64,000 nt of DNA from positions 1 through 64,000 of the forward strand of contig NZ_JAKVIL010000011.1 in assembly GCF_022601675.1 (NCBI RefSeq), read 5' to 3'. Positions 1-64,000 of this stretch are shown piece after piece. The stretch's first letter is position 1; every line of letters begins with the position of its first letter. The notes beneath the pieces are model-generated. The model was given only the letters and a program-made list of their open reading frames with translations. It did no database searches and was not told where the DNA came from. The translations under genes were made by a program, and so were the position numbers. The stretch is from Ancylobacter gelatini (lineage in GTDB: Bacteria; Pseudomonadota; Alphaproteobacteria; Rhizobiales; Xanthobacteraceae).

Positions 1-84
1 AACGAGCTGTTCTTCCGCGACAACACCATGATGCTCTTCGCCGACGCAAAGAAAATGGTCGAGGATATCGTCAAGAATATCTGA
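1..84 (+). CDS. pntB: NAD(P) transhydrogenase subunit beta, C-terminal end (partial)
   Basis: Only the last 27 codons and the TGA stop lie in the window; the gene starts upstream of base 1. The readable tail (NELFFRDNTMMLFADAKKM, then VEDIVKNI) matches the conserved C-terminus of PntB, the NADP(H)-binding subunit of the proton-translocating transhydrogenase of the inner membrane. PntB and PntA transfer hydride from NADH to NADP+ at the expense of the proton gradient. The family is assigned from this tail alone. A strong intrinsic terminator follows 21 bases after the stop, so this is the last gene of its operon. Confidence 0.85.
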   Translation, partial: NELFFRDNTMMLFADAKKMVEDIVKNI

Positions 85-104
85 AGCAGTTTCAATTTCG
101 AAAT

Positions 105-140
105 AAATGGCCGGGGAGTTCTCTCCGGCCATTTGCATTT
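105..140 (+). terminator. Rho-independent terminator after pntB
   Basis: A 13-bp stem (105-117 pairing with 122-134, one G-T pair) closes a GTTC loop and is followed by a T-containing tail ending in TTTT. The stem ends in A/T-rich pairs, as usual for intrinsic terminators. It sits directly after the pntB stop. Confidence 0.85.
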
Positions 141-203
141 TCAGGTCGAAGACGTGCGCTGCTCTTAACCGGCTGTCAACCAAAGCGGTTCTAGCTTGCC
201 GAC

Positions 204-1592
204 ATGGCGCGCGGCGTATCCTGGTTTTTCGTAGCCCCGCTCGTCCTTCTGGGGCTCTCGGGTTGCAAGTTCGGGCTGGAACAGCGCGAACCCTGGCGCT
301 CGGCAGCTGAACAGCGGTGTCTGGCGGAGGGCTTGGTCAAGCCTTCCGCCTACATCCAGCCGATGCGCGCGATCGACGGCGCCGGCACCTGCGGCATGGA
401 CCGCCCCTTCAAGATCTCCGCCTTCGGCAATGGCTCGGTGGAAGTCGCACCCAAGGCGACGCTGGCCTGCCCGATGACCTCGGCGGTGGACCGCTGGATC
501 GAGCAGGACATCCAGCCCGCCGCCATGGCCTGGTTCGGCCAGCCGGTGGTGAAGGTGAAGCAGATGTCCTCCTATTCCTGCCGCAAGATGAACGGCGCGG
601 CGACCGGCAAGACATCCGAGCACGCCTTCGGCAACGGGCTGGATATTGGCGGCTTCGTGCTGGCCGACGGACGCGAGATTTCGGTGCAGTCCGGCTGGAA
701 GGGGCGGCCCGACGAGGCCGGCTTCCTGCGCACCGTGCAGGCCTCGGCCTGCCAGCGTTTCACCGTGGTGCTGGCGCCCGGCTCCAATATCTATCACTAC
801 AACCACATCCATGTGGACCTGATGCGCCGCGCCTCCGGCAGCACGACCTGCAAGCCCGCGCCCGTGGTGCCGCGCCCGCCCAACCTGCCGATCTACAAGG
901 CGCCGCCGATGCGCGGTTATCCCGGGCCGGTCTCCGCCCCGGATGCCGTCAACGAGGTCGAGCCGGCCTATGACGAGGAGGGCGAGCCGGTGAGCAGCAA
1001 CGCCCCGGTCTCCACTCCGGCTCCCGGGCGCGCGCCGGCTTATCCCGCGCAGTCTTATCCGGCACAAGCCTATCCCGCGGCAGCGGCTTATCCGGCGCCC
1101 ACGGGTGGCGCCGTCGGTGCGCCGATCCAGCTGTCGCCCGGCTATGGCCAGCCGGCTTACGGGCAGCCGGCTTATGGCCAGCCCTCGAACCATGGCGTCG
1201 ATCCGAACTATCGGCCGCAGCCGAGCCCCGCGCCGCTCTCGCCCTATCCTGCGACCTCGGACTATCCGGCCGCGCCTTCCTACCCGGCGCCAGCCTATCC
1301 CGCGCAGGGTTACCCGGCTCAAACGCGTCCCGCGCCGGGATATCCCACGCAAACCTATCCGGCTCGAGTCTCTCCCGCGCAGCCCTATCCGGCCCCTGCC
1401 GTCGCCCCCACGCAGCAGACGCGTCCGCGCCCGTCGGGCGTGCCGCTGCCGCCCGCGGGCATTCCGCTCGCCAAATGGCTGGGCCTCGACCGCACCACCA
1501 CCGGCTCCACCGGCAATGTCCGCTCCTTCACCGAGGAACGGCAGTTCGCCAGCCCGATCGAGCCGCCCGACGCGCCGGCCGGCGAGGACTGA
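204..1592 (+). CDS. Extensin-like C-terminal domain lipoprotein with Pro/Tyr/Ala-rich tail
   Basis: A 462-residue exported protein. The N-terminus has a short hydrophobic signal ending LLGLSGC, a lipobox predicting a lipid-anchored Cys21. Residues about 30-220 form the bacterial extensin-like C-terminal domain: conserved cysteines, an 'EHAFGNGLDI' motif and an 'YHYNHIHVDLM' motif that resemble the metal-binding segments of D,D-peptidase folds (inference). Residues about 225-420 are low-complexity, dominated by YPA-type tripeptides and three AYGQP copies, recalling plant extensins. The family is common in Alphaproteobacteria but its biochemical role is not established; a cell-wall function is likely. 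It stands alone between the pntB terminator and the convergent dapB-like gene 18 bases away. Confidence 0.85.
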   Translation: MARGVSWFFVAPLVLLGLSGCKFGLEQREPWRSAAEQRCLAEGLVKPSAYIQPMRAIDGAGTCGMDRPFKISAFGNGSVEVAPKATLACPMTSAVDRWIEQDIQPAAMAWFGQPVVKVKQMSSYSCRKMNGAATGKTSEHAFGNGLDIGGFVLADGREISVQSGWKGRPDEAGFLRTVQASACQRFTVVLAPGSNIYHYNHIHVDLMRRASGSTTCKPAPVVPRPPNLPIYKAPPMRGYPGPVSAPDAVNEVEPAYDEEGEPVSSNAPVSTPAPGRAPAYPAQSYPAQAYPAAAAYPAPTGGAVGAPIQLSPGYGQPAYGQPAYGQPSNHGVDPNYRPQPSPAPLSPYPATSDYPAAPSYPAPAYPAQGYPAQTRPAPGYPTQTYPARVSPAQPYPAPAVAPTQQTRPRPSGVPLPPAGIPLAKWLGLDRTTTGSTGNVRSFTEERQFASPIEPPDAPAGED

Positions 1593-1610
1593 GCCCCCGA
1601 ACCTCGCCCG

Positions 1611-2396
1611 TCAGTCCAGCAGCGTGTCGAGCCCGCGCCGTACCCCGGTCCATCCGCTGACCTTGCGCGCCGCCAGCAGCGTGCCCGCGACATAGGGCGC
1701 GGCCGAGGAGCCGGCATCGTGACGGATGCTGAGCCGCTCATCCGGTGCGCCGAAGATGCTCTCGACTCCGAGCACGAAGGAGGGCAGCCGCAGCGCATGC
1801 ACCCGCACCTCGCGCGCGCCCTCGCCGAAGCCACCGCCCCGCGTCGCCGGCACGCCCGAGACCTCGGAAACCGGCCGGCTGGTGGCGGGAAGTCGCACCC
1901 CGGCCAGCGTCTCGGCGAGTTCGCGGGCGGTGCCGGAGGGCGCGTCGGGCTTTCCGGCGGAGGCGTAGTCGATGATCTCGACATCGGCGACATATTTCGC
2001 CGCCTCAAGGGTGAAGCGCTTGAGCAGGGTCGCAGTGATGGAGAAATTGCCGGCGGCGAGCACGCCCCGGCCGCGCTCGCGGGCCAGCGCGTCGAGCTCG
2101 GCATAATCGGCGGCGCCGAGCCCCGAGGTGCCGACCACGGCGTGGAGCCCGGCATTGAGCGCGGCCGCGACATGGGCCTTCACCGCGCCGGGCTTGGTGT
2201 AATCGATCAGCACGTCGGCCGGGACCGTGAGCGCCTCCTCGATGGTGGCGAAGACGGGAGCGCCCTCGATCCGCGTGCCGGCGGCGGAGCGGGCGACGGC
2301 GGCCGCGAGTTCAAGGTCCGGCGCGGCGGCGATGGCAGGGGTGAGCGCCCGGCCGACCCAGCCGGTGGCACCGGCAAGAAGGATGCGGATCGTCAT
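1611..2396 (-). CDS. dapB: DapB-type dihydrodipicolinate reductase, divergent active site
   Basis: A 261-residue protein with the DapB layout. It has an N-terminal Rossmann fold with GATGWVGR (residues 9-16) for NAD(P)H, a 'VVGTSG' loop, an 'AGNFSITATLL' segment and the signature KPDAPSGTA. DapB reduces hydroxy-tetrahydrodipicolinate in the lysine/meso-diaminopimelate pathway, which fits the wall genes downstream. Oddity: canonical DapB has two adjacent histidines three residues before the lysine of this signature (HHxxK); here the stretch reads DYASAGK, so both are absent while the lysine is kept. It could belong to a divergent DapB subfamily or have another substrate. The start at 2396 has only a weak ribosome-binding site. 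Confidence 0.7.
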   Translation of the reverse strand: MTIRILLAGATGWVGRALTPAIAAAPDLELAAAVARSAAGTRIEGAPVFATIEEALTVPADVLIDYTKPGAVKAHVAAALNAGLHAVVGTSGLGAADYAELDALARERGRGVLAAGNFSITATLLKRFTLEAAKYVADVEIIDYASAGKPDAPSGTARELAETLAGVRLPATSRPVSEVSGVPATRGGGFGEGAREVRVHALRLPSFVLGVESIFGAPDERLSIRHDAGSSAAPYVAGTLLAARKVSGWTGVRRGLDTLLD

Positions 2397-2411
2397 GAAA
2401 GCTCCCGTGGC

Positions 2412-3542
2412 TCAGGGCGCCGGCGGCTTGCCGGGCAGGAAGGTGAAGGGCGCGGACGGCCGGAACTGTCCGCTGACCTCTCCGGCATAGACCTCGCCCT
2501 TGGCGAGGTCGAGCTTGCGGACGCCGCTGCCGGGCGCGAAGTCCACCTTGTCGAAGGCGACCCAGAACGTGTTGGGGCGGGTGGCGGAATCGAAGAAATA
2601 GACTCGGTTCTTCTGGTCGGCGACGGTGCGCCAGAGCGTGGAGGAGATGTTGGGCTGGTCCGGCGTGGTGATGCCGAGCGGCACGCTCACCGCCCGCTGC
2701 ACGCTCATCACACCCGCCACCGCCTGGTTGGCGAAGGAATGCCCGGGCACGCCGGCGATGTAATTGGGGTCCAGCTTCCTGGGGATGGCGCCGAGCAGGA
2801 AAGAGGCACGGGCGAAGCGGTCCGCCGCGCGGTTGGTGCCGGGCAGGAAGGTGAGGCCGCCGATCTCCTGCCAGTAGTCGTCCAGCGCCAGTTGCTGGTC
2901 ATAGGCCGGCGAATTGGTCATCACCGTGTAGTCGCGGCCGTGATGGATGACGAGCTTGCCGCCGATATATTCGAAGATCGCGGAATCGCCGCTCGAATCG
3001 GAGAGCGAGAGGTGGAGCGCGGCGGGCGCGCCATTGGGCAGCGTCGGGGCCAGCAGGGCGAAGGGCTCGGCCGAAAGGTCGGCCACCGCCTCCGCCACGG
3101 TGGCGTGGCTGTCGAGGACATATTGCGCCCACAGCGAGATCGACAGGAACGGCTTGCCGGCCTGCGGCGTGCCGTAGTCGGATTCGGCGAGGTACAGGAT
3201 ATTGGCGACGAGGCCCTTCTCGTTCATGCCGTCCGTGGTGCCGGCGTCATAGCCGGTGACCACCACGCTGCCATATTTCGAGGTCCAGGCCAGCGAGTTC
3301 GGGCCGCTGGCGCCATCGCGCGTCATGCCGGCGGGCAGGATCCACATGTTGGAACCCATGTCCTCCTTCCAGTCCATGTTGCGGCCGGTGATCACCGTCT
3401 GGTCGGCGCCGACGAACAGGGTGCGGGTGCAGGCCTGCGCGAGCGGGGGCAGGGCGGTCAATATGGCGGCGACGACGGCCACGGAGGTCGACAGCATCCG
3501 CCCGCGCTTGAGCGAGCGGGCCTTGCGAGGGTGAAGCGTCAT
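2412..3542 (-). CDS. Secreted penicillin V acylase / choloylglycine hydrolase family amidase
   Basis: A 376-residue Ntn-hydrolase of the linear amide C-N hydrolase (bile salt hydrolase/penicillin V acylase) family. A signal peptide ends ALPPLAQA, so cleavage would expose Cys38 as the N-terminal nucleophile (CTRTLFVG). Other family residues are visible: GRNMDW supplies the conserved Arg and Asp, and VMTNSPAYDQQ the Asn. It is likely periplasmic. A near-ideal Shine-Dalgarno (AGGAGG, 8 bases) supports the ATG at 3542. It lies 60 bases downstream of a close paralogue on the same strand, probably as one transcription unit. Substrate is unknown; Gram-negative members are known to cleave penicillin V and acyl-homoserine lactones. 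Confidence 0.85.
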   Translation of the reverse strand: MTLHPRKARSLKRGRMLSTSVAVVAAILTALPPLAQACTRTLFVGADQTVITGRNMDWKEDMGSNMWILPAGMTRDGASGPNSLAWTSKYGSVVVTGYDAGTTDGMNEKGLVANILYLAESDYGTPQAGKPFLSISLWAQYVLDSHATVAEAVADLSAEPFALLAPTLPNGAPAALHLSLSDSSGDSAIFEYIGGKLVIHHGRDYTVMTNSPAYDQQLALDDYWQEIGGLTFLPGTNRAADRFARASFLLGAIPRKLDPNYIAGVPGHSFANQAVAGVMSVQRAVSVPLGITTPDQPNISSTLWRTVADQKNRVYFFDSATRPNTFWVAFDKVDFAPGSGVRKLDLAKGEVYAGEVSGQFRPSAPFTFLPGKPPAP

Positions 3543-3602
3543 GTCGGGAAACCTCCTTGTGGGGCGCGTCGCGCCCCGTATCGATGGTCGGCCGGGCCGG
3601 TC

Positions 3603-4625
3603 TCAGCCCGCCGGCGGCGTGGCGGGCAGCGCGGTGAACGGCGCGACCGGCTGCATCGCCGCGCTGATCTCGCCGGCGAATACCTCGCCATGGGCGATGG
3701 TGAGCTTGCGCACCGGGGTGCCGGGCGAGAGGTCCACCTTCGACAGGTCGAGCCAGAAGGCGTTGGGTCGGGTCGCTGAATCGAAATAATAGACCCGGTT
3801 CGTCTGGTCGGAGACGGTCCGCCAGATGGTCGAGGAGATGTTGGGGTGCTCGGGCGTGGTGATGCCGAGCGGCACGCTGACCGCACGCTGCAGGCTCAGC
3901 ACGCAGGCCACCGCCTGATGGGCATAGGAGTGCCCGGGCACGCCGGCGATATAGGCCTTGTCGAGTGCCTTGGGGATGGCATCGAGCAGGAACGAGGCGC
4001 GGGCGAAGCGATCCGCGGCATTGTTGGTGCCGGGAAGAAAAGTGAGCCCGCCAATGTTCTTCCAGTAGGCGTTGAGCGCGAGCTGCTGGTCATAGGGCGG
4101 TGAATTGGTCATCACCCGGTAGTCGCGCCCGTGATGGATGGTCAGTTCCCCGTCGATAAATTCGAAGATCGCCGAATCCCCGCCCGCATCCGAAAGCGAG
4201 AGGTGGAGGCTCGCCTCGGAACCGTTGGGCAGCGTCGGGGCGAGAATGGTGAACGGCTTCGCGGACAGCGCGTCGACCGCCTCGCTCACCGTGGCGAAGT
4301 TGTCGAGCACATACAGCGCCCATTGCGCGATCGACAGGAACGGGCCGTCGGTGCCGGGGCGGCCATAGTCGGATTCCGCCAGATAGAGGATGTTGGCGAC
4401 GAGGCCCTTTTCATTCATCCCGTCGGTGACGCCGGCCTCATAGCCGGTCACGACCACGCTGCCATAGCGCGACGTCCAGCGCACCGAGTTCGGCCCGGCA
4501 GCGCCGTCGCGCGCGACGCCCGCGGGCAGCAGCCAGAGATTGGAAAGCATGTCCTCTTTCCAGTCCATGTTCCGGCCGGTGATGACGGTGTTGTCGTCCC
4601 CGACATAGAGGGTGCGCGTGCACAT
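3603..4625 (-). CDS. Penicillin V acylase / choloylglycine hydrolase family amidase, leaderless paralogue
   Basis: A 340-residue paralogue of the downstream enzyme, matching it at most positions from CTRTL to the C-terminus. The chosen ATG at 4625 gives Met-Cys-Thr-Arg-Thr: methionine aminopeptidase would remove Met and leave Cys as the Ntn nucleophile, so no signal peptide is needed. The frame stays open to 4850, but the extra 75 codons overlap the end of the RNase P RNA gene and carry no family similarity. A weak AAGG-type site precedes 4625. GRNMDWKEDM and VMTNSPPYDQQ carry the family's Arg/Asp and Asn residues. It is probably cytoplasmic, unlike its secreted neighbour. Confidence 0.82.
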   Translation of the reverse strand: MCTRTLYVGDDNTVITGRNMDWKEDMLSNLWLLPAGVARDGAAGPNSVRWTSRYGSVVVTGYEAGVTDGMNEKGLVANILYLAESDYGRPGTDGPFLSIAQWALYVLDNFATVSEAVDALSAKPFTILAPTLPNGSEASLHLSLSDAGGDSAIFEFIDGELTIHHGRDYRVMTNSPPYDQQLALNAYWKNIGGLTFLPGTNNAADRFARASFLLDAIPKALDKAYIAGVPGHSYAHQAVACVLSLQRAVSVPLGITTPEHPNISSTIWRTVSDQTNRVYYFDSATRPNAFWLDLSKVDLSPGTPVRKLTIAHGEVFAGEISAAMQPVAPFTALPATPPAG

Positions 4626-4789
4626 GGGTCTTGCCTTTTCTGAAGCGCGACCTGCCGCGCATCCTGTTTGCCACCGGGAGTGGGCGAGAATAGCCCGGTC
4701 CGCGTGGCAATCCAGAGCGCGGGGCGCGCCAAGGCAATATCCCGTTTGGGAGATTTCTCTCCCGCCGTGCTTCGGGCGAGGAAAAGTCA

Positions 4790-5182
<393 letters not shown>

Positions 5183-5303
5183 CAGTGAATGGGCGAGGCG
5201 GCGCGCCGCGTCAAGGACTGAACAGGAAAACGCGCGCGCGCCGGAACGGAACGCGCAACCAGGAAGTCCCGGCGCGCACGCGCAACCTGCTCAGGAGGAG
5301 GGG

Positions 5304-5801
5304 TCAGTTCGAGGCCATCAGCGTGCGGGCCTTGCTGCAATAGGTGCGGGCGGTCGCGGACATGCGCCGCGCGCCATGCCCGCCCTGATAGCGCATCACG
5401 GTGCCGCAGGTGTCGCCGCCGGCGAGGCGATAGGCGCCCGCCAGATAGCGCATGCCCCATTTGATGTTGGTCTCGGGGTCGTAAAGCGCGGCGCGCGTGC
5501 CGCCATAACCCTGTCCGCGCGCGGTCTGGTGCTTGATCTGCATGAGGCCGACCTCGCCGGCGCGCCCGGTCAGATGGGTCTTCCAGTTGCTCTCGATGCG
5601 CACCACGGCGCGGGCCAGGGCCACCGGAACGCCATTTGTCTTCGCCTCCCGGTCGACGATTTTTGCGAGCTGTTCGCGCGAGCTGGGCGCGTCGATCTCT
5701 CGGGATTTCAGGTTGTTCGAATTAGCGCTGGCGCAGTTGGCGCCGAGGGCGACAGTCGAGGCGATGATGAGCGAAGCACAAAAAACGTTGCGGGATGCCA
5801 T
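5304..5801 (-). CDS. Small secreted lytic transglycosylase (SLT domain)
   Basis: A 165-residue protein with a signal peptide (residues 1-26, ending ANCASA) and one SLT goose-lysozyme-like domain. The catalytic glutamate is E70 in RIESNW, followed by GEVGLMQIKHQTARG and the NIKWGMRYLAGA motif. Such enzymes cleave the MurNAc-GlcNAc bond of peptidoglycan to form 1,6-anhydro ends in the periplasm. At 165 residues this is a minimal form. It stands between rnpB and an amidase, both also minus strand. About 227 bases separate it from the amidase, enough for its own promoter. Confidence 0.9.
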   Translation of the reverse strand: MASRNVFCASLIIASTVALGANCASANSNNLKSREIDAPSSREQLAKIVDREAKTNGVPVALARAVVRIESNWKTHLTGRAGEVGLMQIKHQTARGQGYGGTRAALYDPETNIKWGMRYLAGAYRLAGGDTCGTVMRYQGGHGARRMSATARTYCSKARTLMASN

Positions 5802-6028
5802 TATTCCGGTGAAGCCTTTTCAGGTCGATTTCGCAGCGCCATGAATCGCCGGGAAAATCTGTCTCGAATGAGGCTCGAATCGTTCGCGTTCGGGACGAAG
5901 CCTGTCCCGTTTCGCCACAACCTCTAAGATGTGTGGCGCAACCGCAACGTTTGTGAAACATCCTTGCGTTAGGAGGGGCACGCGCGAACGATGTTGGCGC
6001 GACGGGTAATCTGAAACCTCCGATCTTG

Positions 6029-6886
6029 TTACACGAAGTGATCAGCCCGCTGCGGAACCCCCGGCCCCGGCCGGGAGCGCGCGAGCGCATAGAGCGTCGC
6101 GAGCGTCGAGACATCGGCGATGCCGTCGATCTTGGCCCGGCGGAAATGGCGCTGGAAGGCGCGCACCACCGCTTCCGTGGTCTCGCAATAGCTGCCGGTG
6201 ACCGGCACGCCATAGCCGTAAAACGCCAGCATGGCCTGCAGCGCCTCGACCGGCTGGCCGTGCTCGCCGCGCATGAAGAAACGCCCGTCGTCGAGCGGCG
6301 CTTCGGGCACGAGATGGCCGACCCCGGCGCGGTGCAGCACCTCCCACGGGAATTTCTCGCCGGGATCGTCCTTGCGGGTCGGGGCGATGTCGGAATGGGC
6401 CAGCACGCGCTCGGGCGCGATGGCGAGCCGCGTCACGATATCCTTGGCGAGCGCGGTCACCGCCTCGATCTGGATCGCGGGGAAGGGGGGATAACCGTGG
6501 TCATGGCCGGGATTGGCGATCTCGATGCCGATCGAGCGTGAGTTGATATCGCTCGCGCCTTCCCAGGACGAGACGCCGGCATGCCAGGCACGGCGCGCTT
6601 CCGGGACCAGCTGGGCGATCTCGCCAGTCTCGAACACCACGTAATGCGCGGAGACGCCGCGCTCGGGCGTGCGCAGCCACTCCACCGCCTCGTCGGTGGA
6701 GGTCATGCCGGTATAGTGCAGCACCAGCATGTCGGCGACCGTGACGCCGATCCGCTCGCCGTGATTGGGCGAGGGCAGCACCCGCGCGGCGAGCGGGGAA
6801 TCCGGGGAAAACTGTGGCGCGGAGGTCTCCATCTCGACCGAGCTAGCGGGCATATGCGCCGCATTCAACCGATTCTTAAGGTTCAT
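6029..6886 (-). CDS. N-acetylmuramoyl-L-alanine amidase (Amidase_2 plus peptidoglycan-binding domain)
   Basis: A 285-residue protein with an N-terminal Amidase_2 (T7 lysozyme/AmpD/AmiD-like) zinc domain, about residues 35-185, and a C-terminal PG_binding_1 repeat, about 205-270. Likely zinc ligands are His in MLVLHYTG, His in LAHSDIAPTR and Asp in RKDDPGEKF. It cleaves the amide between MurNAc and L-Ala, probably in wall recycling or turnover. No clear signal peptide is visible, so location is uncertain (AmpD-like in the cytoplasm or exported). The start may be 6886 or the ATG at 6853; neither has a good ribosome-binding site. It diverges from the dcw cluster. Confidence 0.85.
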   Translation of the reverse strand: MNLKNRLNAAHMPASSVEMETSAPQFSPDSPLAARVLPSPNHGERIGVTVADMLVLHYTGMTSTDEAVEWLRTPERGVSAHYVVFETGEIAQLVPEARRAWHAGVSSWEGASDINSRSIGIEIANPGHDHGYPPFPAIQIEAVTALAKDIVTRLAIAPERVLAHSDIAPTRKDDPGEKFPWEVLHRAGVGHLVPEAPLDDGRFFMRGEHGQPVEALQAMLAFYGYGVPVTGSYCETTEAVVRAFQRHFRRAKIDGIADVSTLATLYALARSRPGPGVPQRADHFV

Positions 6887-6896
6887 GGAGCGTTAA
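6876..6896. promoter_or_regulatory. TTAA-N13-TTAA motif between amidase and rsmH
   Basis: Two TTAA tetramers stand 13 bases apart in otherwise GC-rich DNA, overlapping the 5' end of the divergent amidase frame. The same spacing recurs at 17472-17492 before ftsW. CtrA half-sites contain TTAA, but the usual spacing is 7. I list it as a candidate only. Confidence 0.25.
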
Positions 6897-7008
6897 TCAC
6901 GGTTCAGGGCCGGGAGCGGAATCAGTTGCGTCGCCGAAAGGCGTGCCTGCCGGCTTCCCGCCGGCCCTTCTGACGCATTTGAGCCCCCGTTCCGAGTAGC
7001 GTAATCCG

Positions 7009-8040
7009 TTGCACAGCGATCCCAGCCAGCAAGGTTTGTCCCCGGCGGCCGACGCCCGGCACCTGCCCGTCCTTTTGGCGGAGGTGGTGGCAAACCTCGC
7101 CCCGAAGGACGGCGGCGTCTATGTCGACGGCACGTTCGGTGCCGGCGGCTACGCGCGTGCCATCCTGAACGCGGCGAACTGCCGGGTGATCGCCATCGAC
7201 CGCGACCCGAGCGCGGTGGCGGGCGGGGCCGATCTGGTGCGCGCCTTTCCCGGGCGGCTCGCCATCGCGCAGGACCGCTTCGGCAACCTCGCCGAGGTCG
7301 CGGGCATGCTGGATGCGCCGCAGGTCGACGGCGTGGTGCTGGATATCGGCGTGTCCTCCATGCAGATCGACGAGGGCGAGCGCGGCTTCTCTTTCCGCCG
7401 CGACGGGCCGCTCGACATGCGCATGTCCAGCGAGGGCATCTCTGCCGCCGACATGGTGAACAGGCTCTCCGAGACCGAGCTTGCCAATCTGCTTTACCGC
7501 TTCGGCGAGGAGCGGCGCTCGCGCGGGGTGGCGAAGGCGATCGTCGAGGCACGGGGCGAGGCGCCGATCGAACGCACGCTGCAGCTCGCGGACATCATCG
7601 CCAAGGTGGTCTGGGCCAAGCCCCACGAGCCGCACCCGGCGACGCGCAGCTTTCAGGCGCTGCGCATCGCGGTGAACGACGAACTGGGCGAACTCGCCCG
7701 TGCGCTGGCGGCGGCCGAGCGCATTCTCAAGCCCGGCGGGCGGCTGGTGGTGGTCACCTTCCATTCGCTGGAAGACCGCATCGTGAAGAACTTCCTCGCC
7801 AACCGTGCCAAGGCGGCCTCCGGCTCGCGGCACCTGCCGGCGGCGCAAGGCGCGGCGCCGAGTTTCCGCCTCGTCGCGCGCGGCGCGGTCGAGGCCGGGG
7901 ACGCCGAGCTTGCCGCCAACCCTCGCGCCCGCTCGGCCAAGCTGCGCGCGGCCGAGCGCACCGACGCTCCCGCCCATGGCGGCGGCGACCTCTCGTCGTT
8001 GCTGCCCCCGCTTCCCGCCTTCGACACCCGTCGCCGCTGA
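7009..8040 (+). CDS. rsmH: 16S rRNA (cytosine(1402)-N(4))-methyltransferase RsmH
   Basis: A 343-residue S-adenosylmethionine methyltransferase that N4-methylates C1402 in the decoding centre of 16S rRNA. Visible motifs are [10 protein letters not shown] near residue 18, the SAM loop [10 protein letters not shown] (about 39-48), [10 protein letters not shown] and the C-terminal [11 protein letters not shown]. The start is a TTG at 7009: an in-frame TAG lies at 6997-6999 and no ATG precedes the conserved HLPVLL. It opens the dcw cluster; mraZ, which usually precedes it, is absent, and the 122 bases upstream hold only the promoter region shared with the divergent amidase. ftsL follows after 11 bases. 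Confidence 0.95.
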
Positions 8041-8051
8041 GGTCCGAAGAC

Positions 8052-8633
8052 ATGTTCCGCATCCTCAACTTCGTTTCGGTGATCGCGCTGCTTGCGGCGG
8101 CGGGGGCGGTCTATCACGTCAAATATTCCGCGGCCTTCGAGGCACAGAAGATCGCTGCGCTGCGCGGGGAGATCCGCTATGAGCGCGACCGCATCGCCAC
8201 GCTGAACGCGGAATGGGCGCGCCGCACCGCGCCGGACCGGGTGCAGGCGCTCGCCGAGCATCATCTGGAGATGCAACCGCTGGACATCACCCGCATGGAC
8301 AAGCTCGCCAGCCTGCCGGCCAAGCCCGAGCAGAACGGCGATGCGCTCGGCGGCATGATCGAGGCGCTGGTCGACGGCCCGTCCGGCGGCATCAACTCCA
8401 TCCTCGGCGGCACCGGGAAGGAAGCCGAGAAGCCCCGCCCGGCGGCCCTCCGTCCGGCGCCCCGTCCGGCGGTGTCCTCCGGGCAGCCGCTGCCGCTCTC
8501 GGCGATGCCGGCGGCGGGGGTGATGGCGCCGCAGCGCCCTGTCTTCAACGCGGGACCGCAGGGCGCCATCGGCGCTCCGCTCAATCCCGCCGCGTCCCGC
8601 CCGCTGCTGCCCCCGGCAGCGGTCGGTCAATAG
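8052..8633 (+). CDS. ftsL: FtsL-like divisome protein with long Pro/Ala-rich C-terminal tail
   Basis: A 193-residue bitopic membrane protein between rsmH and ftsI, the fixed place of ftsL. A short cytoplasmic N-terminus is followed by a transmembrane helix (about residues 5-25) and a periplasmic coiled-coil-forming stretch (about 30-75, heptad-like with Glu/Arg). FtsL pairs with the FtsB homologue and FtsQ to activate FtsWI. FtsL proteins are usually about 100-130 residues; here residues about 105-193 add a Pro/Ala/Gly-rich, probably disordered periplasmic extension. Assignment rests on position and topology, because FtsL sequence is poorly conserved. Confidence 0.8.
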   Translation: MFRILNFVSVIALLAAAGAVYHVKYSAAFEAQKIAALRGEIRYERDRIATLNAEWARRTAPDRVQALAEHHLEMQPLDITRMDKLASLPAKPEQNGDALGGMIEALVDGPSGGINSILGGTGKEAEKPRPAALRPAPRPAVSSGQPLPLSAMPAAGVMAPQRPVFNAGPQGAIGAPLNPAASRPLLPPAAVGQ

Positions 8634-8655
8634 TTTCGCGAGGAGGTCTCCTGCC

Positions 8656-10446
8656 ATGGCCGCGTTTCGCTTCGCCGCATCCTGTCTTTCCATCGGCCTG
8701 CGCTGGCTCGCGATGCTGCCGCTGCGCCTGTTGCGCGCGCTGGTCGGGGTGGTGCGCAGCGCCGCCGGGCGCGGGCGGCCGGAACCGCACGCCGTGGCGC
8801 GGGCGCGCATCCTGCTGTGCATGATCGTGTTCGGCTGCGTCTATCTCACCATTGCCGGCCGGCTCGCCATGTTCGCCTCGGCGCCGGACGGGGCGCTGGC
8901 GCGGCGCGGCGTCGCCTCCGACGCGGTGGCCTCGGCGCGGCCCGATATCCTCGACCGCCACGGCCTCGTCTTCGCCACCGATGTGAAGTCCTCGTCGCTG
9001 TTCGGCGAGCCGAAGCGGCTGATCGATGTCGATGAGGCGGTGGAAGCGCTCTCCGCCGTGCTGCCGGACCTCGATGTCGGCGAACTGCGCAAGCGCCTCG
9101 ATTCCAATCGCGGCTTCGTCTGGCTCAAGCGCGAGATCACGCCGCAGCAGCAGCGCGAAATCCACAATCTCGGCATTCCCGGCATCGGCTTCATGACCGA
9201 GAACCGCCGCGTCTATCCCGGCGGCAATCTCGGCGCCCATGTGCTGGGTTCGGTGAACATCGACAATCAGGGCATTGCGGGCTTGGAGAAGTGGGTCGAC
9301 AGCCGCGGCCTTGCCGACCTCCATCTCGCGGGCTTTGCTTCCGACCGCCAGCAGGAGCCGGTGGAACTGGCGATGGACCTGCGCGTGCAGCACGTGCTGC
9401 GCGACGAGCTGTTCGCCGCCAAGGAGAAGTTCAAGGCCATCGCGGCCGCCGGCACGGTGGTGGATGTGCGCACCGGCGAGATCGTCGCCATGGCCTCGCT
9501 GCCCGATTTCGATGCCAATGACCCGTCCGGCGCGCTCAACCCGAAGGCGCTGAACCGGCTCACCACCGGCGTTTTCGAGATGGGCTCGACCTTCAAGGCG
9601 CTGACCTTCGCCATGGCGCTGGATAGCGGGCGCTTCTCCATCAACTCGACGCTGGACGCGCGCGGGGCGCTGCATTTCGGCAAGTTCCGCATCAGCGACT
9701 ACCACGCCGAAAACCGGGTGCTGACCCTGCCCGAGGTGTTCCTCGTCTCCTCCAACATCGGCACGGCCAAGATGGCGCTGGCGCTTGGCGTCGACGCGCA
9801 CAAGGCGTTCCTGAAGAAGATGGGCCAGCTCGACCGGCTGCGCACCGAGCTGCCGGAAAGCGCGGCGCCGATCGTGCCCAAGCGCTGGGGCGACCTGAAC
9901 ACCGCCACCATCGCCTTCGGCCACGGCCTCGCGGTGGCCCCGCTGCAGGCGGTGATGGCGGTCAACGCGCTGGTGAATGGCGGCTATCTCATTCCCCCGA
10001 CCTTTCTCAAGCGCACCCCGGAAGAGGTTCAGGAACTCTCTGTCCGCGTGATCAAGCCGGAGACCAGCGCCAAGATGCGCTATCTGCTGCGACTCAATGC
10101 CGAGAAGGGCTCCGCAAAGAAGGCCAACACTCCCGGCTACTATGTCGGCGCCAAGACCGGCACCGCCGAGAAGGTGGTGAACGGGCGCTATTCCAAGACC
10201 AAGCTGCTGACCACCTTCACCGCCGTGTTCCCGATGGACGATCCGCAATATCTCGTGCTGGTGATGCTGGACGAGCCGCAGGCGGTCGAGGGCACGTATG
10301 GCTATGCGACGGCGGGCTGGAACGCGGCGCCGACCACGGGGCAGATCATCAGCCGCGTCGGGCCGCTGCTCGGCATCATGCCGCGTACCGACCTGCCGCC
10401 GGCCGAGAGCCTGCTGAACGACTACAAGATCGCCCAGGCGCAATGA
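8656..10446 (+). CDS. ftsI: Peptidoglycan D,D-transpeptidase FtsI (PBP3)
   Basis: A 596-residue class B penicillin-binding protein that cross-links septal peptidoglycan with FtsW. It has a cytoplasmic N-terminus, a transmembrane helix (about 52-72), a PBP dimerisation/pedestal domain (about 90-250) and a transpeptidase domain. Active-site motifs are complete: S311-T-F-K314 (SxxK), S365-S-N367 (SxN) and K500-T-G (KTG). The start ATG at 8656 is preceded by GGAGG; that site lies in a small inverted repeat (AGGAG-GT-CTCCT) that could mildly hinder ribosome access. A 156-base gap with several hairpins separates it from murE, a break unusual in this tight cluster. Confidence 0.96.
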   Translation: MAAFRFAASCLSIGLRWLAMLPLRLLRALVGVVRSAAGRGRPEPHAVARARILLCMIVFGCVYLTIAGRLAMFASAPDGALARRGVASDAVASARPDILDRHGLVFATDVKSSSLFGEPKRLIDVDEAVEALSAVLPDLDVGELRKRLDSNRGFVWLKREITPQQQREIHNLGIPGIGFMTENRRVYPGGNLGAHVLGSVNIDNQGIAGLEKWVDSRGLADLHLAGFASDRQQEPVELAMDLRVQHVLRDELFAAKEKFKAIAAAGTVVDVRTGEIVAMASLPDFDANDPSGALNPKALNRLTTGVFEMGSTFKALTFAMALDSGRFSINSTLDARGALHFGKFRISDYHAENRVLTLPEVFLVSSNIGTAKMALALGVDAHKAFLKKMGQLDRLRTELPESAAPIVPKRWGDLNTATIAFGHGLAVAPLQAVMAVNALVNGGYLIPPTFLKRTPEEVQELSVRVIKPETSAKMRYLLRLNAEKGSAKKANTPGYYVGAKTGTAEKVVNGRYSKTKLLTTFTAVFPMDDPQYLVLVMLDEPQAVEGTYGYATAGWNAAPTTGQIISRVGPLLGIMPRTDLPPAESLLNDYKIAQAQ

Positions 10447-10450
10447 CGGC

Positions 10451-10538
10451 CCTGCCGCGCCGCGCGGGGCAGGCATGACGCCGATTTCCCGTGCGTGAGG
10501 GCACGGGAATCGGCTATCCGATTGAGGATCGGCTATCC
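10451..10538 (+). promoter_or_regulatory. Hairpin-rich leader between ftsI and murE
   Basis: Three stems follow one another: 10451-10473 (CCTGCC/GGCAGG ends), 10481-10513 (a 13-14-bp arm pair with one bulged T and a 6-base loop) and 10518-10532 (CCGAT/ATCGG). An 11-base direct repeat ATCGGCTATCC occurs at 10509 and 10528. No T tract follows, so it is not a standard intrinsic terminator. It could be an mRNA processing or stability element, or an attenuator ahead of murE. Confidence 0.4.
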
Positions 10539-10602
10539 CGTGGTCAGGCTGGGAAGAGGCCGGCGGCACGGCCTGGCCGGGTGTCGTTAGAGGCAATTGA
10601 GA

Positions 10603-12096
10603 ATGCACAACGCAATCCGCCCGACCGGCAGCGGCTGCATCAGGCTTACCCTGGGCGAGCTGGTCGGCGAGGACGCCGATTACAGCAGCGCCGACCCTTC
10701 GCTGGCCGTCGGCGAGCCGGTGCTCGACAGCCGCAAGGCGCGGGCCGGCGACGTGTTCTTCGCGCTGAGCGGGACCAAGAGCGACGGCATGGAATTCGCC
10801 CGCGACGCGCTGGCGCGCGGGGCGAGCGCGGTGGTCGGCGAGGCGGAAAATCCCGGTCTCGACCCCGGCACGCCCTATGTACGGGTCGGCAATGCCCGTC
10901 GCGCGGTCGCGCTCGCCGCCGCGCGGGCGTTTCCCCGCCAGCCCGAGACCATCGCGGCGGTCACCGGCACCTCGGGCAAGACCTCGGTCGCGGCCTTCAC
11001 CCGGCAGCTCTGGGCGCGGCTCGGCCATGCCAGCGCCAGCCTCGGCACGCTCGGCGTGGTCGCGCCCTCCGGCGCGGTCTACGGCTCGCTGACCACGCCG
11101 GACCCGATCGAACTGCACCGCACGCTCGACACGCTGGCCGGGGAGGGTGTCACCCATCTGTGCCTGGAGGCGTCCTCGCACGGGCTCGACCAGCACCGGC
11201 TCGACGGGGTGCGGCTTTCCGCCGGCGCCTTCACCAATCTCTCGCGCGACCATCTCGATTACCACCCGACCATGGAGGACTACCTCGCCGCCAAGCTCCG
11301 GCTGTTCCGCGACCTGCTGCCGCGCGGGTGCCCCGCCGTGGTGTGGGTGGACAGCGCGGAAGGCGGGCAGGTCGCGGAAGTGGCGGCCGATCATGGGCTT
11401 GAGGTGATCGGCGTCGGCAATGCCGGTGCCGGCATCACCCTGCTGTCGCGCACCGACGAAGGGCTCGGCCAGCGGCTCGAACTCGACGTCGAGGGCCGGC
11501 GCCATTCGCTGCTGCTGCCGCTGGTCGGCGCCTTCCAGGCCGCGAACGCCCTGATCGCGGCAGGCCTCGCCATCGCCACCGGTGCGAGCGAGGGCGAGGC
11601 GCTCGGCGCGCTGTCGCAGCTCGAAGGCGTGCCGGGCCGGCTGGAGCTGGTCGGCACGGCGCGCGGCGCCGGCGTGTTCGTCGACTACGCCCACAAGCCG
11701 GACGCGCTCGCCAATGCGCTGGCGGCGCTGCGTCCCTACGCCACCGGCCGGCTGATCGTGGTGTTCGGCTGCGGCGGCGACCGCGACCGCGGCAAGCGCC
11801 CGATCATGGGCGAGATCGCCGTGCATGGCGCCGATGTCGCGATCGTCACCGACGACAACCCGCGCAGCGAGGACCCGGCGGCGATCCGCGCCGCCATTCT
11901 GGCCAGTGCCCCCGGCGCGCGCGAGATCGGCGACCGGGCCGAGGCGATCCACGCCGCCGTCGCGATGGCGCAATCTGGGGATGTCGTGCTCATCGCCGGC
12001 AAAGGCCATGAAACCGGCCAGATCGTGGGCGAGCGCACCCTGCCGTTCTCCGACAGCGAGAGCGCGCGTGCGGCGATCGCGGCGATCGCGAGCTAA
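10603..12096 (+). CDS. murE: UDP-N-acetylmuramoyl-L-alanyl-D-glutamate--2,6-diaminopimelate ligase
   Basis: A 497-residue cytoplasmic Mur ligase that adds meso-diaminopimelate to UDP-MurNAc-dipeptide. The ATP loop TGTSGKTS has its lysine at residue 126, and D418-N-P-R421 within DDNPRSEDP is the DNPR motif that marks meso-DAP rather than lysine specificity. The usual central and C-terminal Mur ligase domains are complete. I chose ATG 10603, nine bases after a GAGG, over a TTG at 10597. murF starts 14 bases after the stop, so the two are translated from one message. Confidence 0.96.
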   Translation: MHNAIRPTGSGCIRLTLGELVGEDADYSSADPSLAVGEPVLDSRKARAGDVFFALSGTKSDGMEFARDALARGASAVVGEAENPGLDPGTPYVRVGNARRAVALAAARAFPRQPETIAAVTGTSGKTSVAAFTRQLWARLGHASASLGTLGVVAPSGAVYGSLTTPDPIELHRTLDTLAGEGVTHLCLEASSHGLDQHRLDGVRLSAGAFTNLSRDHLDYHPTMEDYLAAKLRLFRDLLPRGCPAVVWVDSAEGGQVAEVAADHGLEVIGVGNAGAGITLLSRTDEGLGQRLELDVEGRRHSLLLPLVGAFQAANALIAAGLAIATGASEGEALGALSQLEGVPGRLELVGTARGAGVFVDYAHKPDALANALAALRPYATGRLIVVFGCGGDRDRGKRPIMGEIAVHGADVAIVTDDNPRSEDPAAIRAAILASAPGAREIGDRAEAIHAAVAMAQSGDVVLIAGKGHETGQIVGERTLPFSDSESARAAIAAIAS

Positions 12097-12110
12097 GGGG
12101 GAAGTCTCTC

Positions 12111-13553
12111 ATGTCCAAGAGGGTGCCGCTCTGGACCATTCACGAGCTGGCGGGGGCCATGGGAGCCACCGTGTCCGGCCCGATCGTCGAGACGCCGGAC
12201 GGCGCGATCGCCGGCATCTCGATCGACACCCGCACGCTGGAGCCGGGCGACGCATTCTTCGCCATTACCGGCGAGAACAGCGACGGCCATGGTTATGTCG
12301 AGGCGGCGCTTACGCGCGGGGCGGCGCTGTGCGTGGTGGCGCGCTCGCGCCGCACCTCGATGCCCCACGGAGCGCGGCTGCTGCTGGTCGATGACGTGCT
12401 GCAGGCGCTGGAGGCCGCCGGGCGCTCCTCACGGGCCCGCAGCCACGCGCGTATCGTCGCGGTGACCGGCTCGGTCGGCAAGACCACGACCAAGGAGGCG
12501 CTGGCGCTCGCGCTTTCGGCCGACGGCCCGACCCATGCCTCGGCCGCCTCTTACAATAATCACTGGGGCGTGCCGCTCTCGCTCGCCCGCCTGCCGCGCA
12601 GCGCCGCCTATGGCGTGTTCGAGCTGGGCATGAACCATCCCGGCGAGATCACCCCGCTGGTGGCGATGGTGCGGCCCCATATTGGCATCATCACCACGAT
12701 CGAGCCGGTGCACATCGCCCAGTTCCCGAGCGTCGAGGCGATTGCCGATGCCAAGGCGGAGCTGTTCTCCGGCATCGAGCCGGGCGGTGCGGTGGTGCTG
12801 AACCGGGACAATCCCTATTACGACCACCTCGCCAACGCCGCGCGCGCGGCCGGCATCGCCACCATCATCGGCTTCGGCGAGGCGCCCGGCGCGCAGGCGC
12901 GCCTGCTCAGTGTCGCGCTCCAGCCGCAAAGCTCGACCGCGCTGGCCGACATCATGGGCGAGACGGTGAGCTTCAAGGTCGGGCTGCCCGGCCGCCACAT
13001 CGTGCAGAACGCGCTGGCCGTGCTGGCGGGCGCCAAGCTCGCCGGCGCCGACCTCGCGCTCGCGGCGATGGCGCTGGCCGCGCTCGGCCCGCCGCCGGGA
13101 CGCGGTGTGCGTACCCCGCTTGCCGTGAAGGGCGGGCCGGCGCTGGTGATCGATGAGAGCTACAACGCCAACCCGGCCTCGATGCGCGCGGCGCTCTCCG
13201 TGCTGGCGGTGACGCCGGTGGAAGGGCGCGGACGGCGCATCGCCGTGCTTGGGGACATGCTGGAGCTCGGCACCGCCGGCGAAGGGTTGCACCGCGACCT
13301 CGCCCCGGCCGCGAGCGCCGCGGATCTGGTGTTCTGCGCCGGGCCGCTGATGCGCGCGCTGTGGGAGGCGCTGCCGGAAACCCGGCGCGGCGCCTGGGCG
13401 CCCGATGCCAGCGCGCTGCTCCCCCTCCTTGCCGACCGCTTGCGCGGCGGCGATGTCGTCATGGTCAAGGGCTCGAACGGCAGCCGCATGGGACCGCTGG
13501 TCCGCGCGCTGATCGAGCGTTTCCCCTCTTCGAGCGTACCGGCGGAAGGTTGA
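12111..13553 (+). CDS. murF: UDP-N-acetylmuramoyl-tripeptide--D-alanyl-D-alanine ligase
   Basis: A 480-residue Mur ligase that adds D-Ala-D-Ala to UDP-MurNAc-tripeptide, using the dipeptide made by Ddl, which is encoded downstream. The P-loop [11 protein letters not shown] has its lysine at 124. Other family stretches are the [11 protein letters not shown] and [11 protein letters not shown] segments and [10 protein letters not shown], typical of MurF. A GGGGGAAG-type ribosome-binding site precedes the ATG. It is cytoplasmic, with mraY starting 4 bases after its stop. Confidence 0.96.
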
Positions 13554-13557
13554 TCCG

Positions 13558-14643
13558 ATGCTGCAATGGCTGGCCCAGTTCCAGGAGAGCCTCCCCGCTC
13601 TCAATGTCTTCCGCTACATCACCTTCCGCACCGGCGGGGCGATCATCACCGCGTTGCTGTTCGTCTTCATGTTCGGGCCGGCGATCATCGCGCTGCTCAG
13701 GCTGAAGCAGGGCAAGGGCCAGCCGATCCGCACCGACGGGCCGCAGTCGCACCTTCTGACCAAGAAGGGCACGCCGACCATGGGCGGGCTGATGATCTTC
13801 TCCGGCCTGATGGTGGCGACCCTGCTCTGGGCGAACCTCGCCAACCCCTATGTCTGGGTGGTGCTGTTCGTGACCATCAGCTTCGGCCTGATCGGCTTCT
13901 ATGACGACTATCTCAAGGTGACCAAGCAGACCCATAACGGGCTCTCCGGCAAGACGCGGCTCGCCATCGAGGCGATCATCGCCGGCGTCGCGGTGGTGGT
14001 CATCATGAATGTCGGGCGCGAGCCGCTCTCCTCCTCGCTGGCCTTTCCGCTGTTCAAGGACCTGCTGATCGACCTCGGCATCTTCTTCGTCATCTTCGGC
14101 GCCTTCGTCATCGTGGCGGCCGGCAATGCGGTGAACCTGACCGATGGTCTCGACGGGCTCGCCATCGTCCCGGTCATGGTGGCCGCCGGTTCCTTCGGCC
14201 TCATTTCCTACCTGTCGGGCAACGTGCTGTTCGCCGACTATCTCCAGATCCATTATGTCGCCGGCGTCGGCGAGCTGGCGGTGATCTGCGGCGCGCTTAT
14301 CGGCGCGGGCATCGGCTTCCTGTGGTTCAACGCGCCCCCGGCGCAGATCTTCATGGGCGATACCGGTTCTCTGGCTCTGGGTGGCCTGCTGGGCACCATC
14401 GCGGTCGCCACCAAGCATGAGATCGTGCTCGGCATCATCGGCGGCCTGTTCGTGCTCGAAGCCGTGTCGGTGATCGTGCAGGTGGCCTCGTTCAAGCTCA
14501 CCGGCAAGCGCGTGTTCAAGATGGCGCCGATCCACCATCATTTCGAGCAGAAAGGCTGGACCGAGCCGCAGATCGTCATCCGCTTCTGGATCATCGCCGT
14601 GGTGCTGGCGCTGATCGGGCTTTCCACGCTCAAGCTGCGCTGA
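13558..14643 (+). CDS. mraY: Phospho-N-acetylmuramoyl-pentapeptide transferase MraY
   Basis: A 361-residue polytopic inner-membrane protein (about ten helices) that transfers phospho-MurNAc-pentapeptide to undecaprenyl phosphate, making lipid I. Conserved catalytic/Mg-binding aspartates are visible: D116-D117 in FYDDYLK, D196 in NLTDGLDGL and D268 in FMGDTGS. The [11 protein letters not shown] motif near the C-terminus is the MraY histidine loop. Length is normal. It sits between the last cytoplasmic tripeptide-stage ligase and murD, separated by only a few bases from each. Confidence 0.97.
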
Positions 14644-14650
14644 GGCGGAC

Positions 14651-16033
14651 ATGATCCCCGTCACCACCTTCAAGGACCGCCGCGTCGCCCTGTTCGGCCT
14701 CGGCGGCTCCGGGCTTGCCACCGCGCGCGCGCTCATTGCCGGCGGTGCCGACATCATCGCCTGGGATGACAATATCGAGGCGGTGGAGAAGGCCGACGAC
14801 GCCGACATCCCCACCGGCGACCTGCGCGCGCTGGAATGGGGCGCGGTGGACGCGCTGGTGCTGGCGCCCGGCGTGCCGCTGACCCATCCGATCCCGCACT
14901 GGAGCGTTCGGATGGCGCAAGCGGCCGGGGTGGAAGTCATTGGCGACATCGAACTGTTCTGCCGCGAGCGCCGGCTGGCGACGCGCCGGCCGCCCATGGC
15001 CGCGATCACCGGCACCAATGGCAAGTCGACCACGACCGCGCTGCTCGCGCATCTGATGAAGGTCGGCGGGCGCGATGCGCAGATCGGCGGCAATTTCGGG
15101 CCGGCCATTCTCGGACTGGAGCCGCCGAAGCAGGGGCGGGTCTATGTCATCGAATGCTCCTCCTACCAGATCGACCTCGCCCCGAGCCTCGATCCGTCGG
15201 TCGGCGTGCTGTTGAACCTGTCGCCGGATCATCTCGACCGCCATGGCGACATGGAGCACTACGCCGCCATCAAGGAGCGGCTGGTGGCGCAGGTGGAGGC
15301 CGGCGGCACGGCGGTGGTCGGGGTCGACGATCCCTGGTGCCGCGCCATCGCCGAGCGGCTGATCGCGGCGGGCGGCAATGTGGTGCGCGTCTCGGTGCGC
15401 GAGGCGCTCAATGACGGCATCTGGCTCGACGGCGAAACGCTGGTGCTCTGCGAGGAGGGCGAGCGCATCTATGAGCTTTCCCTTTCCGGCATCGGCTCGC
15501 TGCGCGGCGCGCATAATGCGCAGAACGCCGCCGCCGCCTTCGCCAGCGCCCGCGCGCTCGGCCTCGCGCCGGAGATCATCGCGGCCGGCATGCGCTCCTT
15601 CCCCGGCCTCGCCCATCGCATGGAGCAGGTGCGCACCCTCGGCAATGTGCTGTTCGTCAATGATTCCAAGGCCACCAATGCCGACGCCGCCGAGCGGGCG
15701 CTGACCAGCTTCGACGACATCTTCTGGATTGCCGGCGGCAAGCCCAAGGAGGGCGGCATCACGCCGCTCACCCCGTGGTTCGGGCGCATCCGCAAGGCCT
15801 ATCTGATCGGCGAGGCGGCGCCGGCGTTCGCTCAGACGCTGGGCGAGACCGTGCCGCATGAGATGTCCGGCACGCTGGCGGTGGCGGTGGCCTCCGCCGC
15901 CCGCGACGCGGCGGCTTCCGGGCTGGCGCATCCGGTGGTGCTGCTGTCGCCCGCCTGCGCCAGTTTCGACCAGTTCCGCAATTTCGAGGTGCGCGGCGAC
16001 GCCTTCCGCACGCTGGTCAACACATTGCGTTGA
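14651..16033 (+). CDS. murD: UDP-N-acetylmuramoyl-L-alanine--D-glutamate ligase
   Basis: A 460-residue cytoplasmic ligase that adds D-glutamate to UDP-MurNAc-L-Ala. It has an N-terminal Rossmann-like domain ([12 protein letters not shown]), P-loop [10 protein letters not shown] with Lys125, the [13 protein letters not shown] segment and the C-terminal [15 protein letters not shown] and [11 protein letters not shown] signatures, all standard for MurD. The next gene on the strand is not ftsW as usual but a PAS-GGDEF protein 87 bases on, with a GC-rich hairpin between. Confidence 0.96.
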
Positions 16034-16068
16034 AGGGGTATTCGCGCGATTGTTCTCAGTATCGCAGC

Positions 16069-16093
16069 GGGGCGGGCTGAGGGTGTCCCGCCC
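16069..16093 (+). terminator. GC-rich hairpin after murD (possible weak terminator)
   Basis: GGGCGGG (16070-16076) pairs with CCCGCCC (16087-16093) across a 10-base loop, 36 bases after the murD stop. No T tract follows, so read-through into the diguanylate cyclase and ftsW is expected. It may reduce or process the transcript. Confidence 0.35.
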
Positions 16094-16120
16094 TGATACA
16101 TGTCGAGACGGACTTTCGCG

Positions 16121-17425
16121 ATGCCTGACGCCATTCCCGGATGGTTCGACCATGTCCGCGCGCCGCTGGTCCTCGCTGCGGGCGACCTTGCCCTCGTCAC
16201 CGCGCTGAACGCCGAGGCCGCCCGCCTGATGGGCGCGGGGCCGACCATGCCGTGCGCGCTGGCGGAACTGATCGGGCCGGAGGCCGCGGCGGCGGTGGTC
16301 GCGATGGGCACCGCCGGGCCTGCCGCGCAATCCTCCCCGCCATCCCGCGTCCTGACCTGCCGTGTCGCCGGCCGGGACCGCACGCTCGACGTGGCGCTGT
16401 CGCGGCTGGAGGACGGGCGCTGCCTGCTGACGCTTCAGGACCGGATGGCCGAGCACGAGGCCGCCGACAAGCTCCTGGCGATCCAGGACGATATTCGCGA
16501 GATCATGGAATCGATGCCGGTCGGGGTCGAGATCTACGACCGCGACGACACGTGCCTGTTCATGAATCACTATGGCGCCGCGCTGCTGGGCTATGGGGTC
16601 GACGACGTGTTCGAGCTCGATGACTGGTGGCGCCTCGCCTATCCCGATCCCGCCTATCGGAAGATGGCCATCGACGGCTGGGCGCAGGGCGTGCGCCAGG
16701 CGCGGGAGGAAAAGAACTACATCCAGATGTCGGAATGGATCGTGACCGCGAAGGACGGGTCGCAGCGGCTGATCCACTTCCGGCTGCGGGCGCTGATGGA
16801 CAATACCGTGCTGGTGTACTGGGACGTGTCCGACCATGGCCGGCTCGTCAACCAACTCCGGCATCTGGCCGATACCGACGAACTGACCGGCGCCAGCAAC
16901 CGCCGGCGCTTCCTCGCGGAAGGCGAGGCGGCGCTGGCCTCGGCGCGGCGGTCGGGGACGCCGACCGCGGTGCTGATGGTCGACATCGATTATTTCAAGC
17001 GGGTGAACGACCGGTTCGGCCACGCCGCCGGCGACCTGGTGCTGCGCGGCTTCGTGGAGAAATGCCGCCGGGCGCTGCGCGAGCAGGATCTGCTGGCCCG
17101 GCTCGGCGGCGAGGAGTTCGTGGCGCTGCTGCCGGGCACCGGCGAGGCGGAGGCGCACAAGGTCGCCGAGACGCTGCGCAATTTCATCGCCGCCGCCCCG
17201 ATGATGATCGAGGGCATGCCGATCCCGATCACCGTCAGCATCGGCGTGTCGGTGATCGATCCGAACCAGGCCGAGACCGCCGCGACGGAAACCGATGCCG
17301 ACATATTGTCCGGCCTGATGCGCCGGGCCGACCTCGCGCTCTACGCCGCCAAGGATGGCGGGCGAAACCGCGTGGTGCGTGACGGGGCCAATATTCCGCT
17401 GGTGCCGGCGATGTCCGCCAAATGA
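16121..17425 (+). CDS. PAS-GGDEF diguanylate cyclase inserted in the dcw cluster
   Basis: A 434-residue predicted diguanylate cyclase (two GTP to cyclic di-GMP). After an unassigned N-terminal region (1-115), a PAS-like domain with PAC tail covers about 120-235 and a full GGDEF domain about 255-425. The active site reads GGEEF (329-333) and a canonical inhibitory I-site RxxD (R320-D323) lies five residues before it, so the enzyme should be active and product-inhibited. DTDELTGASNRRRF and DIDYFKRVNDRFGHAAGD are intact. No transmembrane segment is seen, so it is cytoplasmic. ATG 16121 has a GAGACGG nine bases upstream; an ATG at 16100 is the alternative. Same strand and codon bias as its neighbours, which argues against a very recent arrival. 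Confidence 0.9.
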   Translation: MPDAIPGWFDHVRAPLVLAAGDLALVTALNAEAARLMGAGPTMPCALAELIGPEAAAAVVAMGTAGPAAQSSPPSRVLTCRVAGRDRTLDVALSRLEDGRCLLTLQDRMAEHEAADKLLAIQDDIREIMESMPVGVEIYDRDDTCLFMNHYGAALLGYGVDDVFELDDWWRLAYPDPAYRKMAIDGWAQGVRQAREEKNYIQMSEWIVTAKDGSQRLIHFRLRALMDNTVLVYWDVSDHGRLVNQLRHLADTDELTGASNRRRFLAEGEAALASARRSGTPTAVLMVDIDYFKRVNDRFGHAAGDLVLRGFVEKCRRALREQDLLARLGGEEFVALLPGTGEAEAHKVAETLRNFIAAAPMMIEGMPIPITVSIGVSVIDPNQAETAATETDADILSGLMRRADLALYAAKDGGRNRVVRDGANIPLVPAMSAK

Positions 17426-17471
17426 AGACGGCGCGATCGGCGTACCGGACATGCGCCGATGGCGCTCGCCA

Positions 17472-17494
17472 TTAAGCCGGCGTCAACCTTAACC
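17472..17494 (+). promoter_or_regulatory. TTAA pair with TTAACC half-site upstream of ftsW
   Basis: TTAA at 17472-17475 and TTAACC at 17489-17494 lie 45-65 bases before the ftsW ATG in a GC-rich setting. TTAACC resembles a CtrA half-site, but the 13-base spacing differs from the canonical 7. It may mark a cell-cycle promoter for ftsW. Candidate only. Confidence 0.3.
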
Positions 17495-17538
17495 GTTCGA
17501 TAGTCGCGCCAGACGTATTTCTTGAGCGAGTGGCGTAG

Positions 17539-18708
17539 ATGATTTCACGTGCCGAGAGGACCGTGGTCGGCGAATGGTGGTGGACCATCGACCGCCTGCT
17601 GCTGGGGGCGCTCGCTGCGCTGATGATCATCGGCATCGTGCTGGCGCTGGCCGCCAGCCCGCCGGTGGCCTCGCGTCTCGGCATCGCCGACCCGTTCCAC
17701 TTCGTGAACCGGCAGGTGATGTTCCTGGTCCCGGCGATCATCGTGCTGATCGCGACCTCGCTGCTCTCCCCGCGCAATATCCGGCGCCTCGCTTTGGTGC
17801 TGTTCATCCTGTTCCTGGGGCTGGTCTGGGCGACGCTGTTCGTCGGCCCGGAGGTCAAGGGCGCGCGGCGCTGGCTGAACATCGCCTCGATCACGCTCCA
17901 GCCCTCCGAATTCCTGAAGCCGAGCTTCGTGATCATCGCGGCGTGGCTGTTCTCCGAAAGCGTGCGCCGGCCGGAAATGCCGGGCCAGTGGCTGGCCATC
18001 GGCCTGCTCGGCGCGGTGGTGACGCCCCTGGTGATGCAGCCGGATTTCGGCCAGACCATGCTGGTCTCGCTGGTGTGGGGCAGCCTGTTCTTCCTTGCCG
18101 GGCTGCGGCTGATCTGGGTGGTCGGGCTGGGCGGCGTCGGCGCGGTCGGCCTGTTCATCGCCTATACGATGGTGCCCCACGTCACCAAGCGCATCGACCG
18201 CTTCCTCGATCCCGAATCCGGCGATACCTACCAGATCGACCTGGCCATCGATTCCTTCCTCAATGGCGGCTGGCTGGGTCAGGGGCCGGGCGAGGGCACC
18301 TACAAGAAGGTGCTGCCGGACGGGCACACCGACTTCATCTTCGCCGTGGCCGGCGAGGAATTCGGCGCCGTGCTGTGCCTGATGATCGCCGGCCTGTTCG
18401 CCTTCATCGTGCTGCGCGCGCTGTCGCGGGCGATGAGCGACGAGGACCCGTTCGTGCGCTTCGCGGTGGCGGGGCTCGCCATACTGTTCGGGCTCCAGTC
18501 TTGCATCAACATGATGGTCAACCTGCATCTCATGCCGGCCAAGGGCATGACGCTGCCCTTCGTTTCCTATGGCGGCTCCTCTTTGCTGTCGCTGGCCTAT
18601 GGCATGGGCATGCTGCTCGCCCTGACACGGCGGCGCCCGCGCACCGCCACGCTGGCGGAACTGGAGCGGCTGGGCACGCGGCTCGGCGCGCGCCCGCAGG
18701 CCGCCTGA
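17539..18708 (+). CDS. ftsW: Septal peptidoglycan glycosyltransferase FtsW
   Basis: A 389-residue SEDS-family membrane protein with about ten transmembrane helices. It polymerises lipid II at the septum together with FtsI. SEDS hallmarks are seen: KGARRWLNI in the first third, the PDFGQTM loop, the periplasmic DGHTDFIFAVAGEEFG motif and PFVSYGGSS near the C-terminus. The 113-base gap before it, after the diguanylate cyclase, contains TTAACC and might carry its own promoter. murG follows 10 bases after the stop. Confidence 0.96.
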   Translation: MISRAERTVVGEWWWTIDRLLLGALAALMIIGIVLALAASPPVASRLGIADPFHFVNRQVMFLVPAIIVLIATSLLSPRNIRRLALVLFILFLGLVWATLFVGPEVKGARRWLNIASITLQPSEFLKPSFVIIAAWLFSESVRRPEMPGQWLAIGLLGAVVTPLVMQPDFGQTMLVSLVWGSLFFLAGLRLIWVVGLGGVGAVGLFIAYTMVPHVTKRIDRFLDPESGDTYQIDLAIDSFLNGGWLGQGPGEGTYKKVLPDGHTDFIFAVAGEEFGAVLCLMIAGLFAFIVLRALSRAMSDEDPFVRFAVAGLAILFGLQSCINMMVNLHLMPAKGMTLPFVSYGGSSLLSLAYGMGMLLALTRRRPRTATLAELERLGTRLGARPQAA

Positions 18709-18718
18709 GGAGACACTG

Positions 18719-19828
18719 ATGGCCGACACCACGCCTCTCGTCCTGCTCGCCGCCGGCGGCACGGGCGGGCACCTGTTCCCGGCGGAGGCGCTGGCCGGCG
18801 CGCTGGCAAGGCGCGGCATCGCGGTGGACCTCGCGACCGATGCCCGCGCGGCGCGCTATGCCGGGCATTTTCCGGCGCGGCGGCTGCACGTCCTGCCGGC
18901 GGACACGATGCGCGGGCGGTCCCCGGTCGCGCTGGCAAAGACCGGGCTCGCGCTCGGCTCCGGCATCCTCAAGGGTTTCCGCCTGATGCGCCGGCTGAAG
19001 CCGGCCGCCGTGATCGGCTTCGGCGGCTATCCCACCGTGCCGCCGTTGCTGGCGGCGGTGTTCGCGCGCCGCCCGACCCTCATTCACGAGGCGAACGGGG
19101 TGATGGGGCGGGCCAACGCCATGCTCGCCTCCCGCGTGACCGCCATCGCCACCGGCTATCCCAACCTGTTCGCCCATACGCCGGCGCTCGCCGCCAAGGC
19201 GCACCACACCGGCAATCCGGTGCGCCCGGCCGTGATTGCGGCGGCCGGCGTGCGCTATGCCGCGCCGATGGTGGGCGGTCCGCTGCGGCTGCTGGTGTTC
19301 GGCGGCAGCCAGGGCGCGCGGGTGATGAGCGAGATCGTGCCGGCCGGGCTGCGGCTGCTGGCGCCCGAGTTGATCGCGCGGATCGAGGTGGTGCAGCAGG
19401 CGCGGCCCGAGGATATCGAGGCCGTGCGGGCCACCTACAAGCGGCTCGGGATCAAAGCCGAGCTGGCGCCGTTCTTCGACGACCTGCCCGCGCGCATGGC
19501 GGCGGCACATCTGGTTATCGGACGTTCTGGGGCCTCGACCATTGCCGAGCTGTCGGTGATCGGGCGCCCGTCCATGCTGGTGCCGCTGCCGGGCGCGCTG
19601 GATCAGGACCAGCTCGCCAATGCCACCGCGCTGGCCGATGCCGGTGGCGCGCTGCTGGTGCCGCAAAGCGCCTTCACGCCGGAGCGATTCGCCGCCGACA
19701 TCACCCGGCTCGCCGCCAATCCGGCCCAGCTTTCCGCCATGGCCGACGCCGCCCATTCGGTCGGCCGGGCGGATGCCGCCGAGCGGCTTGCCGATCTCGT
19801 TATCAGAATTGCCGATATCCGGCTGTGA
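18719..19828 (+). CDS. murG: UDP-N-acetylglucosamine--lipid I N-acetylglucosaminyltransferase
   Basis: A 369-residue GT-B glycosyltransferase on the inner face of the membrane; it adds GlcNAc to lipid I to give lipid II. The N-terminal AAGGTGGHLFPAEALA is the MurG G-loop, GFGGYPTVPP and IHEANGVMGRAN are the second and acceptor-site loops, and the C-terminal domain has FGGSQGARV and GRSGASTIAEL followed by PGALDQDQLANA. The start lies just after a CTGAGGAGAC ribosome-binding site overlapping the ftsW stop. Confidence 0.96.
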   Translation: MADTTPLVLLAAGGTGGHLFPAEALAGALARRGIAVDLATDARAARYAGHFPARRLHVLPADTMRGRSPVALAKTGLALGSGILKGFRLMRRLKPAAVIGFGGYPTVPPLLAAVFARRPTLIHEANGVMGRANAMLASRVTAIATGYPNLFAHTPALAAKAHHTGNPVRPAVIAAAGVRYAAPMVGGPLRLLVFGGSQGARVMSEIVPAGLRLLAPELIARIEVVQQARPEDIEAVRATYKRLGIKAELAPFFDDLPARMAAAHLVIGRSGASTIAELSVIGRPSMLVPLPGALDQDQLANATALADAGGALLVPQSAFTPERFAADITRLAANPAQLSAMADAAHSVGRADAAERLADLVIRIADIRL

Positions 19829-19930
19829 GGGCGCCGGGATGACGGCACGGCTCCGGTCGGCTAATCCTGCGCGCCCCGACCGTGCGCCCGCGCCCCATGC
19901 GCGCCCGGGCTGCCAGAGGAAACCGCTTCG

Positions 19931-21340
19931 ATGAAACTTCCGCTCTCACTCGGCCCCATCCATTTCGTCGGCATCGGCGGCATCGGCATGAGCGGCATTG
20001 CCGAGGTGCTGCACAATCTCGGCTACACGGTGCAGGGGTCCGACGTCGCGGAGAGCGCCAATGTGAAGCGCCTCGCCGAGAAGGGCATCAAGGTGCTGAT
20101 CGGCCATGCGGCCGAGAACATCGAGGGCGCCGAGGTGCTGGTGGTCTCCTCCGCGATCCGGCGCGACAATCCCGAACTGGTCGCTGCCCGCGCCCAGCGC
20201 CTTCCCGTGGTGCGCCGCGCCGAGATGCTGGCGGAACTCATGCGGCTGAAAAGCTGCGTCGCCGTCGCCGGCACCCATGGCAAGACCACCACCACCTCGC
20301 TGGTCGCCACCCTGCTCGATGCCGGCGGCTTCGATCCGACCGTGATCAATGGCGGCATCATCAACGCCTACGGCACCAATGCCCGGCTCGGCGATGGCGA
20401 ATGGATGGTGGTGGAGGCCGACGAGAGCGACGGCACCTTCCTCAAGCTGCCGGTCGAGGTCGGCATCGTCACCAATATCGACCCCGAACATCTCGACCAC
20501 TTCAAGACCTTCGACGCGGTGCAGGCCGCGTTCCGCACCTTCGTCGAGAACCTGCCTTTCTACGGCTTCGCGGTGATGTGCACCGATCATCCGGTGGTGC
20601 AGGCGCTGGTGGGGCGCGTCGAGGACCGGCGCGTCATCACCTATGGCGAGAACCCGCAGGCGGATGCGCGCATCGTCGAGATCGACCTCAAGGGCGGTCA
20701 GTCGCGGTTCTCTGTGCTGTTCCGCGACCGTGCGGGGACGGTGGTGCACGAACTGCGCGACCTCGTTCTCCCGATGCCGGGCAAGCACAATGCGCTGAAC
20801 GCCACCGCCGCCATCGCGGTCGCGCGGGAATTGGGCGCCAGCGACGAACAGATCCGCTCCGCGCTCGCCGGCTTCGGCGGGGTCAAGCGCCGCTTCACCC
20901 GCACCGGCGAGGTGGATGGCGTGACCATCTTCGACGATTACGGCCACCACCCGGTGGAGATCGCCGCCGTGCTGCGCGCCGCCCGCGCCTCGACCGACGG
21001 GCAGGTGATCGCGGTGGTGCAGCCGCATCGCTACACCCGCCTGCAATCGCTGTTCGACCAGTTCGCCACCTGCTTCAACGACGCCGACCATGTGATCGTC
21101 GCCGATGTCTATGCCGCCGGCGAAGCGCCGATCGAGGGCATCGACCGCGATCATCTCGTCGAGGCGCTGCGCGCGCGCGGCCACCGCTCGGTGATGCCGC
21201 TGTCCGGGCCCGACGCGCTGGCCGGGCTGGTGAAGGGGCTGGCGAAGCCGGATGATTATGTGATCTGCCTCGGCGCCGGCAACATCACCCAATGGGCCTA
21301 CGCGCTGCCCGAACAGCTGGCGCGGGAGAGCGCGGCGTGA
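19931..21340 (+). CDS. murC: UDP-N-acetylmuramate--L-alanine ligase
   Basis: A 469-residue cytoplasmic ligase that adds the first amino acid, L-alanine, to UDP-MurNAc. The N-terminal [16 protein letters not shown], the ATP loop [11 protein letters not shown] (Lys118), [14 protein letters not shown] and [10 protein letters not shown] are diagnostic MurC motifs. A GAGGAAACC site precedes the ATG. The stop overlaps the murB start (GTGA), implying coupled translation. Confidence 0.96.
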
Positions 21341-22257
21341 GCTTCCCCGACATCACGGCCGAACTGGCCGCCCGCCTGCCGGACCTGCGCGGGCGGCTCA
21401 TCGCGAATCAGCCGCTGGCCGATCTCACCTGGTTCCGCGTCGGCGGGCCGGCTCAGGTGCTGTTCACCCCGGCGGATGAGAACGACCTCTCTTATTTCCT
21501 CAAGGCGCTGCCGGCGGACATCCCCGTCACCGTGATCGGGCTCGGCTCGAACCTGATCGTGCGCGACGGCGGCGTGGCCGGCGTGGTGATTCGCCTCGGG
21601 CGCGGCTTCAGCGAGATCGCGATCGAGGACGGGCACCGGGTCCGCGCCGGCACGGCGGTGCCGGACGTTAAGCTCGCCCGCGCGGCGGCCGATGCCGGCA
21701 TTGCCGGGCTCGCCTTTTATCGCGGCATTCCCGGCGGCATCGGCGGGGCGCTGCGCATGAATGCCGGCGCCCATGGCGGCGAGACCAAGGATCGCCTGAT
21801 CGAGGCGCGCGGCATCGACCGGCAGGGCCGGGTCCATGTGTTCGCCAATGCCGATTTCGGCTTTTCCTATCGCCATTCCGGCGCGCCGGCCGATGTCATC
21901 TTCACCAGCGCGCTCTATCAGGGCGAGCCGGGCGAGCCGGCCGACATCCTCGCCGAGATGGAACGAATCACCCAGGCCCGCGAGGCCTCGCAGCCGATTC
22001 GCGAAAAGACCGGCGGCTCGACCTTCAAGAACCCGCCCGGCCACAAGGCGTGGCAGCTCGTGGACGCCGCCGGCTGCCGGGGCTTGCGGCGCGGGGCGGC
22101 GCAGGTCTCGGACATGCACTGCAATTTCCTGATCAATACCGGGGGCGCCAGCGCCGCCGACATCGAAGGCCTGGGCGAGGAGGTCCGCGCCCGGGTCAAG
22201 GCCCAGTCCGGCGTCGAGCTGGACTGGGAGATCAAGCGAATCGGCATTCCGGCCTGA
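21337..22257 (+). CDS. murB: UDP-N-acetylenolpyruvoylglucosamine reductase
   Basis: A 306-residue FAD enzyme that reduces UDP-GlcNAc-enolpyruvate to UDP-MurNAc with NADPH. FAD-binding segments [12 protein letters not shown] and [20 protein letters not shown] are clear, as are [14 protein letters not shown] and the loop with [11 protein letters not shown]. The frame is open further upstream to 21292, inside murC, but the natural start is the GTG at 21337 that overlaps the murC stop. It is of normal length for alphaproteobacterial MurB. A gap of 77 bases separates it from ddl. Confidence 0.95.
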
Positions 22258-22334
22258 CGGTTCCTCCTCTCCACGCGGGGGAAGGAGGCAAGAGTGACGC
22301 TGTTGGCCCGGTCATCACGGGCGGAGGAAACATC

Positions 22335-23255
22335 ATGTCGAAGCATGTCGCCGTCCTGATGGGCGGGTGGTCGTCGGAACGCGAAGTGTCGCTGCGCTCG
22401 GGCGAGGCCTGCGCCAAGGCGGGGGAGAGCGTCGGCCTGCGCATGACGCGCGTCGATGTCGGCCGCGACGTGGCGCAGGTGCTGACGCAGCTCAAGCCGG
22501 ACGTCGTGCTGAACGCGCTGCACGGCCCCTATGGCGAGGACGGCACGATCCAGGGCCTGCTGGAATTCCTGCAGATTCCCTACACCCATTCCGGCGTGCT
22601 GGCCTCGGCGCTCGCCATGGACAAGGCGCAGGCCAAGATCATCCTCGCCGCCCACGGTATTCCGCTGGCGGAGGGCAAGGTGGTCAGCCGGCTGGAGGCC
22701 GCGCGTGCCCATGTCATGGAGCGGCCCTATGTGCTGAAGCCGGTGAATGAGGGCTCGTCGGTCGGTGTTTTCATCGTCCCCGAGGATCAGGAGCACCCGC
22801 CGCAGGAGCTGACGCGCGCCGACTGGCCGCATGGCGAACTGATTCTCGCCGAGCGTTACATTCCCGGTCTGGAGCTCACCTGCGCGGTGATGAATGATGA
22901 GCCGCTGGGCGTCATCGAAATCCAGTCGGATCTAAGGTTCTACGATTACGAGGCAAAATACGCCCCCGGCGGATCTCGTCACATCCTTCCGGCCCAAATT
23001 TTACCGAATGTTTACCAAAAGGCGCAGATGTTAGCGGTCAAGGCGCATCGCGCGCTCGGCTGTCGGGGCATCAGCAGAACGGACTTTCGATACGACGATC
23101 GGACCGGAGACGAATCCGGCCTGATCGTTCTGGAGGTCAATACTCAGCCCGGAATGACCGAGACGTCGCTTGTGCCCGAACTTGCAGCCCATGCAGGCCA
23201 TTCGTTCGGTGAGTTGGTTAAATGGATGGTGGAGGACGCCTCGCTCGATCGCTGA
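22335..23255 (+). CDS. ddl: D-alanine--D-alanine ligase
   Basis: A 306-residue ATP-grasp enzyme that makes D-Ala-D-Ala for MurF. VLMGGWSSEREVSLRSG at the N-terminus, ALHGPYGEDGTIQG, KPVNEGSSVGV and the metal-binding VLEVNTQPGMTE are intact. ATG 22335 follows a GGAGG seven bases upstream. Oddity: codons from about 22920 to the end switch to A/T-ending and rare codons (CTA, AGG, TTA, AGA, CGA, AAA), unlike the 5' two-thirds and the neighbours, although the protein motifs stay normal. The segment contains TTAC-N7-TTAC, a CtrA-like pattern. The last 34 bases overlap ftsQ. Confidence 0.95.
   Translation: MSKHVAVLMGGWSSEREVSLRSGEACAKAGESVGLRMTRVDVGRDVAQVLTQLKPDVVLNALHGPYGEDGTIQGLLEFLQIPYTHSGVLASALAMDKAQAKIILAAHGIPLAEGKVVSRLEAARAHVMERPYVLKPVNEGSSVGVFIVPEDQEHPPQELTRADWPHGELILAERYIPGLELTCAVMNDEPLGVIEIQSDLRFYDYEAKYAPGGSRHILPAQILPNVYQKAQMLAVKAHRALGCRGISRTDFRYDDRTGDESGLIVLEVNTQPGMTETSLVPELAAHAGHSFGELVKWMVEDASLDR
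23001..23015 (+). promoter_or_regulatory. CtrA-like box (TTAC-N7-TTAC) inside ddl, upstream of ftsQAZ
   Basis: TTAC at 23001-23004 and TTAC at 23012-23015 are separated by exactly 7 bases, two mismatches from TTAA-N7-TTAA, the alphaproteobacterial CtrA consensus. It lies 207 bases before the ftsQ ATG, within the A/T-shifted part of ddl. In Caulobacter, ftsQA is under cell-cycle control with CtrA involved. Binding here is inference. Confidence 0.4.
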
Positions 23256-24289
23256 ACCCCAGGCAGACGCCTGCGGGAGAAGGCGCGGGCACGGCCACGA
23301 GACAGATGCGCGGCGCGCGCGCTGACCGGCCCTCGGGGCGCGGTCAGCCGGCTGCGACCGGCAAGTCCGCGTCGGGCAAGACGACGTCTGGTTCGGCGGC
23401 CTCCGGCGCCGGCGGGCGGGTGTTCAACCGCGTCGTCATCGGCGGGCGCCGGCTGTTTGTCGGCCTGTCCTCCTCGCGCGCCGCGACCTGCGGCGCCGGC
23501 ACCTGGCTGGTGGCGCTGCTGTTCGCCGCCACCGGCGCCTACGGCCTCCAGCGCGGCGGCCACATGCCCGAGGCGATCGAGACCGTCCGCGACATGGCCG
23601 ATGTCGGCGCCAACATCGCCGGCTTCAAGATCGCCACCGTCAATCTCTCCGGCCAGAATCACGTCACCCCCGGCGATATCCTCGCCACCGCTGGCGTGAA
23701 GCCGACCTCCTCGCTGGTGTTCCTCGACGCGGAAGCCGCGCGCACCCGGCTGGAGCAGCTCGCCTGGATCAAGCGGGCGACGGTGCAGAAGCTTTATCCC
23801 GACCGCCTCGACATCCAGGTGGTGGAGCGCGAGGGCTTCGCGCTCTGGCAGAAGGACGGCATGATCAACGTCATCGCCCGCGACGGCACGGTCATCGCGC
23901 CCTATTCCGACGATCCCCGCTATATCCGCCTGCCGATCGTGGTCGGCGACGGCGCCGAGCGTCACGTCACCGAGATCGTCGAGGCGCTCAGCCTCGTGCC
24001 GGCGGTGCGCGAGCAGGTCCGCGCGGCGATCCGCGTCGCCGACCGCCGCTGGACGCTGAAGATGCGCAACGGCATCGACGTGCGCCTGCCGGAACAGGAC
24101 ATGCCGGACGCGCTCTCCGCGCTCGCCATGCTCGACCGCGACAAGTCGCTGCTGTCGCGCGACATCACCGTCATCGATCTGCGACTGGCCGACCGGGTCT
24201 CCGTGCGCCTTTCGGACGCCGCCTATGAGACACGCCAGGCTGAGCTGAAGGCGAAGGCCAAGGCCGCGAAGAAGGGAGGCAATACATGA
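23222..24289 (+). CDS. ftsQ: Divisome protein FtsQ
   Basis: A 355-residue bitopic protein of the FtsQBL complex, which links early and late divisome assembly. It has a long basic, disordered cytoplasmic N-terminus (1-85), a transmembrane helix (about 96-113), a POTRA domain starting FKIATVNLSGQNHVTPGDIL and a C-terminal FtsQ domain. A Lys/Ala-rich tail follows. The start ATG lies inside the last codons of ddl (34-base overlap), and MDGGGRLARSLNPR at the N-terminus is, from memory, typical of Hyphomicrobiales FtsQ. Its stop overlaps ftsA by 4 bases. Confidence 0.94.
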   Translation: MDGGGRLARSLNPRQTPAGEGAGTATRQMRGARADRPSGRGQPAATGKSASGKTTSGSAASGAGGRVFNRVVIGGRRLFVGLSSSRAATCGAGTWLVALLFAATGAYGLQRGGHMPEAIETVRDMADVGANIAGFKIATVNLSGQNHVTPGDILATAGVKPTSSLVFLDAEAARTRLEQLAWIKRATVQKLYPDRLDIQVVEREGFALWQKDGMINVIARDGTVIAPYSDDPRYIRLPIVVGDGAERHVTEIVEALSLVPAVREQVRAAIRVADRRWTLKMRNGIDVRLPEQDMPDALSALAMLDRDKSLLSRDITVIDLRLADRVSVRLSDAAYETRQAELKAKAKAAKKGGNT

Positions 24290-25611
24290 GGCCCCGCGCT
24301 CCCTTCGAGATCGCGCCGAAGATGCGGCCGATCCCCCCCAAGCGTTCCGGCGTCGTCGGCGTGTTGGAGGTCGGCACCTCCAAGATCGTCTGCCTGATCG
24401 CCCGGCTGAAGCCGCGCGATTTCTCCAACAGCCTGCGCCGCCGCACGCATTCGGTGGACATTCTCGGCATCGGCCACACCAGCGCCCATGGCATCAAGGG
24501 CGGCACGGTGGTCGACATGGAGCGCGCCGAGCACGCCATCCGCCGCGCGGTCGACGCCGCCGAGCGCATGGCCGGCGCGCAGATCGCCTCCGTCGTGGTC
24601 TCCATGGCGGGCGGGCGTCTGTCCTCCGAGCATTTCGCCGCCGAAGTCGACCTGCCGGAGCCGGCGGTCGCGGAAGGTGACATCCGCCGCGTGCTCGACG
24701 CCGCCTCGACCTTCGTGGTCGGCGAGGGCCGCACCATCCTGCACGCGCTTCCGGTCGGCTACGCGATCGATGGCGTGGCCGGCATCGCCGAACCGCGCGG
24801 CATGCTGGGCCGGCGCCTCGGCGTCGACCTGCACGTCATCACCGCCGAAGCTTCCGCGGTGCGCAATCTGCTGCTGTGCATCGAGCGCTGCCATCTCGGC
24901 GTCGAGGCCATGGTCGCCGCGCCCTACGCCGCCGCACTCTCGACGCTGGCGGACGATGAATCCGAGCTTGGCGTGACGCTGATCGATTTCGGCGCCGGCA
25001 CCACCACCGTCGCGGTGGTGATGAACGGCCAGTGCGTACATGTCGACGGCATCGCGGTCGGCGGCCAGCATGTCACCAATGACGTGGCGCGCGGCCTGTC
25101 CACCCGCCTCGCCGATGCCGAGCGGCTGAAGAGCCTGCATGGCGGGGTGATGGCGCTCGGCGCCGACGACCGCGAAATGCTCACCGTGCCCTCGATTTCC
25201 GACGATCACCGCGACCTGCCGCGCGCGATTCCCAAGTCGCGCCTGCTGCAGATCATCCGGCCGCGCATCGAGGAAATCGTCGAGATGATCCGCGACCGGC
25301 TGGTGACCTCCGGCCATGCCGCGGGCGCGGGCCAGCGCGTCGTGCTTACCGGCGGCGCCTCGCAGCTCACCGGCCATGCCGAGCTGGTCGGCAAGGTGTT
25401 GGGTCCGCAGGTGCGCATCGGCCGCCCGCTCGGCATTTCGCGCCTGCCGGAAGCCGCGCGCGGCGCGCCCTTCGCGGTGGCGACCGGGCTTCTCGTCTAT
25501 CCGCAGGTGGCGGGTCTCGAACATTTCGAGGCGCGCCGCCGCAGGGCCTCGCAGGGCGAGGCCGACGGCTACTTCTCGCGCGTCGGACATTGGCTGAGGG
25601 AGGCCTTCTGA
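24286..25611 (+). CDS. ftsA: Cell division protein FtsA
   Basis: A 441-residue actin-fold ATPase that tethers FtsZ filaments to the membrane and recruits late divisome proteins. Phosphate-1 region VGVLEVGTSKIVCLI, the 1C subdomain near GIGHTSAHGIKGGTVVD, TLIDFGAGTTTVAVV (phosphate 2) and VVLTGGASQLTG (adenosine motif) are all present. The C-terminus FSRVGHWLREAF is the amphipathic membrane-targeting helix. ATGA overlap with ftsQ implies coupled translation; a 102-base leader separates it from ftsZ. Confidence 0.96.
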   Translation: MRPRAPFEIAPKMRPIPPKRSGVVGVLEVGTSKIVCLIARLKPRDFSNSLRRRTHSVDILGIGHTSAHGIKGGTVVDMERAEHAIRRAVDAAERMAGAQIASVVVSMAGGRLSSEHFAAEVDLPEPAVAEGDIRRVLDAASTFVVGEGRTILHALPVGYAIDGVAGIAEPRGMLGRRLGVDLHVITAEASAVRNLLLCIERCHLGVEAMVAAPYAAALSTLADDESELGVTLIDFGAGTTTVAVVMNGQCVHVDGIAVGGQHVTNDVARGLSTRLADAERLKSLHGGVMALGADDREMLTVPSISDDHRDLPRAIPKSRLLQIIRPRIEEIVEMIRDRLVTSGHAAGAGQRVVLTGGASQLTGHAELVGKVLGPQVRIGRPLGISRLPEAARGAPFAVATGLLVYPQVAGLEHFEARRRRASQGEADGYFSRVGHWLREAF

Positions 25612-25713
25612 CGTGTTCAACCCAATCCGCGCCGGCGGAACCGGCACTATAGAGATCACTACAGCGATCATCGGGACGGGACGTGAGCCCGCCGGCGTTA
25701 GGGGACAAATGCA

Positions 25714-27462
<1,749 letters not shown>

Positions 27463-27816
27463 GAGCCGGGCCGGGAGACTGGCCGGACACGGCTCGGCCC
27501 GGCACGCGCCGGGCCGCGGACGGCGACGCGCCGCTCTGTAACAGCCCTCTGACGCAATGCAGCACCCGGCCTGAAAGGGCCGGGTGCTACGTTTTGGAAT
27601 TGTTAGGCTTTTTCAGTTATTGCAGGAGCGGTGCATCGGTAACAGACGGTAAGCAAGCGTGATTTGGCACCGCTGTGCCCCGTCGATATCTTGCAGCCCA
27701 ACGATAAGCCGTCACGGGAGATTCGCGTCTCTCAAAACCTGGCGGCGAACTATGTTGGTTTGTGGGAAATTTGGGGGAGAGCGGATGGCGTTTTTCGTCC
27801 GCTCCTTGGGTCTGGA
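27463..27816 (+). other. ftsZ-lpxC intergenic region (354 bases)
   Basis: No gene is supported here. It holds the ftsZ terminator (27561-27595) and a more A/T-rich stretch (27590-27800) that should carry the lpxC promoter, though I could not settle on -35/-10 boxes. The lpxC frame is open from 27664, but that upstream part is not conserved LpxC sequence. Confidence 0.6.
27561..27595 (+). terminator. Rho-independent terminator after ftsZ
   Basis: A perfect 11-bp stem (27561-27571 with 27578-27588), 6-base loop TGAAAG, followed by ACGTTTT. It marks the end of the dcw transcript about 100 bases after the ftsZ stop. Confidence 0.85.
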
Positions 27817-28755
27817 ATGAACGCTGTAAGACAGACCACGATTGGCGACAGCATCACGCTTTCGGGCGTAGGTGTACATTCCGGCAAGGACGCGCGGCTG
27901 AGCATCGCTCCGGCCCATCCCGACACCGGCATCGTCTTCTACCGTTCCGACAGCTCCCAGTCCGTCCGCGCCTGCCGCTCCGCCGTTCGTGGCGGCGATC
28001 TCGCCACCGTCCTGCGTGATGAAAGCGGTCCGGCCGTCTCCACCGTCGAACATCTCCTGGCCTGCTTCGCCGGCCTCGGCATCGACAATGCCCATGTCGA
28101 GCTCGACGGGCCGGAAGTGCCGATCCTCGACGGCAGCGCCGAGGGCTTCGTTTCCGCCGTGGACGAGGTCGGCATCGTCGAGACCGACAGCGCCCGCCGC
28201 TATCTCAAGGTTCTCAAGCCGGTCCGCATCGAGACCGCCACCGGCTTCGGCGAGCTCTCCCCTTACGATTATGGTTGCCGGCTTGAGGTCGAGATCGATT
28301 TCGACCACGCCGCGATCGGCCGCCAGCGCTACGCCGCGACCCTGTCGCCGGACGTGTTCCGCAAGGAACTGGCCCGCGCGCGTACCTTCGGCTTCGTGAG
28401 CGATGTCGAGCGGCTGTGGCAGGCGGGCTATGCGCTCGGCGCCTCGCCCGACAACACGATCTGCCTGACCGAAGACGGCATCGTGAACACGACCGGCCTG
28501 CGCTATGCCGACGAGTTCGTTCGCCACAAGGCGCTCGATGCCGTCGGTGACCTCGCGATCAGCGGCCTGCCGCTGATGGGCCGCTTCCGCTCCTATCGCG
28601 GCGGCCACAAGCTGAACTTCGCCGTGATCGAGGCGCTGCTCTCCGATCGCTCCGCCTATGAGATCGTGGAAGCCCGCCTGCCGTCGCGTCGTTCGCTGCG
28701 TGATGTCAGCGGCGCCATCACGGTCGCGGTTCCCGCCTACGCGCCGGAACTCTGA
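27817..28755 (+). CDS. lpxC: UDP-3-O-acyl-N-acetylglucosamine deacetylase LpxC
   Basis: A 312-residue zinc deacetylase that commits UDP-GlcNAc to lipid A synthesis. Catalytic and zinc residues are visible: E78-H79 in TVEHLLACFAG, and H237 and D241 in RHKALDAVGDL, plus the NTTGLRYADEFVRHK segment. ATG 27817 gives MNAVRQTTIGDS, the normal LpxC N-terminus; longer starts are unsupported. It follows the ftsZ terminator and so is probably transcribed separately, as in other Alphaproteobacteria where lpxC follows ftsZ. Confidence 0.95.
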   Translation: MNAVRQTTIGDSITLSGVGVHSGKDARLSIAPAHPDTGIVFYRSDSSQSVRACRSAVRGGDLATVLRDESGPAVSTVEHLLACFAGLGIDNAHVELDGPEVPILDGSAEGFVSAVDEVGIVETDSARRYLKVLKPVRIETATGFGELSPYDYGCRLEVEIDFDHAAIGRQRYAATLSPDVFRKELARARTFGFVSDVERLWQAGYALGASPDNTICLTEDGIVNTTGLRYADEFVRHKALDAVGDLAISGLPLMGRFRSYRGGHKLNFAVIEALLSDRSAYEIVEARLPSRRSLRDVSGAITVAVPAYAPEL

Positions 28756-28833
28756 TTACCGTCGCCTCCCAGCTTCGGCACGGCGCCGGGCATCGCCGAA
28801 TTCCGCTGTCGGGATCGCGTTGCAACATGTCGC

Positions 28834-28861
28834 TTGCCGCGGACGGGCCAAACGCCATAAT
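28834..28861 (+). promoter_or_regulatory. Candidate sigma-70-type promoter for bamD
   Basis: TTGCCG (28834-28839), a 16-base spacer and CATAAT (28856-28861) form a fair housekeeping promoter about 100 bases before the bamD start. Sequence resemblance only. Confidence 0.35.
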
Positions 28862-28963
28862 CCCGACCGAAAGCGGCTTTAGCAGCCATGAAGGGTTTGT
28901 GCGGGGCGGACGTGGCCGGCAATGCGCCGGCGTGAAGCGCCCGGATCGGGATTAAAGCTTGTG

Positions 28964-29845
28964 ATGCGTTATCTTCGGACCGTCCGCGCCGGCGCGGGGC
29001 AGATCTTCATCGGCCGCGCAGTGGCGATCCGGCTTCTTGCCGCCGTCGTGGTCGCAGTGCCGATGGCCGGCTGCGCCAATCTGTTCCCGGAGCCGACCGA
29101 CGAATTCAACGTGCCCGAAGTCCCGGCCGAGCAGCGCTACAATGAGGGCTTGACCCTCATCCGCCAGGAAGATTATGTCGAGGCGATCTCGCGCTTCGAG
29201 GACGTCGATCGCCAGCACCCCTATTCGGACTGGGCGCGCAAGTCGCTGCTGATGATCGCCTATGTCAATTACACCACCGGCTCCTATGACGAGGCGATCG
29301 CGGCCGCGCGGCGCTATCTGGCGCTGCATCCCGGCTCGGCCGACGCCGCCTATGCGCAGTACCTGCTCGGCGCCTCCTATTACGACCAGATCCCCGATAT
29401 CTCCCGCGACCAGGAACGCACCCGCAAGGCGATCGATGCGCTTGAGGAAGTGGTGCGCAAATATCCCGACACCGAATATGCGGTGAGCGCGAAGAAGAAG
29501 ATGGAGATCGCCCGCGACCAGATCGCCGGCAAGGAGATGATGGTCGGGCGCTACTATCTGGAGCAGCGCAACTATGCCGGCGCCATCAACCGCTTCAAGG
29601 TCGTCGTCACGCGCTACCAGACCACGCGCCATGTCGAGGAGGCGCTGTATCGCCTCGCGGAGGCCTATCTCGCGCTCGGCGTGATCAGCGAGGCGCAGAC
29701 CTCGGCCGCGGTGCTCGGCTATAATTTCCCGGACAGCCACTGGTACAAGGACGCCTACAAGCTGGTGCAGTCGCGCGGCGTCTCGCCCCAGATGAACGAG
29801 CAGTCCTGGATCGCCAAGGCGTTCAAGGGCTTCGGCCTCGGCTGA
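28964..29845 (+). CDS. bamD: Outer membrane protein assembly factor BamD
   Basis: A 293-residue lipoprotein of the BAM complex. A hydrophobic signal ends VAVPMAGC, predicting lipidation at that cysteine, followed by five tetratricopeptide-like repeats (about residues 50-270; for example EQRYNEGLTLIRQEDYVEAISRF split over two helices). BamD recruits BamA substrates on the periplasmic face of the outer membrane. ATG 28964 gives a signal of about 36 residues; the frame is open 14 codons further upstream. lpxC-bamD-recN-ligA is a common order in Alphaproteobacteria. Confidence 0.93.
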   Translation: MRYLRTVRAGAGQIFIGRAVAIRLLAAVVVAVPMAGCANLFPEPTDEFNVPEVPAEQRYNEGLTLIRQEDYVEAISRFEDVDRQHPYSDWARKSLLMIAYVNYTTGSYDEAIAAARRYLALHPGSADAAYAQYLLGASYYDQIPDISRDQERTRKAIDALEEVVRKYPDTEYAVSAKKKMEIARDQIAGKEMMVGRYYLEQRNYAGAINRFKVVVTRYQTTRHVEEALYRLAEAYLALGVISEAQTSAAVLGYNFPDSHWYKDAYKLVQSRGVSPQMNEQSWIAKAFKGFGLG

Positions 29846-29852
29846 GACGCAT

Positions 29853-29877
29853 GGCGGGGGCGGTCCCGCCGGATTTT
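29853..29877 (+). terminator. Probable terminator after bamD
   Basis: GGCGGG (29853-29858) pairs with CCCGCC (29865-29870), followed by GGATTTT. The stem is short, but the position just after the bamD stop and the T run fit. It would separate bamD from the LexA-type site and recN. Confidence 0.45.
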
Positions 29878-29894
29878 CCCCATCCCTCGCACGC

Positions 29895-29909
29895 GAACAG
29901 AAGAAGAAC
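29895..29909 (+). promoter_or_regulatory. LexA (SOS) operator-like site upstream of recN
   Basis: GAAC (29895-29898), seven bases, GAAC (29906-29909). This is the reverse complement of GTTC-N7-GTTC, the known alphaproteobacterial LexA box, with no mismatch in the eight core positions. It lies 112 bases before recN, a classic SOS gene, and after the bamD terminator. Confidence 0.75.
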
Positions 29910-30020
29910 GTCGGTGCGCGCGCGGTCCTGACCTGCTAGAAGCAGGATCGGGTCCGCCATGACGAGGGAATCACCGGCCGTGGCGGCCCCTTCGCGCGAA
30001 CAGGTTCTGGAGCGTCACGC

Positions 30021-33871
<3,851 letters not shown>

Positions 33872-33906
33872 CGGCAGCTTCAGCGCACGGATTGCCGCAG
33901 ACGCGC

Positions 33907-33941
33907 CGAAGCGCGGCGCCGTCTCCGGTCGCCGCGCTTCG
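33907..33941. terminator. Hairpin between ligA and the DUF3309 gene
   Basis: A perfect 12-bp stem (33907-33918 with 33930-33941), 11-base loop, lying between two converging genes. The T tract is poor on both strands, so strength is uncertain; it probably serves both transcripts. Confidence 0.5.
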
Positions 33942-33959
33942 GGCAGAAAAGCGTGGGGG

Positions 33960-34112
33960 TTAGACGCGGCCCGTCAGCATCATCACGATCAGGATGATCA
34001 GGAGAACGGTGACGATGCCGCTCGGCCCATAACCCCAGCTGCGGCTATAGCCCCAGCTCGGCAGGGCACCGATAAGGATAAGGATAAGAATAACGATAAG
34101 AATCGTGGTCAT
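33960..34112 (-). CDS. DUF3309-type 50-residue membrane protein
   Basis: A 50-residue peptide starting MTTILIVILILILIGALPSW. Two hydrophobic helices (about 3-18 and 32-47) flank a GYSRSWGYGPSG loop, the layout of the DUF3309 family, common in Proteobacteria and of unknown function. The frame is open upstream to 34247, but the ATG at 34112 has a GGGAGA Shine-Dalgarno seven bases away and the extra residues are not conserved. The first helix is encoded by repeated GATAAG/AATAAG-type hexamers on the plus strand. Confidence 0.8.
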   Translation of the reverse strand: MTTILIVILILILIGALPSWGYSRSWGYGPSGIVTVLLIILIVMMLTGRV

Positions 34113-34280
34113 AGACACGTCTCCCAGCTTCGAATGTCGTCCGGCTGGCAGGTAAACGCCGTGTATCGGTGATGGTTCCATCAAACCATCACCCGAAAAC
34201 TCATCGATGTGCTGGAGCCATTCGCCCCGGAAGGCCGGTCGCGCCACGCTGACACCTGTGCGGTGGCGCGAAGGGGCGCC

Positions 34281-36107
34281 TCACAGCGGCCGCGTCGCCT
34301 CAATCAGCCAGTCGCGATCCGCCGCGTCGAGGAGAGGCGCAATCTCGGCACGCACCCGCGCGTGATAGGCGTCGATCCAGGCGATCTCGTCGGGGTTAAG
34401 CAAGGCGAGGTCCAGCCCGCGCCGGTCGAACGGCGCCAGCGTCAGGGTCTCGAAGCCGAGCAGCGGGCGCTCGGCTCCCGCAATCGCCGGGCCGTCGACC
34501 ACGATTTCGAGGTTTTCCAGCCGAATGCCGTAAGCGCCGGTCTTGTAGTAGCCGGGCTCGTTGGAGAGCACCATGCCGCGCCGGAGCGCCACCGTGCCGA
34601 GCTTGGAGATGCGCGCCGGCCCCTCATGCACCGAGAGATAGGCGCCCACCCCATGGCCGGTGCCATGGTCGAAATCCAGCCCCGCTTCCCACAGCGCCCG
34701 CCGCGCGAAGGGGTCGAGCTGCGCGCCGGTGGTGCCGGCCGGGAACACCGAGCGCTGGATCGCGATGTGCCCCTTCAGCACGCGGGTGAAGCGGTCGCGC
34801 ATCTCGTCGCTCGGCGAGCCGACGGCGAGGGTGCGGGTGACGTCGGTGGTGCCGTCCTCATATTGCGCGCCGGAATCGATGACGAACAGTTCGCCCGGAT
34901 TGAGCGGGTGGTTGCTGGCCTCGCTCACGCGGTAATGCGGCAGCGCGCCGTTCGGCCCGGCGCCGGCGATGGTGGGGAAGGAGATGTCCTTGAGCCTGCC
35001 GGTCTCGCGGCGGAAGCTCTCCAGCGCGCACACGCAGTCGATCTCGGTCAGGCCGCCATCATGGGCGTTGCGGTCGAACCAGGCGAGGAAGCGCGTCAGC
35101 GCCGCGCCGTCGCGTAAGTGGGCGGCCCGCATGCCGGCGAGTTCCGCCTCGTTCTTGGCCGCCTGCATCAGCGCGACCGGGCTGGCGCCCTTGGAGACCT
35201 TGCCGCCCGCCGCCTCGATGCGCGCGGCGAGCAGGGCCGGCGCCGTGGCCTGGTCGAGCCGGACCGTGGCGCCCCCGCTCGCGGCGAGTTCCACGGCGCG
35301 CTCCAGCAGCATCGGCTCGGCGATCTCGGCGATCTGCGCCAGCGCGTCGCGTGTGGTGTTGGTCAGCTTGCGCCCGTCGACGAACAGCGTCGGGCGGCCC
35401 TCGCGCGGCACCAGCGCCCAGGACAGCGGCAGCGGCGTGAAGGAGACATCGCCGCCGCGAATATTGAAGGTCCAGGCGACGCCATGCGGATCGGAGATCA
35501 CCAGCGCGTCGAGCTTCTCCTCGCCGAGCGCGTTCTGCAGGCGGGCGAGCTTGTCCTCAACCGTGGCGCCGGCCAGCTCCGGCGCGCGCAGGCTGATCGG
35601 CGCCCGCGGGGCGGCGGGACGGTCGGCCCACACGGCGTCGACCGGATTGCCGTCCACCGCGACCAGCACCGCCCCGGCATTACCGACCGCGCGCCCGAGC
35701 CGCTCCAGCCCGTCAAGGGTGATCAGCCATGGGTCGTAGCCGAAATGCGCGCCCGCCGGCAGGTGCTTTTCCAGCCAGCGCTCGGGCGAGGTCTCGGCGA
35801 GCGGCACGACGGTATAGGCCGCCGGGTCGAGCTGGGCCGCGGCCTGCAGCGTGTAGCGGCCATCCACCACCAGCGCGGCCTCCTCGCGCAGCACCAGCGC
35901 GACCCCGGCCGAGCCGGTGAAGCCGGTGAGCCAGGCGAGGCGCTCGTCGCAGGGTGGCACATATTCGTTCTGGTGGGCGTCCGCGCGGGGAATGACGAAC
36001 CCGTCCAGTCCCCGTCGCTCCAGCTCGGCGCGCAGCAGCTTGAGCCGGGCGGCGCCGAGGGCGGGGGCGCTGGCGTCGCCGAAGGTCTGGAATTTTGCGT
36101 CGAACAT
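34281..36107 (-). CDS. Xaa-Pro aminopeptidase (M24 family, long aminopeptidase P type)
   Basis: A 608-residue metallopeptidase that removes N-terminal residues preceding proline. Two creatinase-like N-terminal domains (about 1-310) precede a pita-bread catalytic domain. Metal ligands: two Asp in VIDSGAQYEDGTTDVTRT, His in FDHGTGHGVGAYLSVHEGP, Glu in LSNEPGYY and Glu in IRLENLEIVV. The length matches the three-domain type found in many Alphaproteobacteria and eukaryotes. I chose ATG 36107; a TTG at 36128 is in frame. It is 31 bases downstream of the LysE-type gene and may be co-transcribed with it. It is cytoplasmic. Confidence 0.93.
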   Translation of the reverse strand: MFDAKFQTFGDASAPALGAARLKLLRAELERRGLDGFVIPRADAHQNEYVPPCDERLAWLTGFTGSAGVALVLREEAALVVDGRYTLQAAAQLDPAAYTVVPLAETSPERWLEKHLPAGAHFGYDPWLITLDGLERLGRAVGNAGAVLVAVDGNPVDAVWADRPAAPRAPISLRAPELAGATVEDKLARLQNALGEEKLDALVISDPHGVAWTFNIRGGDVSFTPLPLSWALVPREGRPTLFVDGRKLTNTTRDALAQIAEIAEPMLLERAVELAASGGATVRLDQATAPALLAARIEAAGGKVSKGASPVALMQAAKNEAELAGMRAAHLRDGAALTRFLAWFDRNAHDGGLTEIDCVCALESFRRETGRLKDISFPTIAGAGPNGALPHYRVSEASNHPLNPGELFVIDSGAQYEDGTTDVTRTLAVGSPSDEMRDRFTRVLKGHIAIQRSVFPAGTTGAQLDPFARRALWEAGLDFDHGTGHGVGAYLSVHEGPARISKLGTVALRRGMVLSNEPGYYKTGAYGIRLENLEIVVDGPAIAGAERPLLGFETLTLAPFDRRGLDLALLNPDEIAWIDAYHARVRAEIAPLLDAADRDWLIEATRPL

Positions 36108-36138
36108 GGCAGGCACTCGATATGGCAAGGCAGGAGGG

Positions 36139-36768
36139 TTAGTTGCGGGCCGCGATGCCGCGTCCGGCGTCGACCAGCGACTTGGCGCCGAAGGCGATGA
36201 ACATCAGCCCGGTGATGCGGGTGATGATCAGCCCGTGGCGCAGGAACAGCCGGCGCACCGGCGCGAGGCCGGCGGCCCAGATCAACAGGATGTCGGCGGC
36301 GATGAAGCCGGCGATGGCGGACGCCAGCAGGAAAGGTGCCGCGTCCCAGGAGAAGCTGGTGGCATATTGCGCGGTCAGCGCGGTGAACATCGCCACCGAC
36401 ACCGGGTAGGCCTTGGGATTGGTGAGGCCGAACAGCACGCCCGTCACCAGCGGCCGGCTGGCGCCGACCGGTGCGAGGTGTTCCTCGCGCGCCGTCACCG
36501 CCCTGTAACCGAGCCAGCACAGATAGAGGCCGCAGCCGATTCCCAGAAGGTCGAACAGGGTCGGCCCGAGCTGGTTGACCCCGATAATGGCGGCGAAGGC
36601 CAATGTTCCCCAGAAAATATCGCCGATGAGATGACCGCCGACAAAGCGGGCGCCCGCGGCCCGGCCGCGCGAGGCGGACAGCGAGAAAAGCGCCAGAAAG
36701 GCAGGGCCCGGCAGCAGCACATAGAGCGCGCCGGCGAGCGCCGTCATGAGGTAAAGGCCTGAGGTCAT
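36139..36768 (-). CDS. LysE/RhtB-family amino acid exporter
   Basis: A 209-residue inner-membrane protein with about six transmembrane helices. Family marks are an N-terminal PGPAFLALFSLSASRGRAAG segment (split here: PGPAFLALFS then LSASRGRAAG), GGHLIGDIFWG and the middle TNPKAYPVSVAMF. LysE/RhtB proteins export amino acids or their analogues by proton antiport; substrate cannot be told from sequence. It diverges from a solute-binding protein 90 bases away, and the M24 peptidase follows it. Confidence 0.88.
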   Translation of the reverse strand: MTSGLYLMTALAGALYVLLPGPAFLALFSLSASRGRAAGARFVGGHLIGDIFWGTLAFAAIIGVNQLGPTLFDLLGIGCGLYLCWLGYRAVTAREEHLAPVGASRPLVTGVLFGLTNPKAYPVSVAMFTALTAQYATSFSWDAAPFLLASAIAGFIAADILLIWAAGLAPVRRLFLRHGLIITRITGLMFIAFGAKSLVDAGRGIAARN

Positions 36769-36858
36769 GTCGGAAGTCCGGCTGGACGGGGGGAGGCGAT
36801 TGCCTCAGCATCGGAGCGAACGATCCACGCGTCAATCGCTGCCTTGTATGGAGACCCG

Positions 36859-37650
36859 ATGATCCCGACATCGAGGCGCCTGTTTCTCGCGGGCGCATTC
36901 GCGCTCGCCTGCGCGGTTCCGTCCGCTGGACAGGCCGACGGGGTCCTGCGCGTGGGGACGGTGGTCAATAACGAGCCGTGGGAGTTCACGGATCCGCAGG
37001 GCCGGCTCGCGGGATTCGACATCGACCTGATGATGGAGATCGGCCGCCGGCTGGGGATGAAGGTCGAGTTCGACATCATGCCGTTCCGCGATCTGTTCGG
37101 GGCGCTGGAGCGGGGGCAGATCGAGGCGGCGATCTGCTCGATCACCGTGACCCCGGAACGGGCGAGCCGCTTCGATTTCTCGCAGCCCTTCTATCGCACC
37201 TCGCAGGGCGTCGTGGTGATGCGCAGTTCCGGCATCCGCTCCCTGCGCGATTTGAAGGGGCGCAGCATCGGGGTCGAGCCCGGCACCACCAATGAGGAAT
37301 GGGTGAAGGCGAATGCCCGCACCTTCGGCTTCGGCGCCATCAGCTATTCCACCGGCGTCAATGAAGGGTTGCGGCAGCTCCAGGCCGGCGAGATCGCCGC
37401 CTATTTCGGTGACCTGCCGGTGCTGATCTATCAATTGCTCACGCGCCGCGACCTTGCGGTGATCGAGCGCCTGCCGACCCATGATCTCTATGCGGTGATG
37501 TTGCCCAAGGGCTCACCGCTCACCGAGAAGATCGACCTCGCCATTGCCGCGCTCAAGAAAGATGGCCGGCTCGCGGAGATTCACCGCAAATGGTTCGGCC
37601 AGTCGCCGGAGCCCGGCTCGCCGAGCGCCGTCCCGATGCGCCGGCCCTGA
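36859..37650 (+). CDS. Family 3 periplasmic solute-binding protein, no adjacent transporter
   Basis: A 263-residue polar amino acid-type (SBP_bac_3) binding protein. The signal peptide begins with SRRLFLAG, which resembles a twin-arginine motif, and ends near SAGQA. The mature part starts VLRVGTVVNNEPWEFTDPQGRLAGFDIDLM, the usual ligand-binding N-lobe (shown as VLRVGTV and GFDIDLM in its two halves). No permease or ATPase genes are nearby, so it may serve a distant ABC system or a receptor. ATG 36859 follows GGAG at six bases; a TTG at 36844 is in frame. Ligand unknown. Confidence 0.85.
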   Translation: MIPTSRRLFLAGAFALACAVPSAGQADGVLRVGTVVNNEPWEFTDPQGRLAGFDIDLMMEIGRRLGMKVEFDIMPFRDLFGALERGQIEAAICSITVTPERASRFDFSQPFYRTSQGVVVMRSSGIRSLRDLKGRSIGVEPGTTNEEWVKANARTFGFGAISYSTGVNEGLRQLQAGEIAAYFGDLPVLIYQLLTRRDLAVIERLPTHDLYAVMLPKGSPLTEKIDLAIAALKKDGRLAEIHRKWFGQSPEPGSPSAVPMRRP

Positions 37651-37731
37651 GAACGCGCGCTTTTCCCGCCAGACTGTGCAAAAACCGCGCAGTCTCGCCA
37701 AATGGGCATGGCGGTGCCATTTTGTTCTCAT

Positions 37732-40308
37732 ATGAATCAGCCGATGAAACCGAGCGGGCCTGTGGCCGACCCTGAGCAAACGCCGCGCGACGACGCGTCC
37801 GACATCCCCTTCGACCTGCCGGCCCGCGCCGGGCAGGGACGCGACGACGCGTCCGACATCCCCTTCGACCTGCCGGCCCGCGCCGGGCAGGGGCGCGGCG
37901 ACGTGCCCGCCGCCTCGGGCGGCGGGACCGATTACGTGCCGAAGGCCGGCGGCATCGCGGCCCGCGCCCGCGCCATGGCCGCGCCGGGCGGGGGCGGCGG
38001 GAGCGGGGTCTATCTCGACGGGCTGAACCCGGAGCAGCGCGCGGCGGTGGAGGCGACCGAAGGGCCGGTGCTGGTGCTGGCCGGCGCGGGCACCGGCAAG
38101 ACGCGTGTGCTCACCACCCGCATCGCCCATATTCTCTCGCTCGGTCTCGCCTGGCCCTCGCAGATTCTCGCCGTCACCTTCACCAACAAGGCCGCGCGCG
38201 AGATGAAGGAGCGCATCGGCGCGATGGTCGGCGAGCAGGTGGAGGGCATGCCGTGGCTCGGCACCTTCCACGCCATCGGCGTGCGCATGCTGCGCCGCCA
38301 TGCCGAGCTGGTCGGGTTGAAGTCCGGCTTCACCATTCTCGACACCGACGACCAGATCCGGCTGCTGAAGCAGCTTCTGCAGGCCGAGAACATCGACGAG
38401 AAGCGCTGGCCGGCGCGGCTGCTGGCCAACACCATCGACGGCTGGAAGAATCGCGGCCTCACGCCCTCGCAGGTCTCGGCCGGCGAGGGCGCCGCCTTCG
38501 CGAACGGGCGTGGGCAAAAACTCTACGCCGCCTATCAGGCCCGGCTCAAGGCGCTGAACGCGGTGGATTTCGGCGACCTGCTGCTGGAGGGCATCCGGCT
38601 GCTGCGCGAGAACCCGGACGTGCTCGCCGAGTATCACAAGCGCTTCCGCTACATTCTGGTCGACGAGTATCAGGATACCAACGTCGCGCAATATCTCTGG
38701 CTGCGCCTGCTGGCGCAGGGTTCGCGCAATGTGTGCTGCGTCGGCGACGACGACCAGTCGATCTATGGCTGGCGCGGCGCCGAAGTGGACAACATCCTGC
38801 GCTTCGAGAGCGATTTCCCCGGCGCCACCGTGGTGCGGCTGGAGCGCAACTACCGCTCGACCGGCCATATTCTCGGCGCCGCCGCGCATCTGATCGCCCA
38901 TAATGAGGGCCGGCTCGGCAAGACCCTGTTCTCGGAAGGCGCGCTTGGCGAGAAGGTCACGGTGACCGGGGCGTGGGACAGCCAGGAGGAAGCCCGCGCC
39001 ATCGGCGAGGAGATCGAGGATTTGCAGCGGGGCGGACAGGCGCTCTCGCAGGTCGCCATATTGGTGCGCGCCTCGTTCCAGATGCGCGAATTCGAGGACC
39101 GTTTCGTCACGCTGGGGCTGAACTACCGCGTCATTGGCGGCCCGCGCTTCTATGAGCGCGCGGAAATCCGCGACGCGCTGGCCTATCTGCGCGTCATCGC
39201 CTCGCCCGCCGACGACCTAGCCTTCGAGCGCATCGTCAATGTGCCCAAGCGCGGGCTGGGCGACGCGGCGCTGCGCCAGATCCATGACCACGCCCGCGCG
39301 GCCGGCGTGCCGCTGGTCGAGGCCGCGCGCGACCTGGTGAACAGCGAGGAGCTGAAGCCGAAGGTGCGGCTCACTTTGCGCGATCTGGTCGGCTCCTTCG
39401 ATCGCTGGCGCCAGCAGATGGCGAGCCTGCCGCATCACGAACTCGCCGAGATCGTGCTCGACGAGAGCGGCTATACCGAGATGTGGCAGAAGGACCGTTC
39501 GGCGGACGCCGCCGGCCGGCTGGAGAACCTGAAGGAACTCGTGCGCTCCATGGAGCCGTTCGAGAACCTGATCGGCTTCCTCGAACATATCTCGCTGGTG
39601 ATGGATGCCGAGGGTGCCGCCGGGCAGGATGCGGTCAACATCATGACGCTGCATTCCGCCAAGGGGCTGGAATTCGAGACCGTGTTCCTGCCGGGCTGGG
39701 AAGAGGGCCTGTTCCCGCACCAGCGCGCGCTGGACGAGCAGGGCCGCGCCGGGCTCGAGGAGGAGCGCCGCCTCGCCTATGTCGGCGTCACCCGCGCCCG
39801 CCACCGCGCCAAGGTGTTCTTCGCGTCCAACCGGCGCATCCATGGCATGTGGCAGTCCAGCGTGCCGAGCCGTTTCCTCGACGAGCTGCCGGAAGCCCAT
39901 GTCGAGGTGACCGAATCGCGCGGCGGCCATGGCTGGGGGGGCGGTCAGGCCGGGCGCTATGGCTACGGCCCCAGCCGCTTCGACAAGGCCGAGACCTTCG
40001 GCTCCTCCTACTCCACCCCCGGCTGGCAGCGCGCGCAGCAGAGCAAGCGCGAGGGCCAGTTCGGCGGCTTCGCGGAAAATGCCGGGCGCTACAACCCGGC
40101 GACCTCCCGTGGGGCGGGCCGGGTGATCGAGGGCGAGCTCATCGCCAAGTCGACCGGCGCGCCATCCGCCTTCCCGCTCGGCGCACGGGTGTTCCACCAG
40201 AAGTTCGGCTATGGCGAGGTGGTGGCGGTGGAAGGCAACAAGCTCACCGTCCAGTTCGACAAGGCCGGCGAGAAGAAGGTGGTCGACAGCTTCGTCCAGG
40301 CGGCGTGA
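37732..40308 (+). CDS. uvrD: ATP-dependent DNA helicase UvrD/PcrA
   Basis: An 858-residue superfamily 1A 3'-5' helicase for repair and replication restart. Motifs in order: LNPEQRAAVEA (Q motif), GAGTGKT (I), TFTNKAAREMKER (Ia), VDEYQDTN (II), DDQSIYGWRGA (III), RNYRST (IV), TLHSAKGLEFETVF (V) and VGVTRARH (VI). A C-terminal Tudor-like domain (VFHQKFGYGEVVAVEG) resembles that of PcrA/UvrD, which contacts RNA polymerase. Residues before about 98 are disordered and hold two near-identical 18-residue repeats. The start is uncertain: ATGs at 37702, 37711, 37732 and 37744 are in frame and none has a good ribosome-binding site. Confidence 0.94.
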   Translation: MNQPMKPSGPVADPEQTPRDDASDIPFDLPARAGQGRDDASDIPFDLPARAGQGRGDVPAASGGGTDYVPKAGGIAARARAMAAPGGGGGSGVYLDGLNPEQRAAVEATEGPVLVLAGAGTGKTRVLTTRIAHILSLGLAWPSQILAVTFTNKAAREMKERIGAMVGEQVEGMPWLGTFHAIGVRMLRRHAELVGLKSGFTILDTDDQIRLLKQLLQAENIDEKRWPARLLANTIDGWKNRGLTPSQVSAGEGAAFANGRGQKLYAAYQARLKALNAVDFGDLLLEGIRLLRENPDVLAEYHKRFRYILVDEYQDTNVAQYLWLRLLAQGSRNVCCVGDDDQSIYGWRGAEVDNILRFESDFPGATVVRLERNYRSTGHILGAAAHLIAHNEGRLGKTLFSEGALGEKVTVTGAWDSQEEARAIGEEIEDLQRGGQALSQVAILVRASFQMREFEDRFVTLGLNYRVIGGPRFYERAEIRDALAYLRVIASPADDLAFERIVNVPKRGLGDAALRQIHDHARAAGVPLVEAARDLVNSEELKPKVRLTLRDLVGSFDRWRQQMASLPHHELAEIVLDESGYTEMWQKDRSADAAGRLENLKELVRSMEPFENLIGFLEHISLVMDAEGAAGQDAVNIMTLHSAKGLEFETVFLPGWEEGLFPHQRALDEQGRAGLEEERRLAYVGVTRARHRAKVFFASNRRIHGMWQSSVPSRFLDELPEAHVEVTESRGGHGWGGGQAGRYGYGPSRFDKAETFGSSYSTPGWQRAQQSKREGQFGGFAENAGRYNPATSRGAGRVIEGELIAKSTGAPSAFPLGARVFHQKFGYGEVVAVEGNKLTVQFDKAGEKKVVDSFVQAA
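37786..37893 (+). repeat. 54-bp tandem duplication in the uvrD N-terminal region
   Basis: Units 37786-37839 and 37840-37893 differ only at the last base (A versus G). Each encodes RDDASDIPFDLPARAGQG; the period is a multiple of three, so the frame is kept. The near identity suggests a recent duplication in a non-catalytic linker. Confidence 0.95.
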
Positions 40309-40456
40309 GCTGCACGCCTTCTGATGGACCCGGCGTGAGCCGCCGGCCTGTTCGATCCGTGCGGCGTGACGCGGCCCGTTGCCGGGGCACTGGCGTTCGG
40401 CGCCCGGCTCTGGCACATGAGCGCGAGCCGCTCTGAACCGATCACGAGGCCCCGCC

Positions 40457-41380
40457 ATGCTCGAAGGACTGCCGCCCAACGGCGCGACGCACATCATGCG
40501 TGTCGGCGTTCCCGAGAGCGAGGCGCTCTCCATCGCCGAGTTCATCGGCGAGACCTTCGATCCGGCCGAGGTCGCCACCAGCGCGTTCGAGATCGAGAAC
40601 CGCGCCGAGGGCTCGGCCTGGGCGATCGAGATCTATTTCGCCGAGGCGCCGGACGAGGACGGCGTGCGCGAGCTGATCGCCCTCGTCTCGCCTCAGGCGG
40701 CGGAAGAGGCGGTGTTCGCGACGCTCGACAAGAAGGACTGGGTGGCCGCCTCGCTGGAAGGGTTGGCGCCGGTCGAGGTCGGCCCGTTCGTGGTGCACGG
40801 CTCGCATGATCGCGGCCGCTTCACCGCCAACCGCATCGACATCGAGATCGAGGCCGCGCTCGCCTTCGGCACCGGGCATCACGGCACCACCAAGGGCTGC
40901 CTCGCCGCCATCGCGGCGTTCGGCAAGCGGCGCCGGCCGGCGCGCACGCTCGATGTCGGCACCGGTACGGGCGTGCTGGCCATGGCGGCCGCGCGGCTGT
41001 TCCACCGCCCGATCCTCGCCAGCGACATTGACCGGGTGGCGGTGGCGACGGCGCGCGACAATGCACGCGCCAACCGCGCCGCGCCGGAAATCACCTTCCT
41101 GCACGCGCCGGGCCTGTCCGCGAGCGATTTCGCTGCGCGCGGGCCCTATGACCTGATCCTGGCGAATATCCTGCTGGCACCGCTCAAGAGCATCGCGCGC
41201 GGCCTGCGCCCGCTGCTCGCGCCGGGCGGCACGCTGGTGCTGTCGGGGCTGCTGCCCTCGCACGCGAACGCGGCGCTTGCCGCCTATCGCGCGCAGGGGC
41301 TTCACCTCGTGCGCCGGCGCACCATCGAGGGCTGGACCACGCTGGAACTCAGCGCCGATACCGGGCGTCCGAAGGCCTGA
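40457..41380 (+). CDS. prmA: Ribosomal protein L11 methyltransferase
   Basis: A 307-residue SAM methyltransferase that trimethylates ribosomal protein L11. The N-terminal substrate-recognition domain spans about 1-110; the Rossmann domain has LDVGTGTGVLAMAAARL (motif I), ASDIDRVAVATA and LILANILLAPL (post-I/IV), and AFGTGHHGTTKG precedes motif I as in PrmA. It lies 148 bases after uvrD in a stretch with no visible feature. A palindrome at its stop codon abuts the converging hypothetical gene. Confidence 0.93.
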   Translation: MLEGLPPNGATHIMRVGVPESEALSIAEFIGETFDPAEVATSAFEIENRAEGSAWAIEIYFAEAPDEDGVRELIALVSPQAAEEAVFATLDKKDWVAASLEGLAPVEVGPFVVHGSHDRGRFTANRIDIEIEAALAFGTGHHGTTKGCLAAIAAFGKRRRPARTLDVGTGTGVLAMAAARLFHRPILASDIDRVAVATARDNARANRAAPEITFLHAPGLSASDFAARGPYDLILANILLAPLKSIARGLRPLLAPGGTLVLSGLLPSHANAALAAYRAQGLHLVRRRTIEGWTTLELSADTGRPKA

Positions 41381-41388
41381 GCCTTCGG
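41369..41388. terminator. Hairpin at the end of prmA
   Basis: CCGAAGGC (41369-41376) and GCCTTCGG (41381-41388) form a perfect 8-bp stem with a 4-base loop, overlapping the prmA stop. No T run follows on either strand. It may terminate both converging genes weakly. Confidence 0.35.
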
Positions 41389-41390
41389 GC

Positions 41391-41609
41391 TCAGCCGGCG
41401 CGGTTCTGGTCGCCGAACACGTCCTTCAGCACCGGCGAGTCCGGGTTGAAGCCGAGATGGCGATAGCGGGCCATTTCACGCTCGACTTCCGCGAAGCGCG
41501 CGGCGATCACTCGGTCGAGGAAGCGGCCCCAGAAACCGCGTGAGGGCGTGGCCGCGCGAGCGGACGAGGTGGGGGCGAGATGGGTCGGGGCAAAAAAAGC
41601 GGTTGCCAT
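41391..41609 (-). CDS. Small hypothetical protein (72 residues)
   Basis: I do not recognise this family. The 72-residue product has an Ala/Thr/Pro-rich N-terminus (MATAFFAPTHLAPTSSARA) and a charged amphipathic helix (FLDRVIAARFAEVEREMARY) followed by a GFNPDSPVLKDVFGD tail. No signal peptide or cysteine motif is seen. The ATG at 41609 has a well-placed GGAG seven bases upstream, which favours a real gene over the longer frame to 41627. A perfect inverted repeat lies 31 bases upstream of the start. Confidence 0.6.
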   Translation of the reverse strand: MATAFFAPTHLAPTSSARAATPSRGFWGRFLDRVIAARFAEVEREMARYRHLGFNPDSPVLKDVFGDQNRAG

Positions 41610-41639
41610 GAGGTGTCTCCTGCACATGGAGCGACGTTT

Positions 41640-41657
41640 CTATGTGCGAAAACATAG
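41640..41657. promoter_or_regulatory. A/T-rich inverted repeat upstream of the 72-residue hypothetical gene
   Basis: CTATGT (41640-41645), six bases, ACATAG (41652-41657): a perfect 6-bp dyad in an unusually A/T-rich patch, in the promoter region of the minus-strand gene starting at 41609. On the plus strand it is followed by ACTTTTT, so it could instead act as a small terminator. Confidence 0.4.
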
Positions 41658-41756
41658 ACTTTTTGCGCTGCACAAGAAGAGGGGCATGTTCATGGCTGGC
41701 CCGCGCCTGTTGCATGCGCGAGCCAAGGGCTCCGTCGTCGCGGAGCGTTCAGCCGG

Positions 41757-42269
41757 TCAGGACAGCCTGATCGGCATGTTCACCGGGCGGCCGAGCCCGT
41801 CGGGCACCGGCAGCGCGCCGTGAGCCGCCTTCATCAGCGCGAGCCGTTCCAGCACCTCGTCCGGGAACGGCGAGACCCGCCGCGTGCCCATGTCGACATG
41901 CTGGGCGATCTGCTCGCAGGTGGCCGCGGTCCAGCCCTCGCGGGCATGGTGCATTTCCTGAAACAGATGCATGCGCCGGTCGTCATAATTGATCAGGCGG
42001 AGCGTCACCCGCACCTCCTGCCCGGCACGGAGTTCGCGTACGAAGCGCTGATGGGCTTCGGTCGTGAAGAAGGAGGCACTGCGCCTCTCGACCAGATGCG
42101 GGCCAAGGCCCACAAGGAACACCGCCTCGTCGACCGCGCGGTCGAACAGAAGGCCGTAATATGCTGAATTGAGCTGCCCGTTATAATCGACCCAAGCCGG
42201 CTCGACCGTCATCACGGACGAGACGAAAGGGGCGAAAAACACGGGCTCGAAGTCGATCCCGTCCAACAT
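41757..42269 (-). CDS. Hotdog-fold acyl-CoA thioesterase
   Basis: A 170-residue member of the 4HBT/hotdog thioesterase superfamily. VDYNGQLNSAYYGLLFDRAVD near residue 30 (read as VDYNGQLNSAYY then the helix) resembles the D-x-N/G-x-x-N catalytic helix of 4-hydroxybenzoyl-CoA-type thioesterases; the core beta strands follow through about 140. It resembles betainyl-CoA-type thioesterases of carnitine breakdown, but no carnitine genes are nearby, so substrate is open. It diverges from the FAD dehydrogenase across 243 bases. Confidence 0.75.
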   Translation of the reverse strand: MLDGIDFEPVFFAPFVSSVMTVEPAWVDYNGQLNSAYYGLLFDRAVDEAVFLVGLGPHLVERRSASFFTTEAHQRFVRELRAGQEVRVTLRLINYDDRRMHLFQEMHHAREGWTAATCEQIAQHVDMGTRRVSPFPDEVLERLALMKAAHGALPVPDGLGRPVNMPIRLS

Positions 42270-42314
42270 GACACCGTTCCCGCTATTATGAGCGCGAGGT
42301 CCGCGCTGCCTTAT

Positions 42315-42339
42315 TGAAAAGCATTGTGCCGACTTTTCA
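42315..42339. promoter_or_regulatory. Inverted repeat in the thioesterase/FAD dehydrogenase divergent promoter region
   Basis: TGAAAAG (42315-42321) and CTTTTCA (42333-42339) form a perfect 7-bp dyad with an 11-base spacer. Half-site centres are 18 bases apart, near two helical turns, a usual operator geometry for dimeric regulators. No regulator gene is adjacent. Confidence 0.4.
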
Positions 42340-42512
42340 TGCAGTCGTCACCTAGGCTGATGGCCTTTGAATGACGAAAATCTTGCGAGACGAGGGTTTT
42401 TGTGCCCTCGAATCGCCGCGGTCAGCCGCGCGGCGGGCTCGCACCCCCGTTCGATAAGGTGTAAGCGGTCTTGTCCCGCCTCCCGGCGGGCTGGATTGCT
42501 CAGGAGGAAGGC

Positions 42513-43928
42513 ATGGCGGAACTGGTGGCGGAGCGCCCGCGCGCGGAGGGTGAGGTCGAGGCGGTGGAGCGGGTAATCGCCAGCCTGGCCAAGCATTTCG
42601 GCGATCGGCTCGTCACCGGGCGCGCGGTGCGCGAGCAGCATGGCAACAGCGTCACCTGGCTGCCCAATGAGGCGCCGGACGCGGTGGTGTTCGTCGAGAG
42701 CACGCAGGATGTTCAAATCACCGTGCGCGCCTGCGCCGAGCATGGTGTCCCGGTGGTCGCCTTCGGCGCCGGCTCCTCGCTGGAGGGCCAGATCAACGCC
42801 CCCAGGGGCGGCATCTCGATCGACCTGTCGCGCATGAACCGCGTGCTGGCGGTGAACCCGGAGGATCTCGACTGCGTGGTCGAGCCCGGCGTCACCCGCA
42901 AGCAGCTCAACGAGCACCTGCGCGATGCCGGCCTGTTCTTCCCCATCGATCCCGGCGCGGATGCCTCGCTCGGCGGCATGGCCGCGACCCGCGCCTCCGG
43001 CACCAATGCGGTGCGCTACGGCACGATGAAGGACAATGTCATCGCGATGACCGTGGTGCTCGCCAATGGCGAGGTGATCTCCACCGGCTCGCGCGCCCGC
43101 AAGTCGTCCTCGGGCTACGACCTCACCCGCCTGTTCATCGGCTCCGAGGGCACACTCGGCATCATCACCCAGCTGACGCTCAAGCTGTCGGGCATTCCCG
43201 AGGCGATTTCCGCCGGCGTCTGCGCCTTCCCCACCATTCGCTCGGCCTGCGACGCGGTGATCCTCACCATCCAGTCCGGCCTGCCGGTGGCGCGCATCGA
43301 ATTGCTGGACGAGGTGCAGGTGAAGGCGTGCAACGCCTATTCCAAGCTCGACCTCGCCGAGCAGCCGACCCTGTTCGTGGAGTTCCACGGCACCGAGGCC
43401 GGCGTCGCGGAACAGGCGGCGCGCTTCGGCGAGATCGCGTCCGAATATGGCGGCGGCCCCTTTGTCTGGGCGACCAAGCCGGAGGAGCGTTCCAAGCTGT
43501 GGCAGGCGCGCCATGATGCCTATTGGGCCTGCCTGCCGCTCAAGCCCGGCGCGCGCGCCATCGCCACCGATGTCTGCGTGCCGATTTCGCGCCTTGCCGA
43601 ATGCGTCGACGAGACCAAGCGCGACATCGAGGAAATGGGCCTGATCGCCCCCATCGTCGGCCATGTCGGCGACGGCAATTTCCACACGGTGACGCTGGTC
43701 GACATGGAAGACCCGCAGGATATCGCCAAGGTGAAGGACTTCATGTCGCGCATGGTCAAGCGCGCGCTGGCCATGGGCGGCACCGCCACCGGCGAGCACG
43801 GCGTCGGGCAGGGCAAGCGCAAATACATGGAAGCCGAGCACGGCACCGCGGCGCTCGACGCCATGCGGGCCATCAAGGCGGCGCTGGACCCCAAGGGTAT
43901 CTTCAATCCCGGCAAGATACTGCCCTGA
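42513..43928 (+). CDS. FAD-linked D-2-hydroxyacid dehydrogenase (D-lactate dehydrogenase/GlcD type)
   Basis: A 471-residue flavoprotein with FAD_binding_4 (about 45-190; GAGSSLEGQINAPRGG is the FAD loop) and FAD-oxidase_C (about 225-465). The HVGDGNFHT motif carries family histidines and GEHGVGQGKRKYM closes the fold. Such enzymes oxidise D-lactate, glycolate or related acids and pass electrons to cytochrome c or quinone. A strong AGGAGG eight bases before ATG 42513 fixes the start; an upstream TTG frame to 42471 is unlikely. No glcE/glcF follow, which favours a single-subunit D-lactate dehydrogenase (cytochrome). Confidence 0.85.
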   Translation: MAELVAERPRAEGEVEAVERVIASLAKHFGDRLVTGRAVREQHGNSVTWLPNEAPDAVVFVESTQDVQITVRACAEHGVPVVAFGAGSSLEGQINAPRGGISIDLSRMNRVLAVNPEDLDCVVEPGVTRKQLNEHLRDAGLFFPIDPGADASLGGMAATRASGTNAVRYGTMKDNVIAMTVVLANGEVISTGSRARKSSSGYDLTRLFIGSEGTLGIITQLTLKLSGIPEAISAGVCAFPTIRSACDAVILTIQSGLPVARIELLDEVQVKACNAYSKLDLAEQPTLFVEFHGTEAGVAEQAARFGEIASEYGGGPFVWATKPEERSKLWQARHDAYWACLPLKPGARAIATDVCVPISRLAECVDETKRDIEEMGLIAPIVGHVGDGNFHTVTLVDMEDPQDIAKVKDFMSRMVKRALAMGGTATGEHGVGQGKRKYMEAEHGTAALDAMRAIKAALDPKGIFNPGKILP

Positions 43929-44010
43929 GGCAAGCTTCCCTGATGCGGCGGCCCTGAATCGCCGGCCGCGCATCGCGCTACGGCGTTTTTGCACGCATAG
44001 TCGGTTTATG

Positions 44011-44130
44011 CTCTGGAGCGTGTCCCGATCAGATGGAATCACCTGATCGAAGAGGAATTGCTCCAGCTATTTGAATCCAGAGCACTTCCTGATTGTTCGG
44101 ATGTTCCATCCGAGCGGGAAGGGCTCTAGG
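44011..44130. repeat. Imperfect palindromic intergenic repeat element (about 120 bases)
   Basis: The left arm around 44023-44041 (TCCCGATCAGATGGAATCA) is partly repeated in inverse orientation at 44104-44119 (TTCCATCCGAGCGGGA), with inner complementary stretches, and the element is more A/T-rich than its flanks. It resembles palindromic intergenic repeats dispersed in Hyphomicrobiales genomes (recollection, not verified here). It is the only copy in the window and lies in the 271-base gap before the AsmA gene. Confidence 0.6.
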
Positions 44131-44199
44131 TAAGAGGTCCGTCGGTATCTCCCGCGCCGGCGGGTCGAGCGCGAGTACCGGACGACCCGGAGGAGAGGC

Positions 44200-47100
44200 G
44201 TGCAGAACTTTCTGCTCACGGTCGCAAGCGCCGTCATCCTGGTGATCGCCGCCGCCTTCGCGGCGCCGTTCCTTATCGACTGGACGCAGTTCCGCTCGGT
44301 CATCGAGGAGCAGGCGAGCACGCGGATCGGCGTGCCGGTGACCATTGGCGGCGCGATCGACGTGCAACTTCTGCCCGCGCCGAAGCTGCTGCTGCAGCAG
44401 GTCGCGGTCGGGGCGCCGGGGGCGGCGACGCAGCTTTCGGTCGGCGAGCTGCGCGGTGATTTCTCGCTGGGCGAACTGATGCGCGGGCATTTCGTCGCCG
44501 AACGGCTGACGCTGGCACGGCCGGCTTTGAGCCTCGACCTCGACGATCTGCGCCGGCTGGCGGCTGGCGGGAACCTCTCGGCCTTTTCCATCGCCGCGCT
44601 GGTCATCGAGGACGGCGCGCTGGAGCTGCGCGACCGGGCAAGCGGGCACGTGCTGCGCCTCGCGGGGGCAAATCTTTCCGGTGAACTCGGCAGCCTGCGC
44701 GGCCCGCTCAAGCTTGAGGGCGAGATCGGCAGCGGCGGGGCCCAGCGCCGGCTGCGGCTCGCGCTCTCCGGCCTTGAGCCCGATGGCAGCGCCAGGCTGC
44801 GCGCCACCGTGCAGGGGCTCGATACGCCGATGGCGTTCGACGTCGACGGCGTGCTGCGCATCGCCGGGGCCGTGCCCGCCTTCGAGGGCAAGGCGTCGCT
44901 TTCCACGGCCTCGCTGTCCACGCAGCCGCGCGAGACGCCCGCGCTGCGCGGCGTCGCCAGTGCCCCCGCCGGCGGCTGGAGCCTCTCCGCGACGGTCGCG
45001 GCGACGCCGGAGCTGGTCGAGGCGCGCGAGCTCGCCCTCAGGCTCGGTGCCAGCGAGCACCCGGTGGAACTCAACGGCAATGCGCGGCTCACCCGTCCGC
45101 TGGAACTCGGCGCCGGCTCGCGGCTGGAACTGGCGCTGGGCGCCCGCCAGCTCGATCTGTCCGCCGCGGCCGGCAAGGCTGCCCCGCTCGCCGTGCTGAA
45201 CGCGGTCGCCGCCACCCTCGCGCCGCTGTCGCGCGTCGCCGCCACCGGCGCGCTGGATTTTTCCAGCGACACGGTGCTGCTGTCCGGCGCGGCGATGCGC
45301 GAGGTCAAGGCCGGGCTCGACTGGAGCGGCGAGGGCTGGAGCGCCCGCGCGCTGGAGGCCCGCCTGCCGGGGCGTGCCAGCATCCGGCTGGCCGGGGCGC
45401 TGCCGGGCACGCGCGACACGCGGGCGGGAGACGAACTCTTCGCCGGCACCATCGATCTTTCGGCCGAGGACCTGGCCGCCTTCGCCGGCTGGGCCGCGCC
45501 GGAAGCGCCGACACTTCTGGCCGGTTTGCCCGCCGGAGCGGCGCGGCTGACCGGCGGCATCGCGATCGCGCCGGAGCGCGTGGCGTTCGACGCGGCGACC
45601 CTCTCTGTCGGCACGATGACGCTCACCGGCGGCGGCGCCTATGCCTTCCCGCCGGGCGGGCGCGGCAAGGTTGATGCCGCGCTGGCGGCCGAGGGCGTCG
45701 ATCTCGATCCGCTTCTGGTCCCGGTGCGCCGGCTGCTGGCCATGAGCGGCGAAAAGCTCGATGTCGCGCTGGGCTTCAAGGGTCGCCGTGTGCGTCTCGC
45801 CGGCGTCGATGCCGGCCAGATCGACCTCGCGCTCGCCACCACACCGGAGGGGCTGTCGATCCAGCGCCTCGCGCTCGCAAATTTCGGCGGGCTCAATGTC
45901 ACCGGCTCCGGCCTTCTGGTCTCGCCCGAGGCTGGCCGAGCCGCCGGGGCGGATGGCCGGTTCGAGGCGCGGCTGGCCGGCACGAAGGCCGACGGACTGC
46001 CGGCGCTGGCGCGCACCTTCGGTCTGGCGCGTGTGGAGGAACTGGTAGCCCGGCTCGGCCCCACGCTGGCGCCGGTTGATGTCGGGCTGACGCTCACCGC
46101 CGACAAGGGCGCGCTTGATCTCGATGCGCGCGGCCGGCTCGGCGTGGTCGAGGGTTCGGCCGTGGCGACCTTCGGTGCCGGGCGCGATCTCGCCGGCACG
46201 CTCGGCCTCAATATCGACGACGGCAGCGCGCTGTTCTCGCGGCTCGGCCTCACGGCGCTGCGGCCCAAGCTCGGCCCGGCCCGGCTCGACGTCACGCTCG
46301 CCCGCCAGTTCGAGGGCGAACTGCTGTTCGCTGGCGCCGAGCTCGCGGCGCGAGGCGCCTTCTCCTTCGACGAGGTGGGCCGGTTGCAGCCCGACCTGAC
46401 CCTGAAGCTCGACGGCGCCGACCTTTCGAGGCTGTTTCCACCGCTCGCGCTCGGCGGCATTGCCAGCCTGCCGGCGACACTCGAGGGCGCTCTCAGCCGC
46501 GACGGCGAGACCTGGCGGATCGAGGGGCTGACCGGGACGGTGGGCGGCCAGAAGATCGATGGCCGCGCCGCCTATCTGCCCGGCGAGGCGCAGCCGATCG
46601 ACGCCGAGCTCAGCCTCGCGCGCTGGAGCCTGCCCACCGCGCTGGCGCTGGTCTCGGGCACCCCGGCGCCGGGCAGAGCCGGCGGCTGGCCGGACGGCGC
46701 ATTTGGGCGCGCCCCGCTGGCCACGCTCGGCGCGAGCGTGCGGCTGGAGGTCGCCACGCTCGACCTGCCGGCCGGCCTTGCGATCGACGGTGCGAAGCTG
46801 CGGCTGCGGCTCAATGACGGCGCCGCCGTGGTCGAGGAGATCACCGGCTCGCTGGCCGGCGGGCGGCTGGCCGGACGGTTCGAGCTGCGCCGGCGTGGTG
46901 ACCTCGCCCAGCTGGATGGCCACCTGGCGCTGAACGATGCCGAGATCGCCCAGCTGGTGCGCGCTGCCGGCACGGCGCGACCGGGGGTGAGCGGGCGGAC
47001 GAGCGTCAATCTCGACGTTTCCGGCGCCGGGCGCTCGCCGCGCGCCATTGTCGCCGCGCTGTCGGGGCAGGGCAGCCTCACTGTGAGCGGGCTGGAGATC

Positions 47101-47910
47101 GCCGGCGCCGATCCCGAGGCGCTGGCCTATGCCATGCGCGCCACCGAGGCTGGTCTGCCGCCGGACGAAGCCCGCATCACCGGCGTTCTGGAGGAAGGGC
47201 TTGCGCGCGGCCCGCTGAAGCTGGCTCAGGCAGAGAGCGCGCTCGGGCTGGTTGGCGGCGTATTGCGCTCCGGTTCCGCGCGGTTTTCGCAAGGCACGCG
47301 GCGCTTCGCGCTGTCCGGCGCGCTCGACCTGCCGCAACTCGCCTTCGAGGCGACGCTGGATATGGAAGATCCGGCCGCCGGGCCACAGGCGGCGATGCCC
47401 GGCGCGGCGCTGGTCTGGCGCGGCTCCCTGGACGCTCCCGAGCGGCGGGTCGACGTGACGGCGCTCAGCGCGGCGATCAACATGCGGGCGCTGGAGCGCG
47501 AGACCCGGCGGCTGGAGGAGGAGTTCCGCCGCCAGCCTCCGGCTCCGCAGACACCCGCGCAGCAGGCGCCATTACGTGCGCCGGCGGCAGCGCCTGCTCC
47601 ACCCCCGGCCTCGCCGGCGGCGATGGCACCCGCGGTCACCGTTCCCCTGCCGAAACCCGCGCCGACGCCCTTCAGCATGCGCCCGCGCGATCCGGCCCCC
47701 AGGCCCGCGCCGCTGCGCGCGGGCGAGGTGCGTTCCTCGCCGCTGCCGCCGCCCATGTCGCTTCAGCCCTCCGCTGCCGGGAGCGGCCCGGGCGCGTCGT
47801 CCGGTGCGGAGCGGGTCGTGCCGCAGGCGGCACCGCCCTTGCCGCCGCCGATCGACATCGCGCCCGATGTGTTGCTTAGCCCGATCATGGCGCCGCCATT
47901 GGCGCCGTGA
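44200..47910 (+). CDS. Large AsmA-family protein
   Basis: A 1236-residue envelope protein anchored by one N-terminal transmembrane helix (about 3-25, [19 protein letters not shown]), followed by the AsmA N-terminal beta-rich domain ([15 protein letters not shown]), a long repetitive beta-taco-like body and an AsmA_2-type C-terminal region (about 880-1080). The last 150 residues are Pro/Ala-rich and probably disordered. AsmA-like proteins are thought to bridge the periplasm and carry phospholipids to the outer membrane. Start is GTG at 44200 with GGAGG upstream (GGAGGAGAGGC). It converges on serB, 4 bases away. Confidence 0.88.
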
Positions 47911-47914
47911 GCGT

Positions 47915-48808
47915 TCAGGCGGTCACGAAGTCCTCACGGGCATAACCCTGCAGATAGAGCAGTGCGGTCAGGTCGCCGTGATCGATGCGCACCTGCGCGC
48001 TCGCCGCCACTTGCGGCTTGGCGTGATAGGCGACGCCCAGTCCCGCGGCGCCGATCATGGCGAGGTCATTGGCCCCATCGCCCACAGCCAGCGTCTCGTC
48101 GTCCGAGAGCCCGAGCTCCGCCCGCAGCTCTACCAGCGCCGCGAGCTTTGCCTCGCGGCCGAGGATCGGCTCCTCGACGAGACCGGCGAAGCGTTCGCCT
48201 TCGGTCACCAGTATATTGGCGCGATGGGCGTCGAAGCCGATCATCGCCGCCACACGGCTGGTGAACAGGGTGAACCCGCCGGACACCAGCAGCGTGCGCG
48301 CGCCATGGGCCCGCATCGTGCGCACCAGTTCCGTGCCGCCGGGGGTGAGGCGGATGCGCTCGGCCATCACCGCATCGACCACGGAGACCGGCAGATCCTT
48401 CAGCAACGCCACGCGCTCGCGCAGCGCCGGCTCGAAGGCGATCTCCCCGCGCATGGCGCGCTCGGTGATCGCGGAAACGTGTGCCTTCATGCCGGCATGG
48501 TCGGCCAGCTCGTCGATGCATTCCTGCCCGATCATGGTGGAGTCCATGTCGGCGAGGAACAGCTTCTTGCGCCGTCCCGTGGCGGGCAGCAGCGCGATGT
48601 CGAGCGGCAGATGCGCCACCATCGCCCGCAGCACGTCGAGATTGGCGCCGCCGGCAAAACCGATTTCCGCAGCGATACCCTCGTCCAGCGTGCGGACCTC
48701 GCCGGCGCCCGGCAGCAGCGCGCGGATCGCGGCCACCAGCTCGGGGCTGATCATCGGCCGCGTCGGGTTGGAAATCAGGACGGCGACGTGGGAAGTCTTG
48801 TGCGACAT
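47915..48808 (-). CDS. serB: Phosphoserine phosphatase SerB
   Basis: A 297-residue haloacid dehalogenase-fold enzyme for the last step of serine synthesis. The DMDST motif gives nucleophile D87 and acid D89; [10 protein letters not shown] (motif II), the motif III lysine region and [17 protein letters not shown] (motif IV) follow. The first 80 residues form the ACT-like N-terminal domain common in longer SerB. ATG 48808 starts [14 protein letters not shown]; a further in-frame start at 48868 is less likely. It diverges from miaA with 75 bases between. Confidence 0.93.
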
Positions 48809-48883
48809 GGTAAGGCTCGGGCGGCTGCGCCCCGCAGGGTTGCGGGCGGCGGCGGGCTGGAAAAGCAAGGCGAGGATTTTCGC

Positions 48884-49804
48884 GTGAACAGTTCATCCCG
48901 CCCGCGCGCGGTGCTTATCGCAGGGCCGACCGCGAGCGGCAAGTCCGCGCTGGCGCTGGCGCTGGCCGAGCGTGCCGGCGGCCTCGTCATCAATGCCGAT
49001 TCCATGCAGGTCTACCGCGATCTGCGCGTGCTCTCGGCCCGGCCCAGCGCGGAGGAGGAGGCCCGCGCCCCGCATGCGCTCTACGGCCATGTCGACGGGG
49101 CGGAGGAGTATTCGGTCGCGCATTGGGTGGAGGACGCCCGCCATGCGCTGTATGACGCGTCCGCATCCGGGAGGCTGCCGATCCTCATCGGCGGCACCGG
49201 GCTGTATTTCAAGGCGCTGACGCAGGGGCTGGCGCCAGTGCCGGCGATCCCTGAGGAGGTGCGCGAGCGGGTGCGGATGAGCGGCCTCGACGCCCCGGCG
49301 CTGCATGAGCGGCTCGCCCGCGTCGATCCCGAGACCGCCGCGCGGCTGCGCCCGTCCGACACACAGCGCCTGATGCGGGCGCTGGAAGTATTCGAAGCGA
49401 CCGGCCGCCCGCTGGCCCGCTGGCAGGAGGACGAGGGCTCGGCCCCGGTTCTGGCGGGGGATGACGTATTGCGAATTTTCCTTGCCACCGATCGCACCGC
49501 GCTGCGCACGACGATTGGCCGCCGCTTCCAGCTGATGATCGAGGCGGGCGCTCTGGACGAGGTGCGGGCGCTCGACGCGCGCGCCCTGCCGGCCGACCGC
49601 ACCATCCTCAAGGCCCACGGCGTGCCGTGGCTGCGCCGGTATCTGCGCGGCGAGATCACGCTCGACGCGGCGATCGAGGGCGGCGTCACCGACACCCGCC
49701 GTTACGCCAAGCGGCAGGATACCTGGTTCCGCCACCAACTCGACGGCTGGCGCGCACTCAGCCCCGCTCAGGCGGCCGACGAACTGGCCCGGCTGGTGAC
49801 CTGA
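48884..49804 (+). CDS. miaA: tRNA dimethylallyltransferase
   Basis: A 306-residue enzyme that adds a dimethylallyl group to N6 of A37 in tRNAs reading UNN codons. The P-loop GPTASGKS (14-21), [18 protein letters not shown] (DSxQ motif), [10 protein letters not shown] and [13 protein letters not shown] are standard MiaA signatures. The start is a GTG at 48884 with GAGG eight bases upstream; the frame is open far upstream through serB antisense, which is not coding. The last 37 bases overlap the 3' end of msrQ on the opposite strand. Confidence 0.94.
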
Positions 49805-50730
49805 GGGCGGGCGGCGCGGCGCACCGGCAGCGGGCGCAGCTTCAGCACGACCTCGCTGGCGAGCGCGATGGCGATGCCGGTGCCGAACACCCACCAGGCC
49901 GGGCGGATCGAATAGGAAAAGGCGAGGTTGGCGTTCAGCACCCGCCACGGGTCGATGCCGGTGGCGGCGAGATACCAGCCGGCCTCTGTCAGCGCGGTGG
50001 AGAGCCCAGCGGCGGCCGCCACCACTATCATCGCCACCAGCCCGGTTCCGTGCTGGAACCGTTGCGCGATCCGCCAGTAGATCAGCCACAGGAACAGCCC
50101 GGTCATCAGCGTCGGCTCCGTCACGTCGAGCTTCTGCTGCATGAAGAAGTGCAGCAGGCCGAGCGCGGTGATCGGATAGACCAGCATGTGGATCTGATTC
50201 CAGCGCGCGGCGCCGAGGCGCTGCACCGCCCCGTCCCACGAGGTGGCGGACAGCACCAGCAACCCGACCAGGGCGATGAAGCCGATGGTGAGATAGATGC
50301 GCAGCACGATTTCGCGCACCACCATGCCGAGATCGCCGATATCGGCGACATAGAAGCCGACATGCAGCACCACATAGAAGGCCGCGCCAAGGCCGAGCGT
50401 GCGGCGCGCGGCCAGCAGGCGCGGCCAGTTGAACAGCCGCCGCGCCGGTGTGATGGCGAGTGTGACCAGCAGGAGGCGGATCGACCATTCGCCGATATAG
50501 CGGATCGCCTCCACCAGAGGGCGCGCGGCGAGCGCCGGATCGGCCCCAAGCGCGCCGCCACCGAGACCGCCACCACCCAGCGCTCCGCCCGCCACGCCGA
50601 ACGGGTCGGCCGGGGCAAGCCCGCCGCTGAGCGCGCGCGCCGCGAGCCAGCCAAGCGGGGCCAGCACGAGCAGCAGGGCGACGATCTTCTCGGGACTGAA
50701 GGCGCCGGAGCGCTCGCGCAGGAAGGCCAT
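49768..50730 (-). CDS. msrQ: MsrQ/YedZ-type heme-binding membrane protein (ferric reductase-like domain)
   Basis: A 320-residue protein with an N-terminal helix (about 13-32) and a ferric-reductase-like six-helix domain (about 75-305). Likely heme histidines are in [21 protein letters not shown] and [10 protein letters not shown]. MsrQ passes electrons from the quinone pool to MsrP, which repairs oxidised methionine in the periplasm, but no msrP is adjacent. A glycine-rich insert (about 44-58, [15 protein letters not shown]) sits between the first helix and the core. ATG 50730 is preferred; the frame continues to 50847. The C-terminus overlaps miaA by 37 bases, tail to tail. Confidence 0.8.
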
Positions 50731-50784
50731 GTCAGGAAGCACCGCTGAGGGGGGATCGCTACCAGATACGATGGCATGCGCCGG

Positions 50785-50827
50785 AAAATTACCCGGCCCG
50801 CCGCACGTTTGCGTGAGGCGGGCCGGG
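50785..50827 (-). terminator. Rho-independent terminator after purEK
   Basis: On the minus strand an 11-bp G/C stem (50827-50817 with 50802-50792) and 14-base loop are followed by TAATTTT (50791-50785). It ends the purE-purK transcript just ahead of msrQ. Confidence 0.75.
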
Positions 50828-50865
50828 CAGAACGGGCAATCGTGCAAGCGAGGGCGGCGCCGCGC

Positions 50866-51948
50866 TCAGGCGTCGTCCTCGAAGAAAATGCGCGTGACAT
50901 GGCCCATCTTGCGCCCCGGCCGGGCTTCTGCCTTGCCGTAGAGGTGCAGATGCGCGCCGGGCTCGGCCAGCACCTCGTGCCAGCTTTCCGCCTCGTCGCC
51001 GATCAGATTGGTCATCTCGACATGGCCGAGCCGCTCCACCGCGCCCAGCGGCCAGCCGGCGACCGCGCGCACATGCTGCTCGAACTGGCTGGTGACGGCG
51101 CCGTCCAGCGTCCAGTGGCCGGAATTGTGAACGCGCGGGGCGATCTCGTTGACGATCACGCCCTGCGTGCCGTCCACCACCACCAGGAACATTTCCACCG
51201 CGAATACGCCGACATAGCCCAGCGCCTCGCCGATGCGCCGCGCGATCTCATGCGACACCGCCGCGACCGCTGGCGTCACCTCGGCGGGGACGGTGGAACG
51301 GTAGAGGATGTGATGGCGATGCTCGTTCTGCGTCACCTCATAGGCCGCGAAACGCCCGTCCTCGGTGCGCGCGGCAACCACCGACACTTCGCGGATGAAT
51401 GGCACGAAACCTTCGAGGATCGCGGGATGGCCACCGATGGCGGCAAAGGCGGCTGCCGCATCGTCACCCTCGCGGATCATCACCTGACCCTTGCCGTCAT
51501 AGCCGAAGCGCCGGGTCTTCAGCACCGCCGGCCGGCCGATCTCGGCGAGCGCTTCTGTCAGCGAAGCCTCGTCGTCGACGGCCGCGAAGGGCGCGACCTC
51601 GATGCCGAGCCGGGCGATGAAGCTCTTTTCCGCCAGCCGGTCCTGGGTGATGCCGAGCGCACTCGCGCCCGGATGCACCGGCACGCGGGCGGCGAGGAAT
51701 TCGGCCGTCGCGACCGGAACGTTCTCGAACTCGTAGGTGACGACATCGACCGCGGCGGCGAAACGCTCCAGCGCCTCGAAATCCTCATAGGCGGCCCTGG
51801 TATGCGCGCTCGCTACGTCGAAGGCCGGGCTGCCGTCTTCCGGCGCGTGGATATGGGTCTTGAGGCCGAGCGGGGCGGCCGCGAGCGCGATCATGCGCGC
51901 GAGCTGGCCGCCGCCGAGAATGCCGAGAGTGGAGCCGGGCTTGAGCAT
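50866..51948 (-). CDS. purK: N5-carboxyaminoimidazole ribonucleotide synthase
   Basis: A 360-residue ATP-grasp enzyme of purine synthesis; it carboxylates AIR to N5-CAIR, the substrate of PurE. LGILGGGQLARMIALAA is the PurK N-terminus, with ATP-grasp segments KTRRFGYDGKGQ and FVPFIREVSVV, and the C-terminal NEIAPRVHNSGHWT motif. ATG 51948 gives MLKPGSTLGILGGGQ; an in-frame GTG at 51957 would overlap the purE stop as GTGA, the same arrangement as murC-murB, and is a fair alternative. Terminated by the hairpin that follows. Confidence 0.94.
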   Translation of the reverse strand: MLKPGSTLGILGGGQLARMIALAAAPLGLKTHIHAPEDGSPAFDVASAHTRAAYEDFEALERFAAAVDVVTYEFENVPVATAEFLAARVPVHPGASALGITQDRLAEKSFIARLGIEVAPFAAVDDEASLTEALAEIGRPAVLKTRRFGYDGKGQVMIREGDDAAAAFAAIGGHPAILEGFVPFIREVSVVAARTEDGRFAAYEVTQNEHRHHILYRSTVPAEVTPAVAAVSHEIARRIGEALGYVGVFAVEMFLVVVDGTQGVIVNEIAPRVHNSGHWTLDGAVTSQFEQHVRAVAGWPLGAVERLGHVEMTNLIGDEAESWHEVLAEPGAHLHLYGKAEARPGRKMGHVTRIFFEDDA

Positions 51949-51953
51949 GGCGA

Positions 51954-52454
<501 letters not shown>

Positions 52455-52773
52455 TGCCGGGTCCTTCCCCCAAAAAGAAGGCGCGGATTATAGGAATCGC
52501 GAAGGTGGCGGCAAGCGCTGTTCTCACATCCGCGTCATCCCGTCCGCAAACGGCTGTCCCCGCTCATGCTTAACACCGCCTTTACCACCTTTTGCGACAG
52601 TGCATTTGCTTCTCCGTTCGGCTTCTCCGGCCTTGTTTCATCGGCGCCATCGCGGCCGGATATGGGACCTTTGCCGGTTTCGTGAGTTGAACCGGAGAGA
52701 GCGAACCGAGACAAAGAGGCTGCGTACCAGCCTCATGCGTTTTCAGATAGTGTGGCGGGGAACGGAGACAGCA
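52455..52773. other. Divergent intergenic region purE/L,D-transpeptidase (319 bases)
   Basis: No gene is supported. It holds a CtrA-like TTAA-N7-TTTA (52570-52584), a direct repeat GCTTCTCCG (near 52608 and 52620), and a 7-bp hairpin GAGGCTG/CAGCCTC (52716-52734) shortly before the transpeptidase start. Promoters for both flanking genes should lie here. Confidence 0.6.
52570..52584 (+). promoter_or_regulatory. CtrA-like box upstream of the L,D-transpeptidase gene
   Basis: TTAA (52570-52573), seven bases, TTTA (52581-52584): seven of eight core positions of TTAA-N7-TTAA. It lies 190 bases before the transpeptidase ATG and 116 bases before purE. Two further variants lie near other wall genes in the window. 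Binding is inference. Confidence 0.4.
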
Positions 52774-54816
52774 ATGGCCGGGCGTGTCGATCAGCTTGCG
52801 AGGCGGTATCTTGCCGGTACGGCGTGCGCCTTGCTTGCGGCGGTTCTGACGGCGGGTGCGCTGCCGGGAGCCGGGACGGGCCTGTCCGGCATGGCGCGCG
52901 CGCAGGATTTGTCGGGCGCCCCCATCGCCATGGGCGACCCTGCCGGCAACGGCACTCATGATGGTGGCTCGGCGCAGCCTGCCGGAGAAGGTGCCGCCCC
53001 GCTTTCTGCGCCGGGCGATGCGCCCGCGCCCTTCGACATCCGCTCCACGCGCCACCGGCTCGACACCGTGCTGGCGATGCCGGCCTACCCGCAGGATCAC
53101 CCGGCCGCCGCCGCCAACCAGCCGGCGCGCCCGACGTCCACGGGCTCCGCCACTGCAAATCCGCCGGTTCCCGGCTTCGGCGCTCCGAGCCTGGGCACCG
53201 GCACGCCCGGCACTGGCACCCCGACCGCTTCCACCCCCGCCAGCGGCGCGCCGGCGGCTGCTACCGCGCCCCAGCAGGGGCTGATGGTCTCGCGCTATCT
53301 CTCGGAATTGATTGGCAGCCAGCTGCGGCGCTTCGTGGTGAGTCCGAAGGAGGCGCAGGCGCTCGCCGATTTCTACGCCGCGCGCCAGTATCAGCCAGTT
53401 TTCACCGCCGCCGGCGGCTATTCGGCGATCGGATCAGCCGTGCTCGGCACCTTCGCCGCGTCGGCGCTGGAAGGGCTGGCGCCGGCCGACTATGTGGTCC
53501 CACCGCTGCGCGCCCATGCCTCCGACGGCGAACTGGCCGAGGCCGAACTGCGCCTCGCGGCCACCACGCTGCTCTATGCGCGCCACGTTCAGAGCGGGCG
53601 TTTCGATCCCAAGGGCATCAATCCCGAATTCGTCGACCCAACGCCCACCGCGCCGGAGGCGGCCGCGGTGCTCGCGCTGGTGGCGACCTCGCCCAATACA
53701 TCGGCGGTGATGGCGTCCTTCGCCCCGCAATATGACGAGTACCGGCTGCTGAAGATGCAGCTTGCCACGCGTCTCGCGGATGGGCGCGGCGTGCCGCTTG
53801 CCCAGGTTCCCCCCGGCCCGACGTTGCGGCCGGGCGATGGCGATCGGCGCGTGCCGCTGCTGCGCGCGCGGCTCGGCCTGCAGGGCGCGCCGGACGATTT
53901 CGGCTATGACGACATGCTGGTCGATGCGGTGCGCCAGTTCCAGGCCGCCTCCGGCCAGAAGCCGGACGGGCTTGTGGGCCCCGGCACGCTCGCTGCGCTC
54001 AACGGCACCGGCAGTGAAAGCCTGCCCGACATCATCGCCAATATGGAACGCTGGCGCTGGGTGCCCCATGAGGTGGCGCCGGTCTATGTGATGGTGAACA
54101 TCCCCGAATTCATGGTGCGCGTGGTCGTCAATGAACAGACGATCCATGAGACGCGCGTCGTGGTCGGCACCGAGAAGAACCAGACCCCCATCATGTCCGC
54201 CGAGATGCAGTACATGGTGTTCAACCCGTCATGGAATCTGCCGCCGGGCATCATTCGCAACGAGATGCTGCCCAAGCTGCAGGCTGACCCCTACGCGCTG
54301 GACCGCCAGGGCATCGACGTGGTGCGCAATGGCCGCATCATCGATCCCGGCACGGTGGACTGGAGCCGGGGCACGCAGGGCTATTCGTTCCGCCAGCCGC
54401 CCGGCGAGCGCAACGCGCTCGGCAACATGAAGTTCATGTTCCCGAACAAGCACTCGGTCTATCTGCACGACACGCCGAGCCGCGCGCTGTTCGGGCGCGA
54501 GCGCCGGGCGTTCAGCCATGGCTGCGTGCGGGTGCATGAGCCGATGAAGTTCGCCGAAGTGATGTTCGGTCTCGGCGTCAACGACCAGTGGGACCAGAAG
54601 CGCATTTCTCGCCTGCTCGGCGGCAATGAGAAGCATGTGAGCCTGCAGCGTCGCTTCCCGGTGCATCTGGTCTACTTCACCACCTATGTCGACGGCGCCG
54701 GCAAGCTGGTGTCGCGCGAGGATATTTACGGCACCAACGCCGCGGTGAAAGCGATTCTCGGCCTTGATGGCTCGTCCCGGATCGCGACACGCGGACGCCA
54801 GACCGCGCTGCGCTGA
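52774..54816 (+). CDS. YcbB/LdtD-like L,D-transpeptidase
   Basis: A 680-residue periplasmic enzyme predicted to form 3-3 (mDAP-mDAP) peptidoglycan cross-links. Order: signal peptide (about 1-45), Pro/Ala/Thr-rich linker (about 45-170), scaffold region starting LMVSRYLSELIGSQLRRFV (about 170-340), PG_binding_1 (about 365-415, RQFQAASGQKPDGLVG) and a YkuD catalytic domain with H582-G-C584 in SHGCVRVHEP, the catalytic cysteine loop. Residues 440-585 include the long YcbB-type capping insert. ATG 52774 has GGAGA seven bases upstream. The next gene is a DUF882 endopeptidase, recalling the ycbB-ycbK (ldtD-mepK) pair of Escherichia coli. Confidence 0.9.
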   Translation: MAGRVDQLARRYLAGTACALLAAVLTAGALPGAGTGLSGMARAQDLSGAPIAMGDPAGNGTHDGGSAQPAGEGAAPLSAPGDAPAPFDIRSTRHRLDTVLAMPAYPQDHPAAAANQPARPTSTGSATANPPVPGFGAPSLGTGTPGTGTPTASTPASGAPAAATAPQQGLMVSRYLSELIGSQLRRFVVSPKEAQALADFYAARQYQPVFTAAGGYSAIGSAVLGTFAASALEGLAPADYVVPPLRAHASDGELAEAELRLAATTLLYARHVQSGRFDPKGINPEFVDPTPTAPEAAAVLALVATSPNTSAVMASFAPQYDEYRLLKMQLATRLADGRGVPLAQVPPGPTLRPGDGDRRVPLLRARLGLQGAPDDFGYDDMLVDAVRQFQAASGQKPDGLVGPGTLAALNGTGSESLPDIIANMERWRWVPHEVAPVYVMVNIPEFMVRVVVNEQTIHETRVVVGTEKNQTPIMSAEMQYMVFNPSWNLPPGIIRNEMLPKLQADPYALDRQGIDVVRNGRIIDPGTVDWSRGTQGYSFRQPPGERNALGNMKFMFPNKHSVYLHDTPSRALFGRERRAFSHGCVRVHEPMKFAEVMFGLGVNDQWDQKRISRLLGGNEKHVSLQRRFPVHLVYFTTYVDGAGKLVSREDIYGTNAAVKAILGLDGSSRIATRGRQTALR

Positions 54817-55102
54817 CGCCCATCTCCACCTGTCACACCCTCGTCATTGGCTGATTTGTGTTTCATCAAAGACACGATCAACCAAAAAACTGACGATGAA
54901 TGGTGCTGTTGTAGCGAATTTGATTGGGCGGCACGGTTTCGCCACAGTCACTTTCTAGCCAGAGTGCCAATAAAGGCGTGGGGGTTGGGTCGTAACGGCC
55001 TTTTAACCAAACCCGATAAGACTGTGTTGACCATGTGTGTCGCGGCTTCCGGCTGCGGCGCTTCAAGGAAACGTTCGTTTTCGGGTTTGGAAGTCCGTGC
55101 GC
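54817..55102 (+). promoter_or_regulatory. A/T-rich leader of the DUF882 endopeptidase gene
   Basis: This 286-base gap is clearly more A/T-rich than its surroundings from about 54835 to 55035. It contains the CtrA-like box at 54992-55006 inside a dyad: GGGTTGGGT (54982-54990) faces ACCAAACCC (55006-55014) with one mismatch. I see no convincing small gene in it. Confidence 0.5.
54992..55006 (+). promoter_or_regulatory. CtrA-like box upstream of the DUF882 endopeptidase gene
   Basis: GTAA (54992-54995), seven bases, TTAA followed by CC (55003-55008): seven of eight core positions of TTAA-N7-TTAA, about 100 bases before the start codon, within an imperfect stem-loop. Confidence 0.45.
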
Positions 55103-56662
55103 ATGACACTCGCTTTACGCTCTCGTCGTCTTGCACAGGCCTCGCTGCTCGCGGCAGCGGTTTCCCTGTGCAGCACCGACCTGCTTCAGGACGCGGTTGC
55201 CAATGGCGACACGCGCACGCTGAGCTTCCATCACGTCCATTCCGGCGCAAGCGCCACCGTCACCTTCAAGCGCAACGGCCGCTACGATCCGGCCGCGCTG
55301 CGGCAGCTCAACGTTCTGCTGCAGGATTGGCGCCGCAAGGAGCCGACCAATATGGACCCCCAGCTGTTCGATATCGTCTGGGAGGTCTATCGCGAGACCG
55401 GGGCCACGGCGCCGGTCGAGGTGATCGGCGGCTACCGTTCGCCCGCGACCAACGCCATGCTCCGCTCGCGTTCGCGCGGCGTCGCCCAGACCAGCCTGCA
55501 CATGCAGGGCAAGGCGATGGATTTCTTCATCCCCGGCGTGCCGCTCTCCAAGATCCGCGAGGCCGGCCTGCGGCTCCAGCGCGGCGGCGTCGGCTTCTAC
55601 CCGACCTCCGGTTCGCCCTTCGTGCATCTCGACACCGGCGGCGTACGGCACTGGCCGCGCATGACCCGCACCGAGCTTGCGCGCGTGTTCCCCGACGGCA
55701 AGACCGTTCATGTGCCGACCGACGGCAAGCCGATGCCGCGCTATGAACTGGCGCTGGCCGAGGTCGAGTCCAAGGGCAAGGAGCCGGGCGGCGTTGGCGC
55801 CGCCTTCGCCGGCCTGTCCGGCGGCAATGATCCCAAGCGCGCCGGCGCCGCTGCCGGCGGTTCCAAAAATCTGTTCGCCAGCCTGTTCGGCGGCGGCAAG
55901 GAGGACGATGACGAGGAGAGCGCGGCGCCTGTCGCGAGATCCGCCCCCGTCACGGCCCCGGCCACCGCGCCGGCTCCGGTGCAGGTCGCGGCGGCCGAAC
56001 CGGCCGATATTCCGCGGCCGCAACCAAGCCCGATGCCGCGCGGCGCCACGGCTGTCGCCGATGCACCGGCTCCCGCCGCCGTGCCCTTCGCGGTCGCCGC
56101 GATGGTGCCCCGTCCGCTCTCGCGCCCTGCCGATGCGCCGAAGCTGCCCGCTGCGGCCGAGCCCGCCGCGCTTCAGGTCGCGAACGCCGCTGTCCCACGT
56201 CCGCAGGCCCGTCCCGGCGCACTGCCCGAGCTGATCGTCGGCTCCTCGGTCGATGGCGCGCCGGCGCTGGCCTATGCCTCGGCCTCCACCGGAATCTTCC
56301 CGAGCGAGCGGCTCCAGCCCGGCCGCGCCCCGGCGCCGGCGCCGAGCGCGGCGGCCGCCCCGTCGCGCTCCACCGGTGCCAATGGCCTGCGCGGCACGGT
56401 GGCGCCCTATCCGCCGGAAATGCAGGCCGAGATTCGCCGGCTGTTCTCCAGCCCGACCGTGGCCACCCATGTCGTGATGCGCACGCCCGAGCTGCGTCGC
56501 TTCGCCGCCTTCGTCGCCCCGCCGCGCCAGGTGGTTGCGGGCGGCTTCAGCAAGACCGCGCCGGCCAGCCTGAACACCTCCCGCTTCGAGGGTGCCGCCG
56601 TGGTCGCGGTGCCGGTGGTCGCGATGATGAGCGGCGCCGCCCCGCTGGCGAAACCGCTCTGA
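55103..56662 (+). CDS. DUF882 (Peptidase_M15_2) murein endopeptidase, MepK-like
   Basis: A 519-residue exported protein. Signal peptide (about 1-33), then the DUF882/M15-type metallopeptidase domain (about 37-205): GGYRSPATNAMLR, likely zinc ligands H133 and D140 in LHMQGKAMDF, and H175 in FVHLDTGGVRHWP. E. coli MepK (YcbK) of this family cleaves 3-3 and some 3-4 cross-links. The C-terminal 300 residues are Ala/Pro-rich and probably disordered, far longer than in MepK (about 180 residues in total). It follows the L,D-transpeptidase, so maker and cutter of 3-3 links are paired. ATG 55103 has GGAAG upstream. Confidence 0.85.
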   Translation: MTLALRSRRLAQASLLAAAVSLCSTDLLQDAVANGDTRTLSFHHVHSGASATVTFKRNGRYDPAALRQLNVLLQDWRRKEPTNMDPQLFDIVWEVYRETGATAPVEVIGGYRSPATNAMLRSRSRGVAQTSLHMQGKAMDFFIPGVPLSKIREAGLRLQRGGVGFYPTSGSPFVHLDTGGVRHWPRMTRTELARVFPDGKTVHVPTDGKPMPRYELALAEVESKGKEPGGVGAAFAGLSGGNDPKRAGAAAGGSKNLFASLFGGGKEDDDEESAAPVARSAPVTAPATAPAPVQVAAAEPADIPRPQPSPMPRGATAVADAPAPAAVPFAVAAMVPRPLSRPADAPKLPAAAEPAALQVANAAVPRPQARPGALPELIVGSSVDGAPALAYASASTGIFPSERLQPGRAPAPAPSAAAAPSRSTGANGLRGTVAPYPPEMQAEIRRLFSSPTVATHVVMRTPELRRFAAFVAPPRQVVAGGFSKTAPASLNTSRFEGAAVVAVPVVAMMSGAAPLAKPL

Positions 56663-56693
56663 ACGCGACCTCCGCGGCATTGGCCCGAACAAC

Positions 56694-56730
56694 AAAAACC
56701 CGGCGATCCGCCCTGGATCGCCGGGTTTTT
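56694..56730. terminator. Bidirectional Rho-independent terminator
   Basis: A 16-bp stem (56694-56709 with 56715-56730), loop GCCCT, with A5 on the left and T5 on the right, between the converging DUF882 and gapR genes. It fits intrinsic termination in both directions. Confidence 0.92.
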
Positions 56731-56752
56731 CATGCAGCGACGATGGCGCGGT

Positions 56753-57031
56753 TCAGGCGACCATGCCGAGCGCCTGGAGATAGAGGTCGACGATCGCCTC
56801 GTGCTCGGCGCGCTGGTCGGCGTCCTGCTTGCGGATCTTGAGGATCTCGCGCAACGCCTTGACGTCGAAGCCGGTGCCCTTGGCTTCGGCAAACACGTCC
56901 TTGATGTCTTCGGAAATGGTCTTCTTCTCTTCCTCCAGCCGCTCGATGCGCTCGATGAAGGATTTGAGCTGTTCCTTGGCAAAGCCGGCGGCGGCATCGG
57001 AAAGCGGCTGGTCGTTGGGAATGTCGGACAT
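56753..57031 (-). CDS. gapR: Nucleoid-associated protein GapR (DUF2312)
   Basis: A 92-residue all-helical protein matching DUF2312/GapR end to end: [19 protein letters not shown] forms the long coiled-coil helix, followed by [19 protein letters not shown] and [20 protein letters not shown]. In Caulobacter GapR forms clamps around overtwisted DNA ahead of replication forks and RNA polymerase, stimulates topoisomerases and is needed for normal cell-cycle progression. A weak ribosome-binding site (GGAGTAG) precedes the ATG. It is monocistronic, ending at the bidirectional terminator. Confidence 0.93.
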
Positions 57032-57206
57032 ATCTACTCCGGTGGGCCTGGGCCGGGAGGCGCGAACCGCGCCGGCCCGGCAGCCTCGTGGCTGAAAATC
57101 GGGATCGGATCAGGAACGGAACTCGTCCGCCGCGTCAAGGCGGAGGCGTCCGCGTGCACAGGCTAGCCCCGCAATCCACCGTCCATGTCGCGCGATCGAC
57201 GCGGCG

Positions 57207-57536
57207 TCAGTGGGTCCCCGGGCCGGTAAAGGCGGCCTTCTGCTCGGGCGTCGCCTCGGTCTGGTGCCTGGCCTTCCAGTCCTCATAAGGCATGCCGTAG
57301 ACCGCCTGGCGGCTCTCGTCCTTGGTCACCGGCAGGCCGCGCTCCTGCGCGGCATCAAGGTACCAGTTCGACAGGCAATTACGGCAGAAGCCGGCGAGAT
57401 TCATCAGGTCGATATTCTGCACGTCGGTGCGCGCGGACAGATGCTCTACCAGGCGACGGAAGGCGGCGGCCTCCAGTTCGGTACGGTCGCGCTCGGAAAG
57501 CGGAGCGGCAGCAGAAGCGGGCGTTTCGGAACTCAT
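57207..57536 (-). CDS. DUF1244 family protein
   Basis: A 109-residue protein of the conserved proteobacterial DUF1244 family, of unknown function. The family signature DLMNLAGFCRNCLSNWY with its CxxC-like pair and MPYEDWKARHQ are clear. The N-terminal 25 residues are Ala/Ser/Thr-rich and variable. It is 27 bases downstream of the N-formylglutamate amidohydrolase-like gene on the same strand, so they may be co-transcribed. Confidence 0.88.
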   Translation of the reverse strand: MSSETPASAAAPLSERDRTELEAAAFRRLVEHLSARTDVQNIDLMNLAGFCRNCLSNWYLDAAQERGLPVTKDESRQAVYGMPYEDWKARHQTEATPEQKAAFTGPGTH

Positions 57537-57563
57537 GGCGGCGTACTCCGGATAAGCGGCGGT

Positions 57564-58418
57564 TCAGCCGGATATGGGGGCGACCGGGCCGGTGCGCGAG
57601 CCATAGCCGCGCAGCTCGTGCATCCCCGGACGGGCGAGAATGCCGGGCAGGATGCCGGCGAGCCGCTCGGCCCAGGCGCGCTGGCCGGCCTCGTCCGCGA
57701 TCAGGTCCTGCCGGACCTCCAGCAGCACATGGGCGCGGCCGGGCGCCGTGCCGTGACGGTACAGGCAATCATTGCGCAGAGCGCCGTCATAAGGCTCGTT
57801 GTCGCCGACGATCAGGTCGCCCGGCGCCGCCAGCTCCTCGATCAGCGGACGGGCGAAGCGCTCGTCGCAGTCCCACAGCACGGCCGCGTGCCAGGGCCGG
57901 GGCACGCCGCGCCAGACCGGGGTGAAGGAGTGCATGGAGAACACGGCCGGAACCACGCCGGCCCGCTCGGCATCGGCCAGCTCCGCCTCGATGGCGCGGT
58001 GGTAGGGCCGGTGGAAGGCATCAAGCCGGCGCTCCACCTCGTCGGCGTCGGCATGGCGGTTTCCCGGCACGACCGCGCCGTCGGACAGGCGCATCACCAG
58101 CGTCGGGTCGTCCTCGCCGCGATTGGGGTCGATCAGCAGCCGCGAGAAGCAGGAAAGGACCGCCGGGCAACCCAGCAGCCTCGCAAGTTTGCGCGTGACC
58201 CCCGCAGCGCCGATATCATAGCCGATATGGCGCTCCAGCTGCGCCTGCGGCAGGCCGAGCGAGCCATAGGCGGGCGGCAGCGCATTGGAAGCGTGGTCGC
58301 AGATCAGCAGCACGCCGGCATCCCACGCCCCGGCGATGCGTTCGAAGGCGGGAAAATCCTGAGCAGAATCACGGTCATCGGCCGCGAGGGCGCTTTCTTC
58401 CGTCGAGAGGCGACGCAT
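57564..58418 (-). CDS. N-formylglutamate amidohydrolase family protein
   Basis: A 284-residue hydrolase of the FGase fold. Conserved stretches: LLICDHASNALPP near residue 35, DIGAAGVTRKLA, SRLLIDPNRGEDDPTL, VFSMHSFTPVW and VLLEVRQDLI, which hold the metal/catalytic His, Asp and Glu of the family. The classic reaction is N-formylglutamate to glutamate plus formate in histidine degradation, but no hut genes are near, so the substrate may differ. ATG 58418 has GGGA upstream; ATGs at 58469 and 58478 are possible, but codons there lack the strong G/C third-position bias. Confidence 0.82.
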   Translation of the reverse strand: MRRLSTEESALAADDRDSAQDFPAFERIAGAWDAGVLLICDHASNALPPAYGSLGLPQAQLERHIGYDIGAAGVTRKLARLLGCPAVLSCFSRLLIDPNRGEDDPTLVMRLSDGAVVPGNRHADADEVERRLDAFHRPYHRAIEAELADAERAGVVPAVFSMHSFTPVWRGVPRPWHAAVLWDCDERFARPLIEELAAPGDLIVGDNEPYDGALRNDCLYRHGTAPGRAHVLLEVRQDLIADEAGQRAWAERLAGILPGILARPGMHELRGYGSRTGPVAPISG

Positions 58419-58588
58419 TTTGTCCCGTCTGATGCGATAAACACGGTCAGGATAGTGACGCGGAACCATCTGTGCCATAGGAATACGCCGGTTTCGCGTC
58501 GTGCAGGTTCGGGATTCGACTTTCGACCCATCCGCCGGTGCGCCAGAATCGTTAGGCCCGGCAGGGCCGATCGGGGGTAGGGGTTGCA

Positions 58589-59881
58589 ATGGTAGACGTC
58601 TCGGCGCGTGTGTTTCTGGACCAGCTCTTCGAAGCGGCGGTGGCAGCGGCTCACCCGAGCACATGTCTGCCGCCCGCGCTGCCGCCGCCTCCGGCCCATG
58701 GCCGCCTGATCCTTCTGGCCGCCGGCAAGGCCGCCGGCTCCATGCTCGAAGTGGCGGAAAGCCACTATCTCGATACGCTCGGTTTCGATCCCGCCCGCCT
58801 CGCCGGCATCGGCGTCGCGCGCCACGGCTATGGCCGCCCGACGCGCCTGCTGGAGATGGTGGAGGCCGGCCATCCGGTGCCGGACGCCGCCGGGCTCGCC
58901 GGCGCGCAGAAGGCGCTGGACCTCGCCGAATCCGCCACTGCCGACGATCTGGTGCTGGTGCTGCTCTCGGGCGGCGCCTCGGCGAACTGGATCGCCCCGG
59001 CTTACGGCGTGGAGCTTGACGACAAGCGCGCGTTGACCCGCGCCCTGCTGCGCTCGGGGGCCAACATCACCGAGATCAACACGGTGCGCAAACATCTCTC
59101 GCGGATCAAGGGCGGCCGCCTCGCGGCGCTGGCGCAGCCGGCGAAGGTGGTGACGCTCTCCATCTCCGACGTGCCGGGCGACGATCCGGCGGTGATCGGC
59201 TCCGGCCCCACGGTGCCGGATCCCACCACGCTGGCGGAAGCGCGCGACGTGCTGACCCGCTACCGTATCGACCCGCCGCCGTCCATCGCGGTGGCGCTGC
59301 GCGATCCGGCCAATGAATCGCCCAAACCGGGCGACGCCGCCTTTGCCAATAGCGAGTATCTGCTGGTCGCCCGTCCGGTGGATTCCTTCGTCGCCGCCGA
59401 GAAGCTGGTGCGCGAGGCCGGGCTGGAGCCGATCCTGCTCGGCGACAATCTCGAAGGTGAGGCCCGCGAGGTTGCCGCCGCTCAGGCGGCGAAGGCGCTG
59501 GAGCTGAAGGCGGCCGGCAAGAGCGCCGTGCTGCTCTCGGGTGGCGAACTGACCGTGACCATGCGCGGCCAGGGCCGTGGCGGCCCGAACCAGGAATTCG
59601 CGCTGGCGCTGGCCGCCGCGCTCGGCGGAGCCGAAGGGATCTACGCGGTGGCTGGCGATACCGACGGCACCGATGGCGGCGGCGGCGCGGCCACCGATCC
59701 GGCCGGCGCTTATGTGATGCCCGACACGCTGGCCCGCGCCAGCGCGGCCGGTCTCGATCCTGCCGCCTTTCTCGCCGAGAACGACTCGACCACCTTCTTC
59801 GAGACGATCGGCGACCTGCTGACGCCGGGGCCGACCTGCACGAACGTCAATGATTTTCGAGTTGTCTTCATCGACAAGTGA
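58589..59881 (+). CDS. Glycerate 2-kinase (MOFRL family)
   Basis: A 430-residue type II glycerate kinase (DUF4147 N-terminal domain about 5-235, MOFRL C-terminal domain about 310-420). LLAAGKAAGSMLEVAE, VLVLLSGGASANW, TVRKHLSRIKGGRLA and the C-terminal LLSGGELTVTM with GGPNQEFALALA are diagnostic. It phosphorylates D-glycerate at C2 to 2-phosphoglycerate, linking glyoxylate/tartronate metabolism to glycolysis. It diverges from the N-formylglutamate amidohydrolase gene and overlaps the next gene by 32 bases. Confidence 0.92.
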   Translation: MVDVSARVFLDQLFEAAVAAAHPSTCLPPALPPPPAHGRLILLAAGKAAGSMLEVAESHYLDTLGFDPARLAGIGVARHGYGRPTRLLEMVEAGHPVPDAAGLAGAQKALDLAESATADDLVLVLLSGGASANWIAPAYGVELDDKRALTRALLRSGANITEINTVRKHLSRIKGGRLAALAQPAKVVTLSISDVPGDDPAVIGSGPTVPDPTTLAEARDVLTRYRIDPPPSIAVALRDPANESPKPGDAAFANSEYLLVARPVDSFVAAEKLVREAGLEPILLGDNLEGEAREVAAAQAAKALELKAAGKSAVLLSGGELTVTMRGQGRGGPNQEFALALAAALGGAEGIYAVAGDTDGTDGGGGAATDPAGAYVMPDTLARASAAGLDPAAFLAENDSTTFFETIGDLLTPGPTCTNVNDFRVVFIDK

Positions 59882-60392
59882 GCGCGCGGGCGCTCCGGCA
59901 CGCGCGGGGCTGAAGCGTCGCGCCGGCGGGAGCGTGCTCGCCGCGCTGATGCTGGCGCCGGTGCTCGCCACGCTGGCCCCGACGCCCGCCGCCGCGGATT
60001 TCCGCCTGTGCAACCGCTCCGGCAGCCGCATCGGCATCGCGCTCGGCTACAAGGACGGTAATATCTGGGCCACCGAGGGCTGGTGGAACATCGCGCCGAA
60101 AAGCTGCGAGACGCTCCTGCGCGGCGACCTCGTGGCGCGATTCTATTACGTTTACGCCATCGACTACGATCTCGGCGGGGAATGGGCCGGCAAGGCCTTC
60201 ATGTGCACCCGCGAGAAGGAGTTCACCATTCGCGGCATCGAGGACTGCCTCGCACGCGGCTTCGACCGCACCGGTTTCTTCGAGGTCGATACCCGCGAAC
60301 AGAAGAGCTGGACCGTACAGCTCACCGAGCCCGACCAGGCCGCGACGCCGCGTGTCGGCATGCCGCCATTGCCGCCGCCCAAGGCGCCCTGA
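59850..60392 (+). CDS. DUF1036 family secreted protein
   Basis: A 180-residue protein of the DUF1036 family (cyanobacteria and Alphaproteobacteria), function unknown. A signal peptide with an unusually long N-region ends LAPTPAAA at about residue 49; the mature domain starts FRLCNRSGSRIGIALGYKDG, has GWWNIAPKSCETLL and RGIEDCLARGFDRTGFFEVD, and ends in a Pro-rich tail. Cysteines suggest disulfides in the periplasm. The ATG lies inside the last codons of the glycerate kinase gene; no later in-frame start leaves a full signal peptide, so the overlap is probably real. Confidence 0.85.
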   Translation: MIFELSSSTSERAGAPARAGLKRRAGGSVLAALMLAPVLATLAPTPAAADFRLCNRSGSRIGIALGYKDGNIWATEGWWNIAPKSCETLLRGDLVARFYYVYAIDYDLGGEWAGKAFMCTREKEFTIRGIEDCLARGFDRTGFFEVDTREQKSWTVQLTEPDQAATPRVGMPPLPPPKAP

Positions 60393-60464
60393 TCACCGCC
60401 CCCTGATCACCGCGCCCTGATCGCCACGCCCTTGCCGGCCCGCCGCTGAGCGGAACGGTCCCGA

Positions 60465-60506
60465 CACGAAGAAAGCCCCGGCCACATGACCGGGGCTTTC
60501 TTCGTG
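60465..60506. terminator. Bidirectional Rho-independent terminator
   Basis: A 17-bp perfect stem (60465-60481 with 60490-60506) with an 8-base loop, between the converging DUF1036 and Do-protease genes. The stem includes GAAAG/CTTTC so short A/T runs flank the G/C core. Confidence 0.85.
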
Positions 60507-60538
60507 AATGCGCGTGGGGCTGTGCCCTGCTCTGTCGC

Positions 60539-62050
60539 TCAGTCGATCGGCAGGGCGGTGAAGCGCACCTGGCCGTCGGGGTCGGAGATCATCAGCAGCG
60601 CCGAGCGCTTGCCTTCCTTCTTCAGCTCGGCAAGGCGGTCCTCCACATCCTTCGGCGTGGCGGTGGCTTCCTGGTTGACCTCGACGATGAGATAGCCGGC
60701 GGCAAGCCCACGATCGGCCGCCGCCGAGCCCGGCTCCACCTTCAGGATGACCACGCCCTTGAGCTCGTCCTTGATCTTGTATTTGGTCCGCAACTCCGGC
60801 GACAGCTCGGCCACCTCGACCCCGAGCACCTTGGTGCTGGCGGCGGGCGGAGCGTCCGGCTTGGAGGGGGCGGGGGCGGCAGCTTCGGGCGCCTCGCTCT
60901 CGTCGAGCCGGCCAACGGTCACGCGGAGCGTTTCCTCCTTGCCACGGCGGACCACCACGACGTCGACCTCCTTGTCGACCGGTGTGTCGGCCACGATGAT
61001 CGGCAGCGCGCGAATGTCCTTGACCTCCTTGCCGTCGAAGCGGATCACCACGTCGCCGGCCTTGAGCCCGCCCTTGGCGGCGGGGCCGTCATCGTTCACC
61101 GAGCCGATCAGAGCGCCGCGCGGGGTTCCCAGCGAGAGGCTCTCGGCGATTTCCGGCGTTACCGCCTGGATGCGCACGCCGATCCAGCCACGGCGCGTTT
61201 CGCCGAACTCGCGAAGCTGCGCCACCACCGGCACGGCGGTGTTGGACGGCACGGCGAAACCGATGCCGATCGAGCCGCCGGAGGGGGAGATGATCGCGGT
61301 GTTGATGCCGATCACGTCGCCGTCCATGTTGAACAGCGGCCCGCCGGAATTGCCGCGGTTGATGGCGGCGTCGGTCTGCAGGAAATTGTCGTAGGGACCG
61401 GAATTGATGTCGCGGTTGCGCGCGGAGATCACGCCCACGGTCAGCGTGCCGCCGAGGCCGAACGGGTTGCCGATCGCCATCACCCAGTCGCCGACACGCA
61501 GCACGTCGGAATCGGCGAACTTCACCGCCTTGAGCGTCTTGCCGGCCTCCGGCGTCACCTTGAGCAGGGCCAGGTCGGTCTTGGTATCACGCCCGACCAG
61601 CTCGGCCTTGAGCTTGGAGCCGTCGGCGAAATTGGCGAAGATCTCGTCGGCGTCGGCGATGACGTGGTTGTTGGTGACGATCAGCCCGCTGGAATCGATC
61701 ACGAAACCGGAGCCCAGCGAGGACACCCGGCGCGGGCGCCCGCCATCCTCGTCGCCCTGCTGCTGGCGGCGTTTGAAGAACTCCTCGAAGAACTCCTCGA
61801 AGGGCGAGCCGGGCGGCAATTCAGGGGTCGGCACGCTGCGCGACGGCGCGACCGTCTGCGAGGTCGAGATGTTGACCACGGCATCCATGATCTGGGCCGC
61901 GGTGTCGGCCACCGTGTCAGGACCCTTGACCGCGGCGGCATGGGCCGGGAACGCTCCACCCGCCAGGGCGCCCGCGGCGAGCGCGCCTGCGAGGAAAAGG
62001 CGGGGCACGAGCCCTGACAGGGTGCCAGAGCGTTCAACGTATTGAAACAT
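60539..62050 (-). CDS. degP: Do-family periplasmic serine endoprotease (DegP-like)
   Basis: A 503-residue periplasmic protease/chaperone. Signal peptide about 1-39; trypsin-like domain with complete triad H129 (TNNHVI), D159 (KTDLALL) and S235 (GNSGGPL); two PDZ domains (about 300-390 and 410-500). The FEEFFEEFFKRR stretch is the LA-loop region of Do proteases. The second of two adjacent ATGs (62050) is chosen, because the AGGAGG is 4 bases from it and 1 from the first. It follows hflK-hflC-DUF2065 as in many Alphaproteobacteria, an envelope quality-control set. A TTAACC half-site lies about 90 bases upstream (62137). Confidence 0.94.
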   Translation of the reverse strand: MFQYVERSGTLSGLVPRLFLAGALAAGALAGGAFPAHAAAVKGPDTVADTAAQIMDAVVNISTSQTVAPSRSVPTPELPPGSPFEEFFEEFFKRRQQQGDEDGGRPRRVSSLGSGFVIDSSGLIVTNNHVIADADEIFANFADGSKLKAELVGRDTKTDLALLKVTPEAGKTLKAVKFADSDVLRVGDWVMAIGNPFGLGGTLTVGVISARNRDINSGPYDNFLQTDAAINRGNSGGPLFNMDGDVIGINTAIISPSGGSIGIGFAVPSNTAVPVVAQLREFGETRRGWIGVRIQAVTPEIAESLSLGTPRGALIGSVNDDGPAAKGGLKAGDVVIRFDGKEVKDIRALPIIVADTPVDKEVDVVVVRRGKEETLRVTVGRLDESEAPEAAAPAPSKPDAPPAASTKVLGVEVAELSPELRTKYKIKDELKGVVILKVEPGSAAADRGLAAGYLIVEVNQEATATPKDVEDRLAELKKEGKRSALLMISDPDGQVRFTALPID

Positions 62051-62300
62051 CATGCCTCCTTCGCGTCGCCGCGTGCCTCTGGCAGGCCGGGGCCGGTGGA
62101 TGCCCGAACCCTGCCGCACCGTTCATCGGCAAACGCTTAACCGGGACGCAAGGCGATGCAAGCCAAAACCACGCGAGCATCGCGGGCGCGCGCGGCGGAC
62201 GATTGCAATGGCGATGGCACGGGCAATGACGTGGAGAGGGCGGGCGGCGGGCTCGCCGCCATCGCGCGGGCACGGGACGTGGCCCGGCCGGGCGTGAAGC

Positions 62301-62323
62301 GGCCGGGAGACGACGTCTCCCGG
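62301..62323. terminator. Perfect hairpin between DUF2065 and Do-protease genes
   Basis: GCCGGGAGAC (62301-62310) and GTCTCCCGGC (62314-62323) form a 10-bp stem with a 3-base loop, 16 bases after the DUF2065 stop. It has no T run, so it may attenuate rather than end the hflKC transcript. Confidence 0.5.
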
Positions 62324-62338
62324 CACGCGGAGCAATTT

Positions 62339-62524
62339 TCAGCTGCGCATCAGCCAAACCAATACAAGGCCGAGAACTGCGCCGACCAGCCCCGCAATTC
62401 GCAGGGGCTGGTCGGGCAGTTGGTCGATCGAGATCATGGCGCGGCGCACGGCACCCGGCACGGCGGCAAGGAGCAGACCCTCGATGACCAGCACGAGACC
62501 GAGCGCGACGATGAGATCAGACAT
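62339..62524 (-). CDS. DUF2065 family small membrane protein (YjeT-like)
   Basis: A 61-residue protein with two transmembrane helices (about 3-24 and 41-59), of the DUF2065/YjeT family, function unknown. LIVALGLVLVIEGLLLA and the short IDQLPDQPLRIAG loop are typical. It is 12 bases downstream of hflC on the same strand, the usual place for this family next to the HflKC-protease genes, so it likely belongs to the same operon. Confidence 0.85.
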   Translation of the reverse strand: MSDLIVALGLVLVIEGLLLAAVPGAVRRAMISIDQLPDQPLRIAGLVGAVLGLVLVWLMRS

Positions 62525-62536
62525 CGTCGCGCGGCG

Positions 62537-63472
62537 TCAGTTCGCGGGCTGGGCAGGTGCGGGAGCTGCCGCGCCCGGAGTTGCCGGCGGGGTCAGCGGT
62601 GTGCCCGGCGCGCCCGGATCGTTGAAGAACCTGAAGAAGTTCGAATCCGGCGACAGCACCATGCGGGTGTCGGCGCCCTTCATCGAGGCTTCATAGGCCT
62701 GCATCGAGCGGTAGAAGTCGAAGAAACCCTTATCCTGCCCGTAAGCCTGGGCGAAGATGTCGTTGCGTTCGGCTTCGCCCTGGCCGCGGAGCTGGTCGGC
62801 GGTCGAGGTGGCCTCGGCGACGATGATGGTCGAGTCGCGGTCGGCGCGGGAGCGGATGGTCTGCGCCGCCTCGCCGCCCTGGGCGCGGATTTCCGACGCT
62901 TCGCGCTGGCGCTCGGTCTGCATGCGCTGGAACACCGCCTGGCTGTTGGCCTCCGGCAGGTCGGCGCGGCGGATGCGCACGTCGAGCACGTTGATGCCGA
63001 ATCCAGCGGCCTCGCGGTTCACCTGGTCGCGGATGCGCGCCATCAGCACCTCGCGCTCGTCGCGCACCACCTGGATGAAGGTGGATTCGCCGAGCACCCG
63101 GCGCAGCGCCGAGTTGAGGATGGTGGCGAGCCGCGAATTGGCGCCCTCGATGGTGCCGACCGACTGGTAGAAGCGCAGCGGGTTGGTGATGGCGTAGCGC
63201 GCGAACGCGTCCACCACCAGGCGCTTCTGGTCGGAGGCGATGACTTCCTGCGAGGGGTTTTCGAGGTCGAGGATGCGCTTGTCGAGCAGGATCACGCTGT
63301 CGACCAGCGGGATCTTGGCGTTGAGGCCCGGCTGTTCGATCACGCGGATCGGTTCGCCGAAGCGCAGCACCAGCGCCTGCTGGGTCTGGTAGACGGTGAA
63401 CAGCGCCGAATACGCGACCACGAGCACGGCCGCGATCAGGATGGCAAGGATGAGACCAAGGCTGTTCTTCAT
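62537..63472 (-). CDS. hflC: FtsH protease modulator HflC
   Basis: A 311-residue SPFH/Band 7 protein with an N-terminal transmembrane helix (about 5-26) and the SPFH domain in the periplasm (about 27-200), then a coiled-coil helix (about 200-260, ERQREASEIRAQGGEAA). HflC and HflK form a large cage around FtsH that limits its access to membrane substrates. The C-terminus is short, Pro/Ala-rich. Its ATG overlaps the hflK stop by 4 bases (ATGA), implying coupled production of the two partners. Confidence 0.95.
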   Translation of the reverse strand: MKNSLGLILAILIAAVLVVAYSALFTVYQTQQALVLRFGEPIRVIEQPGLNAKIPLVDSVILLDKRILDLENPSQEVIASDQKRLVVDAFARYAITNPLRFYQSVGTIEGANSRLATILNSALRRVLGESTFIQVVRDEREVLMARIRDQVNREAAGFGINVLDVRIRRADLPEANSQAVFQRMQTERQREASEIRAQGGEAAQTIRSRADRDSTIIVAEATSTADQLRGQGEAERNDIFAQAYGQDKGFFDFYRSMQAYEASMKGADTRMVLSPDSNFFRFFNDPGAPGTPLTPPATPGAAAPAPAQPAN

Positions 63473-64000
63473 CGGGCGGCTCCCTGAGCGGCCGGAGTGG
63501 TCGATCGGGGTTCAAGCGCGCCAAGCGGCAGATAGGGCACGACGCCCGACTGGCCGCTGGCGGCAGGATCGATCACAACCTTGTCCATGCCGGCGAACAC
63601 GCGCTCCATGGTTTCGAGATAGAGCCGCTGGCGCGTCACGTCGGGGGCCTTCTGGTATTCGCCGAGCACGCTCAGGAAGCGGGCGGCCTGACCGCGCGCC
63701 TCGATGATCGCGCGTTCCTTGTAGCCTTCCGCGCCCTGGGTGATGCGGGCGGCCTCGCCGCGCGCCTCGGGGACGACGCGGTTGGCATAGGCCTGGGCCT
63801 CGTTCTGCAGGCGCTCGGCGTCGGCGCGTGCTGCCTGCACGTCGCGGAACGCGTCGATGACCTGCTGCGGCGGGTCGACCTTCTGGAGCTGGACCTGAGT
63901 GACGAGAATGCCGGACTGATAGCTGTCCAGCGTGCGCTGCATCAGCTCATGCACCGCGGTCTCGATGTTCTGGCGGGCCCCGGTGAGGATCGGCTGGATG
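63469..64000 (-). CDS. hflK: FtsH protease modulator HflK, C-terminal part (partial)
   Basis: The last 177 codons or so of hflK; the frame is open to the window edge at 64000 and the start lies beyond it. Visible are the end of the SPFH domain (TLDSYQSGILVTQVQLQKV, PPQQVIDAFRDVQAA) and the long helix rich in Glu/Ala/Arg (YANRVVPEARGEAARI), then MERVFAGMDKVVIDP, a standard HflK tail. It is the partner of HflC, encoded downstream with a 4-base overlap. Confidence 0.94.
   Translation of the reverse strand, partial: IQPILTGARQNIETAVHELMQRTLDSYQSGILVTQVQLQKVDPPQQVIDAFRDVQAARADAERLQNEAQAYANRVVPEARGEAARITQGAEGYKERAIIEARGQAARFLSVLGEYQKAPDVTRQRLYLETMERVFAGMDKVVIDPAASGQSGVVPYLPLGALEPRSTTPAAQGAAR

Follow-up and report, generated by a model that had tools for sequence, protein, structure and literature searches.

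Published work bearing on the locus described here concerns cyclic di-GMP (c-di-GMP) and division or the control of division genes. The E. coli cyclase YfiN reaches the division site and stalls division (PMC4992967), and c-di-GMP switches the Caulobacter protein CckA to a phosphatase (PMC4853435). The CtrA motif, TTAA-N7-TTAA(C), is described in Agrobacterium (PMC11527210) and in Hyphomonas (PMC7200025), in neither case with mention of ftsW; the latter is a CtrA study whose main text does not name that gene. In Rhodobacter sphaeroides, ftsW is among seven promoters named within the dcw cluster, and a ChIP signal for CenR lies before ftsW without a CenR motif (PMC9275681). Within the literature searched, which was open-licence PMC text only, we found neither a cyclase gene inside a dcw cluster nor a report of CtrA at ftsW.

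The stretch analysed here, called the window, consists of 64,000 nucleotides of Ancylobacter gelatini (contig NZ_JAKVIL010000011.1, positions 1 to 64,000). It contains a gene for a diguanylate cyclase (DGC) between murD and ftsW. The gene, its motifs, its position, its patchy presence among relatives, the single clade formed by its copies, and a conserved box ahead of ftsW are all read directly from the DNA. We consider it probable that the gene is an old, dispensable, sensory passenger at an insertion-tolerant murD-ftsW boundary of the Ancylobacter dcw cluster. The arrangement is real and is repeated in one genus, and the cyclase itself is ordinary on present evidence.

The cyclase gene and its dcw neighbours

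The features used below are as follows.

14651-16033, forward strand: murD (TIGR01087, 355.6 bits; cut-off 211.95)
16034-16120, forward strand: murD-DGC gap of 87 nt, with neither a sigma-70-like promoter nor a terminator detected (z -1.0 for the fold of 16031-16130)
16121-17425, forward strand: PAS-GGDEF diguanylate cyclase gene, an open reading frame of 434 aa with Pfam GGDEF and PAS_8 matches
16493-16684, forward strand: PAS domain, residues 125-188 (Pfam PAS_8, 32.9 bits; cut-off 21.8)
16868-17371, forward strand: GGDEF domain, residues 250-417 (Pfam PF00990, 137.2 bits; cut-off 23.8)
17078-17089, forward strand: RxxD inhibitory site (I-site), R320-D323, placed by alignment and present in three of the five copies at the locus
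17105-17119, forward strand: GGEEF active-site motif, residues 329-333, placed by alignment and present in all five copies at the locus
17472-17494, forward strand: CtrA-like box TTAAGCCGGCGTCAACCTTAACC ahead of ftsW, of the form TTAA-N7-TCAA, found in 30 of 30 genus genomes
17539-18708, forward strand: ftsW (TIGR02614, 341.8 bits; cut-off 337.5)

A preliminary description of this DNA had placed an intact cyclase between murD and ftsW, on the same strand, in an otherwise ordinary dcw cluster. That placement stands, with the murD stop at 16033 and the ftsW start at 17539. The neighbours of the DGC from ftsI to murB are identified by family models, and rsmH, ddl, ftsQ, ftsA, and ftsZ are confirmed in the window by Pfam; the open reading frame at the place of ftsL (8052-8630) has no Pfam match at 1e-5. 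In many dcw clusters, mraZ precedes rsmH. Among the 30 genus genomes examined, a MraZ match is absent from that of the window and from five others, and in the window a peptidoglycan amidase gene lies on the opposite strand directly before rsmH (region 6886-7009).

The open reading frame, Pfam, and the alignment also bear out the coordinates and residue numbering first given for the gene: the alignment places G329, G330, E331, E332, and F333 of the active-site motif as well as R320 and D323 of the I-site. An in-frame ATG is also present at 16100; the start at 16121 agrees with the starts chosen for four other species. Codon use is like that of the neighbours, as had been claimed, with a GC3 of 0.894 for the DGC and 0.889-0.923 for the eight neighbours measured. 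Residues D288, N296, D305, K411, and R415, which we take to be the invariant residues neighbouring the GG(D/E)EF active site, are invariant across 20 aligned rows (20 of 32 relatives). The RxxD motif is present in the copies of genomes G000, G007, and G018 and absent from those of G012 and G043; feedback inhibition through RxxD is therefore not a constant trait. The window's own genome has 28 matches to the DGC (E up to 0.001), and the DGC is thus one among many GGDEF proteins there.

Residues 1-126 of the window DGC give no PAS match, and one weak, unrelated match falls below its cut-off. A paralogue, on the other hand, matches PAS_4 at residues 6-99, and residues 1-110 of the DGC are for that reason probably a second, N-terminal PAS domain. 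By eye, the protein reads as soluble. From its domains and motifs, it would be expected to make c-di-GMP, with the PAS domain presumably sensing a cytoplasmic signal.

The murD-ftsW interval in Ancylobacter and beyond

The interval between murD and ftsW was read in all 30 genomes of the genus sample. Seventeen have a bare junction of 71-115 bp. The DGC is present in five, standing alone in three (G000, G012, and G043) and followed by a permease gene in two (G007 and G018). Six others have the permease alone, for a permease total of eight of 30. The last two genomes have intervals of 1014 bp, with one open reading frame that is DUF4272-like by eye (G023), and 333 bp (G021). The permease scores 368 bits against an ethanolamine permease model, just below the cut-off of 381.75; by eye, its gene (e.g., L095:4245-5759) seems to have promoter-like sequence of its own upstream.

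Matches to the window DGC (E up to 0.001) serve as a proxy for GGDEF genes. There are 14-28 of them in 19 of the 25 genus genomes counted, and two or three in each of the other six (G002, G009, G013, G016, G020, and G024), all of which fall in one clade of eight. A near loss of the c-di-GMP network in these six is likely, judging by this proxy.

To look beyond the genus, 80 named ftsW loci were divided into 19 treated as genus, whose FtsW is 84-92% identical to that of the window and most of which carry the name Ancylobacter, a few having other names, and 61 treated as non-genus; past the 19 genus records, FtsW identity falls to 73% or less. No GGDEF match (E 1e-10) is present in the stretches around ftsW at any of the 61 loci of other Hyphomicrobiales. 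In 52 of these, murD is seen upstream of ftsW, and the gap is 400 bp or more in 11 of the 52. Nine have no murD in view; eight of them span 2.6-6 kb upstream, and in the ninth the contig starts at ftsW. Some of the non-genus intervals carry unrelated genes, which by eye are GDSL-like or serine-hydrolase-like. At four loci (L097, L098, L100, and L104, from Hyphomicrobiales/Rhizobiales MAGs, Aquabacter, and Xanthobacter), murD is not seen near ftsW, and a reverse-strand gene that looks like an ATP-dependent helicase precedes the ftsW box.

The preliminary description had proposed that presence in a single strain would count against its reading and had asked whether the gene is fixed at this place. 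Neither outcome is found: five of 30 genus genomes have the gene, with copies that form one clade, and it is not fixed, since the other 25 do without it and none of the 61 non-genus loci shows a GGDEF match.

The box ahead of ftsW and transcription of the insert

The box at 17472-17494 is the only exact match to its 23-base pattern in the genome, and one further place matches at two mismatches. In the 30 genus genomes, TTAA-N7-TCAA starts 61-109 bp before ftsW. Relative to TTAA-N7-TTAA, exactly one mismatch is present in each of the 30 boxes and none is perfect; in most of these genomes, the form is CATTAAG-N5-GTCAACCTTAACC-N3-CGATA or near it. Within the window, six sites match TTAA-N7-TTAA with one mismatch each (165-179, 6865-6879, 6882-6896, 17472-17486, 52570-52584, and 54992-55006), where 0.35 are expected and none of 100 shuffles reaches six. 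We also compared the box with the CenR motif (TGA-N8-TGA), but it fits TTAA-N7-TTAA better, and a CenR identity was set aside.

Outside the genus, TTAA-N7-TTAA occurs with at most one mismatch in the 130 bp before ftsW at 20 of 60 loci, whereas random windows drawn from these loci predict 0.3, kinship being ignored; the 60 are the 61 non-genus loci minus the one whose contig starts at ftsW. Some of these 20 differ in the form or position of the box, and the other 40 are without it at one mismatch, so it is not general in the order. The box is present at 14 of the 19 non-genus loci with a long or missing murD-ftsW interval versus 6 of the other 41 (Fisher p 1.3e-5, kinship again ignored). We infer that the box is part of a promoter belonging to ftsW itself.

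Every insert in the genus falls between murD and this box, and in G012 the stop codon of the DGC overlaps it. In the window, the box lies downstream of the DGC stop (17425), and thus the DGC is not in or behind the presumed ftsW promoter. It had been suggested that the cyclase gene shares the transcript or the promoter region of ftsW. A shared promoter is unlikely, because a CtrA-like box of its own accompanies ftsW in all 30 genomes and, wherever there is an insert, follows it on the way to ftsW.

On the murD side, the gap to the DGC is 42-88 nt across the five genomes that have the gene. A search of 15900-17700, based on the sigma-70 consensus for promoters, gave neither a promoter nor a terminator; this absence says little, because shuffles expect only 0.2 and 0.6. 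Folds in this region are not clearly stronger than those of shuffles (z -1.0 and -1.3). Read-through from murD into the DGC is plausible, and such transcription could run on into ftsW. The short gap may also leave room for co-regulation with the wall genes.

These observations are consistent with the idea that a soluble sensory DGC (PAS, probably PAS-PAS, then GGDEF) has long resided at a boundary between two transcription units. One unit would comprise murein-precursor genes ending with murD; the other would be led by ftsW and carry its own CtrA-like box. Genes inserted on the murD side of that box would leave control of ftsW intact, and they could therefore enter, stay, or be lost at the boundary. 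Transcription of the DGC would continue from murD by read-through or begin at the gene's own promoter. Its PAS-controlled c-di-GMP synthesis would most likely feed the general pool, and the DGC would then not be a dedicated septal regulator.

A different reading, and the one that the preliminary description had in mind, couples the gene to division: expression of the DGC would go along with that of wall and division genes, raising c-di-GMP while the septum is built. Its position in all five copies, on the same strand and directly behind murD at a distance of 42-88 nt, is in keeping with such coupling, as are the retention of GGEEF in all five and the E. coli precedent of YfiN. However, the DGC is missing from the interval in 25 of 30 genus genomes, ftsW has its own box, the permease occupies the same slot in eight genomes, and the I-site is lost in two of the five copies. 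Furthermore, the protein is not YfiN/DgcN, scoring 119.3 bits against NF007423, where the cut-off is 325. We regard coupling as unlikely; in the present data, nothing other than adjacency ties the DGC to septal synthesis. If its activity nevertheless turned out to follow the timing of division, the DGC would provide a naturally occurring link between c-di-GMP and wall synthesis.

A more elaborate, genus-specific scheme can be drawn by analogy with Caulobacter. DGC made by read-through would raise c-di-GMP, turn CckA toward its phosphatase activity, leave CtrA less active, and so change the output of the ftsW promoter. If true, precursor supply and expression of the septal synthase would be tied through c-di-GMP. 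We think this feedback very improbable.

Descent, selection, and relation to known systems

Relatives of the DGC were collected at two levels, with the best four candidates per genome scored in each. Of 391 family genomes, 24 have a match at E up to 1e-50, and 14 of the 24 belong to the genus; the order search (397 genomes) gave 13 at E up to 1e-60, one of which is the window's own. Twelve family places outside the genus were found and 11 were included, G092:C392 being left out. A tree of 32 sequences combined the five locus copies with 27 others from the genus and family, and the locus copies form one clade in it with support of 100/98. They still do so when the 12 order-level relatives are added, for a total of 44, in a quick tree (SH-aLRT 97). 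The stretches around the 27 relatives from other places show no match to murD or ftsW, and eight dcw genes were sought around the 12 order-level relatives without a match. G634, the best-scoring match from outside the genus, has 44% identity, and all eight dcw genes are absent from the 5 kb or so around it.

A species tree of the 30 genomes was built from murD, ftsW, and rpoB, with G007 and G021 placed by murD and ftsW alone and the root set by us on G021 plus G023. In G007, ftsW (L062) is split into two reading frames near residue 335, a break that is likely an assembly error. The bearers of the DGC are scattered on this tree: G018 branches early and G000 next, followed by G012 with G043, and G007. 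By parsimony, the DGC requires at least four changes and the permease at least six. Between DGC copies, dS rises and falls with the murD value (r 0.95 over ten non-independent pairs), with a ratio of 1.06-1.48 that is never under 1, the dS values being NG86 estimates that are partly saturated. Because the ratio never falls under 1, recent transfer is not indicated. AU tests, however, reject the species-tree branching order for the five copies (p 0.015 and 0.014), and strict descent with loss is therefore not clean.

These results bear on how the gene came to have its present distribution. Several separate insertions, or transfers borne by recombination, into a permissive slot would be compatible with a passenger, and would account for the four parsimony changes, the AU rejections, and the presence of the permease without the DGC in G010, the sister of G007. 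Such a history is harder to reconcile with the single clade of the five copies, set apart from all relatives used, with a DGC dS never below that of murD, and with the murD-DGC-permease-ftsW order common to the distant genomes G007 and G018, which suggests an ancestral arrangement. We hold repeated entry to be possible but doubtful, and lean toward old residence with many losses.

Selection was gauged from the same ten pairs. The dN/dS of the DGC is 0.27-0.73, whereas that of murD is 0.14-0.33; it is above the murD value in all ten pairs, above the ftsW value in all ten, and under 1 in all ten. The excess over both neighbours, along with the 25 genus genomes that have no DGC at this place, would suit a decaying or inactive gene. 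However, all five reading frames are intact at 422-443 aa, the GGEEF motif and the other invariant GGDEF residues are retained, and no pair reaches a dN/dS of 1. Decay is thus scarcely credible, and the DGC appears instead to be kept under relaxed selection. A plain passenger, on the other hand, would not need to retain GGEEF in all five copies over deep branches, in a constant slot.

The old-passenger reading suggests that, although dcw is often regarded as a rigid cluster, insertions are tolerated at its murD-ftsW joint, beyond the promoter-like box that goes with ftsW. If so, adjacency within dcw is a weak guide to function.

Among known systems, the general family of PAS-GGDEF cyclases is the closest, sharing the domain order, GGEEF, and RxxD, and the window DGC is unusual in this company only in its place among dcw genes. 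PleD and WspR, whose structures are solved, are related in sequence to its GGDEF part. PleD, the cell-cycle cyclase of Caulobacter, gives the best NCBIfam score by bits (147.5), confined to the GGDEF part at residues 245-420; the DGC lies below the NF007135 cut-off of 474, and a receiver domain is absent from its Pfam matches. YfiN has the GGDEF domain in common and, as a septal protein, provides a link between a cyclase and division. It is a membrane protein, whereas the DGC reads as soluble, and the DGC falls short of the NF007423 equivalog model. The dcw cluster of Rhodobacter sphaeroides, with its internal ftsW promoter, is comparable to the presumed arrangement in Ancylobacter, where inserted genes are found at this boundary as well.
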